Assembly (NCBI RefSeq): GCF_008629685.1
Contig: NZ_VWSF01000002.1
Location: 186,001 to 250,000, forward strand
Length of the DNA stretch: 64,000 bases
Direction: 5' to 3'
Origin: Adhaeribacter rhizoryzae
Lineage (GTDB): Bacteria; Bacteroidota; Bacteroidia; Cytophagales; Hymenobacteraceae
Made by a program: the position numbers and the translations under genes. Shown here piece by piece: positions 1-64,000 of the stretch (positions are counted from its first letter, which is position 1; the number at the start of each line of letters is the position of its first letter). The notes below the pieces were generated by a model. It searched no databases. It saw nothing but the letters and a program-made list of their open reading frames with translations, and was not told the origin of the DNA.

Positions 1-93
1 TATACAATAGATTTTTTCAATATGACATAAATACTAATGATTCAGAATAATCAAAAATAAGCTTCCAACTGTATATTAGTATCACCTACAAAC

Positions 94-127
94 AAGAAGG
101 CCAAATATTTGAATATTCGGCCTTTTT
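94..127. terminator. Hairpin terminator, probably bidirectional
   Basis: An inverted repeat (AAGGCCAAATATT against AATATTCGGCCTT, one mismatch, loop of about two bases) is followed on the plus strand by a T-rich tract. It lies just past the stop codon of the minus-strand transglycosylase gene, where the T tract is weaker. It may therefore end transcription from both sides, including a gene to the left of the window. Confidence 0.6.
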
Positions 128-148
128 GTTTTAAGCTACTGTGGATTT

Positions 149-2479
149 TTAATTACGGGTAGCGGCGGCAGTTTTAATGACCAGACGCTCACCTGGTTTT
201 ACGTTAAAATCGGGTTTGTTATTCCACTCCATTATTTCTTTAATGGTAACACCATAGCGACGGGAAATCTGGTACATCGATTCGCCGGCCGAAACGGTGT
301 GGGAAACCGGACCGTTGGCGTAGCTGCTATTGCTGGCAATGGGAGCTGCAGCAGCTTGTGCCTGCGGTTTATTTACCGGTACCGTTGAATAGCTGGTTGA
401 AGTTACCGGCGGGGCAACCAATTTCAGGTTCTGGCCAATCGCTAATGGCATTTCACCCAAGTTATTCCAGGTTTTCAGATCCTCTAAAGAAACTTGGTAC
501 ATTCTGGAAATAGCATACAAGGTTTCGCCTTTCGCTACTACGTGTACACCCGGGTTTTGTACCGGCTGCGCTGGAGCCTTCGCTGGTTCTTTGTAAATGG
601 AGGTCGAAGCGGTAGTTTTAGTAGGCGCGGCAGCTACGGGTTCTTTTAATCTTACGGCTGGTTTGGTAGCCGGCGTTTCCACCGCAGTAGTTTCTGTGGT
701 CGCATTCGAATCGGCAGCCATAGGGGTATTATTTGCGGGTGAAGTTGTTTCGGCTACCGGGGCAGGCGTTTTGGTTCTGCTATAAACCAAAGGCACGGTT
801 GGCTTATTTACCGGCTCAATTTGCTTATCGATATTAGCAGATAAAGAATCACCGGTTTCATCGGCTTCTTCGTTGGTCTGGGCAATGGCTTCATCTAGCG
901 ATGGCTCGGCTGGGCCCGGAGTCGCAATGGTAGTTGCAGCCTCATTATTGCTGGTTTCTGCCGTTGGTGTTGCCGCAGGTGCTGGTCTGGTTGCTACCTG
1001 GGGTTCGGCTACTGGTTCAGGTGTAGCGGGTACTTCCACTTCCTGTACTTTTGCCGGTTTCTTTTTCACGCCAAACCATTTATTCAAGCGTTTTTCCAAG
1101 GCCGAAGCTATCGACTTTTCTTCGTCGCGGTTTGAATCAGCAGATTTGTTTTCGGTATTAGCTTTTGCCGGATCGTCGTTTTGGGCCAGAATTCCAGGTT
1201 GAGCCGGAGCTGGGGCATTATCGGGGTACGTTTTCTGGAACTCAACCGGCGTATTAGCCGGACGGCGGCGCTGCATCCACAACAAACGGCCTTCGGCTAA
1301 GGTTTCGGTGGCTTTTAAACGGTTGTAGAACAAAAGCGAGCGTACTTTTACGCCGTGTTGCTGCGCTACCTGGTGAATGGTTTCACCTTGCTTTACCACG
1401 TGGTACGGCACATCGGCTTTGCTGTGTTTGGTCTCCAAATAATAGGCTTCGCCGGGTACAATCGGGTCGAAACTGTACATATCGTTGTACATCAGGAAGC
1501 GCCGGGCGGGCATATCGGCTTCGGCGGCCAGTTTATCTTTGGTATCGCCAGTGCGGGCAATAATTACTTTCAGGTTATTTTGTTTTCGGAATTCGCGCTT
1601 ACCGGTTTGCTCCACAACGCTGTTACGGTTGCCGGTACGGTTAGAAGCATATATTACCGACTGCTGATCGGGGTTGGTTACCGGAATGAGTATGGTATAG
1701 GTTTTATCGTAAGGAATAGCCCGGCCGTGCAACCACTTATTGTATTTCTGGAGTTCGGCTTCGTCGGTTTGGGTTTCCATCGCAATTTCGCGGAAGCTTT
1801 TACCTGCCGATGCGGTCATTTCCTGTAATAAAATGCCGGGAGCCGGGTTGCGGCCCACGTAATTACTGAAAGCTACTTTGTGCGCCAAAAAAGTAAGAAT
1901 ATACGGGTGCGTTCTTTCCGTAACTTCCATTTCTTTCTTGTTGAAATCATTAGGTTTGGCGTAGCCTTTGGCACCGGTTAAACCCAGGTTATAAGATAAC
2001 AAGGTGTTGTGCCAGTTTTTATAATAAACATTGTTGTGCTTTACCAAATAGCGCGCCGCACTGCGCGTAGATTCTATAATATGCTTCCGTTCGTCTACCT
2101 CCTGGTTTATCTGTAACTTTTGGTCCGAGGCGGCTTCTTTTTTAAACTGCCAGAAACCTACGGCGTTGGAGGTCGAAACTGCATCCGAAACCAGGCCGCT
2201 TTCCTGCAAGGCTAAATATTTAAAATCATCGGGTAAGCCTTCTTCCCGGAAAATGCGCTCAATAATCGGGAAATACGTATCGGCCCGGTCTACTTTGGCC
2301 TGAAAGTAAGTCGGGTATTTGGTTAAGGCATCTACCTGCCTTTGTATTTCCTGTTGACCCCGGTTATTAACCCGCAGGTGCTGATCCGCAAAATAAATAT
2401 CCGAAGGAACAATAATGTTTTGGGCATTGGTCAGCAAGCTGATACAGCTTAGGAGGAACAAAATGGTACCTTTTCGCAT
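149..2479 (-). CDS. LysM-containing membrane-bound lytic transglycosylase (MltD-like)
   Basis: Cleaves the glycan strands of peptidoglycan in the periplasm or at the outer membrane. The 776-residue product begins with a signal peptide (about 1-19, ending TNAQ). A family 23-type transglycosylase domain covers about 60-215; the ES motif in LALQESGL gives the likely catalytic Glu at 93, followed by the GFWQF motif. Three LysM peptidoglycan-binding repeats lie near 359-400, 645-690 and 726-772. A long Pro/Ala/Thr/Glu-rich linker joins the first LysM to the last two. The gene stands alone: the nearest upstream gene ends 367 bases away. The domain order is typical of MltD proteins in Bacteroidota; lack of a lipobox suggests it is periplasmic rather than a lipoprotein. 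Confidence 0.93.
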   Translation of the reverse strand: MRKGTILFLLSCISLLTNAQNIIVPSDIYFADQHLRVNNRGQQEIQRQVDALTKYPTYFQAKVDRADTYFPIIERIFREEGLPDDFKYLALQESGLVSDAVSTSNAVGFWQFKKEAASDQKLQINQEVDERKHIIESTRSAARYLVKHNNVYYKNWHNTLLSYNLGLTGAKGYAKPNDFNKKEMEVTERTHPYILTFLAHKVAFSNYVGRNPAPGILLQEMTASAGKSFREIAMETQTDEAELQKYNKWLHGRAIPYDKTYTILIPVTNPDQQSVIYASNRTGNRNSVVEQTGKREFRKQNNLKVIIARTGDTKDKLAAEADMPARRFLMYNDMYSFDPIVPGEAYYLETKHSKADVPYHVVKQGETIHQVAQQHGVKVRSLLFYNRLKATETLAEGRLLWMQRRRPANTPVEFQKTYPDNAPAPAQPGILAQNDDPAKANTENKSADSNRDEEKSIASALEKRLNKWFGVKKKPAKVQEVEVPATPEPVAEPQVATRPAPAATPTAETSNNEAATTIATPGPAEPSLDEAIAQTNEEADETGDSLSANIDKQIEPVNKPTVPLVYSRTKTPAPVAETTSPANNTPMAADSNATTETTAVETPATKPAVRLKEPVAAAPTKTTASTSIYKEPAKAPAQPVQNPGVHVVAKGETLYAISRMYQVSLEDLKTWNNLGEMPLAIGQNLKLVAPPVTSTSYSTVPVNKPQAQAAAAPIASNSSYANGPVSHTVSAGESMYQISRRYGVTIKEIMEWNNKPDFNVKPGERLVIKTAAATRN

Positions 2480-2846
2480 AATAACAGGCTTTAAGTGAAT
2501 AAATTATAATTACTGAAAATGAATTTAAAAGCAATCGGGCCGCCGGTTTTGCCTGAGCCGGAACAGAAAACAGGCAGAACCGAAAGACAAAATAGCAGAT
2601 TTAGTGCCGAACCAGGAATTTTTCGGAAGATTACTTATCTACAATTTATCCACAAGTTATCCAAAGCAACTCTTTAAGGTTGATAGAGCAAATTGCATAG
2701 AATGAATAAGTTGCAAATGTAGTTGTTTTAGCAAAGCCGTTGAAATATGCTAAAAAGAAAAGAAATGAGAGTGAAACCTCAGCCCTGGAAAAGGGCTTTG
2801 GTTTTCTTATATATTTCTGAACGAGCGCCTTATAAAATTTATTGTC
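2480..2846. other. Intergenic region without a convincing gene
   Basis: This gap lies upstream of the transglycosylase gene and downstream of the O-methyltransferase gene, both on the minus strand, so it should hold the transglycosylase promoter. I see no coding potential beyond short chance frames, no tRNA-like fold and no member of the repeat families found elsewhere in the window. One TTATCCACA sequence near 2647 resembles a DnaA box but stands almost alone. Confidence 0.5.
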
Positions 2847-3491
2847 TTATTTTTTGCGCATTAGCAACAAGCCATCGCGGAGCGGCAAAAGTACATTTTC
2901 CACGCGGTCGTCCTGCTGTATTTTTAGGTTAAAATCCAGAATGGCCTGGGTATCTTTATCTATTTTTTTGCCGGGTTCCTGCACCACCTTGCCGCTCCAC
3001 AAAACATTATCGGCCAGAATATAACCACCCGGATTGGTTTTCTCCAGAACCAAGTCGTAGTAGCGGCTGTAATTAATTTTATCGGCATCAATAAATACCA
3101 GGTCGAACTGAATATTTAAAGTAGGAATAATTTCGAGGGCATTGCCCAGGTAATAGTTAATTTGGTTTTCCAGGCCCGCTGCCGCTACGTACTTCCGGAC
3201 CAGGTCTTCGAGTTCGTCGTTAATATCTATGGTGTGCAATTGTCCGTCCGGTGTCAGGCCTTCGGCCAAACACAAACCCGAGTAACCGGTATACGTGCCA
3301 ATCTCTAATATTTGCTTGGGTTTAATCATGTGCGACAGCATAGATAATACGCGGCCCTGGTAATGCCCCGAAAGCATCCGAGGCATTAACACTTTTAAAT
3401 AAGTTTCGCGATTTAGTTGCTGCAACAATTCCGGTTCCGGGCTGGTGTGCCGCAATACATAATCCTGCAGCTCTTTCGACAGAAAATCCAT
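2847..3491 (-). CDS. Class I SAM-dependent O-methyltransferase (caffeoyl-CoA OMT type)
   Basis: Transfers a methyl group from S-adenosylmethionine to a hydroxyl of an unidentified small molecule. The 214-residue length is usual for this cytosolic family. Motif I is ILEIGTYTGYSG at 61-72, the acidic ribose-binding segment LHTIDIND follows at 86-93, and the metal-binding FIDADK motif is at 133-138. It is the last gene of a minus-strand cluster: the M16 peptidase ends only 19 bases upstream, so the two are probably cotranscribed. The family methylates catechols, phenolic esters and tRNA (TrmR-like members), and the substrate cannot be told from sequence. Confidence 0.88.
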   Translation of the reverse strand: MDFLSKELQDYVLRHTSPEPELLQQLNRETYLKVLMPRMLSGHYQGRVLSMLSHMIKPKQILEIGTYTGYSGLCLAEGLTPDGQLHTIDINDELEDLVRKYVAAAGLENQINYYLGNALEIIPTLNIQFDLVFIDADKINYSRYYDLVLEKTNPGGYILADNVLWSGKVVQEPGKKIDKDTQAILDFNLKIQQDDRVENVLLPLRDGLLLMRKK

Positions 3492-3510
3492 AACAGGTAT
3501 TTATAAACGA

Positions 3511-4746
3511 TTAATTAGCCGGTATATAATTCAGGTAACTTAAGTTGTCTTCGTGTAAAATCTCGTTGGCAATCTCCTGGAGCTGGCGGGCAGTGATGCC
3601 CCGGATTTGATCGAATATTTCGTTCAGGCTTTCTACTTTGTCCAGGTCCAGAATGCTTTTGCCCAGCATCATCATGAGGCCAATATTGCTTTCTTCGGCC
3701 ATCGCCAATTGCCCCATGAGCTGTTCTTTAGCGGTGTGCAGTTGTACCGTGCCTAAAGGCTTTTCGCGTAATATTTTAAGCTCCTTTAAAACCAGCGAGG
3801 TAGTGCGGTTTAGCTGTTTTTTTTCGGTGCCAAAGTAAATGCCAAACAAGCCGGTATCAATATAAGTGGTGTAATTGGCATCGATGGTATAGACCAATCC
3901 GTGCTTTTCGCGCACTGCCAGGTTTAACCGGGAGTTCATGCCGGGGCCCCCTAAAATATTGGAGAGCATAAAAAACGGAATCCGTTTCTCGTCGGAGAGC
4001 GAATAGGCGGGGCAGCCAATCATGCAATGGGCCTGGGTAATGGGTTTTTCCAGGTTTATACGGTTGGGTTGGTACAGGCTAAATGGCTGCCGATCGCGGC
4101 TACTCTCAATGCGGGGCAAAGGCGCTAAAAATTTCTGCCCTAGCTTCTGCACTTTATCGAAAGGTAAACTGCTTACCGAACAGAAAACCAGCCGGTCGGT
4201 GCTCATGTTGTCCTGAATAAACTTCAGAAAATCAGCTTTTTTAAAGCCCGATACGCTTTCGCGGGTACCTAATATATTATTGCCCAGGCTATGGTTTTGA
4301 AATATTACATTGTCGAACTCATCTATTACGGCGTCTTCGGGCGTATCGAGGTACATAGCCATTTCCTCCAGAATAACGCCGCGCTCTTTTTCTATTTCTT
4401 TGCCCGGAAAAACGGAGTTAAAGGTAATATCGGTGAGTAAATCAAAGGCTTTTTCGAAATGGTTATCCAATACCGAAGCGTAAAAACAAAGCTTTTCTTT
4501 GGTGGTATAAGCGTTCAGTTCGCCGCCTACGGTTTCGAGGCGGTTAAGAATATGAAATGATTTGCGTTTTTTGGTGCCTTTAAACGCCATGTGCTCCCAG
4601 AAATGGGCAATACCCAGTTCTTCCGGCTTTTCGTCGCGGCTGCCAATATCCAGCATAAAGCCGCTGTGGGCAATTTTGGTATGGGTAACTTGTTTATGTA
4701 TAATACGAATGCCGTTAGGCAAAGTATGCAGTTGATAATCAGGCAT
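3511..4746 (-). CDS. M16 family zinc metallopeptidase (insulinase/processing peptidase-like)
   Basis: A single-unit M16 peptidase of 411 residues, the size of one processing-peptidase subunit. The inverted zinc motif HxxEH is intact as HFWEH at 48-52, and the distal Glu ligand is expected in the VILEEMA segment near 127. The C-terminal half holds the second, non-catalytic M16 domain with GGPGMNSRLN at about 265. No signal peptide is visible, so it should be cytosolic, where such enzymes degrade short peptides or trim leader peptides. It sits between a glycosyltransferase gene (61 bases upstream) and an O-methyltransferase gene (19 bases downstream), probably one operon. A leader-processing role is possible, but no precursor peptide gene is visible nearby. 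Confidence 0.9.
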   Translation of the reverse strand: MPDYQLHTLPNGIRIIHKQVTHTKIAHSGFMLDIGSRDEKPEELGIAHFWEHMAFKGTKKRKSFHILNRLETVGGELNAYTTKEKLCFYASVLDNHFEKAFDLLTDITFNSVFPGKEIEKERGVILEEMAMYLDTPEDAVIDEFDNVIFQNHSLGNNILGTRESVSGFKKADFLKFIQDNMSTDRLVFCSVSSLPFDKVQKLGQKFLAPLPRIESSRDRQPFSLYQPNRINLEKPITQAHCMIGCPAYSLSDEKRIPFFMLSNILGGPGMNSRLNLAVREKHGLVYTIDANYTTYIDTGLFGIYFGTEKKQLNRTTSLVLKELKILREKPLGTVQLHTAKEQLMGQLAMAEESNIGLMMMLGKSILDLDKVESLNEIFDQIRGITARQLQEIANEILHEDNLSYLNYIPAN

Positions 4747-4807
4747 GCAATATAAATTTGGGAGGGCAAAGGTACGAAATATTAAAGAGAAAACCGTTTT
4801 AACCGGC

Positions 4808-5941
4808 TTATTTGCCCGCGAGCAGGTCTACGTAAAGTTGGTGAATTGGGGTAATGGTTTTTTCGGGTCGGAAACGCAAAGCTTGTTCCAATCCTTTTTG
4901 GATCATAGTGGTGCGCAGTTGCTGGTTTTGAGCCGCTTGCGTTAATAAATCGGCGAGTTGGTCAATATTATTTGGGTTGGCGTAAAGAGCGGCCTCGCCA
5001 CCGGCTTCACTAAAGCACGAACCCGTAGAGGTAATAACCGGCACGCCGCTGTTCAACGCTTCTAAAATGGGAATACCAAAACCTTCGAAAACCGAGGGGT
5101 ACACAAATAAATAGGCCAACTGGTAAATCGCTGGTAATTCTTCAGTCGGGATATAAGGCAGAAATATTAGTTTATTCCTAAGGTTATTTTCTTGAATAAA
5201 AGCCTCCAGTTCTTGTTTGTAAGCGGTGGCGCGGCCAATAAATACCACGGGTAAATCGGCAGCAAGACCGGCCCGGTGCCAGGCCCGGAGCAGTTGCAAC
5301 TGATTTTTACGCGGTTCTAAAGTACCCACGCATAATATAAAAGTAGCGGGAAGGTTGTATTTTTGTCTTATTTCTTGCAGGTTTTCGGCGGGTAATAATT
5401 GGTGGAATATGGGGTTACAATCCTGGTAAATGACCTCAATTTTATCTTCCGGAATTTTATAATGCTGGATAATATCCTGCTGGGTCTGCTCACTAATGGC
5501 AATTATTTTATCGGCCCGGTGGCAGGCGTACCGGAATTTGTAATGGTACACTTGCCGGTCGATGGGTTTATACAACTCGGGGTACCGGATAAATATTAAA
5601 TCATGAATGGTAACTACCTGTTTTAAGCTGGCTGGTAAGCCGGCCGGTAATTCGTTGCTCAGGCCGTGGTACAGTCCAATATTTTGTTTTCTTAAATCAG
5701 CGCCTAGCCCAAAGGTACGCCATAAAGCCGGTAGCGCTTTGTGCCAGTTGGTGGGTGTTATTACTTTTACCTGGTTAGTGGCTGAATGAAATTGCCGGAA
5801 AGTTTCGGCAACTCGGGGTGTAAACAAAAAATATTCATCTGCCGGAAAACGTTCTGCCAAACCCGAAATAACAAAACGGCTGTAGTTGCCTAGGCCGGAG
5901 GTATTATTAAAAGCTCTTTTGGCATCCAGGCCTATTTTCAT
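4808..5941 (-). CDS. Glycosyltransferase family 4 (GT-B fold)
   Basis: Transfers a sugar from a nucleotide-sugar donor, probably in cell-surface polysaccharide or glycolipid synthesis. The 377-residue protein shows the GT4 donor-site signature: LCVGTLEPRKNQ near 205-216, and FEGFGIPILEALNSGVP near 285-301 with the E-x7-E spacing. The N-terminal acceptor domain is less conserved and carries a Gly-rich DAKRAFNNTSGLGNYSR loop typical of mannosyltransferases. It is the first gene of the GT4 / M16 / O-methyltransferase cluster on the minus strand. Donor and acceptor are unknown. Confidence 0.9.
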   Translation of the reverse strand: MKIGLDAKRAFNNTSGLGNYSRFVISGLAERFPADEYFLFTPRVAETFRQFHSATNQVKVITPTNWHKALPALWRTFGLGADLRKQNIGLYHGLSNELPAGLPASLKQVVTIHDLIFIRYPELYKPIDRQVYHYKFRYACHRADKIIAISEQTQQDIIQHYKIPEDKIEVIYQDCNPIFHQLLPAENLQEIRQKYNLPATFILCVGTLEPRKNQLQLLRAWHRAGLAADLPVVFIGRATAYKQELEAFIQENNLRNKLIFLPYIPTEELPAIYQLAYLFVYPSVFEGFGIPILEALNSGVPVITSTGSCFSEAGGEAALYANPNNIDQLADLLTQAAQNQQLRTTMIQKGLEQALRFRPEKTITPIHQLYVDLLAGK

Positions 5942-6128
5942 GGTAGTTTAGGGTTTAAAGGGGTAAAATTAAGCGTAAGACTCGATATTTAATATTTATA
6001 GCGATTGTCAAATATTTATTTCTGAAAGTTGCTGTAATATTTATTTAGTTAATTAGTTTTACCTGTGTTTAGTTGGCCGGCCATTTGCTTATTCGGTCGG
6101 CTAATTTCCTACTAATTCTTTTCTTACT

Positions 6129-7418
6129 ATGAAATACCAATCTATCGACGCGGATTTATTTGTACAGAACCGCAAAAAGTTTTGCAGCCGCCTAAAGCCT
6201 TGCTCTTTGGCTGTTTTCCAGTCGAATGACATTATGCCCACCAACGCCGACGGAACCATGGCTTTCCGGCAAAACAGCGATTTGTTTTACTTAAGCGGCA
6301 TAGACCAGGAAGAAAGTATTTTGCTGTTGTTTCCGGAGGCAAAAGAGGTGAAGCATCAGGAAATTCTTTTCGTGCGCGAAACCAACGATCATATTTTAAC
6401 CTGGGAAGGCTATAAATTAACCAAAGAACAGGCCCGCGAAGTATCGGGTATTAAAACTATTTTCTGGACTTCTGAATTTAAGCAGGTTTTTAATGCGCTA
6501 ATGGCCGAAGCTGAAAACGTGTACCTGAACACCAACGAGCATTTGCGGGCGGTAATAGAAGTAGAAACCCGCGATGCCCGCTTTTTAAAATGGTGCCGCG
6601 AAACGTACCCGCTGCACCAGTACCAGCGGAGTGCGCCCATTATGCACCACTTGCGGGCCATTAAATCCGATATTGAAATAGAATTAATTAAAAAGGCCTG
6701 TATTATTACTGAGCAAGCTTTTTTACGGCTGCTTAAATTTATTAAGCCGGGCGTAATGGAGTACGAAATAGAAGCCGAAATTGTGCACGAGTTTATTCGC
6801 AATCGGTCGCGCGGACCGGCTTACGGTTCTATTATTGCTTCCGGGGCCAATGCCTGCATTTTGCACTACGTAGATAACTTCCGCGAATGTAAAGATGGCG
6901 ATGTGGTGCTAATGGATTTTGGCGCTGAGTACGCCAACTACGCCGCCGACTTAACGCGCAGCGTACCCGTTAACGGCAAATTTACGCCGCGCCAGAAAGA
7001 AGTTTATAATTCGGTGCTGCACGTACTAAAAACGGCCCGCAACATGCTGGTACCCGGCAATACGCTAGATCAGTACCATTCTTTTGTAGGTGCGGTCATG
7101 CAAAACGAACTGATAAAATTAGGCTTGCTGAACGAAAGCGACGTGAAAAACCAGGACCCGGATAAACCGCTGTACAAGAAATATTTCATGCACGGCACTT
7201 CGCACCACTTGGGCCTGGATGTACACGATGTAGGCAATAAATACCGGACGTTTGAGCCCGGCATGGTATTTACCTGCGAACCTGGTATTTACATCCGGGA
7301 AGAAGGCCTGGGCATTCGGCTGGAGAACGATATTTTAGTAACTTCTAACGGCCCCGTAGATTTAATGCAAAATATTCCGCTGGAGCCCGAAGATATTGAG
7401 CGCATCATGCAAGCATAG
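6129..7418 (+). CDS. Xaa-Pro aminopeptidase (aminopeptidase P, M24B)
   Basis: Removes the N-terminal residue of peptides whose second residue is proline, using two metal ions. The 429-residue protein has an N-terminal AMP_N domain (about 1-130) and a pita-bread M24 domain. Expected metal ligands are all visible: Asp in VLMDFGAEY and in YAADLTRS (about 263-275), His in GTSHHLGLDVHD (about 358), Glu in FTCEPGIYI (about 385) and Glu in IRLENDILV (about 400). No signal peptide is present, so it is cytosolic. The gene is monocistronic, with its own terminator at 7450-7482. Confidence 0.95.
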   Translation: MKYQSIDADLFVQNRKKFCSRLKPCSLAVFQSNDIMPTNADGTMAFRQNSDLFYLSGIDQEESILLLFPEAKEVKHQEILFVRETNDHILTWEGYKLTKEQAREVSGIKTIFWTSEFKQVFNALMAEAENVYLNTNEHLRAVIEVETRDARFLKWCRETYPLHQYQRSAPIMHHLRAIKSDIEIELIKKACIITEQAFLRLLKFIKPGVMEYEIEAEIVHEFIRNRSRGPAYGSIIASGANACILHYVDNFRECKDGDVVLMDFGAEYANYAADLTRSVPVNGKFTPRQKEVYNSVLHVLKTARNMLVPGNTLDQYHSFVGAVMQNELIKLGLLNESDVKNQDPDKPLYKKYFMHGTSHHLGLDVHDVGNKYRTFEPGMVFTCEPGIYIREEGLGIRLENDILVTSNGPVDLMQNIPLEPEDIERIMQA

Positions 7419-7449
7419 TAATAATTTATTGATTATTTAAAAACTGGAG

Positions 7450-7482
7450 AACAGGTATGGCTAGCAGCTATACCTGTTTTTT
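7450..7482 (+). terminator. Rho-independent terminator after the aminopeptidase gene
   Basis: The arms AACAGGTAT and ATACCTGTT enclose an 11-base loop and are followed by a T-rich tract on the plus strand, 31 bases after the stop codon. Confidence 0.8.
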
Positions 7483-7646
7483 ATTTTATTGCTGTTGCCA
7501 ACGTCTTACCTGCTAATTATAATACTTTACCTGGTTTCTATAAAAAAAATCAGCTACAGATTTTCTACAGATTTAGTCTTTAATATTGATACATAAATAA
7601 TACTTAACTATAAGTAGCAAGCCGGAAAGCTTTGCAGCTAAGGGGC

Positions 7647-9140
7647 ATGAAAATATTTTTTAATTTCTTTCTATTCCTGTTGATGCTTTTTGGGGCGGTA
7701 CCTGGGTTGGCTCAGGTAAAGCCCCAAATAAGGCTTTTTACCTTGCCCGAAGTAGTCCGGATGGCCAAAGAAAATTCGCCCAGTTACCGGTATACTTCTG
7801 TGCTGTTCGAAAACCGGCAATGGCAATACAAAACATTTAAAGCTAATTTTTTCCCCCAATTAAACTTAAATGGGTATTTGCCGGAATATAACAAGAACAT
7901 TGTGCCGGTGTTGCAACCCAATGGTAGCATTATTCCGCAACCTAACCACAGTGCGGCATCGGCCTTGGCTTTATCGCTGGGGCAGGAGGTTTGGTTTACC
8001 GGCGGCTATATTTCCATTAACAGCAATATTAACCGCTTCGATGATTTTATAGAAGGCAGTGAACGAATTCCGCGCCGCTATACAGCAGTGCCGGCTACCA
8101 TTACCTTTAATCAGCCTTTTTTTGGCTACCGCTGGCTGAAGTGGGAAAACAAAGTACAACCGCTCCGCTACGAAGAAGCCCGGCGTGAATATTGGGAACG
8201 CATGGAGGGTATTGCGGAAGAAGCCACAAGTCATTTTTTTAATTTATTGCTTAGCCAGATTAGCTACCAGATTGCCGAGAAAAATGTAAGTACCAACCAA
8301 ATATTGTATAAAAATGCCGAGGAGCGGTTTAGTAAAGGCACCATGCCCGAAAACGAATTGCTGCAAATTGAGCTTAGTTTAATGAATTCGCGGCAAAATC
8401 TGGAACAAACCACCTTGGATGTGGAAGCCAGTACCTTGCGCTTAAAAATATTTTTGGGTTTAACCGACGATGACCCCATTACGCTGGTGCCGCCTGCGGA
8501 AATTCCGGAATTTGCCGTTGATGAAAAATTTGCCCTGGAACAAGCCCACAAATACCGGCAGCGCATGATTGGGTTTAAGCGCGAATTAGTAGAAGCCGAT
8601 ATGACTATGGCCCGGGCTAAAGGCGAAACCGGCGCTACCGCTAGTTTATTTGCTTCTTTTGGTTTAACCCAGCAAGCCAAAAATATTCCGGATGTGTACC
8701 AGCAACTCTCCGAACAGCAACGCCTGCGGATTGGCTTTAATATTCCGGTAATGGACTGGGGGCGTTCCGATTCACGATTAGGAACGGCTAAAGCTAACCT
8801 GGAACTGGTTAAAGCCAACGTAGAGCAGCAACGCATAAATTTTGACCAGGATATTTACCTGAATGTAAAACGTTTTAAAGTACTGCGCAACCAAATGGCC
8901 GTAGCCAAAAGAACCGATGAAATAGCCGAAAAACGCTACAATTTAACCAAAGACCGCTACCTCGACGGGCAAATTAGCATCTTGGATTTAAATGTAGCCA
9001 CCGAAGAAAGAGATAAAGCTACCCGCAGTTATATAAGCGCGCTCCGGAGTTTTTGGTCGGCTTATTACAACCTGCGCCACATAACATTGTACGATTTTGA
9101 GTTAAACAAACCTATTATAAGCGAATTGAGTAATCAGTAA
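7647..9140 (+). CDS. TolC family outer membrane channel protein
   Basis: An outer-membrane efflux or secretion duct of the TolC type. I place the start at the ATG at 7647 because it gives a clean signal peptide (about 23 residues ending GLAQ) just after an AAGGGG stretch; an in-frame TTG five codons upstream is less likely. The rest shows two OEP repeats with long heptad-rich helices (for example 190-250 and 400-470) that would form the periplasmic barrel. No inner-membrane pump or membrane-fusion protein lies beside it, so its partner is encoded elsewhere. It could serve multidrug efflux or type I secretion. Confidence 0.9.
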   Translation: MKIFFNFFLFLLMLFGAVPGLAQVKPQIRLFTLPEVVRMAKENSPSYRYTSVLFENRQWQYKTFKANFFPQLNLNGYLPEYNKNIVPVLQPNGSIIPQPNHSAASALALSLGQEVWFTGGYISINSNINRFDDFIEGSERIPRRYTAVPATITFNQPFFGYRWLKWENKVQPLRYEEARREYWERMEGIAEEATSHFFNLLLSQISYQIAEKNVSTNQILYKNAEERFSKGTMPENELLQIELSLMNSRQNLEQTTLDVEASTLRLKIFLGLTDDDPITLVPPAEIPEFAVDEKFALEQAHKYRQRMIGFKRELVEADMTMARAKGETGATASLFASFGLTQQAKNIPDVYQQLSEQQRLRIGFNIPVMDWGRSDSRLGTAKANLELVKANVEQQRINFDQDIYLNVKRFKVLRNQMAVAKRTDEIAEKRYNLTKDRYLDGQISILDLNVATEERDKATRSYISALRSFWSAYYNLRHITLYDFELNKPIISELSNQ

Positions 9141-9256
9141 AAGATTTTTACAGACCTCGTAATTAACTCATTTTCAAGTGGCGGGGCGTATAAAGTGTAA
9201 AATTGAATGCGCTTTTTTAACAGTTGTAATTTTAGAAGAACTTAACAGAAAGCTTA

Positions 9257-9284
9257 TTGAGTAAATATTATCTTTCTATATTTG
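9257..9284 (+). promoter_or_regulatory. Promoter and long leader of the OmpA-family gene
   Basis: TTG at 9257-9259 and TATATTTG at 9277-9284 are separated by 17 bases, a textbook Bacteroidota primary-sigma promoter. Transcription would start near 9291, leaving a leader of about 250 bases before the ATG at 9544. The gap from 9141 to 9543 contains no credible gene; the leader ends in a very T-rich stretch. No other features were seen in it. Confidence 0.65.
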
Positions 9285-9543
9285 CGGCCGTTAATAGATA
9301 TTTCGCCGCAGAATTAATTGGAGCAGCGTATAAAAAACAGAACTATAAATCCGGTTTTTAAAAATTAAAACAGAAAAGGCATAATATTATTAAATCTTAC
9401 TGCTTTTTTACCCGTACATAAAAACCATGAAATGAAATTAAGATTTAAAGGCAACATTTTTTTGTAAATGATGTATATACCCAAAACTTAATATATAATT
9501 CTAAATTTAATTTTTTTTCAGTTTTCACACTAAACTACAAACT

Positions 9544-11055
9544 ATGAAGAAAGTTCTAAACAAAATGGTAGCAATGGCATTTTTGCTAAGTGCCTTTTTG
9601 GCTACCTCTGTCCAGGCACAGAATGCCGACAATAAATGGGCCCTCTCGGGCTTTGCCAGCGTTTACCAGTACAAAGGTAACCTGGGTACTGAGTGGTTCG
9701 AGTTCGGCCAGGGTCGTACTGGTGGCGGTTTCAGCGTTTCCCGTTACATAAGCCCTTCTTTTGACTTTGTGGCCCAGTTCAGCGGTGCCCGCATTGACTA
9801 CAACAACAACGTACAAGGTGGTAATTATGCGGCCGGCAGACCTGGCAACATGTATTTTAACGGCGAAACACGTAACGTTATCGGTGCTTTCAAGTTAAAA
9901 ATGAATAATGGCAAAATTCTGAAAGAAGATGCCTTTCTTCAGCCTTACCTGATGTTAGGTTACGGTGGTGCATTCTCAGATATCTCTGGTAAAGGTGCAC
10001 ACGGCATGTTCGGCGATGGCCAGCCGGCTAACCGCGGTACCGACGGCGATTTAAGCCACGGTGTTGCTTTTGGTGCAGCTGGTATTGGTTTACGTATTAC
10101 CGAAAGACTAGGTGCTTTTATCCAAACCGGTCAAATTTATACCTTCACCGACCAGTACGATGGTTTCAAACGTCCTGACGATAAGCGTCCAGATCGTTTC
10201 TTACAGCACAACTTTGGTTTAACCTTCTCATTGGGTAAAGCAAAAGATACCGACATGGACGGTGTGCCAGACAGAAAAGACAAATGTCCTGATACGCCAT
10301 CTGGTGTAAAAGTTGATGAAAATGGTTGTCCGGTTGATACTGATAAAGACGGTGTGCCAGATTACCAAGATAATTGCCCAGATGTAGCTGGTGTTGCTAA
10401 CCTGAATGGTTGCCCAGATAAAGACGGTGACGGTGTTGCTGATGCACAGGATCAGTGCCCAGACCAACCAGGTACTGCTGCTTTACAAGGTTGCCCAGAT
10501 GCTGACGGCGACGGTGTTGCTGACCAAAACGATAAATGCCCAGGTACGCCAGCCGGAACCCAGGTAGATGCTACTGGTTGCCCACTTGATGCTGATGGTG
10601 ATGGTATATCTGATGCTTTAGACAAATGCCCTGATACCCCAGCTGGAACTCAGGTAGACTCTACTGGTTGCCCAGTGCGTAAACCAATCCCACGTGGTGT
10701 TGGCCGCGGTACCCTGAAAGATACTACTTACATCCAGTTCGAATTCGACAAAGCAGTATTAAGAAAAGTTTCTTTCAGAACCTTAGACCAAGTTGTTCGC
10801 TTCCTGAAAGCTAACCCAGAATTTACTGTAAACGTTTCTGGTCACGCTGATGCTACCGGTACCGACGAATACAACCAAGGCTTATCTGAAAGAAGAGCCG
10901 CTGCTGTAGCCCGTTACTTAACTGCCAGAGGCCGACTTGCCAAAGACCGTGTAACAACAGTTGGTTACGGTGAATCGAGACCACGTGGTGATAACGAAAC
11001 TGCTGCAGGTAGAGCCCTGAACCGAAGAGCACAGGTTGAACTCGTAGTAGAATAA
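9544..11055 (+). CDS. OmpA family protein with thrombospondin type 3 repeats
   Basis: A major outer-membrane protein that tethers the outer membrane to peptidoglycan. The 503-residue protein has a signal peptide (about 1-25, ending VQAQ) and an eight-strand-type beta-barrel (about 30-230). A block of thrombospondin type 3 calcium-binding repeats of the form DxDxDGV..D..D.CP follows (about 236-380). The C-terminal OmpA peptidoglycan-binding domain covers about 396-503: FEFDKAVL, GHADATGTDEYN, RRAQVELVVE. Codon use differs from the neighbours (more GGT, GCT and CCA), as expected for a very highly expressed gene. It has its own strong promoter with a long leader and a perfect 12-bp terminator. 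Confidence 0.95.
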   Translation: MKKVLNKMVAMAFLLSAFLATSVQAQNADNKWALSGFASVYQYKGNLGTEWFEFGQGRTGGGFSVSRYISPSFDFVAQFSGARIDYNNNVQGGNYAAGRPGNMYFNGETRNVIGAFKLKMNNGKILKEDAFLQPYLMLGYGGAFSDISGKGAHGMFGDGQPANRGTDGDLSHGVAFGAAGIGLRITERLGAFIQTGQIYTFTDQYDGFKRPDDKRPDRFLQHNFGLTFSLGKAKDTDMDGVPDRKDKCPDTPSGVKVDENGCPVDTDKDGVPDYQDNCPDVAGVANLNGCPDKDGDGVADAQDQCPDQPGTAALQGCPDADGDGVADQNDKCPGTPAGTQVDATGCPLDADGDGISDALDKCPDTPAGTQVDSTGCPVRKPIPRGVGRGTLKDTTYIQFEFDKAVLRKVSFRTLDQVVRFLKANPEFTVNVSGHADATGTDEYNQGLSERRAAAVARYLTARGRLAKDRVTTVGYGESRPRGDNETAAGRALNRRAQVELVVE

Positions 11056-11098
11056 CTTAGAAAATAATCCGCAGTAATTAAAGGATTAAGCAAGTAAA

Positions 11099-11130
11099 GA
11101 GCCGCCGGAGATTTCTCCGGCGGCTCTTTT
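11099..11130 (+). terminator. Strong rho-independent terminator after the OmpA gene
   Basis: A perfect 12-bp stem (GAGCCGCCGGAG with CTCCGGCGGCTC) with an ATTT loop and a T run, 43 bases after the stop codon. Confidence 0.92.
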
Positions 11131-11163
11131 GTTTATTATATTTTAAAATAATTATACTCGAAC

Positions 11164-11444
11164 TAATAAAATAAGGAGAGTATTATGCCAAATAGTAAAT
11201 ATACTGTTCCATAGCAGCTTGGCAAAAGGCTTTCCATAGTAGTCATTCTATAGAATTCTAAGAATTCCAAAAGAATCTTCTGCATAAGTTGGACAAACAG
11301 GTACTAAATTAAGTCTGGAATTTACCTGTAACGCTTTCTATACAGAAGATTCCTGCGGAATGACAGCTGATAAGGGGTGATTTCGATTAGCAGCTATGAA
11401 AGAGCCTTCTTCCTTTCTGGTATAATAAAATAAGGAGAGTATTA
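11164..11444. repeat. MITE-like palindromic element (family C) framed by a 22-bp direct repeat
   Basis: Exact 22-bp copies (ending AAGGAGAGTATTA) lie at 11164-11185 and 11423-11444. Between them an imperfect palindrome runs from GTCATTC at 11242 to GAATGAC at 11364, with inner arms GAATCTTCTGCATA and TATACAGAAGATTC. Less exact inverted segments extend outward (CATAGCAGCT on the left, CAGCTATG on the right). There is no coding frame. It looks like a non-autonomous mobile element or its scar, lying between the convergent ompA and pyrB genes. Confidence 0.55.
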
Positions 11445-11466
11445 GTAGAGTAAACCCGCTAACATT

Positions 11467-11505
11467 AAACACCTCACAGGTTTTTAAAACCTGTGAGGTG
11501 TTTTT
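11467..11505. terminator. Long perfect hairpin, terminator-like on both strands
   Basis: Perfect 18-bp arms built on ACCTCACAGG and CCTGTGAGGT, A-rich at the left foot and T-rich at the right, with almost no loop. It lies in the ompA/pyrB convergent gap but about 300 bases from the pyrB stop and 410 from the ompA stop, so it would act as a backup terminator or is a separate palindromic repeat. Confidence 0.55.
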
Positions 11506-11805
11506 ACATTACAATAGATAATATTTATCTAATTGATTTACGGGGTATTCGTTATTAAAATATATGCCTTACAAAAGGGTTTATGAATACCGGGTAGTTA
11601 GGGCAAGGCCATTGCTGAACTGGCAGCAGATACTTCAATAGTTAAAAATATTGGAATTAAGTATTAAGAAGCACAACACGGGCGCCTGCTACCAGCAAGG
11701 TAGGAGTAAGTTTGCCGAAGTAAATAATATACCTGAGCCTAGGAATTCAGTAGCTCTAAAAAATGTCTTTAAGAAAATTAATCAGGAGTAGAGAAGCTGT
11801 TTAAC
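11506..11805. other. Intergenic stretch with nothing recognised
   Basis: No reading frame of useful length, no repeat family member and no clear hairpin was seen between the 11467-11505 palindrome and the end of pyrB. Confidence 0.45.
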
Positions 11806-12732
11806 CTACGCTACCTGCGAAGCCAGTAAATATAAAACTGCCATCCGGATGGCAACGCCGTTTTCTACCTGGTTCAGAATAATAGAATGATGCGAGTCGG
11901 CGGCATCGCTGCTGAGTTCTACGCCTCGGTTAATAGGGCCCGGGTGCATAATGGTAATTTCTTTATTCAGGCTATCTAATAATTTTTTGTCGATGCCGTA
12001 GTACAACGTGTATTCCCGCAGGGAGGGGAAATATTTCATTTGTTGGCGTTCCAACTGAATCCGCAGTACGTTGGCTACATCGCACCAGGCCAGCGCTTTT
12101 CTTACATCCAGTTCTACCTTTACACCCAATTCCGAAATATAGCGCGGCAGCAAAGTTATCGGCCCGCAAACCATTACTTCGGCCCCTAATTTTTTTAAGG
12201 CAAAAATATTAGACAATGCTACCCGTGAATGCAGAATATCGCCAATAATAGCTACTTTTTTTCCGGCTACTTCGCCGTATCTTTCTCTGATAGAAAAAGA
12301 ATCGAGCAAAGCCTGGGTGGGATGTTCGTGGGTGCCATCGCCGGCATTTACAATATTGGCTTTAATGTGGCGCGATAAAAAGTGCGGCGCGCCGGCACTG
12401 GCGTGGCGCATCACAATCATATCTACCTTCATGGCCAGAATATTATTAACCGTATCCAGCAGCGTTTCGCCTTTTTTTACCGAACTGCCACTCGCCGAGA
12501 AATTAATCACATCGGCCGATAATCTTTTTTCGGCCAGCTCAAAAGAAAGCCGGGTACGGGTAGAGTTTTCGAAGAAGACGTTGGCAATGGTAATATCGCG
12601 CAGCGAAGGTACTTTTTTAATGGTCCGGCTGAGTACTTCTTTAAAGTTATCGGCCGTCTCAAATATTAAGGCAATATCGGCCGGGGTTAAATCTTTAATT
12701 CCGAGTAAATGCCGAACACTTAATTGTTGCAT
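11806..12732 (-). CDS. pyrB: Aspartate carbamoyltransferase catalytic subunit
   Basis: Catalyses carbamoyl phosphate plus L-aspartate to N-carbamoyl-L-aspartate, the committed step of pyrimidine synthesis, in the cytosol. The 308-residue length matches the catalytic chain. Signatures seen: the carbamoyl-phosphate site FENSTRTRLSFE near 55-66, the SGSSVKKGETL loop near 82-92, HEHPTQALLD near 136-145 and HPGPINRGVE near 263-272. Its ATG lies two bases after the pyrR stop, so the two are translated from one transcript. No pyrI regulatory-subunit gene is adjacent, as in other PyrR-linked pyrB genes. Confidence 0.97.
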   Translation of the reverse strand: MQQLSVRHLLGIKDLTPADIALIFETADNFKEVLSRTIKKVPSLRDITIANVFFENSTRTRLSFELAEKRLSADVINFSASGSSVKKGETLLDTVNNILAMKVDMIVMRHASAGAPHFLSRHIKANIVNAGDGTHEHPTQALLDSFSIRERYGEVAGKKVAIIGDILHSRVALSNIFALKKLGAEVMVCGPITLLPRYISELGVKVELDVRKALAWCDVANVLRIQLERQQMKYFPSLREYTLYYGIDKKLLDSLNKEITIMHPGPINRGVELSSDAADSHHSIILNQVENGVAIRMAVLYLLASQVA

Positions 12733-12734
12733 GC

Positions 12735-13286
12735 TTACAATTCTTCGTTTTTAGTAATAAGCCAGACGTTATCTTCGGGATTATCCGGGGCTTTCCATTC
12801 TACCAGCACTTTTTCGGAAGGCAACGAGTTAACGTATTTGCCCACGTACATGGCCTCGATGGGTAAATGACGGGTGTACCGCCGATCAATTAATACCAAC
12901 AACTCAACCTTAGCCGGACGACCGTAGGCTATCATGGCATCCAGCGCGGCCCGCACCGACCTGCCTGTATACAGCACATCATCTACCAGAATAACATTCT
13001 GGTTCTCAATATGGAAATTTATTCTGGTAGCATTGGCCGTTAAAGGATTTTCGCGCCGCCGGAAATCATCGCGGTGAAAAGTAATATCTAGTGCTCCGGT
13101 CCGAACCGGAAAGCCCAGTATTGCATTTAATTTTTGTTCTAAACGTTCGGCCAGGTAAATACCGCGGGGTTGCAGGCCCAATATCACCGATTCAGAAAAG
13201 TCAACATGGTTTTCAATTAGCTGGTGGGCCAGCCGCTGGAGCATAATATCCAACAATTGATCGCTTACGATAAGTCTTTTCTGCAT
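12735..13286 (-). CDS. pyrR: PyrR: pyrimidine operon regulator / uracil phosphoribosyltransferase
   Basis: A PRTase-fold protein that in Firmicutes binds pyr mRNA in response to UMP and also converts uracil plus PRPP to UMP. The PRPP-binding motif is VILVDDVLYTGRSVRAALDA near 98-117. I start it at the ATG at 13286 (183 residues), because a TATATTTG promoter box occupies 13302-13309 and makes the further-upstream ATG at 13304 untranslatable. The gene directly precedes pyrB. The mRNA leader would be only about ten bases and the pyrR-pyrB gap two bases, so there is no room for a classical PyrR attenuator here. Confidence 0.93.
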   Translation of the reverse strand: MQKRLIVSDQLLDIMLQRLAHQLIENHVDFSESVILGLQPRGIYLAERLEQKLNAILGFPVRTGALDITFHRDDFRRRENPLTANATRINFHIENQNVILVDDVLYTGRSVRAALDAMIAYGRPAKVELLVLIDRRYTRHLPIEAMYVGKYVNSLPSEKVLVEWKAPDNPEDNVWLITKNEEL

Positions 13287-13301
13287 GGCGGTTTTCTTGC
13301 G

Positions 13302-13330
13302 CAAATATAAATATTAGAAAGCAGGGGCAA
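13302..13330 (-). promoter_or_regulatory. Promoter of pyrR-pyrB
   Basis: Read on the minus strand: TTG (13330-13328), 18 bases, TATATTTG (13309-13302). This is a full match to the Bacteroidota promoter consensus. Transcription would begin near 13296, ten bases before the pyrR ATG. Confidence 0.75.
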
Positions 13331-13449
13331 AATTTAAATTAAAAATTAACCCGGCCTATGGCGTATATTATTTAGGTTTCCAGCCGGTATTCTTTCTAAT
13401 ACAGCATATTAGTTGGCTATTAAAAACACAAGTGAAAACAGTTAGAGGT

Positions 13450-15021
13450 TTAAAAGGAAACTTTGTTCAGGAAAAAAACTTCGCGGGCAGCCCCTTTTTG
13501 TGGTTTTATGCGCCCATAGCCAAAAGCTAAAAAATGCGGGCCGTACCAATGCACAAAACCACCGTCTTCTACCGAAGTAACTTTTTCCTGCGGATTATTG
13601 CCGGCCAGCGGTACTTTTAAATCATTGGCCGAGGTGCTGTCGCGGGTAAAAACTTTGTAACGGATTTCTTCTTCGTGCATGTAAGCCATGGCTACTTTAT
13701 CGCCGGCAAAGGCATAATGGGTGGTCTGGCCTAAACTGTTACGCACCACATCTTTTAACACAAAGCTGTTATCCCATAATAATTTTCCGTTTTTATCGAA
13801 AGCACAAAGTACGGCGTGTGAGTAGCGGTATTCGCTGGCATTGGGGACGTTGCGGCCAAAGGCATTCGGGTACGGAAAGTAACGGTCGAAGCTGTAAATG
13901 CGGTTGTAATAGCCCGGCCAGCGGTACAAATTATTGGTGCCGCCCTGGGGCTGAAAAACTTCGGCAAATAAATAATACACATTATCCTGCTCCACTAAAT
14001 TGTGAAACAACAGGCGGTACCGGTGGCGCAAATCTTTGTCCTGGCTTTTATACCGCTCGGCTTTCTGGAATATTTTGCGGTTAGCTCTTTTGCTGAGAAA
14101 ATCAAAGAAATGCTTTGTATTAATAAAATCAACGTACTGAATGCTATCGGGCGCGGCCAAATGTGTTGAAAAGAAGCCTTGGGAGTAGCGAGTATCGCGG
14201 TGGCTGTAAGTGCCAATAATTAACTTTTGGGTACTGTCGCCGGGCGTTATTTGAGCCGATACCAGGTTGCGGCCAAACGGCGGTTGCAGCAAAGTATTGC
14301 TAAATAAATTGCCGCTGGAGGTAAAACGTTTCACCTGCAGCCGGCCTTTAATACCGTTGGTTTCCGATAAAATAAATTCGGCCCGGTTACTAATCGTATC
14401 CATGTGAAAATCTTCCAGGGCGTCTTCCTGGTCGTAGAGGGCCGGAATGGTTTTAATATCCTGGGTAGCCTCGTTTATATGAATAACCAGCGAGTTGCGG
14501 GAAGTTTGCGCCGAAATAAAAATATTATTATTTAATACTTTAAAATGGTCGAGTTTAACGTCTGCATCCAGTTCTTCGTGCTTTCTTAAATTATAGTTAT
14601 TACGCTGGTTCGTGCCGGTTTTCAGATTTAACTTTAAAATAAAAAACTTCCGGGGTATATTTTCGAGGTACAACAAATAAATAAAATTACCGGCCGCGTA
14701 TAACTGATGAAAATCGGGCTGATCTTCCAGTTCCAAGTCACTCGTCCAGAGTAATTTCAGGTCTTTGGAATATCGCTGAAAAGAATGTTCTTCTTTAAAA
14801 GAACCAAAGTTAGGCTGCTTGTACAGCAGCAGCGAACTATCGGGTAACGGAAAAACATAAATATTTTTTTCGAACGATTTTTCCTCTAATTCTAACCGAA
14901 CTGACTGATCGGGTTCGTGGTCAGTTGGGTCTAGTTCCTGGCCCTGGCTGCTAAAAGAAAGCAACAAAAGCAACCCCAGCGTAAGCATGGTTGTTAATTT
15001 TTTTAGTGCTAATTTTTTCAT
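13450..15021 (-). CDS. Uncharacterised secreted protein
   Basis: I do not recognise this family. The ATG at 15021 gives a 523-residue protein with a signal peptide (cleavage after about SSQGQ, residue 28). The mature part is rich in aromatic residues and short beta-strand-like segments such as LYAAGNFIYLLYLE and NNIFISAQTSRNSLVIHI. This pattern fits a beta-propeller-like or other all-beta fold, with no catalytic motif or C-terminal sorting signal visible. It stands between pyrR (upstream promoter region intervenes) and the EVE-domain gene, which is 58 bases upstream on the same strand. It is probably periplasmic or surface-exposed; function unknown. Confidence 0.8.
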   Translation of the reverse strand: MKKLALKKLTTMLTLGLLLLLSFSSQGQELDPTDHEPDQSVRLELEEKSFEKNIYVFPLPDSSLLLYKQPNFGSFKEEHSFQRYSKDLKLLWTSDLELEDQPDFHQLYAAGNFIYLLYLENIPRKFFILKLNLKTGTNQRNNYNLRKHEELDADVKLDHFKVLNNNIFISAQTSRNSLVIHINEATQDIKTIPALYDQEDALEDFHMDTISNRAEFILSETNGIKGRLQVKRFTSSGNLFSNTLLQPPFGRNLVSAQITPGDSTQKLIIGTYSHRDTRYSQGFFSTHLAAPDSIQYVDFINTKHFFDFLSKRANRKIFQKAERYKSQDKDLRHRYRLLFHNLVEQDNVYYLFAEVFQPQGGTNNLYRWPGYYNRIYSFDRYFPYPNAFGRNVPNASEYRYSHAVLCAFDKNGKLLWDNSFVLKDVVRNSLGQTTHYAFAGDKVAMAYMHEEEIRYKVFTRDSTSANDLKVPLAGNNPQEKVTSVEDGGFVHWYGPHFLAFGYGRIKPQKGAAREVFFLNKVSF

Positions 15022-15079
15022 GCCCGGACCCAAAACTTATTTTTAACAAAAGACCAAAGTTGTCTTTTAGGTGTAACGC

Positions 15080-15484
15080 TTAGTTGCCTATTCCCAGTAT
15101 TAATTCAAATTCTTCCGGTTTTAACGGCATTACCGACAACCGGGATTGCTTTAACAAGGCAATATTTTCTAAACGCGTATCTTTTTTTATTTGGTCGAGG
15201 GTAACAGCTTGTTTAAATTGGGTATCGGGAGCCAGATCTACGGTAAGCCAACGGGCATCGTCGCTGGTGCTATCGGGGTAAGCTTCTTGTGCCACCCGGG
15301 CTATGCCCACCACCGCTTTTTCCGAAACACTGTGGTAAAAAAGTACTAAATCATCTTTCTTCATTTGGCCTAGATTATTCCGGGCCTGAAAATTCCGGAC
15401 GCCCGTCCAGGAAGTTTTGCCGTCTTTCACTAAATCAGCCCACGAATAAGCCTCCGGTTCTGATTTAACTAACCAGTATTGCAT
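15080..15484 (-). CDS. EVE domain-containing protein
   Basis: A small (134-residue) cytosolic protein of the EVE family, related in fold to PUA and YTH domains that bind modified nucleotides. Diagnostic parts seen: YWLVKSEPEAYSWADL at the N-terminus, TSWTGVRNFQARNNL near 24-38, and DLVLFYHSVSEKAVVGIARV near 45-64. Stand-alone EVE proteins are widespread in bacteria and are thought to read modified bases or to associate with restriction functions. No restriction or methylation gene lies beside it here. Confidence 0.9.
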   Translation of the reverse strand: MQYWLVKSEPEAYSWADLVKDGKTSWTGVRNFQARNNLGQMKKDDLVLFYHSVSEKAVVGIARVAQEAYPDSTSDDARWLTVDLAPDTQFKQAVTLDQIKKDTRLENIALLKQSRLSVMPLKPEEFELILGIGN

Positions 15485-15545
15485 GTTGTAAATAAATTTG
15501 TAAGTAAATGAATGTTAATTTTTGCGGCGGCAAATATGCCGATAA

Positions 15546-15950
15546 TTAAGGAGCTTTGGTAGGTACCTTTTTAATTTTAAGGAATTCTGCCGATTGCGCA
15601 ATAAATATTAAATCGAAGCCTTCGGTTGGTTCGTTGGGGAAACTAATGTGCAGTTTATCTTTCTCAATTTTTTTCCAGCGCCCCGGGTGTTCTTCTAAAC
15701 CATCGGTTGGGGCAATGGCAAACAGCCGGAAAGTACCATCGGGGCTCATGCTAAAACCCGTACGACCGCGAGACGGCGGAAAAGCATAAGTATTGGGGCG
15801 GTAAGCCTCTACATCGGCGCTATCTTCTTCTACGGCGTGTAGCCAGGTTTTATTGTAAACCAAAGCAAACTCTTCGGTGGTGCGGAGGCAGGTGGTACTC
15901 ATTAAACAAAATAGGGCTAAAACGGAGGCGGTAATATATTTTATGCGCAT
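15546..15950 (-). CDS. Small exported (lipo)protein of unknown function
   Basis: A 134-residue protein with an N-terminal hydrophobic signal (1-20) ending LMSTTC; Cys21 could be the lipidated residue, although STTC is a weak lipobox. The remainder holds KTWLHAVEED near 34 and a beta-rich C-terminal half with SMSPDGTFRLFAI, reminiscent of small lipocalin-like Bacteroidota proteins that follow a T-W-x(2)-S/A-x-E motif. It is divergent from the PolX-like gene at 16129. No function can be assigned. Confidence 0.72.
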   Translation of the reverse strand: MRIKYITASVLALFCLMSTTCLRTTEEFALVYNKTWLHAVEEDSADVEAYRPNTYAFPPSRGRTGFSMSPDGTFRLFAIAPTDGLEEHPGRWKKIEKDKLHISFPNEPTEGFDLIFIAQSAEFLKIKKVPTKAP

Positions 15951-16098
15951 GAATAAGTTAAAGTATAACCGGTTTAAGTTTACTTCTGTTGCTAATATAC
16001 AATTATTGTAAAATTTTCTGCAATTTAATCCGATTTAACTACCTGGCGCGTGAAAGTTAGTATGCTTAACCAACATAAACGCATACGCCAGAATTAGC

Positions 16099-16106
16099 TA
16101 TATTTG
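16099..16106 (+). promoter_or_regulatory. Promoter -7 box of the PolX-like gene
   Basis: TATATTTG at 16099-16106 matches the Bacteroidota -7 element and would start transcription near 16113, about 16 bases before the TTG start codon. No good TTG -33 element was found. Confidence 0.5.
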
Positions 16107-16128
16107 CAAAAACAGTTAAGCTGAATCC

Positions 16129-17847
16129 TTGGAAAATAAAGATATAGTGCGGGCCTTCCGGTTGGCTACTTCGCTAATGGAACTGCACGACGAAAACCCT
16201 TTTAAAATAAGAAGCTATACCAATGCCGTAGCCGTACTCGAACGATTGGAATCACCGCTTATAGGCTTAACCGCCGAGCAACTGGAACGCATTGATGGCA
16301 TTGGTAAAACACTGGCGGGCAAAATTGTAGAAATCTCTCAAACCGGTTCTTTTGCCGACCTGGATAAATTTGTGGCCGCTACCCCGCCCGGTGTTATTGA
16401 TATGCTGCGCATTAAAGGTATTGGCCCTAAAAAAATCCGGTCTATCTGGAAGGATTTGAGCATCACCACCACCGAAGGCTTGCTGGAGGCTTGCGAAAAT
16501 AACCAGATATCGGCCTTAAAAGGATTTGGCGCCAAAACCCAGGAAACCATAAAAAACGCCTTACTCTACAACCAGGAAAGTAAAGGTAAAGTGTTGTATG
16601 CCCAAATAGAGCCAATGGCTTTGCACCTGCGCGATTACCTGCGTACTCAGCTAAATACCAATCTGGTAGAAGTTGCCGGCGAAGTACGCCGACGCCTGGA
16701 AATTATTCAAACGTTGTTGTTAGTAGTTGCCCACGCTAACCCGCAACAGGTATTCGAGGCTTTAGCCGCCGTACCCGAATTAGCACCCGACGAACAGCGC
16801 TCCGGGCCTTTTAACTGGCGCGGCCAGGAAAATACGGCTGGTTTAGCGGTAGAAATTAAAATAGTAGCCGAGGCATGTTTTGCAAACGAATTATTTTTAC
16901 AAACCGGCTCAGAAGCGCATATATTTTCTTTGTTTAACGACGCGGAATGCCTGGTGCAGCTAACCCGGAAAGAGCAGTTTACCACGGAGAAAGCCATTTA
17001 CGAAAGAGCTGGCCTGGCGTATGTGCAGCCCGAAATGCGCGAAGGCAACAACGAAATATTGCTGGCCCGCGAAAACGCTTTGCCCGAACTAGTAACCGAA
17101 GATGATTTGCGGGGTATTCTGCACAACCACAGTACTTACAGCGATGGTGTGCACACCCTGGAGCAAATGGCAATATTTTGCCGCGATAAAGGTTTTGATT
17201 ATTTAGGAATCTGCGACCATTCCAAATCGGCTTTTTATGCCAACGGCCTGCAGGAATTCCGGGTGAAGGAGCAGCACCGCGAAATAGATAAGCTGAACCG
17301 CCAACTAGCCCCGTTTATTATTTTCAAAGGTATTGAATCGGATATTTTAGCCGACGGATCTTTGGATTATGATAATGAGGTGCTGGCGAGTTTCGATTTT
17401 GTGGTGGCCTCTATCCACAGCAATTTAAAAATGGATATTACCAAAGCTACCAACCGGTTAATAGGCGCCATCGAAAACCCTTATACTACTATATTGGGCC
17501 ATCCTACCGGGCGCTTGCTGCTGCGCCGCGAAGGTTACCCCATCGACCACAAAGCCGTAATAGATGCCTGCGCCGAACATGGTGTAATCATCGAAATAAA
17601 TTCGAACCCGTGGCGCTTGGATCTGGATTGGCGCTGGGTAGAATACGCCTTATCGAAAGAGGTGAAATTAAGTTTAAACCCCGATGCCCACAGCACCGCC
17701 GGCTACGACGACATGCGCTACGGTGTTCTTATGGGCCGCAAAGGGGGCTTAACCCGCGAAATGACGTTTAATGCTTTTTCCGCGGAAGAAGTTGCCCGTC
17801 ATTTTGAGGCCCGCAAAAAACGGGCGGCGGAAATATTGGCTTCCTGA
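16129..17847 (+). CDS. PolX-like protein: HhH and PHP domains, degenerate polymerase site
   Basis: Family X DNA polymerase/exonuclease architecture in 572 residues. An N-terminal 8-kDa-type helix-hairpin-helix part covers about 1-150 (IDGIGKTLAGKI at 55-66, IKGIGPKKIRSI at 95-106). A pol beta-like palm and fingers region follows (about 155-310), then a C-terminal PHP phosphoesterase (about 328-572). The PHP metal ligands look intact: LHNHSTYSDG at 331-340, CDHSKS at 362-367, VASIHSN, GHPTGR, NPDAHSTAG. The polymerase centre does not: the stretch after AGEVRRR (183-189) reads TLLLVV where DxD is expected, and the third Asp is replaced by Glu in VEIK. The likely activity is 3'-5' exonuclease or phosphoesterase only. 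The start is TTG, forced by a stop at 16117. Its stop overlaps the next ATG. Confidence 0.9.
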   Translation: MENKDIVRAFRLATSLMELHDENPFKIRSYTNAVAVLERLESPLIGLTAEQLERIDGIGKTLAGKIVEISQTGSFADLDKFVAATPPGVIDMLRIKGIGPKKIRSIWKDLSITTTEGLLEACENNQISALKGFGAKTQETIKNALLYNQESKGKVLYAQIEPMALHLRDYLRTQLNTNLVEVAGEVRRRLEIIQTLLLVVAHANPQQVFEALAAVPELAPDEQRSGPFNWRGQENTAGLAVEIKIVAEACFANELFLQTGSEAHIFSLFNDAECLVQLTRKEQFTTEKAIYERAGLAYVQPEMREGNNEILLARENALPELVTEDDLRGILHNHSTYSDGVHTLEQMAIFCRDKGFDYLGICDHSKSAFYANGLQEFRVKEQHREIDKLNRQLAPFIIFKGIESDILADGSLDYDNEVLASFDFVVASIHSNLKMDITKATNRLIGAIENPYTTILGHPTGRLLLRREGYPIDHKAVIDACAEHGVIIEINSNPWRLDLDWRWVEYALSKEVKLSLNPDAHSTAGYDDMRYGVLMGRKGGLTREMTFNAFSAEEVARHFEARKKRAAEILAS

Positions 17848-18827
17848 TGAAAATATTAATTCTGCGTTTTTCTTCTATTGGCGATATTGTATTAACCACG
17901 CCCGTTGTCCGGGCAATAAAACAACAAGTGCCCGGCGCGCAGGTACATTATTGTACCAAACCGCAGTTTAAAGCCATCGTTGCGCACAATCCTTACATAG
18001 ATAAAATACATTACCTGCCCGAAAAGCTGAACGATTTAGTAGCCGAGTTAAAGGCCGAGAAATTTGACTACATTGTAGATTTACACAATAACTTGCGTAC
18101 CCGTTTAATTAGGGCTAAACTAAGCGTACCGGCCAAAGGCTTCGATAAATTAAATATTTGGAAGTGGCTGCTGGTAAACTTAAAAATAAACCGGCTGCCC
18201 AAAGTTCACATTGTAGATAGGTACTTGGCTGCGGCCGCTAAATTAGGCATTAAGAACGATGGCCTGGGGTTAGATTATTTTATTCCGGCTGCGGATGAAG
18301 TTGATTTAAGTTCGTTGCCGGAAAGTCACCAAAAAGGTTACGTAGCGTTTGCCATTGGCGCCCAGCACGCCACCAAGCGCTTACCCCTGGAGCGCCTGCT
18401 AGAACTCTGCGAAAAAATTAACCGGCCTATTATATTACTAGGCGGCAAAGAAGATGCTACCACCGGCGAAGAAATCCAGAGATATTTTCAAAACCGAACA
18501 ACGAATAACGAAAGACGAACAACGATCTACAACGCCTGCGGGAAATATAATTTAAACCAATCGGCCTCTTTGGTGCGGCAAGCCGAAGTAGTTTTTAGCC
18601 ACGATACCGGGCTGATGCACATTGCGGCCGCTTTCAAGAAAAAAATATTCAGCATTTGGGGCAATACCGTACCCGAATTTGGCATGTACCCGTACCGCAC
18701 CGATTTTACGGTGCTGGAAAACCGGAATATTTTATGCCGGCCTTGTTCTAAAATTGGTTATGCAGCTTGTCCGCAGGGCCACTTTAAATGTATGCGCGAA
18801 ATTAAGTTTGAGTTTACTTTGCCCTGA
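17847..18827 (+). CDS. Glycosyltransferase family 9 (heptosyltransferase-like)
   Basis: A GT-B enzyme of the ADP-heptose:LPS heptosyltransferase family, 326 residues. The N-terminal signature is ILRFSSIGDIVLTTPVVRAIK (3-23 region), and the C-terminal donor site has FSHDTGLMHIAAAFKKK near 250-266 with the invariant DTG. Its ATG overlaps the PolX-like stop by one base (TGATG), so translation is coupled. It ends at a bidirectional terminator. A run of four heptanucleotide repeats is embedded in frame and encodes RTTNNERRTT at 217-226, in the loop before YNACGKYNL. Whether the organism adds heptose or another sugar to its lipid A core is not known. Confidence 0.9.
   Translation: MKILILRFSSIGDIVLTTPVVRAIKQQVPGAQVHYCTKPQFKAIVAHNPYIDKIHYLPEKLNDLVAELKAEKFDYIVDLHNNLRTRLIRAKLSVPAKGFDKLNIWKWLLVNLKINRLPKVHIVDRYLAAAAKLGIKNDGLGLDYFIPAADEVDLSSLPESHQKGYVAFAIGAQHATKRLPLERLLELCEKINRPIILLGGKEDATTGEEIQRYFQNRTTNNERRTTIYNACGKYNLNQSASLVRQAEVVFSHDTGLMHIAAAFKKKIFSIWGNTVPEFGMYPYRTDFTVLENRNILCRPCSKIGYAACPQGHFKCMREIKFEFTLP
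18495..18525. repeat. In-frame heptanucleotide repeat inside the GT9 gene
   Basis: Units CGAACAA, CGAATAA, CGAAAGA, CGAACAA and a partial CGA follow one another within the coding sequence and encode a polar RTTNNERRTT loop. The seven-base period matches the other short tandem repeats of this window. Confidence 0.6.
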
Positions 18828-18876
18828 TTTTTGAAAATATTTAGTTCAGGGGTACTGTTATAAAATATTTTAAAAT

Positions 18877-18910
18877 AAAAACGCCGCTGGTTTGTGCCAG
18901 CGGCGTTTTT
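18877..18910. terminator. Bidirectional terminator between GT9 and serS
   Basis: The stem ACGCCGCTGG / CCAGCGGCGT has a TTTGTG loop, with A's on the left and T's on the right, so it can stop transcription from both convergent genes. Confidence 0.92.
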
Positions 18911-18940
18911 ATTTTAAGATGACTATGAATATTTTTTAAA

Positions 18941-20212
18941 TTATATCCTATCAAATCCGCAGTAAGAATGCAACACTTGGGGCAGGTTAATGCCCTCTGG
19001 GGTTTGGTTGTTTTCCAGAATAGCGGCTACAATACGGGGCAAAGCCAGTGCACTGCCGTTCAAGGTATGCAATAACTGTGTTTTACCGTTTTCGCCTTTG
19101 TAACGCAACTTTAAACGGTTGGCCTGGTAGGTTTCGAAATTGCTGCAGGAGCTAACTTCCAGCCAGCGTTTTTGGGCCGCCGAATAAACCTCCATGTCGT
19201 AGGTTATAGCCGAGGTAAAGCTCATGTCGCCGCCGCACAACCGTAATACCCGGTAAGGTAATTCCAGTTTTTGCAGCAAGCCTTGTATGTGCTGGCTCAT
19301 TTGTTCCAGCGCCTCATACGATTTTTCCGGCTCCTGAATCTGCACAATTTCTACTTTATCGAACTGGTGCAAGCGGTTCAGGCCGCGCACATCTGCGCCC
19401 CACGAACCAGCTTCGCGCCGAAAGCACGGCGTATAACCGGCATTTTTAATGGGTAGCTGCTCGCGCGGAATTATTTCGTCGCGGTACATATTTGTAATTG
19501 GTACCTCGGCGGTTGGTATCAGGTAATAATTATCGGCGGTGGCGTGGTACATCTGCCCGTCTTTATCGGGTAACTGGCCGGTGCCATAGCCCGATGCTTC
19601 GTTTACCAAAATAGGTGGTTGCACCTCGGCGTAACCCGCTTTGGTGGCTTCATCCAGGAAAAAATTAATTAAAGCTCTTTGCAAACGGGCCCCTTTGTTT
19701 TTGTAAACCGGAAAGCCAGCCCCGGTAATTTTATTGCCCAGTTCAAAGTCGATAATATCGTATTTTTTAATCAACTCCCAGTGGGGCAGCGCGGCTTCGG
19801 GTAAATTGGGAATTGAGCCGTGTTCCAATACTACCTCGTTGTCTTCGGGTGTTTTGCCTTCGGGTACGCTGGCGTGGGGCGTATTGGGTAATTTTACGAG
19901 GGCAGCCTGTAAGCTTTCCTCAAGCGAGGAGAGTTCTTCCTGGTGTTGTTTGGCTTTATTCTTTAATTCAGCCGTTTCGGACTTCAGGGTTTCGGCGCCG
20001 GCTTTGTCGCCGCTTTTCATCAGGCCGCCAATTTCGCGGGCCAAGGCGTTGGCCCGGGCCTGTACTTCATCGTGCTCGGCCTGAATCGCGCGCCGGCGTT
20101 GGTCCAGATCCAGAACAGCAGCCACCTCTGCTGCCGCATTTTTATAGTTTTTCTTCAGCAGGCCCGCAATAACCTGGTCGGTTTGTTCTCGTATTACCGC
20201 TATCTGTAACAT
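18941..20212 (-). CDS. serS: Seryl-tRNA synthetase
   Basis: Class II aminoacyl-tRNA synthetase that charges tRNA-Ser (and tRNA-Sec where present) in the cytosol. The 423-residue length is standard. The N-terminal tRNA-binding coiled coil covers about 30-110 (for example AGAETLKSETAELKNKAKQH). The catalytic core shows the serine-specific TAEVPITN segment near 231, motif 2 in FRREAGSWGADVRGLNRLHQF near 270, and motif 3 in GSALALPRIVAAILEN near 385. A TATTTTTG -7 box lies 20 bases upstream of the start. Confidence 0.98.
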   Translation of the reverse strand: MLQIAVIREQTDQVIAGLLKKNYKNAAAEVAAVLDLDQRRRAIQAEHDEVQARANALAREIGGLMKSGDKAGAETLKSETAELKNKAKQHQEELSSLEESLQAALVKLPNTPHASVPEGKTPEDNEVVLEHGSIPNLPEAALPHWELIKKYDIIDFELGNKITGAGFPVYKNKGARLQRALINFFLDEATKAGYAEVQPPILVNEASGYGTGQLPDKDGQMYHATADNYYLIPTAEVPITNMYRDEIIPREQLPIKNAGYTPCFRREAGSWGADVRGLNRLHQFDKVEIVQIQEPEKSYEALEQMSQHIQGLLQKLELPYRVLRLCGGDMSFTSAITYDMEVYSAAQKRWLEVSSCSNFETYQANRLKLRYKGENGKTQLLHTLNGSALALPRIVAAILENNQTPEGINLPQVLHSYCGFDRI

Positions 20213-20233
20213 GGTATAACACTTTTAAGCGTG

Positions 20234-20241
20234 CAAAAATA
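20234..20241 (-). promoter_or_regulatory. Probable -7 box of serS
   Basis: TATTTTTG on the minus strand fits TAnnTTTG and lies about 20 bases before the serS ATG. No clear TTG -33 element was found. Confidence 0.4.
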
Positions 20242-20486
20242 TACTTTTTTATATAGTGCCGCTGCACGCTGAAAATATTAAATAAAAAATTGAAACATTT
20301 TAGATAAAAGTAAGCGTATTATTTGGTAATTAGGTTGCATTACTATAACATTGTAGTGCTATTAATGAACGAACCGTCTTTCCTGGTTCATCCTAAAGAA
20401 CTATAACCACTTTTTCCTGAAACATTCACTCCTGTTGCCTCCTGCAATCCTGTGAAGCAAATAATTTATAACTACCTAATTTCTGT

Positions 20487-22337
20487 ATGTACAATATTGA
20501 AGAATTGAAAGACAGATTGCTTTCAGAACTTAAAGAAATTGCTGAAGAGCTTGGTGTAACCAATTTCAACAAGCTCAGCAAACAAGATTTAATTTACAAA
20601 ATCCTGGATCAGCAGGCGATTACTCCCCCCGAAAAACTGCCCAAAAAATACCGTTCTCCTGCTCGTAAGCCCGAACCCGTAGAAGCTGCGCCCGAACCAG
20701 TAACCGCACCCGTACAAACTTCGGTTGTGTTTAACGATGAACCCCGGATTGCCGAACTCGCGAAAGTTGTAATTACGCCAGATACTCCAGCCGAAGCGCC
20801 CAGCCGCCCGCCGGTTCGCCGACAGCAGGAGCAACGCAGAGATACGAACGAAGCCCGTCCGCCCCGCGAGCCACGTGCTCGGGAACTGCGGGAGCCCCGC
20901 GAAGGCCAGCAAACCCAACAAGTGCCGGCAAGAGAAACGCCACCCGCGCGGGAGCCGCAGCCAAACCGGGAACCACAACCGCCACGGGAGCCGCAACAAG
21001 TACGGGAGCCCCAGCCGCCACAGCAACCCAGAGAAGCCCAACCGCAACCCCGGGAAAATGGCCGGGAGCAAAATCAGCAACCCCGCGAGCAAACCCAGGC
21101 ACCACGCGAAAACCGGGACCCCAATTTTCAGCAGCGCCGGCCTAATCAGCCCCAAAATAATACCAACCAAAGCAATGCCAGTGGCCCATCCGGAGGTCCT
21201 AATGCTGCTACTTTTAAAGAATTTGACGGCATAATTATAAACGAAGGTGTATTGGAGTTAATGCAAGATGGCTACGGCTTCCTGCGTTCTACCTATTATA
21301 ATTATTTGGCCAGTCCCGATGATATTTATGTATCGCCTTCGCAGATTAAATTATTTGCTTTAAAAACCGGCGATACCGTAAAAGGCCAGATTCGCCCGCC
21401 GAAAGAAGGTGAAAAATATTTTGCTTTATTAAAAGTAGAATCGGTAAACGGCCGGACCACCGAAGAGATTCGCGACCGGATTCCGTTCCAGCACTTAACG
21501 CCATTATTCCCGGAAGAGCGCTTAAACCTGAGTACCAAATCTTCACTTTTATCTACCCGTATTCTGGATTTATTTGCCCCAATTGGTAAAGGCCAGCGTG
21601 GTATGATTGTGGCACAGCCTAAAACCGGTAAAACCGTATTATTGCAGGAAATTGCCAACGCTATTTCTGAGAATCACCCGGAAGTTTACCTCATGATTTT
21701 ATTAATTGATGAGCGTCCGGAAGAAGTAACCGATATGTCGCGGAACGTGAAGGCCGAAGTAATTGCTTCTACCTTCGACGAAACCGCCGAGCGCCACGTT
21801 AAAATATCCAGCATTGTATTAGATAAAGCCAAGCGCATGGTAGAGTGCGGGCACGATGTGGTAATTTTATTAGATTCAATAACGCGTTTAGCACGGGCTT
21901 ATAACACCGTAGTACCTAGTTCCGGTAAAATATTATCGGGTGGGGTAGATGCCAATGCGTTGCACAAACCGAAGCGTTTCTTTGGGGCGGCTCGTAACGT
22001 AGAAAATGGTGGTTCTTTAACCATTATTGCCACCGCCCTGATTGATACCGGTTCTAAAATGGATGAGGTAATCTTTGAAGAGTTTAAAGGTACCGGTAAC
22101 ATGGAATTACAACTGGATCGTAAATTGGCTAACCGTCGTATTTATCCGGCTATTGATGTGCCAGCTTCCGGTACCCGTCGCGAAGATTTATTAATGGACA
22201 AAGACGAGCTGAACCGCGTTTGGATTCTGCGCAAGTTTATGTCGGATATGAACTCCGTAGAAGCCATGGAATTCCTGAAAGACCGTATGAAAGGAACCAA
22301 AGACAACGATGAATTCCTGATTTCGATGAATAGCTAA
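20487..22337 (+). CDS. rho: Transcription termination factor Rho with large disordered insert
   Basis: Hexameric RNA helicase that ends transcription. The 616 residues are well above the usual 420 or so. Residues 1-45 form the SAP-like N-terminal Rho domain. Residues about 55-245 are a low-complexity insert made mostly of Pro, Arg, Glu and Gln with repeated REPQ/PREP units. The cold-shock-like RNA-binding domain starts near 246 ([15 protein letters not shown]). The ATPase core has Walker A PKTGKT at 378-383 and the Q/R-loop region near 500-530. Such inserts are known in Bacteroidota Rho, where in Bacteroides thetaiotaomicron they promote condensate formation. The gene is single and ends at a clear terminator. 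Confidence 0.97.
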
Positions 22338-22368
22338 TATTTTACAATATTAATTATAATATATGAGA

Positions 22369-22402
22369 GGCCCGGTTACAGCAATGTAGCCGGGCTTTTT
22401 TA
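22369..22402 (+). terminator. Rho-independent terminator after rho
   Basis: The stem GCCCGGTTAC / GTAGCCGGGC, with a short loop, is followed by a run of six T's on the plus strand, 32 bases past the rho stop codon. Confidence 0.88.
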
Positions 22403-22489
22403 TTCAATTTTTATCTGGTTGGTTGCTGATGTTCAGGCAAAAGTTTAAATATTGTATGTTTAAGAAACCCATCCGTGTCACTTTTTCTA

Positions 22490-22543
22490 GCGCGGAAGTT
22501 ACTTCCGTGCTCAATTTGAAAGGCACGGAAGTAACTTCCGCGC
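22490..22543. repeat. Nested palindrome (family D)
   Basis: Two perfect 20-bp inverted arms (22490-22509 and 22524-22543) are separated by 14 bases. Each arm is itself a near-palindrome, GGAAGTTACTTCC. A hairpin of this kind is typical of REP-like or MITE elements. It lies in the convergent gap between rho and the UbiA gene, next to the family A element; an apparent 104-codon frame across both is only a by-product of the palindromes. Confidence 0.65.
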
Positions 22544-22587
22544 CATAGTGAAAACTTTAATATTAAAGGTTTAAGTATCCCATACAT

Positions 22588-22642
22588 GTCATTCAGGAGG
22601 AAACTATTTGGCTCCTTGCTAAATAGTTTCCTCCTGAATGAC
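22588..22642. repeat. Palindromic element, family A, copy 1
   Basis: Perfect 22-bp inverted arms, beginning GTCATTCAGGAGG and ending CCTCCTGAATGAC, enclose an 11-base loop. Related copies occur near 27965, 42189 and 54091. It lies between the convergent rho and UbiA genes. Confidence 0.75.
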
Positions 22643-22750
22643 AATAGTGGAGACCATAGCCTTATAAATGATATATAGATAATATTCTTTATACATGATA
22701 TATAGATAATATTGCGCAATACCAATTAGTTATTAGTTTTTGTAAGAAGC

Positions 22751-23605
22751 CTAAAATATTATCATCAGCATAAAAGCCAGGCTGATGGAAAGCGAGGAGA
22801 TTTTATTCATCAGCATGGTATTTTCGAAATTAGCCTCAGCCCGGTTTTGTCTTACGCGCCAGAACCATCGGTTAAAGAAAAAAACAACCGGACCGGTACA
22901 AAGCAAAAATATAAGAATATTAATCTCCTGGTGGGTGTTTAAATAAGCGAAAATTAATAAGCCGGTACCCAGCAATAAACTAATGCCGGAAAACAAAAAA
23001 GTGCCTTGTATGCCTAATAATAAACTGATTGTTTTATCGCCCCGGCGGGCATCTTCGGTGTGCTGGTAAACCTGGGTAAGCGGGTAAGAGCCACATAAAA
23101 ATAAAGAGCTAACAGTCGCAAATATTAAATTAGTAGAACTGGTAATTTGTGCCACATTAACGCCAATGCCCAACTGCACCATTAAAAAAGTAAAAGCGCC
23201 CTGAAAGAATATTACTACCAGCGTGCTGATGAAAGGATATTTTTTTAAGCGAATTTTATCGTAACTATAAGCTTTGGAAACCAGCAGGTAAACTGTAATG
23301 CAAACAGCAAAAGGCACCGAAATAAACAAAGCTCCCAGAATAGCCAATCCATCGAACAACGAAACCAGCCAGAAAAGGCTTTTATTAACCTTGGGTGGGT
23401 GTTTTAGGCCGCCAATGCTGCTTTCATCGCGATCGAAGTAACAGTTGTAACCGTTGCTGGCCGGGTACACGAATAAGTGAATAATTACAAAAACCGCTAC
23501 TGCTTTTGCTACCGAGTAATCCGTAACCACGCTCAAAGCAAACCAGAATACCGGCATCAGGTACACCGAAAAGGGTATTCGCATTAATTTTAGCGCATCA
23601 CGCAT
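22751..23605 (-). CDS. UbiA family prenyltransferase
   Basis: An integral membrane enzyme that transfers a polyprenyl group to an aromatic or other acceptor. The 284-residue protein has about eight hydrophobic segments. The two Asp-rich prenyl-diphosphate/Mg motifs are present: NCYFDRD at 54-60 (NxxxDxD form) and HTEDARRGDKT near 185. Length is typical for UbiA/MenA relatives. A methyltransferase on the same strand (24521-25303) would be a natural partner, as prenylation and methylation often act in series, but a small foreign-looking two-gene island now lies between them. Acceptor unknown; ubiquinone-type, menaquinone-type and natural-product roles all remain possible. Confidence 0.88.
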   Translation of the reverse strand: MRDALKLMRIPFSVYLMPVFWFALSVVTDYSVAKAVAVFVIIHLFVYPASNGYNCYFDRDESSIGGLKHPPKVNKSLFWLVSLFDGLAILGALFISVPFAVCITVYLLVSKAYSYDKIRLKKYPFISTLVVIFFQGAFTFLMVQLGIGVNVAQITSSTNLIFATVSSLFLCGSYPLTQVYQHTEDARRGDKTISLLLGIQGTFLFSGISLLLGTGLLIFAYLNTHQEINILIFLLCTGPVVFFFNRWFWRVRQNRAEANFENTMLMNKISSLSISLAFMLMIIF

Positions 23606-23608
23606 ATA

Positions 23609-23645
23609 CAGTAAACAGTTATCAGTTATCAGTAAACAGTTATCA
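23609..23645 (-). repeat. Heptad repeat array, left copy
   Basis: On the minus strand this reads as alternating CTGATAA and CTGTTTA heptads, the same unit as the array at 24429-24524 but in the opposite orientation. It begins just before the ATG of the UbiA gene and forms the left border of the two-gene island. Confidence 0.7.
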
Positions 23646-23829
23646 ATATTAGCGATTTTTAAAATAATGTGGGATGAAGAAGCTTTAAAGCTTTCATCAG
23701 TTTGAATTTTCAGGCAGCATAAATTCCTCTAATCAGAGCCAAGTAAGTACTACAACTTATTGTTAGCTGATAATCAATTACTTATAATAGGACGCTGCTC
23801 TGGCAGATATTAATGCGCTTTAGCTTGGG

Positions 23830-24096
23830 TTAAGCATTTGTTTTTCTTTTTAATACTTCAATTGCGTCAAATTCAACATGCTTATTTAGTCTTATGTTTA
23901 GTTCTTCTTCACACTGTTTAGATGCTAACTCATTATTCACCAACGCTAAATCTTGTAAAATGCTCACAATTAATTCCCATTCTCCTTTCTGGAAGTATTC
24001 TTTTTCATGACTTGTGCTACAACGGGCGAACCCATCATCGTCACCAAGGTACTTATCAAATATTCTAACATGTTCTTTGGTTATCAATTGCATCAT
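23830..24096 (-). CDS. Small hypothetical protein (island gene 2)
   Basis: Unrecognised. I start at the ATG at 24096 (88 residues) because it overlaps the stop codon of the preceding gene as ATGA, the usual sign of translational coupling; an ATG 11 codons upstream is possible. The product is acidic in its N-terminal part (FDKYLGDDDGF) and helical in the rest (EWELIVSILQDLALVNNELASKQ). It has no signal peptide. Its DNA is visibly more AT-rich than the flanking genes. Size, pairing and composition would fit an immunity- or antitoxin-like protein, but that is inference only. Confidence 0.65.
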   Translation of the reverse strand: MMQLITKEHVRIFDKYLGDDDGFARCSTSHEKEYFQKGEWELIVSILQDLALVNNELASKQCEEELNIRLNKHVEFDAIEVLKRKTNA

Positions 24097-24386
24097 ATTT
24101 GATTTAATTGACTTTCTGTAGTAAAACAATCAAAGCAAACAAACACATGGATCGCACAGCAATCAGCTAAATCATACTTGTCCCCAATAGAATCAATTTG
24201 TGCATAGAAAGTCATTCTTTCACCACAATCTTTACAGTTTGGATAATCTTCTATATTCAATCCGTCTGGTTTCCCGCCAAGCTTATGGCGTGTTCCAGCC
24301 TCATCATTCCATTGATAACCGACGGCCTTCTTTGCTTCTTCAGTGTCTGGATTTGTTTTTAATTTAATTTCTGGAATTTCTTTCAT
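24093..24386 (-). CDS. Small putative zinc-ribbon protein (island gene 1)
   Basis: A 97-residue soluble protein with paired cysteines: CKDCGERM near 51-58 and CFDCF near 84-88, plus a CC at about 76. The order HKLGGKPDGL, then the CxxCG...MTFYAQIDS segment, then VFVCFDCF, resembles the C-terminal part of DUF1963/YwqG-like proteins as I remember them; this is tentative. The stop codon overlaps the ATG of the next gene. Both genes are AT-rich, differ in codon use from their neighbours, and are bracketed by inverted heptad-repeat arrays, which suggests they arrived together. Confidence 0.68.
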   Translation of the reverse strand: MKEIPEIKLKTNPDTEEAKKAVGYQWNDEAGTRHKLGGKPDGLNIEDYPNCKDCGERMTFYAQIDSIGDKYDLADCCAIHVFVCFDCFTTESQLNQI

Positions 24387-24428
24387 AACTCACAATTGAG
24401 CGTAACTAATAACTGTTTACTGCTGATT

Positions 24429-24524
24429 GTTAACTGATAACTGATAACTGTTTACTGATAACTGTTTACTGATAACTGTTTACTGATAACTGTTTTCTGA
24501 TAACTAATTACTAATAACTGTTAA
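24429..24524. repeat. Heptad repeat array, right copy
   Basis: Six 14-bp units in tandem from 24441 to 24524; the first three are exact CTGATAACTGTTTA, and the last ones degenerate. Each unit is two heptads, CTGATAA and CTGTTTA. The array includes the stop codon of the methyltransferase gene at 24521-24523. The same unit occurs inverted at 23609-23645. There are no unique spacers, so it is not a CRISPR. Confidence 0.85.
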
Positions 24525-25303
24525 ACAGGATATCCTATGAGGTAAATAATTTTGAGGCCGGATTTGTGTTTCAACTTGCCGGTTTGCCAGGTATAATTAT
24601 TGGCCGGTATACTGGCGGTAAGTTGCTGTAGGTGCTGCGGGGTATATAGCCGCAAAATAGATACGCAGCCGTCCCAGAGGGTACAAATTGGAATAAGCGG
24701 CACTAAGTACGTAAAAAATAAACGGCTCCACCGGAACGGGCGCATAAACGGAGTAATAAAAAAAAATATTACTGGAAAAAACAGCAGCGCGGCAATAATT
24801 TCGAGGTAACTTTTGCCGGCACCTTCAAAAATGCCAATGGGTACACGCTTTTGGGCAGCATCGGTTAAAATGGAACGTGCTACAGTTGGGTTAAAATGGT
24901 GAAAAGCGGAAAAAATAGTACGGCAACCGGTTAACTCCTCCGGCACATTGGTCGCATCGACGGGCTGCGCAATAAAATTAATGGTACCACCAGATTCTTT
25001 TTCTATTAATTCAAAAGCCGGAATATTCGGGAATTTATCGCTTAAGGTAATATTAACCGGCTGTTGCAGGTGGTTGGCCAGCAGTTGTTGTATGCCTTGT
25101 ATGCCGCCACCACCACCCGAACACAAATCTAAAATGCTGGGCTGCTTACTTTTATGGAATAACTCAGCTAATAAAGGTACAACAGGTTCGTAAACTCCCA
25201 GTTTGCTGATGGAGAACCGTAAAAAATCCATCATGTTTTGCCGCAGAAAGTCCGGAAACCAAGGCTGATCTTCAAATTCAAATAAATGGTATCGTTTCGT
25301 CAC
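24521..25303 (-). CDS. Class I SAM-dependent methyltransferase
   Basis: 260 residues with the SAM-binding motif ILDLCSGGGGGIQGIQ near 57-72 and an acidic strand LSDKFPNIPAFELI after it. A hydrophobic segment near 175-200 (LLFFPVIFFFITPF) suggests contact with the membrane, which suits a lipid-like substrate. It is on the same strand as UbiA and probably belonged to the same transcription unit before the island between them. The stop codon lies inside the heptad repeat array, so the last codons may have been altered by the repeat. Substrate unknown. Confidence 0.8.
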   Translation of the reverse strand: MTKRYHLFEFEDQPWFPDFLRQNMMDFLRFSISKLGVYEPVVPLLAELFHKSKQPSILDLCSGGGGGIQGIQQLLANHLQQPVNITLSDKFPNIPAFELIEKESGGTINFIAQPVDATNVPEELTGCRTIFSAFHHFNPTVARSILTDAAQKRVPIGIFEGAGKSYLEIIAALLFFPVIFFFITPFMRPFRWSRLFFTYLVPLIPICTLWDGCVSILRLYTPQHLQQLTASIPANNYTWQTGKLKHKSGLKIIYLIGYPV

Positions 25304-25478
25304 AAATGGTAAAGGAAAGAATATTTTTAACTTTTTTACGTTTAGAAAGGATGTTTTGGCTTAAAAATATTAGAGATAACTTAATTATTAAGTTCAAATA
25401 TTAAGTTATTAGGATTAGATAATGTAATGGGAACTATTTTATTTAAGCGCATCTTAACTTAAAATAATTCTCATAAGT

Positions 25479-25486
25479 TATATTTG
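25479..25486 (+). promoter_or_regulatory. Promoter -7 box of the class A PBP gene
   Basis: TATATTTG lies 56 bases upstream of the ATG and matches the Bacteroidota -7 consensus. The -33 region is AT-rich without an exact TTG. Confidence 0.5.
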
Positions 25487-25541
25487 TAAAGTTTTAAAGA
25501 GCCGCCCGCCGGGTTGGTTCTTCCAGGTTTAGTTTGCAGGA

Positions 25542-27884
25542 ATGTCCGTAAAAGCACAGGTAAAAAAACAAACAAGGTACCGGACCTTTATCCGGAGTAT
25601 GTGGCGAATATTTGCGGTAGGACTAGCGGCCGTTTTTATCTATATCTTTTGTGTTTCCACTAACTTTCTTTTTCTTTTCGGCGATACCCCCAGCACCGAG
25701 AAACTGGAAAACCCCAGCACCGAATTAGCCTCGGAGTTATATACGGCCGATGGGGTATTAATTGGTAAATATTTCACCGAAAACCGCAGTCCGGTTACTT
25801 ACCAGAAAATATCGCCCATGCTCATAAAAGCATTGGTGGCTACCGAAGACGTAAGGTTTTACGAACACGCCGGCATTGATCCCAAAGCATTGGGCTCTGT
25901 TTTTTACTTTACCCTGCAAGGCGATAAGCGGGGCGGTAGTACCCTAACGCAACAATTAGCCAAAAATTTATACAAAACCCGCCGCAAAGAAACCAAAGGT
26001 CTGCTGGGGTATATACCGGTAGTTAGTACCGTTATTGCCAAAACAAAAGAGTGGCTTACCGCCATTAGGTTAGAGCGCCAGTACACCAAAGAAGAAATCC
26101 TGACCATGTATTTAAATACAGTGGAGTTTGGGTCGAATGCTTTTGGGGTGAAGGTAGCTGCTAAAACTTTTTTTAACGTGTCGCCGGATAGTCTTAAAAC
26201 CGAAGAAGCCGCTATGTTGGTTGGTTTGGTAAATGCGCCCACGCGTTACAGTCCTCGGTTTAGGCCCGAAGCTGCGCTGGAAAAACGGAATTTTGTAATT
26301 GCTAAATTAGCCAAGTACAATATTATTAGTAAAACCGAAGCCGATTCGCTTAGCCAGTTACCCATTGCTCTAAAATACCACGTCGAAAACCATTACGATG
26401 GGCCGGCAACCTATTTTAGAGGCGCAGTAAATGAATTTGTAAAAAAGTGGTGCGAAAAAGAAAACGAGAAAGCTGGTTTCGATAAATACGATGTATACAG
26501 CAGCGGCCTGAAAATTTATACCACCATTGATTCGCGGATGCAAGCTTTGGCCGAAGAGGCAGTACAGGAAAAAATGAAAAGTCTGCAGGCTAAATTTTAC
26601 CGTCATTGGAAAGGTAAAAATCCCTGGGCCGACGAAAAGCATAATGAAATTCCGAACTTTATTCAAAATATTGCCAAGCGTACCGAATATTACAAAAAGT
26701 TAAAGCGGGTATACGGCGATGATCAGCAAAAAATTGATGAATTAATGAATACCCCGCGCAAAATGCGGGTATTTACCTGGCAAGGCGAAAAAGATACTAC
26801 GCTTAGCCCACTCGATTCGCTGCGGCATTACAAGCATTTTCTGCATGCTGGTATGATGAGCATGGACCCCTTTACCGGCCATATAAAGGCTTGGGTAGGC
26901 GGCATTAATTTTAAATATTTTAAGTACGACCACGTGCGACAGGCCCGCCGGCAACCGGGTTCTACGTTTAAGCCTTTTGTTTATTTAACCGCTATTGATA
27001 ATGGGTATACTCCCTGCGACCGCATCCGCGACGAGCGGGTAAGCATTAATTATGTAGAAAACGGTAAACCCATGAACTGGCAGCCCGATAATGTTACCCG
27101 GTCGTATACTGGTATGAATATGACGTTGCGGCATGCCATGGCTCGTTCGGTAAATTCTGTAACTGCCCAATTAACTGAACGCGTTGGTTGGGAAAAAGTA
27201 GCTGAGTATGCCAAAAAGCTGGGCATTAGTGGTCCGCTACAGGCAGTACCGTCCATTGGATTAGGTTCCGGTGGCGATGTTTCGGTTTACGATATGGTAG
27301 GGGCTTATGCTACTTTTGTAAATAATGGTTTTCATAGCGAACCCATGTTTGTAACCCGCATAGAAGATCGCAACGGTAACGTAATCCAAAACTTTACGCC
27401 TAAGCAAAAACGGGTTATCAGCGAAGAAACAGCGTTTTTGATGGTGCACATGCTTAAAGGCGGTATGGAAGAACCAGGCGGAACCTCGCAGGCTTTATGG
27501 GAATACGAACTTTGGAAAAACGGCAACCAGATTGGCGGCAAAACCGGCACCACCTCTAATTATTCCGATGGCTGGTACATGGGCATTACCAAAGATTTAG
27601 TATCGGGGGTTTGGGTAGGCGGCGAGGACCGCAGTATTCACTTCCGTACTTCCGATACCGGCGAGGGGTCTAAAGTTGCGCTGCCTATTTTTGGCACGTA
27701 CATGGAGAAAATATATCAGAATAAGGATTTGGGCTATAAAATGGGCCCGTTTCCGAAACCTGCTGTTAAGATTACCAAAACTTACCTGTGCCCAACCCCA
27801 AGGCCGGCACCACCGCCACCGGTTTTAGATTCTATTAAAACCGATATATTGCTGGAAGATTTAAACGATACGCCACTTCAGTAA
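25542..27884 (+). CDS. Class A penicillin-binding protein 1A (transglycosylase/transpeptidase)
   Basis: Bifunctional enzyme that polymerises and cross-links peptidoglycan from the inner membrane. The 780 residues comprise a short cytoplasmic N-terminus, one transmembrane helix (about 24-45), a GT51 domain (about 70-245) and a transpeptidase domain (about 400-720). In GT51, the catalytic Glu102 lies in TEDVRFYEH, followed by RGGSTLTQQLAKN. The transpeptidase motifs are all present: STFK with Ser474, SVN in MARSVNSVTAQ near 537, and KTGTT at 667-671. The tail is Pro-rich (PRPAPPPPVL). A single gene, with its own promoter, convergent with the TIGR01777 gene. Confidence 0.96.
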   Translation: MSVKAQVKKQTRYRTFIRSMWRIFAVGLAAVFIYIFCVSTNFLFLFGDTPSTEKLENPSTELASELYTADGVLIGKYFTENRSPVTYQKISPMLIKALVATEDVRFYEHAGIDPKALGSVFYFTLQGDKRGGSTLTQQLAKNLYKTRRKETKGLLGYIPVVSTVIAKTKEWLTAIRLERQYTKEEILTMYLNTVEFGSNAFGVKVAAKTFFNVSPDSLKTEEAAMLVGLVNAPTRYSPRFRPEAALEKRNFVIAKLAKYNIISKTEADSLSQLPIALKYHVENHYDGPATYFRGAVNEFVKKWCEKENEKAGFDKYDVYSSGLKIYTTIDSRMQALAEEAVQEKMKSLQAKFYRHWKGKNPWADEKHNEIPNFIQNIAKRTEYYKKLKRVYGDDQQKIDELMNTPRKMRVFTWQGEKDTTLSPLDSLRHYKHFLHAGMMSMDPFTGHIKAWVGGINFKYFKYDHVRQARRQPGSTFKPFVYLTAIDNGYTPCDRIRDERVSINYVENGKPMNWQPDNVTRSYTGMNMTLRHAMARSVNSVTAQLTERVGWEKVAEYAKKLGISGPLQAVPSIGLGSGGDVSVYDMVGAYATFVNNGFHSEPMFVTRIEDRNGNVIQNFTPKQKRVISEETAFLMVHMLKGGMEEPGGTSQALWEYELWKNGNQIGGKTGTTSNYSDGWYMGITKDLVSGVWVGGEDRSIHFRTSDTGEGSKVALPIFGTYMEKIYQNKDLGYKMGPFPKPAVKITKTYLCPTPRPAPPPPVLDSIKTDILLEDLNDTPLQ

Positions 27885-27964
27885 TATTTATAGAAGTTAA
27901 TTTTCCGGTTAAGCTACTAACTGATGTACGCAAATTTTAAAAAGAGATATCAGCAACCCAGCCT

Positions 27965-28005
27965 TGTCATTCAGGAGGAAACTATTTGGCTGCCTGCTTA
28001 ATAGT
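27965..28005. repeat. Palindromic element, family A, decayed copy 2
   Basis: The left arm GTCATTCAGGAGG...ACTATTTGG matches copy 1, but the right arm stops after AATAGTTTC and the closing CCTCCTGAATGAC is missing. It lies between convergent genes. Confidence 0.65.
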
Positions 28006-28072
28006 TTCGTAGTGGATTACGTACGCTAATCACTGTTTAGAAGAATACTTTGCGTAACACCAAGGATTAAAC

Positions 28073-28104
28073 AAAAGCCTTCCTAAGAAATTAGGAAGGC
28101 TTTT
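28073..28104. terminator. Bidirectional terminator between PBP and TIGR01777 genes
   Basis: A perfect 14-bp stem (AAAAGCCTTCCTAA with TTAGGAAGGCTTTT) with a GAAA tetraloop; A- and T-tracts at the feet serve both convergent genes. Confidence 0.92.
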
Positions 28105-28134
28105 GTTTTAGTAACCTGATAAATTTTTGTTCTC

Positions 28135-29055
28135 TTATTTAGATTTTTGGGGTGAGTAAAACGATTCTAAAGCTTGGTATACCGTGTTGTATTCGAAGGT
28201 AAAGCCCATTTTTAATATTTTATCGCAGCTTACGCGTTGTCCTTCCAAAACTACCTCGCTCATTTCGCCCAACATCATTTTTAAACCAAAAGCCGGTACC
28301 TTTAAGCCAGTCAGGGGTTTGTGCATTACTTCGGCCAGGGCTTTGGTAAACTCTTCGTTGGTTACCGGGCTAGGGGCCACCGCATTAAATACGCCCTTGT
28401 ATCGGGTATCTTCAATGGCCTGAATAAATAAATGGCATAAATCGTCGATATGAATCCAGGAAATATATTGCTTGCCGGAGCCCAAAGGGGCACCTGCCAT
28501 TAATTTAACCGGCTTAGCCATTTGGGGCAACGCACCGCCTTTGTTGCTGAGTACAATGCCAATCCGGAATATACAAGTCCGGATAAGAAGTTCTTGCAAT
28601 TGGTTAGCAGCGTTTTCCCATTGATCTGTAACAGAAGCTAAAAAATCGGTACCGTGTTTGCTTTCTTCTATAACCAGGTGGTTGCCGGTATCGCCGTAGA
28701 TGCCAATGGCCGAAGCAGAAATAAAAGCTTTAACACGATGATTGGTTTGGCTCAGACATTTTTGTAAAAGGTTAATGCCTTTAACCCGGCTTTCCAGAAT
28801 TTCTTTTTTCCGCTGCGGAGTCCATTTGCCATCGGCCACACTGGCGCCGGCCAGGTTAATAATGTAATCGGCGTAGCCCAGCACGTTGTCATCAATATAT
28901 TCCTGGTCTAAATCCCAGCGAAACGTTTTATAATGCGCATACGGATTGGCTTGCCGGCTTAAATGAGCTACCTCATAGCCCTGGTCAATCAGCAATTCGG
29001 AGAGGCGGCTGCCAATTAAACCAGTACCACCTGTTATTAGTATTTTTCCCGACAT
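28135..29055 (-). CDS. TIGR01777 family NAD(P)-dependent epimerase-like protein (YfcH)
   Basis: An extended short-chain dehydrogenase/reductase of unknown substrate, 306 residues. The dinucleotide-binding motif GGTGLIGSRLSEL is at 8-20. The family-specific C-terminal part (DUF1731) contains GLKVPAFGLKMMLGEMSEVVLEGQRVSC near 255-282. The segment NLAGASVADGKWTPQRKKEILESRV near 70-94 is characteristic of the TIGR01777 group. Members are widely conserved and often poorly characterised. It stands alone on the minus strand. Confidence 0.92.
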   Translation of the reverse strand: MSGKILITGGTGLIGSRLSELLIDQGYEVAHLSRQANPYAHYKTFRWDLDQEYIDDNVLGYADYIINLAGASVADGKWTPQRKKEILESRVKGINLLQKCLSQTNHRVKAFISASAIGIYGDTGNHLVIEESKHGTDFLASVTDQWENAANQLQELLIRTCIFRIGIVLSNKGGALPQMAKPVKLMAGAPLGSGKQYISWIHIDDLCHLFIQAIEDTRYKGVFNAVAPSPVTNEEFTKALAEVMHKPLTGLKVPAFGLKMMLGEMSEVVLEGQRVSCDKILKMGFTFEYNTVYQALESFYSPQKSK

Positions 29056-29157
29056 GTTGCTACTTTGGAATTAATGAGCCAATTAGTAAATACAAAAGGA
29101 TTTTTTACGTGCAGCCCGGTAAAAGGTATAAACCCGTAAAATATTATTTAAAACGGT

Positions 29158-29811
29158 TTATTTCCGAATGTAGGTTAAAAACTCGTTGCGGTATTGTTCC
29201 TGCTGAAATAATCCGGAATATTCGGTAGTAATGGTGCTGCTGCTTACATCGTTTACGCCCCGGCTCATTACGCACAAATGATCGGCCTCAATATAAACAG
29301 CCACATTTTCGGTAAAAAGCATCGATTTTAATTCATCGGCAATTTGCATGGTTAGGCGCTCCTGCACTTGCGGCCGTTTGGCGTAATATTGCACAATGCG
29401 GTTTAATTTAGATAAGCCAACCACGTGTTTATCCGGAATATACGCTACATGGGCTTTGCCAATAATGGGTACAAAATGATGCTCGCAGTAAGAATAAAGC
29501 GTAATATTTCGTTCAACCAGCATTTGGTTGTAAGCAAACCGGTTCTCGAAGAGCTTGGCGTGGGGTTTATTTTCGGGGTTTAAGCCCCTAAATACTTCGT
29601 TTACATACATTTTAGCAACCCGGTGCGGGGTGCCTTTCAGGCTATCGTCGGTTAGGTCTAAACCTAGTATGTGCATTATTTCTTTAAAATGCTTTTCAAT
29701 CAGTTCAATTTTTAAACTGTCTGTCATGGTAAAAGCATCTTCGCGCAGAGGCGTGTGTAACGAGGAATTTTCGTGTTCTAAATCCTCTGCATCTAAATTA
29801 TATTTATCCAT
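29158..29811 (-). CDS. folE: GTP cyclohydrolase I
   Basis: Converts GTP to 7,8-dihydroneopterin triphosphate, the entry to folate, biopterin and queuosine pathways. 217 residues. Zinc ligands and catalytic His are visible: YSYCEHHFVP near 107-116 and DHLCVMSRG near 178-186. The signatures KGTPHRVAKMYVNE and VGLSKLNRIVQYYAKRPQVQERLT are also present. Its start overlaps the end of the PTPS gene by 8 bases, so the two are translated together and probably make a joint pterin product. Confidence 0.97.
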   Translation of the reverse strand: MDKYNLDAEDLEHENSSLHTPLREDAFTMTDSLKIELIEKHFKEIMHILGLDLTDDSLKGTPHRVAKMYVNEVFRGLNPENKPHAKLFENRFAYNQMLVERNITLYSYCEHHFVPIIGKAHVAYIPDKHVVGLSKLNRIVQYYAKRPQVQERLTMQIADELKSMLFTENVAVYIEADHLCVMSRGVNDVSSSTITTEYSGLFQQEQYRNEFLTYIRK

Positions 29812-30211
29812 TATATTCTACAAAATTGCGTTCAGTTTCAAATAAGGTTACAGATAAGGCGTATTCCGGTGCAATATGGCCGCGCAGCCGGTCCCAGATA
29901 ACCATAGCAATATTTTCGGCCGTAGGGTTTAAATCTTTAAATTCTTCGGTGTCGAGGTTTAGGTTACGATGATCAAATTTACGAAGAATTTCCTTCTTTA
30001 TTAGTTCGCTCAGAACCTTCATGTCGTACACATACCCGGTCTCGGGATTAATGCTGCCGGTAAGTTTTACTATCAGTTCGTAATTGTGCCCGTGAAAATT
30101 AGGATTGCTGCACTTTCCAAAAAAATCGTTGTTCTTAGACTTGCTCCAGGCCGGATTATACAAGCGATGCGCGGCATTAAAATGCTCTTTTCTACAAACG
30201 GTAACCTTCAT
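29804..30211 (-). CDS. 6-pyruvoyltetrahydropterin synthase / QueD family protein
   Basis: Acts on 7,8-dihydroneopterin triphosphate, giving either 6-pyruvoyl-tetrahydropterin or 6-carboxy-tetrahydropterin (QueD). 135 residues. Zinc-binding His residues sit in HFNAAHRL (about 9-16) and FHGHNYEL (about 38-45), with the catalytic Cys in GKCSNPN just before. The C-S-N-P-N-x-H-G-H-N-Y spacing looks closer to the PTPS group than to classical QueD. It precedes and overlaps folE, which supplies its substrate. No queC, queE or queF gene is visible in the window, so the end product cannot be fixed. Confidence 0.9.
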   Translation of the reverse strand: MKVTVCRKEHFNAAHRLYNPAWSKSKNNDFFGKCSNPNFHGHNYELIVKLTGSINPETGYVYDMKVLSELIKKEILRKFDHRNLNLDTEEFKDLNPTAENIAMVIWDRLRGHIAPEYALSVTLFETERNFVEYNG

Positions 30212-30485
30212 AGCTATTTAACAAGCGTAGCTGAAATATGTTGTGCTTTTTGAATGATATCTAAATTTAGGGTAGAAACCCAACCTTATTGTTTAAACCC
30301 CCGGGAAAATATTAAATTATAGAAAAACCCGGACTACCCCAACATTTAAAATATTAGCTGAAAGAATTTTTAAGATACGTTTTATTCTGAACTTAAGCCG
30401 AATTCAGAAAAATATATAAACCGGATTATAGTTAAGCTTCAGAAAGAAACCACCGGTAATGCGGCAACTGCATGTATCATGTTTA

Positions 30486-31052
30486 TTATTTCAGCCAGCG
30501 CCTGATTAAGTCTTCAGTTTCATTATCGTTTTTCCAGCCCAATAAACGGGTTTTCTGGTTAGGATTGTGGTACAAAAACCATTTCTGAATAATTTCTTTG
30601 GCAGCCGGATATTTTGTTACAAATTCATTAAAATCGGTAGCGGCTAATATTTGGTCAGTGGGCCGGGACGGAGTAGCTATTATTATGTATCGCGCTTCAC
30701 CGGCAATATTTAAAGCTAAAGTACCCAGCGGTATTACTTCCATTACGGTGCCCGATGGTACACTTTCGGCGAGTACCAGGGCTGCTAATGGTTCGTTTTC
30801 GTTGTTTCCGGAGTGCTTTATAGCCGTAGAAGGAATAAAGCCTAAGTTTCCGGGCAAAGGTAAAAAGTTGATTTTTGCGGGCAGGCCAGCCTCCTGCGTA
30901 CTTACAAATGTTTTGGTTTTACTGTCGTATTCCTGCGGATGATTACTACCCGCCGGCGTTAATATTACTACTTGTAATTGTTTGTGCGCCGAGAAAGTTG
31001 GTAGGTTTTCGTAATCGGTTTTGCAGGAGGCTAGCAGGAGCAGGCCAACCAA
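30486..31052 (-). CDS. Degenerate inorganic pyrophosphatase-like lipoprotein, start uncertain
   Basis: The body follows the soluble (type I) pyrophosphatase pattern: LQVVILTPAGSNHPQEYDS, FLPLPGNLGFIPST, LAALVLAES, SGTVMEVIPLGTL. The residues expected to bind metal and phosphate are largely gone: EIPAG reads LTPAG, GNYGF reads GNLGF, the D-G-D-P-x-D loop reads ENEPLAA, and the later Asp after AGE is absent. A lipoprotein signal (LLLLASC) precedes it, but no ATG or GTG lies in the right place. The only nearby option is TTG at 31052, leaving just ten residues through the lipidated Cys; the open frame runs back to 31241 inside the M1 gene. It may be a pseudo-enzyme or a decaying gene. Confidence 0.6.
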   Translation of the reverse strand: MVGLLLLASCKTDYENLPTFSAHKQLQVVILTPAGSNHPQEYDSKTKTFVSTQEAGLPAKINFLPLPGNLGFIPSTAIKHSGNNENEPLAALVLAESVPSGTVMEVIPLGTLALNIAGEARYIIIATPSRPTDQILAATDFNEFVTKYPAAKEIIQKWFLYHNPNQKTRLLGWKNDNETEDLIRRWLK

Positions 31053-31074
31053 ACCATAACTATATAAATATTGG

Positions 31075-34035
31075 TTAACGCACCATTTCGGCCACTTGCC
31101 GGAAAGGATTAAGCGTGTTGAGTTGTAACTGGAACCGGATATTATTTTTAAAATTTTCGAAGCTTTCGGGAATATTTTGCGCATAATTGCTACCGGCAAC
31201 CGGGAAGTAAATCTGCAGGAAATTTTTTGCCAAAGATACACTTAATCCGGTTCCGTAAAGCAGCTCTTTTGCCCCGTAAGCTGTTCCCAAATCCAGGTAA
31301 GCGGTTAGCGGCACCACGGGTATATCGGCATTCAGGTTGACGGCGGTAAGCCAACGACTTGAAAAAATTGGAATAAAATTACGGAAGGCGCCATCCTTTC
31401 CATCGGTTTGCCGCACAAAAGCCGCTAAATTATCATTGCGCTGCGAACGGTCTAAGAAAATAGTTTCTTTTGTGTAATCGAGGCTACTACTCATTCCTAA
31501 CTGAAAAAGCGGAGGAATAGCGCTTGCGTTCCCGAAAAAATTACCTCCAAATACCCTAACCCCAAAGCGTTTTTTAGTTGAATAGTAGCGCTCATATTCC
31601 AAGGATAGTTTTCCGACCAGCACATTATTCCCCGAGAGGGTAGTACCGGTAGTAGTATCGGTTGGTAATAAATCAAAATGCAATTCGGCGCCAACTGTTT
31701 GCAAGGCATTCTTTTTCTGGTAGGTATAACGGGCCCACGGAATATTATACTTTACCTTGTTCTGGTAAATGGGTAACAAAACCCCATTCTCTTCAGGGTT
31801 TACCAAAGCTTCTTTGTGCGCAATAGCCGTGTAGCCCAGTTGTAGTTGCTGCTGGCTAGCACCGGCGGCCGGTTTCGGAAAATTAATAGCTACCGATGGT
31901 TCCAGTTTCTGAAATCGTTCAAACCGTTGGGCATTCAGGCCTACTACAACCGACTGGGCTAAAGTTTTGGGTAAAAACCGGATATTAATATTGCCAATGC
32001 CCCGTAGTTCTTTTTGGCCTACGCTGTATAAGGGCATGAATAAATAATTAATTTTCTTCTGAAAAAGCGAGCTGTTATATAGCGCCCCGCCCAGCATAAT
32101 GCGGTCGTAGGTATTGGCCCCTAAGGCCGGTACAAAATAGATTTGCTTCCGATCGAACTGTTCTACGCCCGCCAAAAACTGCAGCCGAATGGGTTCTACT
32201 TTCTTAAGTATGCTATTTACTGCCAGCCGGTTGTTGGAGCGGTTTAGTTCGGGTAAAAAATAGCCGGGGTCTATAACTACATCGTGTACTGCTTGGCTGT
32301 TAAAGGTTAGTTCCTGTGTTCGTTGGCCGGGTTTGGTCCATTTTACTTCTAGTATTTGGCCATTGGTGTTGCGGGTAGATACCGGTACTGGCGCCAATAA
32401 ATTGGTTTTATTTTCTACGCTTACCTGTAGCGTATTTTGGCTTTGGCGTAAGTGCGTTAAGGCAGCATCTACGGTTTGGGTACTTTGGATAAGATCTTTA
32501 AAGAACCAGTCCAGCTTTTCGCCGGTAACTTCTTCGAAAACGGCCTGTAAATCTTTGGGGTACGGGTGTTTAAATTGCCAGCGCCGGAAATATGTCTGAA
32601 ACGCTTTATCGAACCTGTCGTGCGTAAGGTAATTAGCCAAATATTGCAGCATAACGCCGGTTTTCATGTACACAATACTGCCGTAATTGGCATACGTGTA
32701 AGAAGCCGCTGGCTCTTCTATAGGCTGATCTAATCCGCGACTAGCGGCAATCTGGTACAAAAGCAGGTTTAAGCCGGTGCTGTGAATATTTTGTAAACGG
32801 TATTTTTTAATGCGGTCGCGGGTAAGCAAGGGCTCCAGTTGGCTGTAATTATGGTTGGTTAGCTGGCCCATCCGGAACTCGTAATAAGAATTAATGCCTT
32901 CGTCGAGCCAGGGGTGCTGCCGCTCGTTGGTACCCAAAATGCCGTAAAACCAGTTGTGGCCTACTTCGTGAATAATAGCGCTGGGGTCGGTAACGGTTAC
33001 CATCGGGTATTCCATGCCTACCCCGGCACTTAAAGCGCCATCTACGGCGGTGGCCTGCTCGTACGGGCAATCGCCTACCCACAACGAATAATAGTGCACT
33101 GCCTCGTTAATATCCTTAAGGCTCTTTACCCAGTCCGAAGCATTTTTATTCAGGAAAAATAGCCAGGTAGTAACTTTACGTTTAGAATGCGGCAGTTCCA
33201 CTTCGCCTTTCAGCACATTAAACCGTTTATCGGCAAACCAGGCAAAATCATGAATATTTGTGGCGGTATAGCGCAGGGTTTTAGTTTTTGCGGATGAAGA
33301 TGGAAAAATATCCTCGGTTTGCCGGAATATTCTTTTATCGGCAGTTATGGCCGAAAGACTATCCAGTTTTCTTAATTCAGCAGTGTTTTGCAGTACACCC
33401 GTTGCTGCCACTAAATAATTGGCTGGCAAGGTAATACTTACATCAAAGCGACCAAATTCCGCATAAAATTCACCTTGGTCTAAGTAGGGCATTTGGTGCC
33501 AGCCTTTGTGGTCGTAAACCGCCGGTTTGGGAAACCACTGCGTAATTTGGTACGATTGCCCCACATGCCCGAGCCGTGAAAAAGAATTAGGCAGTTTCAC
33601 CCGAAAAGGTGTAGAAATCCGGATGCGCTGACCACTCGTTAATGGCTGGTTCAGGATGAGTTTGCCGATGTCAATATTTTTCTCATCAATTTCAAACTTT
33701 GCGGTTTGCCCGTTTATCTTAAAATCCAGCCCATCTATGTAGCCGCGGGCACTATCGGGTGCAAACTGGAAATCACGTTTTTTATTAACGAGCTGCTGTT
33801 TGGCAAAGGCGGTGGTGTTGTTTTTATAAGCGTTGGGCCACAGGTGGAAATAAATAAAAGTTAGCGCATGCGGCGAATGGTTAATATATTCTATTTCTTC
33901 GGTGGCCGTTAAGGTGTGCTGTTCATCGTTAAGCGAAACCGCAATGGTATAGTTTACTTCCTGTTGCCAGTAGGTTTGCGCAAAGCCTTTCGGGATTATT
34001 AGTAGCGATAAAAGGAGTACCAGTAAATATTTCAT
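31075..34035 (-). CDS. M1 family metallopeptidase with C-terminal beta-barrel-like domain
   Basis: The ATG at 34035 gives 986 residues with a good signal peptide (ending KGFAQ). The N-terminal domain and gluzincin catalytic domain follow the M1 pattern: HEVGHNWF with the HExxH start at residue 356, and the third ligand Glu in PWLDEGIN 24 residues on. From about residue 600 to the end the sequence has no peptidase similarity. It consists of alternating hydrophobic strands with aromatic girdle residues (IMLGGALYNSSL, INYLFMPLYSVG, LQLGYTAIA, FRLQLN-like endings). This fits an outer-membrane beta-barrel of the Omp85/surface-antigen kind and would anchor the peptidase. It ends at the pyrophosphatase-like frame, which overlaps it. 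Confidence 0.88.
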   Translation of the reverse strand: MKYLLVLLLSLLIIPKGFAQTYWQQEVNYTIAVSLNDEQHTLTATEEIEYINHSPHALTFIYFHLWPNAYKNNTTAFAKQQLVNKKRDFQFAPDSARGYIDGLDFKINGQTAKFEIDEKNIDIGKLILNQPLTSGQRIRISTPFRVKLPNSFSRLGHVGQSYQITQWFPKPAVYDHKGWHQMPYLDQGEFYAEFGRFDVSITLPANYLVAATGVLQNTAELRKLDSLSAITADKRIFRQTEDIFPSSSAKTKTLRYTATNIHDFAWFADKRFNVLKGEVELPHSKRKVTTWLFFLNKNASDWVKSLKDINEAVHYYSLWVGDCPYEQATAVDGALSAGVGMEYPMVTVTDPSAIIHEVGHNWFYGILGTNERQHPWLDEGINSYYEFRMGQLTNHNYSQLEPLLTRDRIKKYRLQNIHSTGLNLLLYQIAASRGLDQPIEEPAASYTYANYGSIVYMKTGVMLQYLANYLTHDRFDKAFQTYFRRWQFKHPYPKDLQAVFEEVTGEKLDWFFKDLIQSTQTVDAALTHLRQSQNTLQVSVENKTNLLAPVPVSTRNTNGQILEVKWTKPGQRTQELTFNSQAVHDVVIDPGYFLPELNRSNNRLAVNSILKKVEPIRLQFLAGVEQFDRKQIYFVPALGANTYDRIMLGGALYNSSLFQKKINYLFMPLYSVGQKELRGIGNINIRFLPKTLAQSVVVGLNAQRFERFQKLEPSVAINFPKPAAGASQQQLQLGYTAIAHKEALVNPEENGVLLPIYQNKVKYNIPWARYTYQKKNALQTVGAELHFDLLPTDTTTGTTLSGNNVLVGKLSLEYERYYSTKKRFGVRVFGGNFFGNASAIPPLFQLGMSSSLDYTKETIFLDRSQRNDNLAAFVRQTDGKDGAFRNFIPIFSSRWLTAVNLNADIPVVPLTAYLDLGTAYGAKELLYGTGLSVSLAKNFLQIYFPVAGSNYAQNIPESFENFKNNIRFQLQLNTLNPFRQVAEMVR

Positions 34036-34255
34036 AAGCCAATACGTAGTAACGGATGCGGCACAAAACAAATTATTTAGCCCTCACTGCCAAACCCCAT
34101 ATTTAAATAATTATTTCTGTTAAAGCCAGGTTTATTCTGTTCCGGAGCAGCTTTGGGCACAAATAAAACAGAACTTAATCGGCGCTTCCCTAAAATTTGA
34201 TGACTTAGGGTTAAATATTGGGGTAAAGAAATAAATGAATGTAAACTGCGCCGCA

Positions 34256-34289
34256 AACAAAAAAGCCAACCCGGAAAGGATTGGCTTTA
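34256..34289 (-). terminator. Terminator after rplS
   Basis: Arms AAAGCCAA and TTGGCTTT enclose an 11-base loop, with a T run on the minus strand; 29 bases past the rplS stop codon. Confidence 0.82.
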
Positions 34290-34317
34290 AATAATAGATA
34301 AGGAAAAATTAAATAAA

Positions 34318-34683
34318 TTAAGCTGGTTTGTTGCGACGCTCTTTAATACGCGAAGCTTTACCAGAAAGACCTCTTAAGTAATACAAACGGGCCCGTCTTA
34401 CTTTACCACGACGTACCAGTTCAATTTTTTCGATGTTTGGCGAAAGCAAAGGGAAGATACGCTCTAAACCAATTTGGTTAGAAACTTTACGTACGGTGAA
34501 AGTTTCACCGGCAGTATTTGGGTTTTTACGCTGAATTACAACGCCTTGAAATTGCTGAATTCTTTCTTTGTTACCTTCACGGATTTTTACGTGAATGTTT
34601 ACCGTGTCGCCAGCCGCAAAATTCGGAATATTGGCACGCTGTTCACGATATTCGTTGTTTAATACATCTAAAATATTGCTCAT
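34318..34683 (-). CDS. rplS: 50S ribosomal protein L19
   Basis: 121 residues, the normal size. Diagnostic segments: [29 protein letters not shown] near 22-50, [24 protein letters not shown] near 67-90 and [15 protein letters not shown] near 92-106. It is the last gene of the classical rpsP-rimM-trmD-rplS order, but a 186-base gap and its own promoter box at 34733-34740 suggest it can be transcribed separately. Confidence 0.98.
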
Positions 34684-34732
34684 GGCTATTGTAATTATTG
34701 CTATAGTATCTTCTTCTCAAAAATTCGGAGTG

Positions 34733-34740
34733 CAAAGATA
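34733..34740 (-). promoter_or_regulatory. Probable promoter -7 box of rplS
   Basis: TATCTTTG on the minus strand fits TAnnTTTG, about 50 bases upstream of the rplS ATG, in the trmD-rplS gap. Confidence 0.5.
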
Positions 34741-34869
34741 TAAACTTTTTTTGTAGAAAAATAGCAGGTCTGATTTTTTTTGTGTAAGTATTTAGCCTAC
34801 AGTTATTAGTCTGCTAATTAGTATAAGAAAGCAGTACCTTAAAGAAACCTTTATTAAGGCAATATATTG

Positions 34870-35547
34870 CTATTCTTGCAGTAAATCGGGCCGGCGCTGG
34901 CGGGTGCGTTCTACGGCTTGTTCAAAACGCCATTGCTCTACTTTGGGCGTATGGCCCGAAAGTAAAATATCGGGCACCTTCAGGCCTTCGTACTCGGCGG
35001 GGCGGGTATAAACCGGTGGGGCCAGCAAACCATCCTGAAAGGAATCGGTCAGAGCCGAAGACTCGTCGTTTAGTACACCCGGAATTATACGAATAATGGC
35101 ATCGGTCAATACGGCGGCTCCTAGTTCGCCACCCGATAATACGTAATCGCCAATGCTGATCTCGTGGGTAATATATTTCTGCCGGACGCGTTCATCTACA
35201 CCTTTGTAGTGCCCACACAAAATTATAACGTTTTGCAGCAACGATAAGCGATTTACCAAAGGTTGCCGCAAGGTTTCGCCGTCGGGGGTCATGTAAATAA
35301 CCGCATCATAAGCGCGCTCGGCCTGTAAATTGTCGATGCATTTGGCAATGGGCTCAATCATCATGACCATGCCGGCGCCGCCACCAAAAGCGTAATCATC
35401 TACCTGGCCGTATTTGTTTATGGCAAATTTGCGGAGATCGTGGATGTGAATCTCTACCAATCCTTTGTTCTGAGCCCGCTTTAAAATTGAATGACTAAAA
35501 GGACTAACAAGTAAATCCGGCTGAACGCTGATAATATCAAACCGCAT
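34870..35547 (-). CDS. trmD: tRNA (guanine-N1-)-methyltransferase
   Basis: Methylates G37 of tRNAs at N1 using SAM, preventing frameshifting. I start at the ATG at 35547 ([13 protein letters not shown], 225 residues), which matches the conserved N-terminus and overlaps the rimM stop by 11 bases. The trefoil-knot SAM site is clear: [13 protein letters not shown] near 113-125 and [17 protein letters not shown] near 133-149. The catalytic Asp is in [10 protein letters not shown] near 170. Part of the rpsP-rimM-trmD operon. Confidence 0.97.
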
Positions 35548-36124
35548 CTTTTTCTTCCTCGTCACTGTCGCGATCCTCGTCGGCCTCCGGACCAGTAGGG
35601 TTGGTGTAAATATCTACGAGGCCTTCGGGCAGGTTTACAAAAAGTTTCTGTGCCGCTTTATCAGCCCGTAAAATTAATTCGTCCTGAACCGGAATTAATA
35701 CTTCTACGCCCTGATAATCCATGGCCATGAGGTCTTGGTAAGGCATTTCGTAAATTTCCCGGATGGTACCCAACTCGCCCAGCTGTTCATCTACCACGGT
35801 ATACCCAATAACTTCGTGAAAATAAAATTGGTCTTCGTCGAGTTCGGGTAGTTGGTCGAGGGGCAGGTATAAGGCAATATTTTTCAGCTTTTCGGCTTCC
35901 ACAATCGAATCCACATCTTCGAACTTGATAATAATGCGGCCGTTGGGTTGTATGTCGAGGGCATCAATAAAAAAAGGAACCAGTTTTCCGCTTAATTGCA
36001 GAAAAACTGATTCCAATTCTTCGTAATCTTCCGGGTAGTCTACGTCAAAAAAGGCAACTACCTGGCCTTTTACGCCATGCGTCCTGACGATGTAGCCTAA
36101 ATGGTAGCAAGCGTCAATATTCAT
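35537..36124 (-). CDS. rimM: 16S rRNA processing protein RimM
   Basis: Assembly factor that matures the 30S head domain and binds ribosomal protein S19. 195 residues: the N-terminal RimM beta-barrel has [16 protein letters not shown] at 7-22, and the C-terminal PRC-barrel covers about 95-172 ([28 protein letters not shown]). The last 20 residues are a very acidic tail ([13 protein letters not shown]) that is not part of the core fold. It lies 14 bases after rpsP and overlaps trmD, the usual gene order. Confidence 0.95.
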
Positions 36125-36138
36125 GGCTCGTAATTTTA

Positions 36139-36684
36139 TTAAGCCTGGGCTTCTTCAGCAGGAGCAGCCGCTTCACCAGCGTCAGCAGCAGGTGCTTCTT
36201 CGGCAGGAGCAGCCGCTTTTGCAGCTTCTTCAGCGCGTTTGCGTAAAGCTTCGGCGCGGGCTTCGTTTACTTTTTGTTCGGCGGCAAAAGCAGCTTTGGC
36301 AGCATCAGAACGCTGCTGGCTTAACTGATCGCGTTTGCCCTGGATTTTAGAGTCTTTTTCTTCTTTCCAGTCGTTAAACTTGGTATCGGCTTGCTCTTGG
36401 GTAATGGCACCTTTGGCTACACCAATTTGTAAGTGTTTCTTGTACAAAATGCCTCTGTAAGACAACATAGCCTTAACGGTATCGGTTGGCTGGGCACCTT
36501 TCATTACCCATTCAAAAGCCTTCTGCTCATCAAAAAGAATAGAAGCAGGGTTGGTGTTAGGGTTGTAAGTACCTAATTTCTGAATAAAGCGACCATCACG
36601 TGGTGCTCTTGAGTCGGCTACTACGATATCGTACATAGCAGCTTTTTTGCGGCCTCTGCGGGCCAGTCTGATTTTAACAGGCAT
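36139..36684 (-). CDS. rpsP: 30S ribosomal protein S16 with long Ala/Glu-rich C-terminal extension
   Basis: The N-terminal 80 residues are ordinary S16: VKIRLARRGRKKAAMYDIVVADSR at 3-26, IQKLGTYNPNT near 34 and AQPTDTVKAMLSYRG near 64. The protein continues to 181 residues, about twice the typical bacterial length. The tail is charged and helical (KFNDWKEEKDSKIQGKRD) and then Ala/Glu-rich (AEEAAKAAAPAEEAPAAD). Such tails are known in Bacteroidota S16. First gene of the rpsP-rimM-trmD operon, with a promoter box at 36736-36743. Confidence 0.96.
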   Translation of the reverse strand: MPVKIRLARRGRKKAAMYDIVVADSRAPRDGRFIQKLGTYNPNTNPASILFDEQKAFEWVMKGAQPTDTVKAMLSYRGILYKKHLQIGVAKGAITQEQADTKFNDWKEEKDSKIQGKRDQLSQQRSDAAKAAFAAEQKVNEARAEALRKRAEEAAKAAAPAEEAPAADAGEAAAPAEEAQA

Positions 36685-36705
36685 ATTAAATAACTTTTGT
36701 TACGC

Positions 36706-36743
36706 GACGGAACCCGTCCGTCTTTTTTGAGCCTGCAAAACTA
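36706..36743 (-). promoter_or_regulatory. rpsP promoter box and leader hairpin
   Basis: On the minus strand TAGTTTTG (36743-36736) fits the -7 consensus. The predicted leader then contains a perfect hairpin, GACGGA / TCCGTC with a CGGGT loop, 22 bases before the rpsP ATG. It could be a structure for autogenous control, as with other ribosomal protein operons; that is inference. Confidence 0.45.
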
Positions 36744-36796
36744 GTTATTTTTTTTGAATAAGTAAATTAATTTGAGGTATTTAATAATAGGAGAGT

Positions 36797-38287
36797 TTAA
36801 GGAATTTTAATCAGCCGAAGTTGAACAGAAGATTTTTGGGCTTTTCTCTGGTTAGCCAGTGTTTGGGTATAGCTTAAACCGGTAAATTCAGAATGATCGA
36901 GGTAAAGCAACGGCGATAGCAAGGTAGGTTCGGGCCAATCTTTTTCGGTCTTAATTTTTTCTAAACCCGCAAATTGCTGCACGTTGGTAATTTTGTAATA
37001 ATCATCTAACAAAACATGCGTAAAGCCGGCCTGCTTTAACGCCGGTAATTCTTTTTCCGAAAATATAATCTTTGTCTCAATTGCTTTACCGGTTGTATGC
37101 GGCACAATATTTAACCCAACCGTAGTAACAACTTTAGCAATATTATTTTCTTCTAAATATTTTACCACCGCCGGATAGTTGGTAGGAGCGTACAGGTAAA
37201 TATTTTTATTCAGTTGATATACCTGGTAACTTATGCCGGAAAATAAGATGACTAGAATTACCCACCGCTTAGGAATAATATAGTTTAAAACCAGGTAAGT
37301 GAGGGCGTAGAATAAGCCATACACAAACATTAACCCGCGCGGCGCTTTCACCAGCAGTTGCATCCCAAGCAAGTACAGATAACTAATAATAAATAAAAAC
37401 TGATAAATATTAAGCTTTTGGCCCTTAAAAGAAAATAGTTGCTGCCGGTACAAAAACGGAAATAAAAATAGCGCGGGCAGCAATACCGGCCATTCAAAAT
37501 CTAATAAGTAGCGGCCGTAATATTCCCAATCCAGGTTAAACCTGCCGGTGCGTAAAGCCGGAGTGGGGCGCGTAAAATGGTTAATGCTTACGATAGTGGC
37601 CGGAAACTGATAAAACGGTTTATTTACCAAAACAGCTATTAAGCCAAAAAGTACAAACGGGGCCAGAATAATCAGGGCTAGCTTCAGCAGTAATTTAGGA
37701 GATAATACTTTGTCTCGCTGAAACAGCTCTATCAGTAAAATAATGGGAAACACCAGCAATAACTTGTAATTAATGGTTAAACCTAATGCTAACCAGGCGG
37801 CAGCCTTTAGAAAAGCGTGCGCTGATTTATGGTGCAAACGCCGGTAATATTGCTCCAGCATCAGCATAAATAAAAATATACTAATAGATTCGGTGGCAAA
37901 ATTACGGCCGGTGCTTACCGCAAAAACCGACAGGCCAAATATTAAACCGGTCAGGAAAGCCTCGGGCAAAGGAACAGCTAAATGTTGCCGCATAAACCGA
38001 ATAAGCAACAATACCGCGCCCACATTAAAAAGGCTGTTCAGCAAAATATACCCTAGTACGCCTTTCAGAAAAGGTGTAAAAACGGCGTATAACAAGAAAA
38101 AACCGGGACTAGCGTGGTGAAATAAATGTTTAAAATTACCCTGGCCCAGTTCCTGCACAATTTGCCAGCTCCGGATAGAATCATAATCGGTAAGGCCTAT
38201 CTGGGGCAAAAGATAAAATCGGGCTGCCAAACAAATAAAGGCTGTTAGCAAATAATACAGACTTTCTAATTTATGCTGGTCCGGCAT
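36797..38287 (-). CDS. Multi-pass membrane glycosyltransferase (GT-C fold)
   Basis: About 12 hydrophobic segments in 496 residues (start at the ATG at 38287). The first extramembrane loop has IGLTDYDSIRSW, matching the Asp-containing loop-1 motif of GT-C enzymes that use polyprenyl-phosphate sugars (ArnT/PMT-like). After the last membrane helix (about 370) a soluble extracytoplasmic domain of some 120 residues follows (KYLEENNIAKVVTTVGLN). Probable role: adding a sugar to a lipid, glycan or protein on the outer face of the inner membrane. It stands alone; acceptor unknown. Confidence 0.78.
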   Translation of the reverse strand: MPDQHKLESLYYLLTAFICLAARFYLLPQIGLTDYDSIRSWQIVQELGQGNFKHLFHHASPGFFLLYAVFTPFLKGVLGYILLNSLFNVGAVLLLIRFMRQHLAVPLPEAFLTGLIFGLSVFAVSTGRNFATESISIFLFMLMLEQYYRRLHHKSAHAFLKAAAWLALGLTINYKLLLVFPIILLIELFQRDKVLSPKLLLKLALIILAPFVLFGLIAVLVNKPFYQFPATIVSINHFTRPTPALRTGRFNLDWEYYGRYLLDFEWPVLLPALFLFPFLYRQQLFSFKGQKLNIYQFLFIISYLYLLGMQLLVKAPRGLMFVYGLFYALTYLVLNYIIPKRWVILVILFSGISYQVYQLNKNIYLYAPTNYPAVVKYLEENNIAKVVTTVGLNIVPHTTGKAIETKIIFSEKELPALKQAGFTHVLLDDYYKITNVQQFAGLEKIKTEKDWPEPTLLSPLLYLDHSEFTGLSYTQTLANQRKAQKSSVQLRLIKIP

Positions 38288-38356
38288 CTTGTAGCGTAAA
38301 GCTCTATTCAATTATTTTCAGAAAACAAATATGCGGCTTTCAGATTGTATAAAACA

Positions 38357-38386
38357 AAAAAGTCTCCCGGTTAACGGGAGACTTTT
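38357..38386. terminator. Terminator after the desaturase gene
   Basis: A perfect 12-bp stem (AAAAGTCTCCCG with CGGGAGACTTTT) with a five-base loop, 22 bases past the desaturase stop on the minus strand. Confidence 0.9.
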
Positions 38387-38407
38387 AAATAATATCTATT
38401 TATGAAC

Positions 38408-39142
38408 TTAGGCCCGTACTTTTTTCAGGCGAATAATCCGGAGTTTATCCAGCGTCCAGATTACAGGGTAAGTAGGGTCTACTTCCCACCATTTTACGCC
38501 AAAGTTAACCCGGTTAGGCAATTTATGGTGATTGTTCTGAAATAATTCGCCACCGGTTAAAAAATCGAAAAACAAAGAATTACGCGATTTATCGTGGTTA
38601 TCGAAGTTCTGGTAACCGTATTTGTGGCCGCTCCAGTTTACAATAGCCCCGTGTAGCGGGCCCATCAGGAAGTGAAAAGGTAATAGCAAGAACATCCACC
38701 ACTGGGTAGCAAAAGCAATGTAAAACAATACATAAGCGGTACCCCATAACACCCGCGACATCCAGGTATCGCCAAAATTCTCAACGGCTGTCCAAAGCGG
38801 GTAATTGCCTTCAAAACGGGCTTCCGGCTCTACCCGACGGTTTAGTACATCGTTGTAAATATCTTTGGTCTTCCACATCATGGTAAACGCATTATTAGAG
38901 AAATGCGGCGAATGCGGATCACGTTCGGTATCGCTGAAAGCGTGGTGCATGCGGTGCAAAACAGCGTAAGCCCGCGGCGATAAAAATGAAGAACCCTGGG
39001 CAATGTAGGTCAGCAGGAAAAAGAAACGCTCCCAAAATCTATTCATAGTAAACATTTTATGGGCGGCGTAGCGGTGCAGGTAAAAGGTTTGCACAAAAAG
39101 GGAGAGGTACCAGTGGGCAACAAAAAATATTAGGACAGGCAT
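38408..39142 (-). CDS. Acyl-CoA / fatty acid desaturase
   Basis: Membrane di-iron enzyme that introduces a double bond in acyl chains, tuning membrane fluidity. 244 residues. The three His boxes are present: HRYAAH at 23-28, HRMHH at 63-67 and NNHHK near 206-210, with an extra SGHKYG segment between. Hydrophobic segments near 1-20, 38-50, 130-160 fit the four-helix topology. Its size and boxes point to the delta-9 stearoyl-CoA desaturase-like group. A single gene with its own terminator. Confidence 0.92.
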   Translation of the reverse strand: MPVLIFFVAHWYLSLFVQTFYLHRYAAHKMFTMNRFWERFFFLLTYIAQGSSFLSPRAYAVLHRMHHAFSDTERDPHSPHFSNNAFTMMWKTKDIYNDVLNRRVEPEARFEGNYPLWTAVENFGDTWMSRVLWGTAYVLFYIAFATQWWMFLLLPFHFLMGPLHGAIVNWSGHKYGYQNFDNHDKSRNSLFFDFLTGGELFQNNHHKLPNRVNFGVKWWEVDPTYPVIWTLDKLRIIRLKKVRA

Positions 39143-39304
39143 TGGCAGTTAGTATTTTTATGATTTTAAATAATCCGGGTTAAACAAACTAAGGCTGAGA
39201 TTAAAACAGCGATTAGGTTATTTAGTTCACAAAATTACTATATACAGACTTAATCGTTGCAAGTATTCTTTAAAAATTCTGTAAAACTGATGGATATCAT
39301 CTTT

Positions 39305-40018
39305 TTAGCCTAAACCAGCCGCCAACTTCCGGAACGGCTGCCAGATAGCATTTTCGGGTAACGGCGCTGTTAATTGCACTAAAGTTTTTTGGGTAGGATG
39401 TTCGAACTGCAATTGGTAAGCGTGCAGGCCAATGCTTTTATCGGGTAGCGGCGTTTTGGCACCGTACTTAAGATCGCCGAGGAGCGGACAGCCTTGCGAA
39501 GCCAGTTGCACGCGTATTTGGTGCGGCCGACCGGTTACGGGGTTTACTTGTAATAAATAATATTCCTGTTCTTGCCCCAGCAACTGGTAACTTAATTCCG
39601 ATTGTAAACCACCTTTATTACCGTTAGGAAAGGCTTTGGTAATATTGCGGGCTTCATCCTTTACCAACCAATGCACCAAGCGGGCTACATCCTGGGGCGG
39701 TTTTTGGCCAGTAATAGCCAGGTAGGTTTTCTTAATTTTATCGGTCCGGAACAGTTCGTTCATCCGGGTTAAGGCCTTGGAAGTTTTGGCTAGTAATACC
39801 AGCCCGCTAACCGGCCGGTCCAGGCGGTGCACCACGCCCATAAAAACATTGCCGGGTTTGTGGTATTTTTCTTTTAAATATTCTTTGGCTAACTCCGATA
39901 AAGGCTTGTCGCCGGTTTCATCGCCCTGCACCAAAATACCCGCCGGCTTATTTATAACCAGCAAGTGATTATCTTCATAAACTACATGCCTGTTCTGGAT
40001 TGCAAAACTATTTTTCAT
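39305..40018 (-). CDS. RluA family RNA pseudouridine synthase
   Basis: Isomerises uridine in rRNA or tRNA. The ATG at 40018 (MKNSFAIQNRHVVYEDNHLL) gives 237 residues without an S4 domain. The catalytic Asp is in VHRLDRPVSGLVLLAKT near 58-74. Other family segments: LLVINKPAGILVQ near 19-31 and TGRPHQIRVQLA near 155-166. It follows panB on the minus strand with a gap of about 80 bases that contains heptad repeats. Target site cannot be told from the sequence. Confidence 0.93.
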   Translation of the reverse strand: MKNSFAIQNRHVVYEDNHLLVINKPAGILVQGDETGDKPLSELAKEYLKEKYHKPGNVFMGVVHRLDRPVSGLVLLAKTSKALTRMNELFRTDKIKKTYLAITGQKPPQDVARLVHWLVKDEARNITKAFPNGNKGGLQSELSYQLLGQEQEYYLLQVNPVTGRPHQIRVQLASQGCPLLGDLKYGAKTPLPDKSIGLHAYQLQFEHPTQKTLVQLTAPLPENAIWQPFRKLAAGLG

Positions 40019-40068
40019 TCGTTTTAGCCGGTAACTATTAGCTACAAGCAATTTTTCAAGTGAGTTTT

Positions 40069-40103
40069 AACAATCAACCATCAACAATTAACAATTAACA
40101 ATT
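40069..40103. repeat. Heptad repeat array at the panB stop codon
   Basis: Consecutive heptads AACAATC, AACCATC and three AACAATT end inside the panB stop codon (40102-40104). The period and the position at a stop codon match the array at 24429-24524. Confidence 0.75.
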
Positions 40104-40920
40104 AATAAGCCTCTTCGTCGGTTGGGAAATCTTTGGTTTTTACGTCGTGCACGTAGTTGGTAACAGCGTTGGTCATTATTTCATGCAGGTCGGCGTAGCG
40201 GCGCAGAAACCGGGGCTTAAATTCTTTGGTAATACCTAATAAATCATGGGTTACCAGTACCTGGCCATCAACGTAAGGGCCGGCACCAATGCCAATTATT
40301 GGAATTTGCAACGAAGAAGCTACTTTCTGAGCCAAAGCCGACGGTATTTTTTCGAGTACAATAGAAAAGCAACCTATTTCCTGCAGCAACATGGCATCTT
40401 CTACCAATTTATTTGCTTCCTGCTCTTCTTTGGCCCGCACCGTATAGGTGCCAAATTTATAGATCGATTGCGGCGTTAAACCCAAATGGCCCATTACCGG
40501 CACACCGGCACTTAATATTCTAATAACCGATTCTTTTATTTCGCTGCCGCCTTCCATCTTAACGCCGTGCGCACCCGATTCTTTCATTATCCGGATGGCT
40601 GAACGTAAGGCTTCAGAAGAATTACCCTGGTAAGAGCCAAAAGGCAAATCTACTACCACAAAGGCCCGTTTTACCGCCCGCACCACCGAAGAAGCATGGT
40701 AAATCATTTGGTCCAGGGTAATGGGCAGGGTGGTTTCGTGGCCGGCCATTACGTTAGACGCCGAATCGCCCACCAATAACACATCTACACCGGCCCCGTC
40801 CAGAATAGCGGCCATGGAATAATCGTAAGCCGTGAGCATCGATATTTTTTCGCCCCGCTCTTTCATGGCTTGCAATTGGTGGGTGGTAATAATTTTGATG
40901 TCCCGTTTTTGTACAGACAT
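40102..40920 (-). CDS. panB: 3-methyl-2-oxobutanoate hydroxymethyltransferase
   Basis: First step of pantothenate (and hence CoA) synthesis: transfers a hydroxymethyl group from 5,10-methylene-tetrahydrofolate to 2-oxoisovalerate. 272 residues, typical. Diagnostic segments: [26 protein letters not shown] near 28-53 with metal ligand Asp, [10 protein letters not shown] near 90-99, GVKMEGG near 119-125 and [12 protein letters not shown] near 141-152. The acceptor pathway gene panC is not in the window. A terminator-like hairpin 118 bases upstream of the start may form part of its leader. Confidence 0.97.
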
Positions 40921-41037
40921 GCTTTTTGAAATTATGAATTAGAAATAATAAATTATTTAGTACCTGTTATACTGGTAAAAAGAGAAAAAAAGGATTTTCA
41001 AGTACTTAATATTTCTTTAATATTTAAAAATAAAAAT

Positions 41038-41076
41038 GCCGTTATTGATAGCAAAGCTTGCTGGTTAAATAACGGC
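41038..41076 (-). terminator. Terminator-like hairpin upstream of panB (possible attenuator)
   Basis: On the minus strand GCCGTTAT pairs with ATAACGGC around a 23-base loop that holds a smaller AGCAA/TTGCT stem, followed by ATTTTTATTTTTAAA. This is an intrinsic-terminator shape, but no minus-strand gene lies to its right before lptD, which has its own terminator. If the panB promoter lies to its right, it would be a leader attenuator. Confidence 0.5.
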
Positions 41077-41163
41077 GTAATATTAAGGTTTAATTTCTAA
41101 TTTTTAATTTATACCCGCATTGTTTCCGTGTGCAGCAGTGAAAATTTAATGCAACAACTAAAG

Positions 41164-42117
41164 ATGAAATTAACAAAAGCATTGGCGATTAGTAGCATAA
41201 GCATGTTGTGTCTGGCTTGTTCCGGGACCAAAACCCCAACTGCCAGCAACCTAACCCCGGAAGATAAACCAATAATTATCCAGCCCGAAAAATCAGTAAC
41301 CAAAGCTTTGGTGCCAAGTTACGAGCATGCCATGATTACGGCCCCGCTCACTGCGTTTGGTTTTGATGCTTTTTATAAAAAATATACCGATGCTTTTGGT
41401 ATACCAATTATTTCGTCGGAGAAAGTGCCCGATGCTGCGCTGCTTATGGCACGCGATATTGTAAATTATATGCTGGTAAAGCGCATGGATATTCGGACGG
41501 CTTTAATGGAGCGAAAAGCGCGGGTACTCATTATGGCCGAAACCGAAATGGAAACAGATTTACCAGAACGCAGCGATTGGAAAAAACCAACCCGCGATGA
41601 CAAACGCCTGACCCCAGCCGAACGCGAAAATTATGATAAACCCGGCGGTATTGCCAGCATGACCGACCGGGAATATTGGAATAAACGCGCGCGCGGCATG
41701 GGTGGAACCGTTACGTCCTGTGCCGAAGAAAATTTGCTGGGCTACCCCAATACCCGTTATTACGGCGAAAATATTCTGGTACACGAGTTCAGCCACAATA
41801 TTATGGGCGCGCTCCGTACTGCCGATCCAGCCCTTTTTGCCGAAATTGAACCAGCCTACCAGGCCGCTAAAGCCAAAGGCCTCTACAAAGGCCAATACGC
41901 CATAAACACCGTAGCCGAATATTGGGCCGAAGGTAGTCAGTGGTGGTTTTGGTCGAACTACGAATTTTACGATGGAGATACACGGGTACAGTCGCCGGAC
42001 GATTTGCAGGCTTATGATCCCACGCTTTACAAAATATTAGAACGGGTATATGCGGGCCATCATATTCCGGCCGATGTTTATTACAGTCGGAATATCAGGC
42101 CCGCCCGTCGGCCTTAA
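41164..42117 (+). CDS. Putative zincin-type metallopeptidase lipoprotein
   Basis: The ATG at 41164 gives a lipoprotein signal (SISMLCLACSG, lipidated Cys at 19) and 317 residues. A zinc motif HEFSH lies in ENILVHEFSHNIMG near 205-217. A second acidic motif, NTVAEYWAEGSQWWF, near 247-261, could supply the third ligand Glu in gluzincin fashion. Two Cys are present besides the lipidated one. I do not recognise a named family, though the EYWAEGSQWWF pattern recurs in predicted secreted zincins. Probably anchored in the outer or inner membrane facing the periplasm or outside. It lies alone between panB (divergent) and lptD (convergent). Confidence 0.78.
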   Translation: MKLTKALAISSISMLCLACSGTKTPTASNLTPEDKPIIIQPEKSVTKALVPSYEHAMITAPLTAFGFDAFYKKYTDAFGIPIISSEKVPDAALLMARDIVNYMLVKRMDIRTALMERKARVLIMAETEMETDLPERSDWKKPTRDDKRLTPAERENYDKPGGIASMTDREYWNKRARGMGGTVTSCAEENLLGYPNTRYYGENILVHEFSHNIMGALRTADPALFAEIEPAYQAAKAKGLYKGQYAINTVAEYWAEGSQWWFWSNYEFYDGDTRVQSPDDLQAYDPTLYKILERVYAGHHIPADVYYSRNIRPARRP

Positions 42118-42188
42118 GGTAATTAAAGGCCAAATATTTAATTGTTGATACGCAAATATTAAAAAAATATTTTTGAGCAATCCACTGG

Positions 42189-42243
42189 TGTCATTCAGGA
42201 GAAAACTAGTTCGTGTCTTTATAACAGGTTTTCTCCTGAATAG
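42189..42243. repeat. Palindromic element, family A, copy 3
   Basis: Imperfect inverted arms beginning GTCATTCAGGAG and ending CTCCTGAATAGC. It belongs to a 556-base non-coding gap (42118-42673) between convergent genes, which also holds two family B elements and the lptD terminator. Confidence 0.7.
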
Positions 42244-42327
42244 CAATAATTTGCCTTTTTATAGGCTTTTTTCAACCTGACCTTCGTTTTGCATAACGTT
42301 AGTCATTATACTATTATTAAACAGCCC

Positions 42328-42526
42328 TGCGCTTAAGTGTTGGCTACTGGGTCATCCTGAGCTTGTCGAAGGATCTATTACAACCAAATAAAAAGTAGAT
42401 TTAGCTATTTCGACAGGCACAACAGGACCGCTAGATTTTAAGCGCACTACCTAAATAATAATGGTAATATAATGCTGTTATAGATCCTTCGACAAGCTCA
42501 GGATAACTACAATATTTTAAGCGCAA
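42328..42526. repeat. Palindromic elements, family B, copies 1 and 2
   Basis: Copy 1 (42328-42446) runs from TGCGCTTAAG to TTTTAAGCGCA. Inside, GTCATCCTGAGCTTGTCGAA faces TTCGACAGGCACAACAGGAC. Copy 2 (about 42470-42526) carries ATAGATCCTTCGACAAGCTC in the opposite sense and again ends TTTTAAGCGCA. Further copies lie near 50270 and 55737. There is no coding frame. Confidence 0.7.
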
Positions 42527-42554
42527 TATCCAAGTAATATTAGTATTATTAACC

Positions 42555-42612
42555 AAAAAGCCCCATAAAAAAACAGGTTTCGTAAAGTAAACCGCTTTTT
42601 TATGGGGCTTTT
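42555..42612 (-). terminator. Terminator after lptD
   Basis: AAAAGCCCCATAAAAAA and its complement TTTTTTATGGGGCTTTT are separated by about 22 bases. The feet are A/T tracts suited to stopping minus-strand transcription 62 bases past the lptD stop, and possibly plus-strand transcription as well. Confidence 0.8.
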
Positions 42613-42673
42613 GAGTTTTAAAAACTTCGTGCCACTAATTGCTAAACTTAATACTAAACCTAATAAATTAAGC

Positions 42674-45313
42674 TTACCGGTTATACCAGCTCCGGTTACG
42701 GCTAAGTTTTAGGTCGCGTAGCAACGCGGAGCGGGCGTTAATATTTATGGAGTAAGATTGGTAAACGCCAAACGGAATCCAGCCAATACTCATTTCCCAG
42801 CAGTGTAAATCGCGGTGAATATTTAGGCTGGTGTAGGTTAAAGCTTTATTTAAGAAATCGTAACCTGAGTTATAAGTAACCTTCCATTTATCGGTTAAGT
42901 TAAGCGAGCCATCGAAGCCCAGCGATTGCGTGGTTTGCGAGGTTCCGTTGGCCTGGGCAAAATAACTGGCGGTATAATTTATCCGGAAAGTCCACGGAAT
43001 TTTAAAGTCGATGTATTGATCCTGCAAATTAACATCGGTTTCCAGCGAAGGCCGGTTAGTACGCGTTGCTTCCTTTTTGCTTTTTACCGCATCCGGATTC
43101 AGGTCAATATCCAGGTTCAGGTTAGCATTAGTTAAGCGGGCAAACCGAAAACTGCTTTCGTTTATTAACAACCGATCGAGGCGGCGGCCGGCGGCATTTA
43201 CCTGGTACGGATCTAAGTTGGCGCTGGTAAAAATATTCAGGCGTTTAAACAGTACGGTCCGGAATTGCGCGTTAATGGGCTGCACTTTAAATGAATCGGC
43301 CGCAAAATTATACCCGCCGGTAAAACTGAAATTATCAATAATACTCACCTTTTCAAAGGTTTCGGCGGTATCGGTTTTGGCTTTAACTTTGGCTTCTACG
43401 TTGTTCTGAATGGTAAAATATAAGGCGCTTTGCAAACCCGAGCCCGAGGGCGCATTCATAAAACCGTTATACCTGGATAAATATTGGTAGGGCACCATGC
43501 CGGTTGTGCTGTTTACCACATCGCTCAACTGCACATACTGGCCGTAGGCGGTACTCAGGTTAGGCGTGTAGTTGTACGAGATAGACGGCTGAATCTGGTG
43601 CCGGATAGCTTCCAGGCGTTTACCTTTAATAATAGCCATCCCGTAAATGCGCGTCGATAAACTGGCACCAGCGCCGTATTCGCTGGCCACGCTAAACCGG
43701 TTTATGGTATCTATGCGTACGGCGTTGGAGCTTTCTACATAGGTATATTTTAGTTGTTTCAGGTAGCTGGTAGCGTTGTAGTACAAGCTCGGCGATAAGT
43801 TTAGGTGTTTCAGAATCCGGATGCTGTTCATGGCAATCGGGAACGAGTGGCGCATACCCACCTGCGCATTGCGCAGAATAGTAGGAATATTGCGGCCATT
43901 TAAAGCCAGCGAGGTATCGCGTTGCTCGCCACCAATTAAATTAACGCCCGGTAAGGTACCGCTCTGGATGGCATTTGTAATCTGGTTTCGGGCCGTTAAA
44001 TTATACGCCAGCGAAATATCCTGCAAAAAGTTTCCGCCCGCAGCATTTTTATTGAACAGCCGGAACGGGTATTGCCGGTTTACACTTAAAGTTGCCTCGG
44101 GTAAGGTAAAGTTATGGACTTTGGTAAGTGTATTTTGGTTGTGCAGCATCGAAGCCGTAAAAGTTACCGGCGAGTTGGGGTTAGCGTACTGGTACTGCAC
44201 CGATGAGTTAAACGTGGCCGATAAATTATTGCTGGGGGTACTGTAATTCTGGCGGTTGTAAAAGCTGGTACCGGCCTGCACGCTGGCCGATAGTTTACCA
44301 CCCTGCTTGGGAGCCGGCGAATGCGACCACCGGATAAAAAAGCTGCGGGGTTCCTGGCGCGGAAAGCGGCCCTGACCTACAATCGGGTTAGTATCCGTAC
44401 GAACACTACCGCCATCGGCGAAGCGGGTGGCACTAAAATCAATACTGAAATTGCCCTGATACGCGTAGCGTTTGTTATAAGTAGATTGAACGTGCGCCGC
44501 CCAACTGCCGTAAGAATAAATATCGCCCAGAATACTTATGCCAATATATTCGTTTAAAGCTAAATAATAACCACCCTGGCGCAGGTAAAAGCCTTGTTCG
44601 CGGGCTTCGCCAAATGTAGGGAAAATAATACCCGACGAGCCGGTGCTGCGTTTTTTCTGAGGTGTGGGGAAATAGCCAAATAAAAAACCAAGAGGCGTGG
44701 GTATATCGGCAAAAACCAAATTAAACGGGCCCGTGAATATTTTTTTCCCGGGTAGCGCTTTTATTTTAGTAGCATTTATATAAAAGTGCGGGTGCGGTAA
44801 ATCGCAGGTGGTATAATGGGCATTGGCACCGTAAAAAGCTTCATCGGAGGTGCGTTTAACGGTTTCGGCGTGTAAAAAGCCTTCGCCCTGCCGGGTAACT
44901 ACGCCACTTATTTTACCTTTTTTGGTTTTAAAGTTGTAGTTCATCTGGTTAGCCGTATACATTTCGGCACCCTGCTTAAAAACCGGGGTACCTATTGCTT
45001 TGCCAACCGAGTCTGTAGCGCCGGCCGCTGTTAAAATATTAGTTTCGTAATTAATGGCCGTTTTGGCCGCCTGCAACGACATATCGCCGTAATCAATATT
45101 GGCTTCGCCGTACATATTTACCACCCGCTCGTTTACATGAAAAACAATCGAGTCTTTGGCTGAATATTTGATAGTGGTGGTAATATCACCTTTAATGGAA
45201 TCTTGCGTTACCTTTATACTATCGGGGGGAGTAATAGTGTTCGCAGGAGCTTTCTGGGCGAAAGCGCCAACAGTGCAAAATATTACCATCTGCCCTACGA
45301 GCAGAAGTCTCAA
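42674..45313 (-). CDS. lptD: LPS-assembly protein LptD
   Basis: Outer-membrane beta-barrel that inserts lipopolysaccharide into the outer leaflet. The N-terminal OstA-like (beta-jellyroll) part (VVNMYGEANIDYGDMSLQAA, MYTANQMNYNFKTKKGKISG) is followed by the large barrel, with the usual segment FGYFPTPQKKRSTGSSGIIFPTFGEA. I place the start at the TTG at 45313, giving 879 residues and a good signal peptide (MRLLLVGQM...GAFAQ). A more upstream TTG at 45364 falls inside the promoter's -7 box and cannot be used. It is divergent from the amidase-MCE pair. No lptE gene is adjacent. Confidence 0.93.
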   Translation of the reverse strand: MRLLLVGQMVIFCTVGAFAQKAPANTITPPDSIKVTQDSIKGDITTTIKYSAKDSIVFHVNERVVNMYGEANIDYGDMSLQAAKTAINYETNILTAAGATDSVGKAIGTPVFKQGAEMYTANQMNYNFKTKKGKISGVVTRQGEGFLHAETVKRTSDEAFYGANAHYTTCDLPHPHFYINATKIKALPGKKIFTGPFNLVFADIPTPLGFLFGYFPTPQKKRSTGSSGIIFPTFGEAREQGFYLRQGGYYLALNEYIGISILGDIYSYGSWAAHVQSTYNKRYAYQGNFSIDFSATRFADGGSVRTDTNPIVGQGRFPRQEPRSFFIRWSHSPAPKQGGKLSASVQAGTSFYNRQNYSTPSNNLSATFNSSVQYQYANPNSPVTFTASMLHNQNTLTKVHNFTLPEATLSVNRQYPFRLFNKNAAGGNFLQDISLAYNLTARNQITNAIQSGTLPGVNLIGGEQRDTSLALNGRNIPTILRNAQVGMRHSFPIAMNSIRILKHLNLSPSLYYNATSYLKQLKYTYVESSNAVRIDTINRFSVASEYGAGASLSTRIYGMAIIKGKRLEAIRHQIQPSISYNYTPNLSTAYGQYVQLSDVVNSTTGMVPYQYLSRYNGFMNAPSGSGLQSALYFTIQNNVEAKVKAKTDTAETFEKVSIIDNFSFTGGYNFAADSFKVQPINAQFRTVLFKRLNIFTSANLDPYQVNAAGRRLDRLLINESSFRFARLTNANLNLDIDLNPDAVKSKKEATRTNRPSLETDVNLQDQYIDFKIPWTFRINYTASYFAQANGTSQTTQSLGFDGSLNLTDKWKVTYNSGYDFLNKALTYTSLNIHRDLHCWEMSIGWIPFGVYQSYSININARSALLRDLKLSRNRSWYNR

Positions 45314-45361
45314 AATGAATGGTAATCTTTTCAGGTTAAAAGTTATTTTTATATATTTTTG

Positions 45362-45389
45362 CAAAGTTAATACGATTACATCTTAACAA
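45362..45389 (-). promoter_or_regulatory. lptD promoter, overlapping the divergent amidase promoter
   Basis: Minus strand: TTG (45389-45387), 17 bases, TAACTTTG (45369-45362), a full consensus match. On the plus strand a TATTTTTG box at 45354-45361 lies right next to it and would serve the amidase gene. Binding at one should occlude the other. Confidence 0.68.
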
Positions 45390-45398
45390 ACGCATGTT

Positions 45399-46178
45399 GT
45401 GAAAAATATTGTTTGCGCTCTATCTATAGTTGTTTTCTTCGTGCTGAGTGGGTTTCATAATGTGGGCCGGAGCGATGGAAAAGTACGTACCGTGGTTATT
45501 GATGCCGGCCACGGCGGTAAAGATGTTGGCTGCAACGGGCGAATTTCGCGCGAGGCCGATATTGCTTTAAAAGTAGCTTTGGCGCTGGGCCAGCAAATAG
45601 AAGAAAACCTGCCCGATGTGAAAGTTATTTACACCCGCAAAACCAATACCTTTGTGGAATTAATTGACCGGGCCGGTATTGCCAATAAAAATAATGCCGA
45701 CCTGTTTATTTCTATCCATTGCAATGCGGGGCCGGCGGCGGCCTATGGTACCGAAACTTATACCATGGGTTTGCACAAAACAGAAGGCAATTTGCAGGTA
45801 GCTAACCGCGAAAACTCGGTTATTTTAAAAGAAGAAAACTACCAGAAAAATTACGATGGCTTTGATCCGCGTTCGCCGCAGAGCCATATTCTTATGTCGT
45901 TGTTCCAGAGTGCTTACCTGGATAACAGCTTGCGGTTTGCCCAAAAGGTGCAGCATAACTTTAAAACCAAAGTGGGCCGTAGCAGCCGCGGCGTAAAGCA
46001 AGCTGGGTTTCTGGTGCTGTGGAAATCGGCAATGCCTAGCTCTTTAATTGAAATTGGTTTTTTAACCAACCCGGCCGAAGAAAAATATCTCAACGATAAA
46101 ACTAACCAGACGTATATTGCCTCAGGAATATATAAAGCTTTCAAAGACTACAAACAAGAACTGGAAGCCATGAATTAA
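45399..46178 (+). CDS. N-acetylmuramoyl-L-alanine amidase
   Basis: Amidase_3 zinc hydrolase that cuts the bond between muramic acid and the stem peptide, used in septum splitting. 259 residues from a GTG start (the nearby ATG at 45394 runs into a stop at once). A signal anchor covers 1-20. Zinc ligands: His in VVIDAGHGGKDVG near 33, Glu in ISREADIAL near 50, and His in FISIHCNAG near 106; the catalytic Glu is in SLIEIGFLTN near 216. The MCE gene follows after 19 bases, and a terminator closes the pair. Confidence 0.95.
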   Translation: MKNIVCALSIVVFFVLSGFHNVGRSDGKVRTVVIDAGHGGKDVGCNGRISREADIALKVALALGQQIEENLPDVKVIYTRKTNTFVELIDRAGIANKNNADLFISIHCNAGPAAAYGTETYTMGLHKTEGNLQVANRENSVILKEENYQKNYDGFDPRSPQSHILMSLFQSAYLDNSLRFAQKVQHNFKTKVGRSSRGVKQAGFLVLWKSAMPSSLIEIGFLTNPAEEKYLNDKTNQTYIASGIYKAFKDYKQELEAMN

Positions 46179-46197
46179 TTTTAACCCTGATGTTTTT

Positions 46198-47223
46198 GTG
46201 AAATTATCTAAAGAAGTAAAAGTTGCCTTGCTTGGAGTAGTGGCAATTGCTGCCTTATATTTTGGTTATCGTTTCTTAAAAGGAACTGATTTCTTTTCGT
46301 CTACGAAGAAATACTATGTGGTTTACCCCAATGTAGATGGATTGGCGGTTTCGGGGCCGGTTATGCTCAATGGCATACGCGTAGGCGTGGTGCAGGATAT
46401 GAAGCTAATGCCCGAACAAAACAACCACATAAAAGTTGGCATTACCGTACAGGAGGGCGTAGCCATTGGCGATTCTACCATTGCCAGTTTAACCAGCAGC
46501 GATTTATTGGGTGGCAAAGCCATTACCTTGTTTTTAGGCAAAAATAATGTGCGTTATAAAGGCGGCGAAAACTTGTTACCCCACGTAGAGCGCAGCATTA
46601 CCACCATGTTAACCGAAAAAGCAATGCCGGTGCTGGGCCAGGTAGATTCTACTTTAGTGCGGTTTAATGCGTTGCTAAATGCCGATGCGAAGCGTAATAT
46701 TCAATCTATTATTGCCAACACCAATGCAACCTCGGAGCTGATTCGTACGACCATGCTGGCCAACCAGCGCAACATAAGTACCATTACAGCTAACATGAGT
46801 GCTTTAACTACTTCGCTGCGCGAAACCGAGCAAAAGTTTAGCCAATTGGCCTCTAACCTGAACGAAATTACCGATACCTTGCGCAACGCTCCCATGACCG
46901 CCATGATCCGGAACACCAACCAAACGGTGCAGGAAGCCCAGGCCGCCTTAAGCAAATTAAACCAATCCTTATCGGAGAACAATGGTACTGTAGGCCGGTT
47001 AATGAACGATGATTCGCTGTATGCCAACATGAATGCTTCTACCGCCAGCCTGAATGCCCTACTGCAGGATTTAAAAGCTAATCCCAAGCGCTATGTTCAT
47101 TTTTCTTTAATTGGCGGTGGTACCAAGGTTAAAAAAGCCGATAATGTGAAAACTGCTACCAAAGTACGCAATGCCGCTAATGTAGAGCAGGCCAATAATG
47201 TAGAAGAAGTAGAAAAGAAATAA
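46198..47223 (+). CDS. MCE (MlaD-like) lipid transport protein
   Basis: Substrate-binding part of an Mla-type phospholipid transporter between the two membranes. 341 residues from a GTG start. One N-terminal membrane helix covers about 7-24, then a single MCE domain about 37-115 (YVVYPNVDGLAVSGPVMLNGIRVGVV, LLGGKAITLFLG). A long coiled-coil region (about 150-270) and a low-complexity tail of N/V/A/E repeats (NVKTATKVRNAANVEQANN) follow. It is cotranscribed with the amidase. No permease or ATPase gene (MlaE/F) is adjacent, so they must lie elsewhere. Confidence 0.92.
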   Translation: MKLSKEVKVALLGVVAIAALYFGYRFLKGTDFFSSTKKYYVVYPNVDGLAVSGPVMLNGIRVGVVQDMKLMPEQNNHIKVGITVQEGVAIGDSTIASLTSSDLLGGKAITLFLGKNNVRYKGGENLLPHVERSITTMLTEKAMPVLGQVDSTLVRFNALLNADAKRNIQSIIANTNATSELIRTTMLANQRNISTITANMSALTTSLRETEQKFSQLASNLNEITDTLRNAPMTAMIRNTNQTVQEAQAALSKLNQSLSENNGTVGRLMNDDSLYANMNASTASLNALLQDLKANPKRYVHFSLIGGGTKVKKADNVKTATKVRNAANVEQANNVEEVEKK

Positions 47224-47251
47224 CAGCGCTGCTGCAAAGTAATATTTTATT

Positions 47252-47278
47252 AAAAATCCGCTTCGTGCGGATTTTTTG
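47252..47278 (+). terminator. Terminator after the amidase-MCE pair
   Basis: AAAATCCGC / GCGGATTTT with a TTCGT loop and a following T run, 29 bases past the stop codon. Confidence 0.9.
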
Positions 47279-47392
47279 TTCCGGACCAGCTAAACCCAAA
47301 TAGCTACAATGCCATTGGGTAATATTTACTTCTGCTTTCCTTTTTATTACCAGGTGCAGTGCGCAATATTTTATTCCTTTTTAAAACGTGCT

Positions 47393-49021
47393 ATGGATAT
47401 TTCTTTTAATAAGAACGAAGACGCTTTAAAACTTTTATGCGTGCAGTTGCGGCAAAAGATGCATAAAGTCAGTTATGGCGGCGGCGAAAGCCGCATAAAA
47501 GCGCAACACGAAAAAGGCAAACTTACTGCCCGCGAACGCATTAAATATTTGCTCGATGCCGATACCGATTTTCTGGAAATTGGCGCTTTTGCCGGCGAAG
47601 GCATGTACCAGGAACACGGCGGTTGTCCGTCGGGGGGCGTAATAACGGGTGTTGGTTATGTAAAAGGGCGGCAGTGCGTAGTAGTAGCCAACGATGCCAC
47701 TGTTAAAGCCGGTGCCTGGTTCCCGATTACGGCCAAAAAGAACTTGCGCGCCCAGGAAATATCCATCGAAAACCGTTTGCCCATTATTTACCTCGTAGAT
47801 AGCGCGGGTGTTTATTTGCCTTTACAGGACGAAATATTCCCGGATAAAGAGCATTTCGGGCGCATGTTCCGGAACAACGCCGTCATGTCGGCGATGGGTA
47901 TTGTGCAGCTTTCGGCCATTATGGGCAGTTGCGTAGCCGGCGGCGCTTATTTACCTATTATGTCCGATGAGGCCATGATTGTGGAAGGTACCGGCTCTAT
48001 ATTTCTGGCAGGTTCTTATTTGGTTAAAGCGGCCATCGGCGAAACCATCGACAACGAAACTTTAGGCGGCGCCACCACGCATTCCGAAATATCCGGTGTA
48101 ACCGACTACAAATTCAGCACCGATCAGGAATGCCTGGATCACATCCGGAATATTTTTGATAAAATGGGCGAATCTAATAAAGCCGGCTTTAACCGGGCCA
48201 CACCAGCTTTGCCGCAGGCCAACCCCGAAGAAATATACGGTTTATTACCTGAAGACCGTGTGAAGCCCTACGACATGCTCGAAATTATTAAACGGTTGGT
48301 CGATAACTCGGAGTTTGAACCTTACAAGGATTTGTACGGCAAAACCTTAATTTGCGGGCTGGCCCGCATAGATGGCTGGGCCGTGGGCATTGTGGCCAAT
48401 CAACGCAAAATTGTAAAGAGTAAAAAAGGCGAAATGCAGATGGGCGGCGTTATTTATTCTGATTCGGCGGATAAAGCGGCCCGGTTTATTATGAATTGCA
48501 ACCAGAAAAAAATACCCTTAGTATTTCTGCAGGATGTTTCGGGGTTTATGGTGGGCAGCAAAGCCGAACACGGCGGTATTATTAAAGATGGCGCTAAAAT
48601 GGTAAATGCCATGGCCAACTCGGTAGTACCAAAATTTACTTTTATTATTGGTAACTCTTACGGGGCCGGCAATTATGCCATGTGCGGCAAAGCTTACGAC
48701 CCCCGCCTGATATTTGCCTGGCCTACCGCCCAAATTGCCGTTATGAGCGGTGCTTCGGCGGCCAACACCTTACTGCAAATACAAGTAGCTTCGCTTAAAG
48801 CCAAAGGCGAAACCATTACGCCCGAGGCCGAAAAACAACTGCTAAACCAAATTACCGAAACCTATAACGAGCAATTATCGCCGTACTACGCGGCAGCGCG
48901 GTTGTGGGTCGATGGGATTATAGATCCGCTGGAAACCCGCAAAGTTATTTCGATGGGAATAGAAGCGGCTAACCACGCTCCCCTGGAAAAGCCGTTTAAC
49001 GTAGGCGTAATTCAAACCTGA
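47393..49021 (+). CDS. Acyl-CoA carboxylase, carboxyltransferase (beta) subunit
   Basis: Transfers the carboxyl group from carboxybiotin to an acyl-CoA. The ATG at 47393 (MDISFNKNED) gives 542 residues. Both crotonase-like carboxyltransferase domains are present: N-terminal GGCPSGGVITGVGYVKGRQCVVVAND and MGSCVAGGAYLPIMSDEAMIV, C-terminal FLQDVSGFMVGSKAEHGGIIKDGAKM and GNSYGAGNYAMCGKAYDPRL. The EGTGSIFLAGSYLVKAAIGE stretch is closer to methylcrotonoyl-CoA carboxylase than to propionyl-CoA carboxylase, but the substrate is not certain. No biotin carboxylase or biotin carrier gene is adjacent. Either substrate would fit a branched-chain amino acid or propionate route that ends in the MeaB-dependent mutase. 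Confidence 0.93.
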   Translation: MDISFNKNEDALKLLCVQLRQKMHKVSYGGGESRIKAQHEKGKLTARERIKYLLDADTDFLEIGAFAGEGMYQEHGGCPSGGVITGVGYVKGRQCVVVANDATVKAGAWFPITAKKNLRAQEISIENRLPIIYLVDSAGVYLPLQDEIFPDKEHFGRMFRNNAVMSAMGIVQLSAIMGSCVAGGAYLPIMSDEAMIVEGTGSIFLAGSYLVKAAIGETIDNETLGGATTHSEISGVTDYKFSTDQECLDHIRNIFDKMGESNKAGFNRATPALPQANPEEIYGLLPEDRVKPYDMLEIIKRLVDNSEFEPYKDLYGKTLICGLARIDGWAVGIVANQRKIVKSKKGEMQMGGVIYSDSADKAARFIMNCNQKKIPLVFLQDVSGFMVGSKAEHGGIIKDGAKMVNAMANSVVPKFTFIIGNSYGAGNYAMCGKAYDPRLIFAWPTAQIAVMSGASAANTLLQIQVASLKAKGETITPEAEKQLLNQITETYNEQLSPYYAAARLWVDGIIDPLETRKVISMGIEAANHAPLEKPFNVGVIQT

Positions 49022-49289
49022 TTTTTAGATTATTTTAAATTTAAAATTCCGAAATTTGTTGATCCGGGGTTGGAGGTAAAAAAGTTAAAGCTGTTTTTTA
49101 AGTTTCAGGTGGTCAGATTAAACCCGGAACGTATAACCAGCATATTAACGGCTTAAAGATTGGTTGGTGAAAAATGGACTGAAAATCTGAAACTGTAAAC
49201 GCTTAGGGGAGTGGTTTAAATTTTTTCAGACCTAAATATTACTTCACCCTTTCGGATAATTATTAAACTTTTTAAAAGTAGCATTAAGC

Positions 49290-50171
49290 GTGACAAATAA
49301 AGAAATAAAGGCATTAATTTCCTTGCTGGAGGATGAAGACGAACATATAGCTTCGCACGTAGAGGAAAAAATTGTGTCGCTGGGCGAGCCCATTATTCCG
49401 TACCTGGAAGAAGAATGGGAATCGAGCATAAACCCCGAGGTGCAGAAGAAAATTGAAGAGCTGATTCATAAACTGCAGTACGATGGTCTCACAAGTAAAT
49501 TTAAAAACTGGAAAGAAACCGGCGCGACTAACTTAACCGAAGGCATGTGGCTGGTGAACAGCTACCAGTATCCTGATGCTTCGCTGGAGAATATTAATAA
49601 AACCCTCGACCAGATTTATTACGAGGCCTGGCTGCACGTGCGCACCGATATGCACCCTTATGATCAGATAAAGGCGCTGAACCACGTCTTGTTTAAGGTT
49701 TATAAATTTTCGGCCAATACTAAAAATTTTCATTCGCCGGCCAATTCTATGCTGCACCTGGCCCTGGAAACCAAGCGCGGCAACCCGCTAACCCTTTGCG
49801 TAATTTATTTAACCATTGCGCAAAAACTGGGCTTGCCCATTTACGGTGTAAACCTGCCCAACTTGTTTATTTTAACTTACAAGCAAGAAAACTTTCAGTT
49901 TTATATAAACGTGTACAACAAAGGTTTAATGCTTTCCAAGGGCGATATTGATAATTATATTCTGCAACTAAACCTGAACCCGGTGGATATTTTTTACGAA
50001 CCTTGTTCTAACCTGGATATTGTAAAACGGGCTTTGCGCAACCTGGCATTATCGTTCGAGAAAATGAATGAAGCCGAAAAAGCCGTGGAAGTAAATAAAT
50101 TGCTGGATAGCATCACCGACGAAAGCACACCGGAAACTCCAGCTTCGGAAAACACCGAAGATGAAGAATAA
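49290..50171 (+). CDS. SirB1 / transglutaminase-like family protein
   Basis: A 293-residue cytosolic protein with a helical N-terminal part (1-70, EDEDEHIASHVEEKIVSLGEPIIPYLEEEW, HEAT-like) and a Transglut_core2 domain (about 90-240). The domain shows FHSPANSMLHLALETKRGNPLTLCVIYLTIAQKLGLPIYGVNLP; the Cys of TLCVIY corresponds to the nucleophile position. The start is GTG at 49290. The C-terminus is a TPR-like helical stretch followed by an acidic tail. SirB1 proteins are common, but their substrates are unknown. It ends at a bidirectional terminator. Confidence 0.88.
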   Translation: MTNKEIKALISLLEDEDEHIASHVEEKIVSLGEPIIPYLEEEWESSINPEVQKKIEELIHKLQYDGLTSKFKNWKETGATNLTEGMWLVNSYQYPDASLENINKTLDQIYYEAWLHVRTDMHPYDQIKALNHVLFKVYKFSANTKNFHSPANSMLHLALETKRGNPLTLCVIYLTIAQKLGLPIYGVNLPNLFILTYKQENFQFYINVYNKGLMLSKGDIDNYILQLNLNPVDIFYEPCSNLDIVKRALRNLALSFEKMNEAEKAVEVNKLLDSITDESTPETPASENTEDEE

Positions 50172-50195
50172 ATATTAATAAACAAGCTTAAATAA

Positions 50196-50238
50196 AACAA
50201 AAGCGGCCGCTGTAATTTACAGTGGCCGCTTTTGTTTT
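50196..50238. terminator. Bidirectional terminator after the SirB1-like gene
   Basis: Stem AAAAGCGGCCGCTGTA / TACAGTGGCCGCTTTT with one G-T pair, an A-rich left foot and a T-rich right foot, in a convergent gap. Confidence 0.9.
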
Positions 50239-50269
50239 AGCTTTTATTATACCATTATAAAGCAAAACC

Positions 50270-50374
50270 TGCGCTTAAGTTTACATTATTGGTCATTATG
50301 AGCTTGTCGAAGGATCTATAACAGCATTTTAGATGTTTCGACAGGCTCAACATGACAGCAATAACTTAAGCGCA
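50270..50374. repeat. Palindromic element, family B, copy 3 (most complete)
   Basis: The outer arms are TGCGCTTAAG and CTTAAGCGCA; the inner arms are GTCATTATGAGCTTGTCGAA and TTCGACAGGCTCAACATGAC. Beyond them the flanks TATTATACCATTAT and GATAGTATTATA also oppose one another. It is the best reference copy for defining the element's ends and lies between convergent genes. Confidence 0.75.
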
Positions 50375-50403
50375 TTAACCAATTGTTGATAGTATTATAT
50401 GGG

Positions 50404-50949
50404 TTAAAATCGTTTTATCATACAACCCAACGCCCGCTTCTCAGATACCGCAACGGCCTTATTTGCTAGTACAGCATCCAGGGCATTGCGCAGATAAGGT
50501 TCTTTTACCGAACTTTCCAGTTGCGGATTATCATCAATAGCGCCTTTATATTTTAAAACAAAGCTGCCGTTTACGTTTTGCAACAAAAAGGCTTCGGGCG
50601 TTTTGGTGGCCCCAAACTGCTGGCTTATTTTCTGGCCGTTATCCGGCAAAAGTTTTAAGTTGGTATTGCCGCCGGCTGCGCTGTTGCCTTCTTCCATGCT
50701 AATAGCGGGGTTAATAAATAAGAAAGTTACACCTTTGGCTGCATAGTTACTTGCCAGTTGGCTTAACCGGTTTTCGTAGAGCCGCGAGTTGGGGCAACTC
50801 TGGTTTAAAAATATTACCGCCACGGCTTTGGTATTGCTGTAATCGGCCAGAATGGTAAAGTCTTTCACCGGTTGACCAATTCCGAGGCCTTGCGCCAGCA
50901 AAGAACCGGAAGTAGTTATGGTTAATAGTAGCAGTAGAAAATATTTCAT
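50404..50949 (-). CDS. Exported thioredoxin-like / redoxin domain protein
   Basis: 181 residues with a signal peptide (about 1-19, ending LLAQ) and an AhpC/TSA-like thioredoxin fold: LGIGQPVKDFTILADYSNTKAVAVIFLNQSCPNSRLYENRL. The active-site position has a single Cys (CPNS), as in peroxiredoxin-like or resolving-Cys redoxins. A second Cys lies five residues from the end (GCMIKRF). The cis-Pro segment TKTPEAFLL near 112-120 is intact. Predicted periplasmic thiol oxidoreductase; partner unknown. The PPTase gene ends 4 bases upstream, so they form an operon, although a functional link is not obvious. Confidence 0.85.
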   Translation of the reverse strand: MKYFLLLLLTITTSGSLLAQGLGIGQPVKDFTILADYSNTKAVAVIFLNQSCPNSRLYENRLSQLASNYAAKGVTFLFINPAISMEEGNSAAGGNTNLKLLPDNGQKISQQFGATKTPEAFLLQNVNGSFVLKYKGAIDDNPQLESSVKEPYLRNALDAVLANKAVAVSEKRALGCMIKRF

Positions 50950-50953
50950 GGTT

Positions 50954-51610
50954 TTAAATTATATGGTTTTGCTCGCCTACGCAATAGGTTAAAATATATT
51001 CTTCAGGCTTTTCGTAATGTACGGTGTAGGCTTTTTCAGCATCTGAAGTTTTAATCCGGGTGTTTAAGGTTCCGGCAGGTTGTAGCGCAAATGGCGCTAT
51101 TAATATATTGTCTTTAAAAATAAGTTGTTTTTTGCTGTATAATTTATATAAAGTTTCTTTGGCGCTCCAGTAAACCAACGTTTTATGTAAGTCGCCGGCT
51201 GCATCGTTGCTTTCGGTGCTATTCATAAATTTATCGGCCACGCGCAAAACCTTTGGGCTAATAATTTCAATATCTATGCCAACTTTGTACTCAACCGATA
51301 AGATAACCGCCACGTGCCGGTGACTGTGGGTAATCGAAATTTGGTAAGCTTCGTCTTCAAAACCGGGTTTGCCATAATCGTTATTTTCCAGGGAAATAAA
51401 ATTATTAGTGAATTTCCGGAGCAACGTATAAGCCAGAATCCGGCTGCTGAGCCACTGGGTTTGGCGGGTAACACTGGCAAATTCCGGAATAAACAGGTTG
51501 TTGCTGGTCAGGTTTAGTAAATTTTCGCGCAAACATTCCGGCGTTTCCGAAATTTCCCAAAAACCTATACAAGTAGTCGGGTTTATTTCCCGGATGTTCA
51601 GCAGCGCCAT
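50954..51610 (-). CDS. 4'-phosphopantetheinyl transferase superfamily protein (Sfp-type)
   Basis: Transfers phosphopantetheine from CoA to a carrier protein serine. The ATG at 51610 (MALLNIREINPTTCIGFWEI) gives 218 residues, the two-domain Sfp size rather than the short AcpS. Mg/CoA-binding motifs: VGIDIEIISPKV near 110-121 and YWSAKETLYKLYSKK near 147-161. SITHSHRHVAVIL near 93-105 matches the conserved SxSH segment. It is cotranscribed with the redoxin gene. Its carrier could be fatty-acid ACP, lysine-pathway AAR or a secondary-metabolite PCP; no carrier gene is nearby. Confidence 0.9.
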   Translation of the reverse strand: MALLNIREINPTTCIGFWEISETPECLRENLLNLTSNNLFIPEFASVTRQTQWLSSRILAYTLLRKFTNNFISLENNDYGKPGFEDEAYQISITHSHRHVAVILSVEYKVGIDIEIISPKVLRVADKFMNSTESNDAAGDLHKTLVYWSAKETLYKLYSKKQLIFKDNILIAPFALQPAGTLNTRIKTSDAEKAYTVHYEKPEEYILTYCVGEQNHII

Positions 51611-51744
51611 GGCAATTTTTTTACTCTTAATAAATAACCTTTTCCGGAGAGGCAATATTTTCGGATAGGTAAATATTGCACTTCTTTTAAGTTATTGCCG
51701 TACCTTTAAACCATTATTTTGGTTTTAAAAGCTTTAAAATTATT

Positions 51745-52713
51745 ATGGGGAGTCCCATTACAGTTCAGAAAGTAGCCACCTTAACCGGTCACCAGGATTG
51801 CGTTTATACCCTGGAACCCGGCGAACAACCCAATATTTTTTATTCGACGGGCGGCGATGGCATGGTGGTGGCCTGGAACCTGGATAACCCGGAGCAAGGC
51901 GAATTAATAGCCCGTGTTTCTACCTCGGTGTACGCGTTGCGGTGGCTGCCCGAAACCAAATTGCTGCTGGTAGGCCACAACCAAAATGGCCTGCAGGTAC
52001 TGGATGTAGCCGGTAAAAAAATAATAAAATCAATTGCTATAAGCGGCGGTGCATTTTTTGATATTGCCCATGCGCCTCATTTACAAAAAATATACGTGGG
52101 CACCACCAATGGCACCCTAACGGTGCTGGATAGCCAGGACTTTCAAGTACAGCAAACGATACAGTACAGCACCAAAAGTGTACGGAGCATTGCGGTAAAT
52201 ACCGATCGCGACGAACTGGCCGTGGGCTACAGCGATAATATTATCCGGATTTTAGATGCCAAAACGCTGGCTTTGAAGCAGGAATTGGAAGGGCACACCA
52301 ATTCGGTATTTACCGTAGTTTATAGCCCCGATGGCCAGTATTTATTAAGCGGCAGCCGCGATGCGCATTTAAAAGTTTGGCAGGTTAACCAGGCTTACCA
52401 GGAATATGCCTCTATTATTGCCCATTTATTTACCATTAATAATATTGTGTTTAGTCCTGATGGTCAGTACTTTGCAACTTGCAGCATGGATAAATCGGTG
52501 AAAATCTGGGATGCCCGCACGTTCCGGTTGTTAAAGGTAATTGACAAAGCGCGGCACGCCGGGCACGGTACTTCGGTGAATAAATTATTTTGGCCGGCTC
52601 GGGTAAATTCGTTAGTTTCGTGTAGCGATGATCGTACTATTTCGGTTTGGGATATAAATTTTAGTTTGAGGTATGAAAATAACACCATTAGAGATTCGGC
52701 AAAAGACCTTTGA
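51745..52713 (+). CDS. WD40 repeat protein
   Basis: A 322-residue beta-propeller of about seven WD40 units and no other domain. Clear units include LTGHQDCVYTLEPGEQ, IFYSTGGDGMVVAWNLD, LEGHTNSVFTVVYSPDGQYLLSGSRDAHLKVW and NNIVFSPDGQYFATCSMDKSVKIWDA. No signal peptide, so it is cytosolic and probably a scaffold for protein binding. Its last 41 bases overlap the start of the DivIVA-domain gene in another frame, which implies tight coupling. Such WD40-DivIVA-folB order may be conserved among relatives. Confidence 0.9.
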   Translation: MGSPITVQKVATLTGHQDCVYTLEPGEQPNIFYSTGGDGMVVAWNLDNPEQGELIARVSTSVYALRWLPETKLLLVGHNQNGLQVLDVAGKKIIKSIAISGGAFFDIAHAPHLQKIYVGTTNGTLTVLDSQDFQVQQTIQYSTKSVRSIAVNTDRDELAVGYSDNIIRILDAKTLALKQELEGHTNSVFTVVYSPDGQYLLSGSRDAHLKVWQVNQAYQEYASIIAHLFTINNIVFSPDGQYFATCSMDKSVKIWDARTFRLLKVIDKARHAGHGTSVNKLFWPARVNSLVSCSDDRTISVWDINFSLRYENNTIRDSAKDL

Positions 52714-53662
52714 GAAAGCTTTCAGGGGATTAGATAAAGACGAAGTAAATGCTTTCTTGCTAACTTTATCGCAGCAATGGGAAAAATTGCAGGACGAAAA
52801 TAAGGAGTTACGGTTTAAATTAGAATCGACGACCAAAGAAGTACAGAAAATGAAGGAGGTAGAATCTACGCTTTACCGCACCTTAAAAACCGCCGAAGAT
52901 ACCGGCAATAATTTGGTGGAGCAGGCTACCAAAGAGGCCACTTTACAAGTTAGAGAGGCTCAATTAAAATCGGAGCAACTGCTAAACGATGCCCGCTTAA
53001 AAGCCCGCAATATTATAGAAGATGCTTACAGCCAATCGGACAAAGCGGTTTCGGAAATGCAGCAGGAAGTAAAAACCTTGGAGCAGGAGCACCAGCGCCT
53101 CGAAAGTTACCTCGATAATTTATTGCGCGATCTGAGTAACCTGGCTACCGATGCCCTGGAAAAAGTAGAAAAAAATAAAGCTAAGCCGCGGCCAACGCTT
53201 TCGAGCATTTTGGCCAAAGCCGCCAATATTAAAGTAAAACGCGAAGATTTGGAGCGGGTATACCAAGATGTACCGTCGGCGATTACAGATACCCCGGCAC
53301 CCGTTGAGGCACCTAAGAAAGCCCCGGAACCAGTGATTGTAAAAGAAGTGCCAGCCCCCACCGTAGTAGCCAGTATCGAACCTATTCAACCAATTCAACC
53401 TATTCAACCGGAAATTCCTTCGCCTACAACACCGGTACCCGATGTGCCGGCGCCCGAAATTGAGCGTCCGCGTCCGGATATTCCGGAAATACAGCCCGAT
53501 AGAATTGAACGGCCTATGCCAGATATTCAGCCGGTGCAACCCGAAACCCCGGAAATACAGCCGCCCAATACCCAGCCGCAACCCAGCACTTTAGCGAATA
53601 ATCCGCGGCCGGTTAGAGAAAAAGCATTAGCCGGCGGTTCTTTCTTCGACGATTTCGAATAA
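52673..53662 (+). CDS. DivIVA domain-containing protein
   Basis: The N-terminal DivIVA signature (MKITPLEIRQKTFEKAFRGLDKDEVNAFL) begins 329 residues. A long coiled coil (about 30-170) follows, then a low-complexity tail rich in Pro, Glu, Gln and Ile with IQPIQPIQPE and RPxPDIxP repeats. DivIVA proteins bind curved membranes and act in pole or septum organisation in Gram-positives; in Gram-negatives their role is hardly known. The start overlaps the WD40 gene by 41 bases and folB follows after 7 bases, so all three are one transcript. Likely a structural or scaffold protein. Confidence 0.88.
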   Translation: MKITPLEIRQKTFEKAFRGLDKDEVNAFLLTLSQQWEKLQDENKELRFKLESTTKEVQKMKEVESTLYRTLKTAEDTGNNLVEQATKEATLQVREAQLKSEQLLNDARLKARNIIEDAYSQSDKAVSEMQQEVKTLEQEHQRLESYLDNLLRDLSNLATDALEKVEKNKAKPRPTLSSILAKAANIKVKREDLERVYQDVPSAITDTPAPVEAPKKAPEPVIVKEVPAPTVVASIEPIQPIQPIQPEIPSPTTPVPDVPAPEIERPRPDIPEIQPDRIERPMPDIQPVQPETPEIQPPNTQPQPSTLANNPRPVREKALAGGSFFDDFE

Positions 53663-53669
53663 TTCAGGC

Positions 53670-54026
53670 ATGGGCAGAATTGCGCTGGAAGGCATGGAAT
53701 TTTTTGCCTTTCATGGCTTTTACGACGAAGAACAAAAAATCGGCAATAAATACGGGGTAGATGTATTTATCTACACCGATTTACATGCTGCCGCTGAAAC
53801 CGACGATTTACACCAAACGGTTAACTACGAAGTGGTTTATAAACTGGTGCTCGAAGAAATGACCAAACCGGCGCGTTTGCTGGAACATTTAGCTCACCGA
53901 ATTATTGATCGGATTTACGCTAAGTTTCCGTTGATAAAAGGTGTAAAGATTAACGTTTATAAGTTTAATCCGCCATTGGGTGGTATTTGCCGTTTGGCTA
54001 AAGTTACTTTAAAAGAGAAAAGGTAA
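53670..54026 (+). CDS. folB: Dihydroneopterin aldolase
   Basis: Converts 7,8-dihydroneopterin to 6-hydroxymethyl-7,8-dihydropterin in folate synthesis. 118 residues, the usual length for the tunnel-fold subunit. Signatures: ALEGMEFFAFHGFYDEEQ near 5-22 with the catalytic Glu, TVNYEVVYKLV near 49-59, LLEHLAHRIIDRI near 71-83 and the C-terminal Lys in VKINVYKFNPP near 93-103. It is the third gene of the WD40-DivIVA-folB unit; folE lies elsewhere in the window. Confidence 0.96.
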   Translation: MGRIALEGMEFFAFHGFYDEEQKIGNKYGVDVFIYTDLHAAAETDDLHQTVNYEVVYKLVLEEMTKPARLLEHLAHRIIDRIYAKFPLIKGVKINVYKFNPPLGGICRLAKVTLKEKR

Positions 54027-54090
54027 TACAAGGAAGTTATTAACTGGTGTTACTCAAAATTAATTATATACTTCCTATCAGTTTCTGGAG

Positions 54091-54173
54091 TCCACACCTG
54101 TCATTCAGGAGGAACCTATTTGGTTATCTACTAAATAGGTTCCTCCTGAATAACAGGTGTGGATTACTTGAAC
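54091..54173. repeat. Palindromic element, family A, copy 4 (longest arms)
   Basis: Arms of about 30 bp with few mismatches: TCCACACCTGTCATTCAGG facing CCTGAATAACAGGTGTGGA, enclosing an 11-base loop. It lies in the 682-base gap between convergent folB and meaB (54027-54708), which also holds a GC-rich block and a family C element; no gene is visible there. Confidence 0.75.
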
Positions 54174-54267
54174 CTCAATTTATTTAGCTGTAGCTAACAT
54201 AATTTGTTAACTCTCTTTTTGAAAGATTCCATCTTTCAAGGCTGAGGTGCTAACCAATATTTTAGGT

Positions 54268-54430
54268 CTAAGTTTGCTCCCGGCCGCAGGGCCCCGTTTG
54301 GTCATTCGGGCTGCTCATCTTTCCTTTCCTCCTCCGTCGGAATGCTGCGCACCGGAAACCTGAAAGGCCCTCATCGCCCAAACTGATGTAGGCTGCTTCG
54401 TAGCTACTGCTTTTTCCGATTTAAACTTAG
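54268..54430. repeat. Unexplained GC-rich block with short inverted ends
   Basis: A 163-base block clearly richer in G and C than its surroundings, bounded by CTAAGTTT and AAACTTAG. It contains GCTCCCGGCCGCAGGGCCCC and TCCTCCGTCGGAATGCTGCG. No frame of protein-like composition spans it, and it does not fold as a tRNA by eye. It could be a repeat element or a gene remnant. Confidence 0.4.
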
Positions 54431-54482
54431 GGACAATACAAAATAGCATTTACCACCTATTATCTTATAAAAGTAACATCGT

Positions 54483-54590
54483 TGTCATCCTGAAAGGATC
54501 TTTTGTTTAGAAAGCAAAGTAGGCCCTATTGGTTTTACTGCCAGTTGCCTGTAAAAGCCTTTACAAAATAGCGCTTTCTAATATGACAGT
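54483..54590. repeat. Palindromic element, family C-like, decayed
   Basis: Runs from GTCATCCTGAAAGGATCTT to ATATGACAG, with internal opposed segments TAGAAAGC and GCTTTCTA. It shares the GTCAT...ATGAC ends with families A, B and C. From 54591 to 54708 nothing further was recognised. Confidence 0.5.
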
Positions 54591-54708
54591 AGAGATTTAA
54601 CTTTATAAAGGGATTTAAGCAATTTGGTATAATATATCCTCGTGTAGTTTGCGCTGTATCTACTGGCTTTCTCACACTAAATTAATGTAGCTGGCTGTTC
54701 GCCAATTT

Positions 54709-55689
54709 TCAGAATAATTTTAGTAGGTCGTTTGCGGCTTTAAATGGGGTTATTTGGCCTTCCGCAACGCCTTTCTCCAGGTTGGGTAATTTTTCCTGAA
54801 TTAATTTATTATTGAAAAACTTTTCTTCCAGGGCATGGCGGATAGTCTGGTGTAGCCAGTGCAGGTTTTGTTCTTTGCGCTTGCGCTCAAAATGGCCGCT
54901 GTTTTGGGTTAAGGTTAAATATTCCTGCATCATTTGCCAGATAGCATCAATGCCCGTGTTTTCGAGGGCAGAGCAAAGCGTTACCCGCGGATTCCAGCCC
55001 GAGGGATTAGACGGAAATAAATGCAGTGCGTGCTGGTACTCGGCGCGGGCACTTTTGGCTTTTTGCAAATTATCACCATCGGCTTTGGTAATGGTTAGTC
55101 CGTCGGCCATTTCCATGATGCCTTTCTTAATACCTTGCAGTTCGTCGCCCGCACCGGCTAAAAGCAATAACAGGAAAAAATCGACCATGCTGTGCACCGC
55201 CGTTTCGGATTGGCCCACCCCCACGGTTTCAATAATAATTACGTTAAAGCCGGCGGCTTCGCAAAGCAAGAGTGCCTCGCGGGTATTACGGGCCACGCCA
55301 CCCAACGACTTACCGGCTGGCGAAGGCCGGATGTAAGCAGCGGGATTATTTGCCAGGGAAGCCATCCGGGTTTTATCGCCCAGAATACTGCCGCCCGAAC
55401 GCTGACTGGTGGGATCTACGGCCAGAACCGCCACTTTTTTATTTTGCTGCTGAATTAAATAATTGCCGAAAGCCTCAATAAAAGTACTTTTACCTACGCC
55501 CGGCGAGCCGGTAATACCCAGCCGCACAGAATTGCCGGTATGGGGTAACAGCCGGTTTATGACGCTTTGGGCTAATTCCTGGTCAGAGGGCAACGTGCTT
55601 TCTACCAATGTTATAGCCCGGCTCAATACCACCCGGTCACCTGCCAAAATCCGGTCTACATACTGATCAACGTAAAAGCGTTTTACCAA
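54709..55689 (-). CDS. meaB: Methylmalonyl-CoA mutase-associated GTPase MeaB
   Basis: G3E-type GTPase that guards loading and repair of the B12 cofactor in methylmalonyl-CoA mutase. 326 residues. Walker A GSPGVGKST is at 61-69, the switch/Walker B region VAVLAVDPTSQRSGGSILGDKTRM follows near 87-110, and the base-recognition segment LTITKADGDN lies near 194-203. IETVGVGQSE near 154-163 is characteristic. The mutase genes are not in the window, but the B12 uptake operon 2 kb to the right fits the same cofactor economy. The gene is alone on its transcript. Confidence 0.95.
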   Translation of the reverse strand: MVKRFYVDQYVDRILAGDRVVLSRAITLVESTLPSDQELAQSVINRLLPHTGNSVRLGITGSPGVGKSTFIEAFGNYLIQQQNKKVAVLAVDPTSQRSGGSILGDKTRMASLANNPAAYIRPSPAGKSLGGVARNTREALLLCEAAGFNVIIIETVGVGQSETAVHSMVDFFLLLLLAGAGDELQGIKKGIMEMADGLTITKADGDNLQKAKSARAEYQHALHLFPSNPSGWNPRVTLCSALENTGIDAIWQMMQEYLTLTQNSGHFERKRKEQNLHWLHQTIRHALEEKFFNNKLIQEKLPNLEKGVAEGQITPFKAANDLLKLF

Positions 55690-55736
55690 GCGGAGTGTCT
55701 TTTGTTTTAGATATTATACTACTATTAATTGGTTAA

Positions 55737-55850
55737 TGTGCTTACATTATTGTACTCCTATTGAGCTTGTCGAAATAGCTGATTTTAATTTACAATGCTG
55801 TTATAGATCCTTCGACAAGCTCAGGATGACCAAAATTCGTTTTTAAGTAC
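55737..55850. repeat. Palindromic element, family B, copy 4
   Basis: TGTGCTTACATTATTG and GAGCTTGTCGAA on the left face GATCCTTCGACAAGCTCAGG and TTTTTAAGTACA on the right. This is the only element of these families in a tandem rather than convergent gap (upstream of meaB, downstream of the PD40 gene). Confidence 0.65.
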
Positions 55851-55962
55851 ATTTTTTATTCGATAGGGGTATTAGTCATAAACAAATTAAATATTTGCTG
55901 AAAATTACATAAATCTTTACAGTGGAGAATAAAAATGAATATTTATTAAACGAATATTGGGT

Positions 55963-57111
55963 CTACTCCGCCGGGGCTTTATGTAAGTGGCTGAAGTAAC
56001 TCGTAACAAAATTAGGTAAACCCAACTTACATTTTCGTTCTCCCAGCGAAAGGCCCTGATCTACGTACCGGCACGACCAACCTCCGGCATTAGGCAAATG
56101 AATAACGCCCAAATAATTCTGGTCTTGGCGGGCCAGGTAAATTTTACCGTCGGGGGCTAGTTGTAGGGCCCCAATTTTATCGCTTTGGGAAGTAGCAATT
56201 AAAATGGCCGAATTATTAATGGCTAATTTATTGCCGGCATTTAAATTAAATTGCCAGAGCTGCGGATCTACGCCGGCAATGCCGTTGGTAGTGCCATATA
56301 ATTTACTGCCGTCCGGCGAAAACTCCAGGCCATACGCTTCGGGGTAAGGCTCTATGGTTATGCGGTTCGATAACTTACCGGAGGCATTATCAAAATCAAA
56401 AACTTCGAAACGGTTAAAATCGCGCCAAACGGCTACCCCAATTTTACGACCATCCGGCGAGGCTTTCATGCAGCCAATGGCAGCGCTGCCTTTGCCCCGG
56501 TAAGTGGTGCCAATATTAGTAGTTACCGGGTCTATGCTGACGCCTTTTTCAGAAACCAGGTAAGCAACAAACGCATCGGAATTCCACTTATGCGCAATTA
56601 CCCAAAAATCGCGGTTGTTCTGGTGTTTAACGGCCGTTATTTTCTCGGCAATAGGCGAAGTCTTAAATATATTCTTATCCATTACGTCGCCTAAGCCATT
56701 TTGGCGGTTCATATCTACCAGCGAATAGCGTAACCCATAAGCTTGCGATTGCAAATCGGTGGTGAAAATATAATAAAAATTGCTGCTGCCGGGTTTGGGC
56801 ACTATAATGGCCGATTGCGTAGAAGAGCGGTGACCCATTAATTTATTGCCATTGGGCATTTGGCGGTGGTTCCGGTTCCAGACGTAAAGGCCATTGGTAT
56901 AAAACAACAATTTGCCTTCGCTGTCGGAAATAACGGCACAGCCTTCCTCGGTATTCATTTGGCTGTGCGTAATGGGTACCGGATTACCGTTACTAAAGTC
57001 TAGGCCGGCTTTTTGGCCAAAATACCAGATGTTCGTTTCTTTTTGCGCGGAAACTTTTGGGTTCAGGAAAATATAACAGCTTATAAAAAAGCAAAGTCTT
57101 AGCCACCTCAT
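55963..57111 (-). CDS. Secreted PD40/WD40-like beta-propeller protein
   Basis: 382 residues with a signal peptide (about 1-22, ending VSAQ). Propeller blades contain PDGRKIGVAVWRD, FSPDGSKLYGTTNG and LAPDGKIYLARQDQ, the PD40 pattern. Opening words NIWYFGQKAGLDFSNG are typical of a large group of Bacteroidota secreted proteins that often continue with PKD or CHU C-terminal sorting domains. This one ends right after the propeller with no sorting domain, so it is probably periplasmic or outer-membrane associated rather than a type IX secretion client. Role unknown. Confidence 0.82.
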   Translation of the reverse strand: MRWLRLCFFISCYIFLNPKVSAQKETNIWYFGQKAGLDFSNGNPVPITHSQMNTEEGCAVISDSEGKLLFYTNGLYVWNRNHRQMPNGNKLMGHRSSTQSAIIVPKPGSSNFYYIFTTDLQSQAYGLRYSLVDMNRQNGLGDVMDKNIFKTSPIAEKITAVKHQNNRDFWVIAHKWNSDAFVAYLVSEKGVSIDPVTTNIGTTYRGKGSAAIGCMKASPDGRKIGVAVWRDFNRFEVFDFDNASGKLSNRITIEPYPEAYGLEFSPDGSKLYGTTNGIAGVDPQLWQFNLNAGNKLAINNSAILIATSQSDKIGALQLAPDGKIYLARQDQNYLGVIHLPNAGGWSCRYVDQGLSLGERKCKLGLPNFVTSYFSHLHKAPAE

Positions 57112-57341
57112 TATACAAATTTAATTAGCTGTTCAAATAAATCAAGGTTAAGTCTATAACTTATCGTGTCTTAAGAAATATTGCCTTAAAACAGCCAGGA
57201 GGATGCAGGGCATGGTTACCAATAATAATTAAATTTTAACTATACTGGTTTTAATAAAAACGATAATTGCCTATATTTATTTATAATCGTTTGCAAGAGA
57301 AATTTCGTCAGCCACCAGCTATATAAATAAAAGCGCACAGC

Positions 57342-57749
57342 ATGAAAACAGAATTATATAATTCAATGGGTGTGGTTTTCTTTTCGACGGAGTATGACCA
57401 CCGCCACCATTGGGTTTATAATTACTGGAAAGGCTACCAGACTTTTGATAACGTAGTAGCAGGGGCCAATGCCTGCCTGGCCAAATTGCAGGAAAACCAG
57501 AGCAGTCGCATTTTAAACGATAACAGCCAGGTTTCGGGCCCCTGAGATCATGCCAATCCCTGGATTAGAAAAGAATGGATGCCGCAAGCCATTAAAGCCG
57601 GATTAAGGTATTTTGCCCACGTGGTTACGCCTAACACCCTGGCCGAAATGTCGGCTAAAGACATGCACCGCAATGCGGCGGGAATATTTGAGATGCGGGT
57701 CTTTAGCGATTTACGCGAAGCCCGGGCCTGGTTAATTGAACTGGAATAA
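57342..57749 (+). pseudogene. STAS/SpoIIAA-like protein interrupted by one in-frame TGA
   Basis: Frame +3 reads 67 codons from the ATG at 57342, hits TGA at 57543-57545, and continues in the same frame for 67 more codons to a TAA at 57747. The two halves join into one sensible 135-residue protein: ...ILNDNSQVSGP[stop]DHANPWIRKEWMPQAIKAG..., ending EMRVFSDLREARAWLIELE. This is the pattern of small STAS/SEC14-like proteins as I recall them, in which a Trp (TGG) would suit the stop position. A single G-to-A change would explain it. It is either a recent pseudogene, a sequencing error, or a stop codon read as Trp. Codon use stays typical on both sides. Confidence 0.72.
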
Positions 57750-57759
57750 ATAGAAAAAC

Positions 57760-57784
57760 AAAAGCCACCCAGCAGGTGACTTTT
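57760..57784. terminator. Terminator of the btuB-btuG operon, bidirectional
   Basis: AAAAGCCACC and GGTGACTTTT form a stem with a CAGCA loop and one G-T pair; T-rich sequence follows on both strands. It lies 63 bases past the btuG stop. Confidence 0.78.
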
Positions 57785-57847
57785 ATTCATTAAACAACAA
57801 AAAACAACAAACAAGCTTGCAATTATTTATTAGTTAAGGTTAATATT

Positions 57848-58930
57848 TTACCGGAATAAAAAAGAATTCGGGCCAATAGCTACCTGAAAAGAATCTAAAG
57901 GCGTGCCATTGGGGTTAAAGCGAACAACTTTGCCGTTAGCGGTAAAAAAGCCAGCATCGGCGCCGTAAATAAGATCTGTAGCAGGGTCTACGTCTAAGCC
58001 ATAGAAGTTGCGGTTTAAGAGGGCATTGGTAGGTAAAGCAGTTGCTGCAATATCGAACTGGTAAATTTTGCCGGCGTAGCGGTAGTATAATATATTTTTA
58101 GCGCCATTAATCTTGAGTTGGCCCGGTGAATCTTTGCGGGAGGCAAAAGGTAAATTTAGCTCTATGGCATTATTGACAGGGTTCAGGCGGATGAGGCTGC
58201 CCGCCGTACTTTGGCTTTCGTTAACGGTAAAATCAGGGTTATAAACTTTTTTACCGCCGGCCAGCACCCAAATTTTATTATTCCTATCCAGTACTAAACT
58301 GTTCGGCGAATAAGCCAGGGTAACAGTGGTTTCCAGTGCATCGGTGCCGGCATTAATGATAGAAATGGTATTTTCGCTGCCGTTAACCACATAAACTTTG
58401 TTGTTAAAAATAATTAAGTTTTCGGGCATTAAGCCAACTTCTATGGTTTTGGTTACGGTAGTGGTATTTAAATCTATTACCGAAACCCGGCCTTTACTGC
58501 CGTAATTTACCCATTCGGTTACGTAGCCTTTATTATTAACAGCAGCAAAGTAACGGGGCATGGCCAAGCCCGAAATAGTACCCAAACTCCCAAAGGTATT
58601 TATATCTACTACTTCTACTTTATTGCTGTTATTAATTATTAGGTAAGCCCGATTGTTATGCGCGGCCATTGATTGGGCTACATCGCCGAGCGGGCGGTTG
58701 TTTACGGTTTTAAAAATATCGGGCACTACCGTTTTTGTGTCGCGGTCGAAAAAGCTAACGGCGCTGTTGCCTTTCTGGAAATTACCTTCATTTAAAATAA
58801 AAACGCCTTTTTCGTAGGCGCCTTTGGGGGCAGCCGGACTAGAATCGGGATCGCAGGCGGTAAAAAAGAGCGCAGTGCTTGCCAGTACAACATGCAGGAA
58901 AAAGCGTTTAACAGGGTGTGGGTTTTTCAT
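57848..58930 (-). CDS. btuG: Surface beta-propeller lipoprotein, BtuG-like cobalamin-binding protein
   Basis: 360 residues. A lipoprotein signal ends FFTACDP (Cys26). The mature part is a seven-bladed YncE/YVTN-like propeller (DUF5074-type): blades such as GVFILNEGNF, KVEVVDINTFGSL, GRVSVIDLNTTTVTKTIEVGLMPENLI and TISIINAGTDALETTVTLAYSPNSLVLD. In Bacteroides, BtuG proteins of this fold bind vitamin B12 on the cell surface with very high affinity and hand it to BtuB. Here it follows a BtuB-like receptor after 33 bases and shares its B12 riboswitch, which strongly supports that role. The specific assignment rests on context and fold. Confidence 0.85.
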   Translation of the reverse strand: MKNPHPVKRFFLHVVLASTALFFTACDPDSSPAAPKGAYEKGVFILNEGNFQKGNSAVSFFDRDTKTVVPDIFKTVNNRPLGDVAQSMAAHNNRAYLIINNSNKVEVVDINTFGSLGTISGLAMPRYFAAVNNKGYVTEWVNYGSKGRVSVIDLNTTTVTKTIEVGLMPENLIIFNNKVYVVNGSENTISIINAGTDALETTVTLAYSPNSLVLDRNNKIWVLAGGKKVYNPDFTVNESQSTAGSLIRLNPVNNAIELNLPFASRKDSPGQLKINGAKNILYYRYAGKIYQFDIAATALPTNALLNRNFYGLDVDPATDLIYGADAGFFTANGKVVRFNPNGTPLDSFQVAIGPNSFLFR

Positions 58931-58963
58931 AATTTTAGTAAGCGTAAATAAAAATATAGGGGG

Positions 58964-60871
58964 TTAATTAAATTTAAAGCGCAGGCTTAGTCCGTAGTTT
59001 CGTTGGGGCATGGCGTAATATTCCATGGTTTGGTATACCTGGTTAGTGGCATTATTTATTTTACCTATTACCTGAAACTGGTAGCGTTGAAACATAAAAG
59101 TTTTGCCTACCATCAGGTTTAGCAAAGCAAAAGAAGGTAGCCAGCGGTCGTTTTCGGCGGTAGTATAACGGTAACCGGTAAAATTTAAGTTAGCCGAGCC
59201 CAGCCAGTTTTTATGATAAATATTGCCGAAAGCAGTAGCCGTGTGTTTGGGCACGTAAATTAATTGTTGGTTAAGCGGCTCGCCGGAAGCCTGGTAGCTT
59301 TTTTGTTGTTCGGTATGGGTATAAGCATAATTACTGCCCGCCGTTAATTTAATAGTCTGCATCTGGTAAGCAACTTCGGTGCTGAGTTCTACGCCCCGGC
59401 TAAGGACTTTTTTCAGATTTTGCGGCTGCCATTGCCCAATTAAATTCGGTATCCATTGTATCCAGTTATCTACAGCCAGGTGGTAAAGTGTGGCTTCGGT
59501 GCTGATCTGGAGCTGTTCTTTTTTAAGCTGATGTTTTAAGCCCGTCTCGTAACTCCAGCTAGCTTCCGGAATTAAATTAAGGTTGCCCGTTGGCCAGAAC
59601 CGGTCGTTGAGCGTGGATACCCGGTAGCCCCGGCTAATATTTCCTTTTAAGACTAAACTATTAACCGGGTTGTTCTTTAAATAATAATTAAAACCTACCG
59701 TGGGTGCCAGCGGCGGATTAAAGCCGCTGATAATTGCTTGCCGTAAGTTGGCGCTAAGTTGCAGCCGCGGAAAAATATTGTAACGCAGCCAGGTAAATAT
59801 TGCCGCGCGTTTTTCCGAAACTTCCCGACCATAACTCGCTACATCTGCCGCAAAATATTGCGCCTCGCCGCCTACTTTTAAACTTAATTTTTCTTTTAGC
59901 AATACCGCGTGTTCGGCTTGCGCCTGGTACGTTTGCACTTTTGTAACGGAATTGTTATTATCGTCCTGGTAATGCATGAAATCATTAAAAAAAGCCGCCT
60001 TTACGGCGGTGTTGCCTAGGGCAGATTGGTGTTGCCACGAAGTCATGAGCCGCAGGTTTTCGTTTTGCAAGCGGGCGTGGGTATTGGCAACTACCATGTT
60101 AGGCTGACTTTCGTTGTCGTTAAAGGCATACCAACCGTGAAAGCCAAATGTGTTGCGGCTATTTAGCTTAAAAGTAGCATCCTGGGTAAATCCGCGGCCA
60201 GTTAAAGAAGCGTTTTCCTGTTTTTCGGTAGGGCTGCCAAATTTGGTAATATTCCGGAATTTAAAATTGTTTTGGGCCTGACGCTGGTAAATATTGGTTT
60301 GCAGGTTTAGTTTGGCATTGCCGTAACCACCGCCCAAACTGGTATAACTGTAACCAAAAGAGCCAAAATCCTGTTGCGCCTGCAATTGTAAGCCGGTGGG
60401 TTGATCTTCTGAAGAAGTTAATAAAATAGCGCCGCCAATAGCACCCGTACCATAAGTTGCCCCAGCCGACCCGTGTTGAATAGTAGCCTGGTTAAAACTA
60501 TTAACCGGAATAATCGAGAAATCGGTTAGCCCCAGGGTTGGGGTGTTAATATTAAAGCCGTGCCACAAAACAGCCGTTTGGCTGGCCGAAGTACCCCGGA
60601 AGGCCGCGGTAGCCAACATGCCTTGCCCGTAAGTTTTCAGGTAAATAGGTGTCCGGAACTGGAGTACTTCGGCGAGCGTGCTATTATTTTGCAGGTGCAG
60701 AAAGGCGCTATCGAGGGTAGTAACCCGGCTGCCGGCGGCGTACCGGGTAACGGGTTGGCCAAAAACCTGCACTTCGCGTAAATCTTTGCCGCGCAGCGAA
60801 TCGGTTTGGGCCTGCGCACCCGGAAGGCCCAGCCAATAGAACAGAAAAGAAAAATATACCCAGCGCGCCAT
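58964..60871 (-). CDS. btuB: TonB-dependent cobalamin receptor BtuB
   Basis: Outer-membrane active transporter for vitamin B12. 635 residues, with a signal peptide (about 1-22, ending AQAQ) and a plug domain (about 45-155: LAEVLQFRTPIYLKTYGQGMLATAAFRGTSASQTAVLWHGF, GSAGATYGTGAIGGAI). A 22-strand-type barrel follows, ending in the usual aromatic LSLRFKFN. A TonB-box-like DLREVQVFGQPV starts the mature protein; no carboxypeptidase-like (SusC) N-terminal domain is present. A cobalamin riboswitch lies in its leader, and btuG follows. No BtuCDF genes are in the window. Confidence 0.94.
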   Translation of the reverse strand: MARWVYFSFLFYWLGLPGAQAQTDSLRGKDLREVQVFGQPVTRYAAGSRVTTLDSAFLHLQNNSTLAEVLQFRTPIYLKTYGQGMLATAAFRGTSASQTAVLWHGFNINTPTLGLTDFSIIPVNSFNQATIQHGSAGATYGTGAIGGAILLTSSEDQPTGLQLQAQQDFGSFGYSYTSLGGGYGNAKLNLQTNIYQRQAQNNFKFRNITKFGSPTEKQENASLTGRGFTQDATFKLNSRNTFGFHGWYAFNDNESQPNMVVANTHARLQNENLRLMTSWQHQSALGNTAVKAAFFNDFMHYQDDNNNSVTKVQTYQAQAEHAVLLKEKLSLKVGGEAQYFAADVASYGREVSEKRAAIFTWLRYNIFPRLQLSANLRQAIISGFNPPLAPTVGFNYYLKNNPVNSLVLKGNISRGYRVSTLNDRFWPTGNLNLIPEASWSYETGLKHQLKKEQLQISTEATLYHLAVDNWIQWIPNLIGQWQPQNLKKVLSRGVELSTEVAYQMQTIKLTAGSNYAYTHTEQQKSYQASGEPLNQQLIYVPKHTATAFGNIYHKNWLGSANLNFTGYRYTTAENDRWLPSFALLNLMVGKTFMFQRYQFQVIGKINNATNQVYQTMEYYAMPQRNYGLSLRFKFN

Positions 60872-60986
60872 TTTTTAAACAAAAGTTTAAACTAAAAGCC
60901 AGGGTGTAAAGAGCTGTGTTAACGAGAAGAAAAATATCCTGCAGAAACATTCGCCGCTTTTTACCCGAAAGCTTGAATTAAAAAAC

Positions 60987-61170
60987 AGATGGCAGGTCTC
61001 CTGGCTCTCTTCGGTTAGTTTGGCCTTCCCATTCTGGTTACAGAACAGTGGCTAAAAGAGTAAACTAACTATTTAGGAAGATTACAGTTGCGGGAACAGC
61101 CCAGGTATTACACCTGATTCCCTTTTAAGATAAGCCCGGCAAGGCACCGGATTTATCACCAATCTGGCGG
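60987..61170 (-). promoter_or_regulatory. Cobalamin (B12) riboswitch
   Basis: On the minus strand the leader has the conserved parts in order: CCGGTGCC, GGGAATCAGGTGTAATACC, GCTGTTCCCGCAACTGTAA, GCCACTG, GGGAAGGCC, and the B12 box AGCCAGGAGACCTGCC (61006-60991). This is the AdoCbl/MeCbl aptamer layout. The -7 box at 61171-61178 places the transcript start at the aptamer's 5' edge. About 115 bases separate it from the btuB ATG with no clear terminator, so control may act on translation. Expected effect: B12 represses btuB-btuG. Confidence 0.96.
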
Positions 61171-61178
61171 CAAAGGTA
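61171..61178 (-). promoter_or_regulatory. Promoter -7 box of btuB-btuG
   Basis: TACCTTTG on the minus strand fits TAnnTTTG and lies just before the riboswitch, 28 bases past the DUF4136 gene's stop. No exact TTG -33 element was found. Confidence 0.55.
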
Positions 61179-61205
61179 ATTAAAATTATAAGAAATAATA
61201 ATTGT

Positions 61206-61742
61206 TTAGAGCTGCGTAAATAATTTGGCTACGCCCGCTTCTACGGTTTTCTGGAGTTTCGCTTCTTTTTTAGGTACAACGGCCTGGGCCGCACCCTTCC
61301 AAACCAATAAATTTTTCTCGGCGTCTACCAGGTGCACCGTAACCGTGCCTTCGTGGTAGCGGCCTACTTCTACTTCCTGACTTTTCCAGGAATACCGGCG
61401 CTGACCAATGTAGCGGGGCGCATCTGTGCGGAAATCGGTTTGGCGGGTTTGTACTTTCTCGCGGGTTACAACCCCAATATTAACGAGCAAATCCGGGTTA
61501 GTTGGGTTTAAGCTAAGGCCTTTGCGGGCTAGTTCCTGCTGAATACTTTGTTTTAAAATATTAATCCGATTGGTATAATCGGCATCGTTATTTTCCGATT
61601 CGGTAGTTACTTCGTAAAAATTAAAGGTTTTGTAGTTAGTTAACGCAAAGCCGGGCATCGAATCGGTATTTAAAATACGTACCGGAGCGGAACAGGCCGC
61701 CAACCATAATAAACCCAATAATATTAATTTAATATTTTTCAT
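61206..61742 (-). CDS. DUF4136 domain-containing lipoprotein
   Basis: The ATG at 61742 gives 178 residues with a strong lipobox (LAACSAPV, Cys17). DUF4136 features follow: FALTNYKTFNFYE, RINILKQSIQQELARKGLSLNPTNPDLLVNIGV, then a tail VTVHLVDAEKNLLVWKGAAQAVV near 140-162. Such proteins are widespread envelope lipoproteins of unknown role. It lies just upstream of the riboswitch-controlled operon on the same strand, with a separate promoter for btuB in between. Confidence 0.88.
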   Translation of the reverse strand: MKNIKLILLGLLWLAACSAPVRILNTDSMPGFALTNYKTFNFYEVTTESENNDADYTNRINILKQSIQQELARKGLSLNPTNPDLLVNIGVVTREKVQTRQTDFRTDAPRYIGQRRYSWKSQEVEVGRYHEGTVTVHLVDAEKNLLVWKGAAQAVVPKKEAKLQKTVEAGVAKLFTQL

Positions 61743-62061
61743 AGTTGTATGTTTTGTTTTTGCCGGCGTTTTTGGGTGCGGCTTAATTATAAAAAGGTTA
61801 AACGGAAGCGGTTGGTTTTTGGGTTTGAGCAATTGTTTAAGCTTAATCAATTGCCAGAAAAAGGTTTAGAACCAGAATATTGGAGCGAATTACATTGGCG
61901 CGTTCGCGGCGATTGCTTTTTTAGCCTTAGGTAGGTTTATGCTGTACGCACCGGTAATATTTATTCAGGCATACGCCCGATGATTAGCTAAATACAATCT
62001 TCTCTACAACAAATGCGTATTCCGGAATATTCTTTTAAGCAGCTTATCCTTTTTTATTTGC

Positions 62062-62664
62062 ATGACGAAACTGCCCCTTACTTTTTATACCCGCCCAGAT
62101 GTGGTGCAGATTGCCCGGGAACTTATTGGAAAATATTTATTTACGCGGATTGATGGTGTTTTAACCGGCGGCATGATAGTGGAAACCGAAGCTTATTGCG
62201 GCGAAAACGACCTGGCTTGCCATTCCCATTCGGGTAGGCGCACTGCCCGCACCGAGATTATGTTTCACGAAGGCGGTGTGGCTTATACCTATTTAATTTA
62301 CGGCATTTATAACTTGTTTAATATTATTACCAATGTAGCCGATAAAGCAGATGCGGTTTTAATCCGGGCCATTGAACCCACCGAAGGAATACCCGAAATG
62401 CTGCTGCGGCGCAAGCTCGACAGCCCCGGCTACAAATTAACGTCTGGTCCTGGGTTAGTTACCATGGCGCTAGGCATTACCACCAAACACTACGGCACCA
62501 ATTTAACCGGCAACCTCATCTGGCTCGAAGACAAGCAACAAAATATTCCGGATGAACAAATAATAGCCAGCCCGCGGGTAGGGGTGGCTTATGCCGGCGC
62601 TGATGCTTTGCTGCCCTGGCGTTTCCGGGTGAAAGGTAGCAAATGGACCAGTAAAGCAAAGTAA
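62062..62664 (+). CDS. DNA-3-methyladenine glycosylase (AAG/MPG type)
   Basis: Base-excision repair enzyme that removes alkylated and deaminated purines. 200 residues, the usual bacterial size. Signatures: DVVQIARELIGKYLF near 13-27, GGMIVETEAYCGENDLACHSHSGRRTART near 36-64 with the catalytic Glu of VETEAY, and AYTYLIYGIYNLFNII near 75-90. The C-terminal SPRVGVAYAG and LPWRF lie near 173-191. A monocistronic gene between divergent and convergent neighbours. Confidence 0.95.
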   Translation: MTKLPLTFYTRPDVVQIARELIGKYLFTRIDGVLTGGMIVETEAYCGENDLACHSHSGRRTARTEIMFHEGGVAYTYLIYGIYNLFNIITNVADKADAVLIRAIEPTEGIPEMLLRRKLDSPGYKLTSGPGLVTMALGITTKHYGTNLTGNLIWLEDKQQNIPDEQIIASPRVGVAYAGADALLPWRFRVKGSKWTSKAK

Positions 62665-62791
62665 GTTTTAGCGGTTAAGCTTTGGGAGTAGGGTTGTGGT
62701 GGGTAGCTATAGTTGTAAACTGCTTACTTGAACTTAAGTGCTAGTGGGTGTAGCTAGTTTTCTGGTTTACGCCAATCTGAGATTGGCTTTA

Positions 62792-62831
62792 CAAAAATGC
62801 GGAGAGTTCGCGCCAGCGGTCTCTCCGCATA
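62792..62831 (-). terminator. Terminator after the THUMP-like methyltransferase gene
   Basis: A perfect stem ATGCGGAGAG / CTCTCCGCAT with a 14-base GC-rich loop; read on the minus strand it is followed by TTTTTG. It lies about 105 bases past that gene's stop, in a 273-base convergent gap that holds no family A-C element. Confidence 0.7.
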
Positions 62832-62937
62832 ACGGGAAACTCCACGCATAAGCTGGGTACACTTATAACTCCTGTGTCAAATTGCTATTACAAATAATTG
62901 AAAGTTCTTCAATAGAAGAGAAATAATTGTTTTCTGT

Positions 62938-64000
62938 TCAAGCTTTCTCACAAACCAATATTACTGGCTTCTGGTTTAAATCGGCAGTGGCAAACAGGTA
63001 AATATTGCCTCCTTCTTTTATGCCAGTTTTTTTCCGGATTTGGGCTACTGTTTCGGGAAAGTTGCGCACGGTAATATTGGCTTTTTTTTCGGGTAGTTGC
63101 AGCAGGAGATCTTTTTTCTGGTAACGGCTAATATTTTTTAACCGAAATACGCGGCCAGGAAAACTGTTAACTAAATTATCAGAAGTATACACCTGGCTAT
63201 TGCGGTGTAATTTATTTAACCCATACGCCTGGGCCAACGCTTTAAAGCCGCCGCTTTTCAGGATAGCCGCATTGGGTTCGTAAATATAAGCTTGGGGCAG
63301 GCTGTAGGTTACAGTTGCGTTTTCTTCATCGGCGTAGTTAAACGTAAAATTTTGGTCGGTTTTGGTGGATAATATATTGTGGGTTACTAATACGGGGTTG
63401 GTGTTAGCGGCAGTTGTTAGGTGGTATAGAACTTCTTTGCACTCGTTTTCTACGGCTATTATGTATATTTTTTGTACCTGCCCTAAATCCTGAATGGCCT
63501 GGTGAATATCCAGCATGGGCGAAGTTTTTAAAAGAATATTTGCTGCTTTCTGCAACAGCAAAGGCAATATTTCCAGCACATTGGGTTCGCAATCTGGCAG
63601 TTGGTGTACTTTTTGGTTTTGGTTGTCGCGGCGGGCCGGATCCAGGTAAATCCAGTCGGCGGTGCCGGTATAAGTTTGCAGAAAAGTTGCGGCTTCAGCC
63701 GATTGGAAGGTAATATTTTCAGCTCCTAAAACGTGGGCGTTATGCGCCGCAATAACAGCCAGTTCATGAAAGCGTTCTACATAAATAACCTGCTTTACTT
63801 TTTTTGAGAAAAAATAACTATCAATACCAAAGCCGCCGGTTAAATCTATTAAAATATTGCCCGCGACTAAATTGGCTTTAAAAGCGGCTGTTGTTTCGGA
63901 AGAACTTTGTTCAACAGATATTGATTTTGGGTAAACAATATTTAAGTTCTGGTGCCAGGTGGGTAGCTTTTGCTTTATTTTTTGGCGGGCCTGAATATAA
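62938..64000 (-). CDS. THUMP-like domain class I SAM methyltransferase, 5' end outside the window
   Basis: The frame stays open from the stop at 62938 to the right edge, so at least 354 codons are present and the N-terminus is missing. Motif I is ILIDLTGGFGIDSYFFS near 63800-63850, and the substrate/catalytic motif is WIYLDPARRDNQ near 63625-63660. The C-terminal third is a THUMP-like domain (FKALAQAYGLNKLHRNSQVYTSD, FRLKNISRYQKKDLL). A GTG at 63579 that begins a shorter frame is internal. Probably an RNA-directed methyltransferase; target unknown. Confidence 0.9.
   Translation of the reverse strand, partial: YIQARQKIKQKLPTWHQNLNIVYPKSISVEQSSSETTAAFKANLVAGNILIDLTGGFGIDSYFFSKKVKQVIYVERFHELAVIAAHNAHVLGAENITFQSAEAATFLQTYTGTADWIYLDPARRDNQNQKVHQLPDCEPNVLEILPLLLQKAANILLKTSPMLDIHQAIQDLGQVQKIYIIAVENECKEVLYHLTTAANTNPVLVTHNILSTKTDQNFTFNYADEENATVTYSLPQAYIYEPNAAILKSGGFKALAQAYGLNKLHRNSQVYTSDNLVNSFPGRVFRLKNISRYQKKDLLLQLPEKKANITVRNFPETVAQIRKKTGIKEGGNIYLFATADLNQKPVILVCEKA

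Follow-up and report, generated by a model that had tools for sequence, protein, structure and literature searches.

Tandem heptamers of the TAACTGA type were described by MacGregor in 2015 from Beggiatoaceae, Cyanobacteria and five Bacteroidetes (PMC4679880). In Beggiatoaceae they are found mostly just upstream of start codons; a function in translational regulation and, in some genomes, a role in rearrangement were proposed for them, and one reverse set, positioned behind a stop codon, was recorded in Flexibacter litoralis (PMC4679880). On the protein side, a GGxP motif, a conserved Q and, in a subset, paired CxxC motifs define the TYPP proteins, among them YwqG/DUF1963, PDCD2 and TSR4 (PMC4275035), and the SitA6 toxins have been described as AHH nucleases (PMC8546572).

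The locus considered here lies in a 64,000-nucleotide stretch of the Adhaeribacter rhizoryzae genome (the stretch is referred to as the window, the genome as G000, and its two closest relatives as G001 and G007). We judge it rather probable that the locus consists of inherited arrays at gene edges, into the right one of which a horizontally acquired cassette was later inserted, and that the cassette-encoded protein P1 is an orphan immunity protein directed against a nuclease of the SitA6/DUF2380 kind.

Organization of the locus

The features of the locus, in window coordinates, are as follows.

22751 to 23605, minus strand: UbiA-family prenyltransferase gene (Pfam UbiA, E 7.7e-18)
23607 to 23648, minus strand: heptamer array on the left (6 AACTGNT units), which reads into UbiA at its start
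23649 to 23750, no strand assigned: native spacer (GGGATGAAGAAGCTT block), common to the cargo-free relative G001
23751 to 23785, plus strand: degenerate array of heptamers that was probably once the inner part of the right array and has been displaced
23786 to 24403, minus strand: acquired cassette, limits approximate (absence from congeners; Adhaeribacter terrigena copy elsewhere)
23830 to 24096, minus strand: P2, 88 amino acids, acidic, predicted helical, outside known families
24093 to 24386, minus strand: P1, 97 amino acids, one-repeat DUF1963/TYPP-like, two CxxC motifs, probable immunity protein
24404 to 24522, plus strand: heptamer array on the right (17 AACTGNT units), which reads into the methyltransferase-like gene at its stop
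24521 to 25303, minus strand: methyltransferase-like gene, its stop overlapping the right array

All four genes are located on one strand, and P1 and P2 overlap by ATGA. A Pfam search with the methyltransferase-like gene (24521-25303) gave zero matches, so that its initial description as the likely methyltransferase partner of UbiA is only putative. The initial annotation had described the overlapping pair as more AT-rich than its neighbours, and this is borne out by a GC content of about 35-37% for P1/P2 as compared with about 39-45% for UbiA and about 42-45% for the methyltransferase-like gene. Promoter- and terminator-like sites occur at the locus above the level of shuffled sequences, as consensus matches only, and an Rfam search of the locus produced zero matches. 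Two further structures are present in the spacer between rho and UbiA: an inverted repeat at 22490-22547 (GCGGAAGTTACTTCC / GGAAGTAACTTCCGC), and a hairpin repeat with AGGAGGAAACTATTT arms at 22590-22641, a copy of which is also present in the spacer of the array-bearing locus L053 (about 1555-1620), so that it looks like a dispersed hairpin family.

Heptamer arrays at the edges of the flanking genes

Tandem Repeats Finder detects arrays of period 7/14 at 23608-23645 and 24410-24524. Their TAACTGA-type units form intergenic tandem direct repeats that include close variants, as is characteristic of the known TAACTGA repeats, and, again as in these, the left array, in forward orientation, ends only a few nucleotides ahead of a start codon. 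The two arrays pair as inverted repeats that are mostly 81-89% complementary over 37-43 nt and stand about 800 nt apart; the initial description of one heptamer unit in opposite orientation on both sides of the gene pair thus holds for the arrays at 23607-23648 and 24404-24522. The UbiA start codon is 1 nt away from the left array, and the stop codon of the methyltransferase-like gene falls inside the right one. Since one array is located at the UbiA start and the other covers the stop of the methyltransferase-like gene, the arrays belong to the edges of the flanking genes. The UbiA start position is the same in congeners that possess arrays and in those that do not.

A third array, plus-oriented and degenerate, is present at 23751-23785 and had been overlooked in the initial annotation. 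None of 2000 Markov-simulated sequences attained its best four-unit score, and 0.05% of them attained its five-unit score. This segment aligns with the start of the right array of G001, while the spacer beside the left array can be aligned with that of G001 until about 23750. Taken alone, the homology just before the 23751-23785 stub is weak (p 0.09), and the left breakpoint is therefore only approximate. This arrangement suggests that the cargo was inserted inside the right array and left the stub behind; on another reading, the stub could be drifted spacer DNA.

Arrays read into the gene that they abut

With at most one mismatch allowed, the three-unit pattern occurs at 119 places in the genome, as compared with 0 for a reversed-pattern control, which shows that the unit does not occur by chance in G000. 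We examined array loci from six genomes, with open reading frames as neighbours; an array was regarded as abutting when it lay between -25 and +15 nt from a gene edge, and all gene edges other than those at the UbiA junction were taken from open reading frames alone. In a sample drawn from strong pattern matches, in which weak arrays are consequently under-represented, 72 of 91 arrays abut the gene into which they read (17/20 in G000, 7/8 in G001, 31/43 in G006, which uses another unit, 3/4 in G078, 10/12 in G025 and 4/4 in G140), versus 1 of 90 for the gene on the other side. When arrays were placed randomly in the spacers of the window and passed through the same pipeline, 7.9% and 6.9% abutted a gene, which rules out a bias in open reading frame calling as the cause of the abutment.

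This polarity rule is valid at starts and at stops, and at convergent, divergent and co-directional junctions alike; among the abutting arrays of G000, 13 are found at stops and 4 at starts. In G000, the left and right arrays of a single locus are more similar to each other than to the arrays of other loci (p 0.002-0.006). The same likeness is absent from G006 and G025, and local templating was for this reason not adopted as an explanation. Two additional arrays of G000 deserve mention: an AACAATT-type heptamer array at window positions 40067-40105, which seemingly abuts the gene at its right and which, with its different unit, would fit the polarity rule, and a 25-unit array behind a gene end (L043, 1376-1550) in which CTG- and TTG-type units are mixed.

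The heptamer unit differs between clades

Exact three-unit matches to AACTGNT number 48 in G000, 13 in G001 and 0-1 in each of G002 to G007. AACYTGN arrays have 22-102 matches in G002, G003, G005 and G006, and zero in G000, G001, G004 and G007. At the UbiA junction itself, the AACTGNT unit is present in G000, G001 and G007 and the AACYTGN unit in G003 and G006, in an equally inverted layout. Five of the seven array loci of G001 are orthologous to array loci of G000, which argues that the arrays are inherited in place. If the heptamer is set for each clade and exchanged throughout the genome, sister clades would be expected to differ in their unit at the same junctions, and such an exchange would imply that the repeats are written or homogenised by a machinery acting in trans. 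Only tentatively do we draw from this a heptamer system that would operate at the DNA level in Hymenobacteraceae-like genomes, occupying both edges of a spacer with a fixed polarity into the genes, whatever their direction, exchanging a clade-set unit genome-wide, and providing landing sites for acquired genes; this comprehensive picture is less likely than not. Within the open-licence literature, we found no paper that reports a two-edge polarity rule or an exchange of units at conserved junctions, which is weak evidence.

Acquisition of the P1/P2 cassette

In all seven congeners searched, UbiA directly neighbours the methyltransferase-like gene, and P1/P2 are absent; the spacers in these cargo-free congeners are about 95 to 230 nt long. 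A. terrigena carries the P1/P2 pair at another locus (P1 88% and P2 64% identical), flanked by genes that we name, from their sequences, as CPBP-like membrane protease and queA-like genes, and a search for a heptamer array beside this copy found none. The absence of the island from the seven congeners, together with the presence of the pair at an unrelated site in A. terrigena, supports the acquisition of P1/P2, and the earlier proposal of an acquired cassette is to this extent upheld.

The further proposal that the arrays bracket the cassette does not stand. In G001 and G007, inverted TAACTG-type arrays are located on the same two gene edges, free of cargo, whereas arrays are missing beside the A. 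terrigena copy; from their presence at the same edges in cargo-free relatives, the arrays appear to be older than the cargo. Repeats of this kind are found near many genes that have no cargo, an outcome that the initial annotation had named as refuting and that speaks against its reading of the repeats, while the island is far from being constantly present in relatives, which speaks for its acquisition. In searches with tblastn, neither P1 nor P2 matched a plasmid, and P1 matched no phage; PADLOC gave zero matches for P1/P2, and the PHROG collection yielded for the pair a single weak match, to a family with no assigned function.

Properties of the P1 and P2 proteins

In the P1 family (18 homologs), the GGxP motif and a Q are invariant (G37, G38, P40, Q63 in P1), and two CxxC motifs (C51-C54 and C84-C87 in P1) are present in nearly all members. 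A DUF1963 match is found in 14 of the 18 members and is weak, the best E value being 8.9e-6; P1 itself scores 13.5 bits against Pfam DUF1963, below the curated cut-off of 23. With 97 amino acids, one GGxP motif and one conserved Q, P1 is devoid of the two tandem all-beta repeats of the TYPP proteins, and since it has one repeat where these have two, we file it as a relative and not as a member: judged from its sequence, P1 belongs near DUF1963/TYPP, as a one-repeat relative that probably binds zinc. Foldseek returned no significant match for P1 or P2, and a search of solved structures with the P1 sequence returned nothing. In a second structural comparison, the top row for P1 was YwqG (1PV5; Z 3.8, 63 residues, rmsd 3.0), a weak match that was tied with zinc-ribbon proteins.

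The distribution of P1 homologs is scattered (Pontibacter, Flavobacterium, Marinoscillum, Proteobacteria and Lentisphaerae), and the protein is rare, with one weak extra match among 395 genomes of its class. P2 (88 amino acids, acidic, predicted helical) has homologs within the Bacteroidota only in A. terrigena; its sole further match is weak and holds an internal stop.

P1 homologs in the vicinity of toxins

In two cases, a P1 homolog begins closely behind a toxin C-terminus of the DUF2380/TIGR02269 (SitA6) family, at distances of 14 and 8 nt. One of the two C-termini is carried on an RHS protein; these C-termini score over the Pfam DUF2380 cut-off and under the NCBIfam TIGR02269 cut-off. They are also the only copies of DUF2380 found in the 17 P1-bearing genomes, and those of the genomes that belong to the Bacteroidota yielded no DUF2380 toxin. 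P1 homologs thus stand behind DUF2380 in 2 of 17 cases; most are orphans, and the window copy, like most homologs, is not located directly downstream of a toxin C-terminal domain. On a Marinoscillum contig (L080, 984-1582 and 2616-4098), a P1 homolog directly follows barstar, and a tandemly duplicated MORN-repeat gene is present on the same contig, which may be an immunity gene island. In a Casimicrobiaceae metagenome-assembled genome (L091, 3437-4225), a P1-like domain is fused in frame behind what seems to be an RHS-type toxin tail, with RHS-like sequence nearby.

An identity of P1 with the immunity protein SitI6 was considered and rejected: PF09535 is unmatched across the P1 family, and a comparison of the SitI6 of plasmid pMF1 with the alignment of the P1 family gave a probability of 0.6%. 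Because pMF1 SitI6 stems from a different family, P1 would represent a further solution against toxins of this kind. Two homologs at SitA6/DUF2380 and one at barstar make an orphan immunity role plausible, and on these sequence grounds P1 is regarded as a plausible, unproven orphan immunity protein. The initial suggestion of an immunity- or antitoxin-like pair therefore retains plausibility in its P1 part, on account of the homologs beside toxins.

The main competitor to this assignment, to which we accord a sizeable although lesser share of the probability, regards P1 as a small TYPP-like protein-interaction or chaperone domain whose role is unrelated to immunity. Burroughs and Aravind proposed a chaperone-like role for TYPP (PMC4275035), and P1 homologs are mostly orphans away from toxins, which leaves room for a housekeeping or chaperone role of this kind; the very patchy, phylum-crossing distribution of P1 and the existence of copies adjacent to toxins and to barstar argue against it.

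Explanations for the arrays and for the locus

Several other explanations account for parts of the array data. The inverted arrays flank cargo, and a minus-then-plus layout recurs at other loci, as would be expected if P1/P2 had arrived on a mobile element with the arrays as its terminal inverted repeats; however, the cargo-free relatives G001 and G007 have arrays at the same gene edges, the orthology of five of seven G001 loci to G000 loci points to inheritance in place, the A. terrigena pair is free of arrays, and the array ends coincide with gene edges rather than with target duplications, so that this explanation is very improbable. The position of the left array next to the UbiA ATG, which matches the repeats just upstream of starts described by MacGregor in 2015 (PMC4679880), would agree with a regulated operon whose arrays are sites for a translational regulator, as was proposed for Beggiatoaceae. 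This we consider unlikely, since in six genomes the arrays are found at stops as well as at starts and at all junction types, and those on the stop side would be left unexplained. Slightly less likely still is an action in RNA, by which a long stem within a read-through transcript would loop out the spacer or the cargo and allow the operon to tolerate the insertion. The predicted fold of a 941-nt transcript pairs both arrays around P1-P2 (z-score -3.4 versus 20 shuffles), and the four genes share one strand, but convergent and divergent junctions, where a common transcript is not expected, have paired arrays too, and pairing has no need of a fixed orientation.

In the reading that we prefer, the inverted arrays would be inherited gene-edge features of the UbiA/methyltransferase-like junction and part of a genome-wide set, to which a polar process acting on DNA would add heptamers at the edges of spacers, with a reading direction that almost always leads into the adjacent gene, in whichever direction that gene itself runs. 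A two-gene cassette of about 620 bp, horizontally acquired, would later have landed in the right array and left a decayed stub on the inner side; array DNA, being repetitive, was probably a tolerated site of recombination. P1, a small TYPP-like domain with one repeat and probably with bound zinc, would most likely act by binding an incoming SitA6/DUF2380 (AHH) nuclease toxin and blocking it, and P2 may have been transferred along with P1 as an accessory and is perhaps an additional immunity protein. Of this reading, the arrays and their geometry, the acquisition, the motifs of P1 and the homologs beside toxins are shown directly, whereas the mechanism of insertion, the binding of zinc and the immunity are inferred.

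If the polarity rule applies genome-wide, the heptamers cannot be simple translation signals, because starts and stops are treated alike. The clade-specific units at conserved positions make it directly testable by what process TAACTGA-like repeats are written and homogenised in Bacteroidota, Cyanobacteria and Beggiatoaceae. In addition, P1 is a candidate for a one-repeat TYPP immunity protein acting on SitA6-like nucleases, and the locus exemplifies gene gain inside a repeat array.

Comparison with described systems

P1 resembles the orphan immunity genes of Bacteroidota in being a small, mobile, immunity-like gene that has no neighbouring toxin; unlike these, the cassette comprises neither an array of further immunity genes nor a recombinase gene. 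With the SitA6/SitI6 system of Myxococcus (PMC8546572, PMC7843461), the P1 family has in common that two of its members stand directly behind SitA6/DUF2380 C-termini, in the place of an immunity gene, whereas the SitI6 of pMF1 is a Gmx_para_CXXCG protein that is not detectably related to P1. P1 shares with TYPP/DUF1963 the GGxP motif, the invariant Q and the two CxxC motifs, and departs from them in having one repeat instead of two, a length of about 97 amino acids and a score below the Pfam cut-off. The window arrays, finally, agree with the TAACTGA repeats of MacGregor (2015) in their unit, their intergenic site, their end near a start codon and their forward orientation; they differ in abutting stops as well as starts and in occupying both edges of a spacer with one polarity into the genes, and where that survey followed a single unit, the sister clades carry AACYTGN at the same junction.

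Follow-up and report, generated by a model that had tools for sequence, protein, structure and literature searches.

The Omp85/TpsB proteins have been divided by Heinz and Lithgow into ten subfamilies, one of which, the 'Metallo' group, bears heads of the phosphoesterase family PF00149, called a metalloprotease in that paper; its role was weighed between periplasmic quality control and export, and subfamilies lacking POTRA domains were also described (PMC4104836). An M1-headed Omp85-like protein is not among the ten, and the main text never uses the word 'peptidase' (PMC4104836). A 2026 review counts at least 12 Omp85 members, whose POTRA domains number from one to seven; the passages cited here include no M1 case (PMC13067283). 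Omp85 barrels have 16 strands, and the segment ahead of strand 1 is periplasmic (PMC11116518). The lipase head of the patatin-Omp85 protein PlpD was once thought to be exported and was then shown to be retained in the periplasm (PMC11116518). On the side of the peptidases, the nearest functional parallel to the protein described here is BepA, a periplasmic zinc metallopeptidase tied to outer-membrane protein assembly, which acts on LptD at the BAM complex, either promoting or degrading it (PMC8423444).

We have analysed an M1 peptidase fused to an Omp85-type barrel, encoded in a 64-kb stretch of DNA (hereafter, the window) from a 6.5-Mb genome of Adhaeribacter/Hymenobacteraceae affinity. The protein resembles PlpD and the other patatin-Omp85 (type Vd) proteins in that an Omp85 barrel follows an N-terminal hydrolase head, but PlpD carries a patatin lipase head followed by one POTRA domain, whereas here the head is an M1 domain and no POTRA domain is seen. 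With the 'Metallo' subfamily it shares an enzyme head on an Omp85 barrel, although the window protein matches PF01433 only. BamA, TamA/TamL and Sam50 have the same 16 strands and long loop L6 but also possess POTRA heads, an RGF/RGY motif and a PF01103 match, none of which is seen in the window protein. In the same order, secreted aminopeptidases that consist of M1 alone (about 630–660 residues) share its M1 architecture to residue about 605, but their chain ends where the barrel linker begins. BepA, in contrast, has no barrel fusion and belongs to another peptidase family than M1. A fusion of M1 and Omp85 was not found in our searches of the open-licence PubMed Central literature, and may have been published elsewhere.

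Results

Gene and domain organization

The fusion gene starts at an ATG (34035) and stops at a TAA (31075); the mechanical ORF begins at a TTG 12 codons upstream. The features, in window coordinates, are as follows.

31075..34035, minus strand: M1 peptidase–Omp85-type barrel fusion gene, 986 aa
33976..34035, minus strand: predicted signal peptide, residues 1–20, assigned by eye from the sequence; no lipobox by pattern search
32272..33975, minus strand: M1 domain, residues 21–588 (N-terminal beta domain, gluzincin domain, beta-sandwich), from PF01433, secondary structure and Foldseek
33010..33024, minus strand: GVGME, residues 338–342, corresponding to the GXMEN exopeptidase motif, from sequence and alignment
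32899..32970, minus strand: zinc site HEVGH-18-E, residues 356–379, from sequence and alignment
32149..32271, minus strand: conserved linker, residues 589–629 (DP...PE.NR.NN...KK.EP), from alignments A1 and A2
31117..32148, minus strand: 16-stranded Omp85-type barrel, residues 630–973, from AlphaFold2 models and fold matches
31354..31533, minus strand: long loop between strands 11 and 12, residues 835–894, at the Omp85 L6 position, with invariant Asp853 and Arg863, from alignment and model
30486..31136 (start approximate), minus strand: next gene, immediately after the fusion gene, encoding a PF00719 inorganic pyrophosphatase-family lipoprotein

The G+C content is even over the two halves of the fusion gene (0.455 and 0.449) and close to the window mean (0.438), and thus gives no indication that foreign DNA was inserted recently. 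The top named relative of the fusion protein, from an Adhaeribacter MAG, is 77% identical. Elsewhere, the window contains a cobalamin riboswitch (RF00174, 60974–61174, minus strand; 92.4 bits, gathering threshold 31.5) and a 329-aa ORF (41128–42114, plus strand) that has no Pfam match at E ≤ 0.01.

The M1 head

PF01433 matches residues 353–513 of the fusion protein with 57.2 bits, against a cut-off of 27.7, and is the sole family at E ≤ 1 in a Pfam scan of the whole protein; NCBIfam yielded sub-threshold matches only. No POTRA domain was detected in the Pfam scan, and the N-terminal part is occupied by the M1 domain. The M1 site of the window protein is intact, comprising HEXXH-18-E (356–379), GVGMEY (338–343) and Tyr456. 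Alignment A1 has 62 full-length rows, and in 61 of them the site residues (HEVGH-18-E, together with Glu342 and Tyr456, the glutamate of the GXMEN-type motif and the catalytic tyrosine) are conserved; locus L013 differs. In a Foldseek search with the whole model, the best 50 matches were M1 aminopeptidases, among them ERAP1, ERAP2, IRAP and APN. ERAP-type M1 aminopeptidases possess a helical C-terminal domain; this domain is absent from the predicted structure, in which the chain passes from the beta-sandwich into the barrel. The gluzincin head proposed in the original prediction is borne out by the Pfam score, the intact site and the fold matches. Judged from its sequence, the head has all of the residues that an M1 aminopeptidase requires, and would be active.

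Predicted structure of the barrel

The original prediction had also placed an outer-membrane beta-barrel of the Omp85/surface-antigen type behind the gluzincin, on the grounds of alternating hydrophobic strands. AlphaFold2 gave a confident membrane-type barrel there and not a soluble beta-sandwich, both for the whole chain (62-row alignment; mean pLDDT 90.7, pTM 0.88) and for residues 585–986 alone (pLDDT 89.1, pTM 0.87); the placement of the head relative to the barrel rests on the whole-chain pTM. Residues 630–970 form 16 predicted strands: 11 strands, a loop of 60 residues that includes a short helix, and five more strands, the last of which is short (967–970). The Omp85 plan is likewise strands 1–11, the long loop L6 and then five strands.

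The fold comparisons agree with this assignment. Foldseek returned 639 matches for the barrel at E ≤ 10 (best E 4.2e-8), and the 50 listed are all BamA or TamA, albeit modest matches, with query-normalised TM-scores of 0.38–0.47 and rmsd of about 8–12 Å. All 50 rows given by VIA-align 2 are BAM, TAM, SAM or TOC entries, headed by D. radiodurans BamA (Z 18.1, rmsd 4.4, 293 residues). The proposed strand alternation is indeed present in the barrel, where none of 500 shuffles scored as high. However, the strands of the soluble M1 domain do almost as well in the same test (1/500), and alternation was therefore rejected as a diagnostic of the barrel; the case rests on the fold prediction and the fold match.

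Relationship to the Omp85 families

At the sequence level, direct links to Omp85 are missing. No Pfam family matches the window barrel, the chance-level matches among the 62 barrels scanned include no Omp85 model, and PF01103 does not match the fusion protein. The barrel profile found no match among the PDB sequences. In direct hhalign comparisons, window-type barrels reached a probability of 0.3 against 21 BamA-type barrels and of 5.0, aligned at the expected place, against nine barrels of an Omp85-lipoprotein type that was assigned by eye.

An indirect route exists through four out-of-class M1 fusions (L155–L158). The window-type barrels (alignment A2) match these with an hhalign probability of 99.1, and the four in turn match the Omp85-lipoprotein barrels with 89.1, the BamA barrels with only 36.6, and the barrels of long PF01103 proteins with 85.7, a set that we labelled 'metallo' from ORF length and published work rather than from the heads (PMC4104836). 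In the same run, the window type did not exceed 1.0 against the PF01103 sets of long and of head-less proteins, while the Omp85 sets matched one another with 86.4–99.5. DUF5686 barrels, the negative control, gave 0.3–18.9 against every other set and were rejected as relatives of the barrel. A second fusion type (A5, 20 C-termini) matches the window type with 95.7 and has an invariant Gly-Gly and Arg-Gly in loop L6. In the alignment, the RG(F/Y) motif is missing from loop L6 of the window-type barrels; this motif is typical of Omp85 proteins, but not universal. Since direct profile comparison fails and the indirect bridge works, we regard the barrel as an Omp85-like, divergent branch and assign it to no named Omp85 subfamily.

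The genome itself has six PF01103 loci, all on contigs other than that of the window. One of them (L289, G000:C1:30675-31481) is a PF01103 barrel inside a 1,192-aa ORF.

Orientation of the head

An anchoring barrel had been seen as a way to display the protease. Our analysis argues against this: the head is most likely periplasmic, since the M1 domain lies ahead of strand 1, in the place of POTRA. In the model, the outer-side connections measure, from the N-terminus, 3, 4, 2, 14, 14, 60, 6 and 17 residues, and the inner-side turns 3–9 residues. The extended loops, of 14, 14, 60 and 17 residues, emerge on the barrel side facing away from the M1 domain, which fits a head on the inside. Omp85 topology, the loop lengths and the PlpD precedent together make display unlikely.

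Distribution and age of the fusion

The genome scan found 585 relatives, of which the best 80 were kept; 76 of these are full-length fusions with the barrel, which is consequently no chance pattern, and the fusion proves to be conserved. Two of the remaining four (L094 and L113) end at a contig end. The barrel profile alone has matches in 75 of 392 Bacteroidota genomes, four of them weak and out of class. The listed ORFs are about 900–1,055 aa long, except for one of 445 aa at a contig edge and one of 501 aa with a stop; with this profile, therefore, no barrel without an M1-like head was seen. In an order-level search, the full-length type was confined to a small group, 10 loci (L005–L014) of the 29 fetched from other genomes. 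M1 and barrel distances correlate (r = 0.76, 1891 pairs). The 61 other rows of A1 (60 active, one dead) are 61, 54 and 37% identical to the window protein on average over three successive parts of the head, and 29% over the barrel. The fusion is old. A quick tree, which has SH-aLRT support only and drew long-branch warnings, places five M1-only rows in between the types of fusion.

Heads without a zinc site

Among 71 strong barrel-profile matches, we fetched 67, the other four being the window and three close relatives. HEXXH-18-E is present in 14 of the 67 and missing in 50, and three were set aside: L208 (G230), a fusion gene with an internal stop codon; L243, at a contig edge; and L263, with an altered site. 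Full-length fusions with an altered M1 site also occur outside families f25 and f26 (L013, 1477–4437, minus strand; L263, 346–3108, minus strand).

The 50 dead heads are all 43 assessable members of f26 and all seven of f25 (L202–L268 series). Family f26 includes Flavobacterium: the BamA of one member genome (G390) aligns end to end, over 899 residues and with few differences, with F. johnsoniae BamA (9n2d). In the dead heads, His356 is replaced by Lys, Gly or Ser and Glu357 by Thr, Ile, Ala or Val; His360 is Asn or Lys in 38 and Glu379 is Asp or Asn in 48, and the position of Tyr456 is never Tyr. They remain M1 homologues, with hhalign probabilities of 99.6 against M1-only proteins (456 columns) and 100 against active heads; two whole proteins of the dead type (948 and 938 aa) matched no Pfam family. 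Both domains stay full length in all 50. Mean identity within the dead set is 0.39 for the head and 0.47 for the barrel, a reversal of the constraint in the mostly active A1, where the head is the more conserved part. Live-head fusions are found in Hymenobacteraceae and Crocinitomicaceae, and dead-head fusions in Flavobacterium and its kin; on the quick tree, the state of the site requires at least two changes.

Neighbouring genes and stand-alone barrels

The PF00719 pyrophosphatase-family lipoprotein adjoins the fusion gene in 21 of 92 loci, all of them in Hymenobacteraceae, and is therefore no general partner. In 22 other loci a PF00149 gene (LpxH-like, named by eye) lies directly downstream, in 18 a DUF4369/thioredoxin-like gene lies upstream, and the Flavobacteriaceae-type loci have still other neighbours. 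Across the 92 loci and the Flavobacteriaceae-type loci there is thus no shared operon partner; the neighbour varies by lineage and points to no pathway.

The profile of the second fusion type (A5) also matches stand-alone barrels of 400–465 aa, mostly in family f43. In six of eight fetched loci (L194–L199), stand-alone barrels of about 414–444 aa adjoin an acetate kinase-like gene (named by eye), and L199 has two in tandem. The three stand-alone barrels scanned with Pfam (L194, L199 and L200) matched no family.

Discussion

Our computational analyses showed an M1 domain with an intact site, a 16-stranded barrel of Omp85 topology and an old fusion between the two. The explanation that we favour, and hold to be likely, is that of a Sec-exported, Omp85-anchored protein whose periplasm-facing M1 head binds and trims peptides. 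After export, the C-terminal barrel would insert in the outer membrane, and the M1 domain would replace the POTRA domains on its periplasmic face. The most plausible role of the head in the window organism is to capture peptides, unfolded or imported, on the periplasmic side of the outer membrane and to trim them there. Its orientation, activity and substrates are the parts of this explanation that we infer. The common function cannot consist in proteolysis alone, because the Flavobacteriaceae retain the head after loss of the zinc site. That the head was kept after its chemistry was lost argues for binding, rather than cutting, as what the family shares: a peptide or client would be bound beside the barrel, with catalysis as an extra in lineages like that of the window. 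Given its working zinc site, the window protein is probably an aminopeptidase as well.

Another possibility, doubtful on present evidence, is a BepA-like biogenesis factor, with the barrel acting in the insertion or translocation of outer-membrane proteins and the M1 fold binding clients in place of POTRA, while cleavage serves quality control or has been lost. The Omp85 fold of the barrel, the replaced zinc residues in 50 of 67 relatives with both domains full length, the reversal of conservation in the dead set and the precedent of BepA at the BAM complex all agree with such a role. The absence of RG(F/Y) from the window-type L6 does not, and the genomes already own several Omp85 proteins, six PF01103 loci in this case; moreover, the case of PlpD demonstrates that not every Omp85 barrel is an insertase (PMC11116518). 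We can suggest only tentatively that the fusions constitute a separate Omp85-related subfamily, in which the M1 fold replaced POTRA as the client-binding head of an insertase or translocase, originally as an active peptidase that became a fixed pseudo-peptidase in Flavobacteriaceae and the neighbouring family.

The intact site of the window protein, and the secreted M1-only paralogues (about 650 aa) that are common in the order, would also suit a purely nutritional peptidase, whose barrel is a passive anchor that keeps the aminopeptidase just inside the outer membrane, where it shortens oligopeptides delivered by TonB-dependent importers. We consider this unlikely, as it leaves both the retained, catalytically dead relatives and the conserved loop L6 unexplained. 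It is quite improbable that the protein is a type Vd-like autotransporter, with the M1 domain crossing the barrel and being displayed or released at the surface. The patatin-Omp85 proteins were first described in this way (PMC4104836), but the head of PlpD stays periplasmic (PMC11116518), as does the N-terminal side in Omp85 topology, and the whole-chain pTM of 0.88 fits a head fixed at the inner side of the barrel. Least credible by far is a C-terminal part consisting of soluble beta structure or of an unrelated barrel that merely resembles Omp85: the lack of a Pfam match, the failed direct profile comparisons (0.3 and 5.0) and the non-diagnostic alternation would allow it, but we rejected it on the strength of the models (pLDDT 89–91, 16 strands), the Omp85-type entries that fill the top 50 listed by Foldseek and VIA-align 2, and the profile bridge through the out-of-class fusions.

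To conclude, we favour an M1 head that faces the periplasm from an Omp85-type barrel and binds and trims peptides there. The fusion adds an enzyme head that is new to the published Omp85 classification, and does so in a phylum for which the picture of outer-membrane assembly is currently being revised. The live heads of Hymenobacteraceae and Crocinitomicaceae, set against the dead heads of Flavobacterium and its kin, amount to a natural experiment, which makes it testable, in a genetic model genus, what the head does besides cutting.
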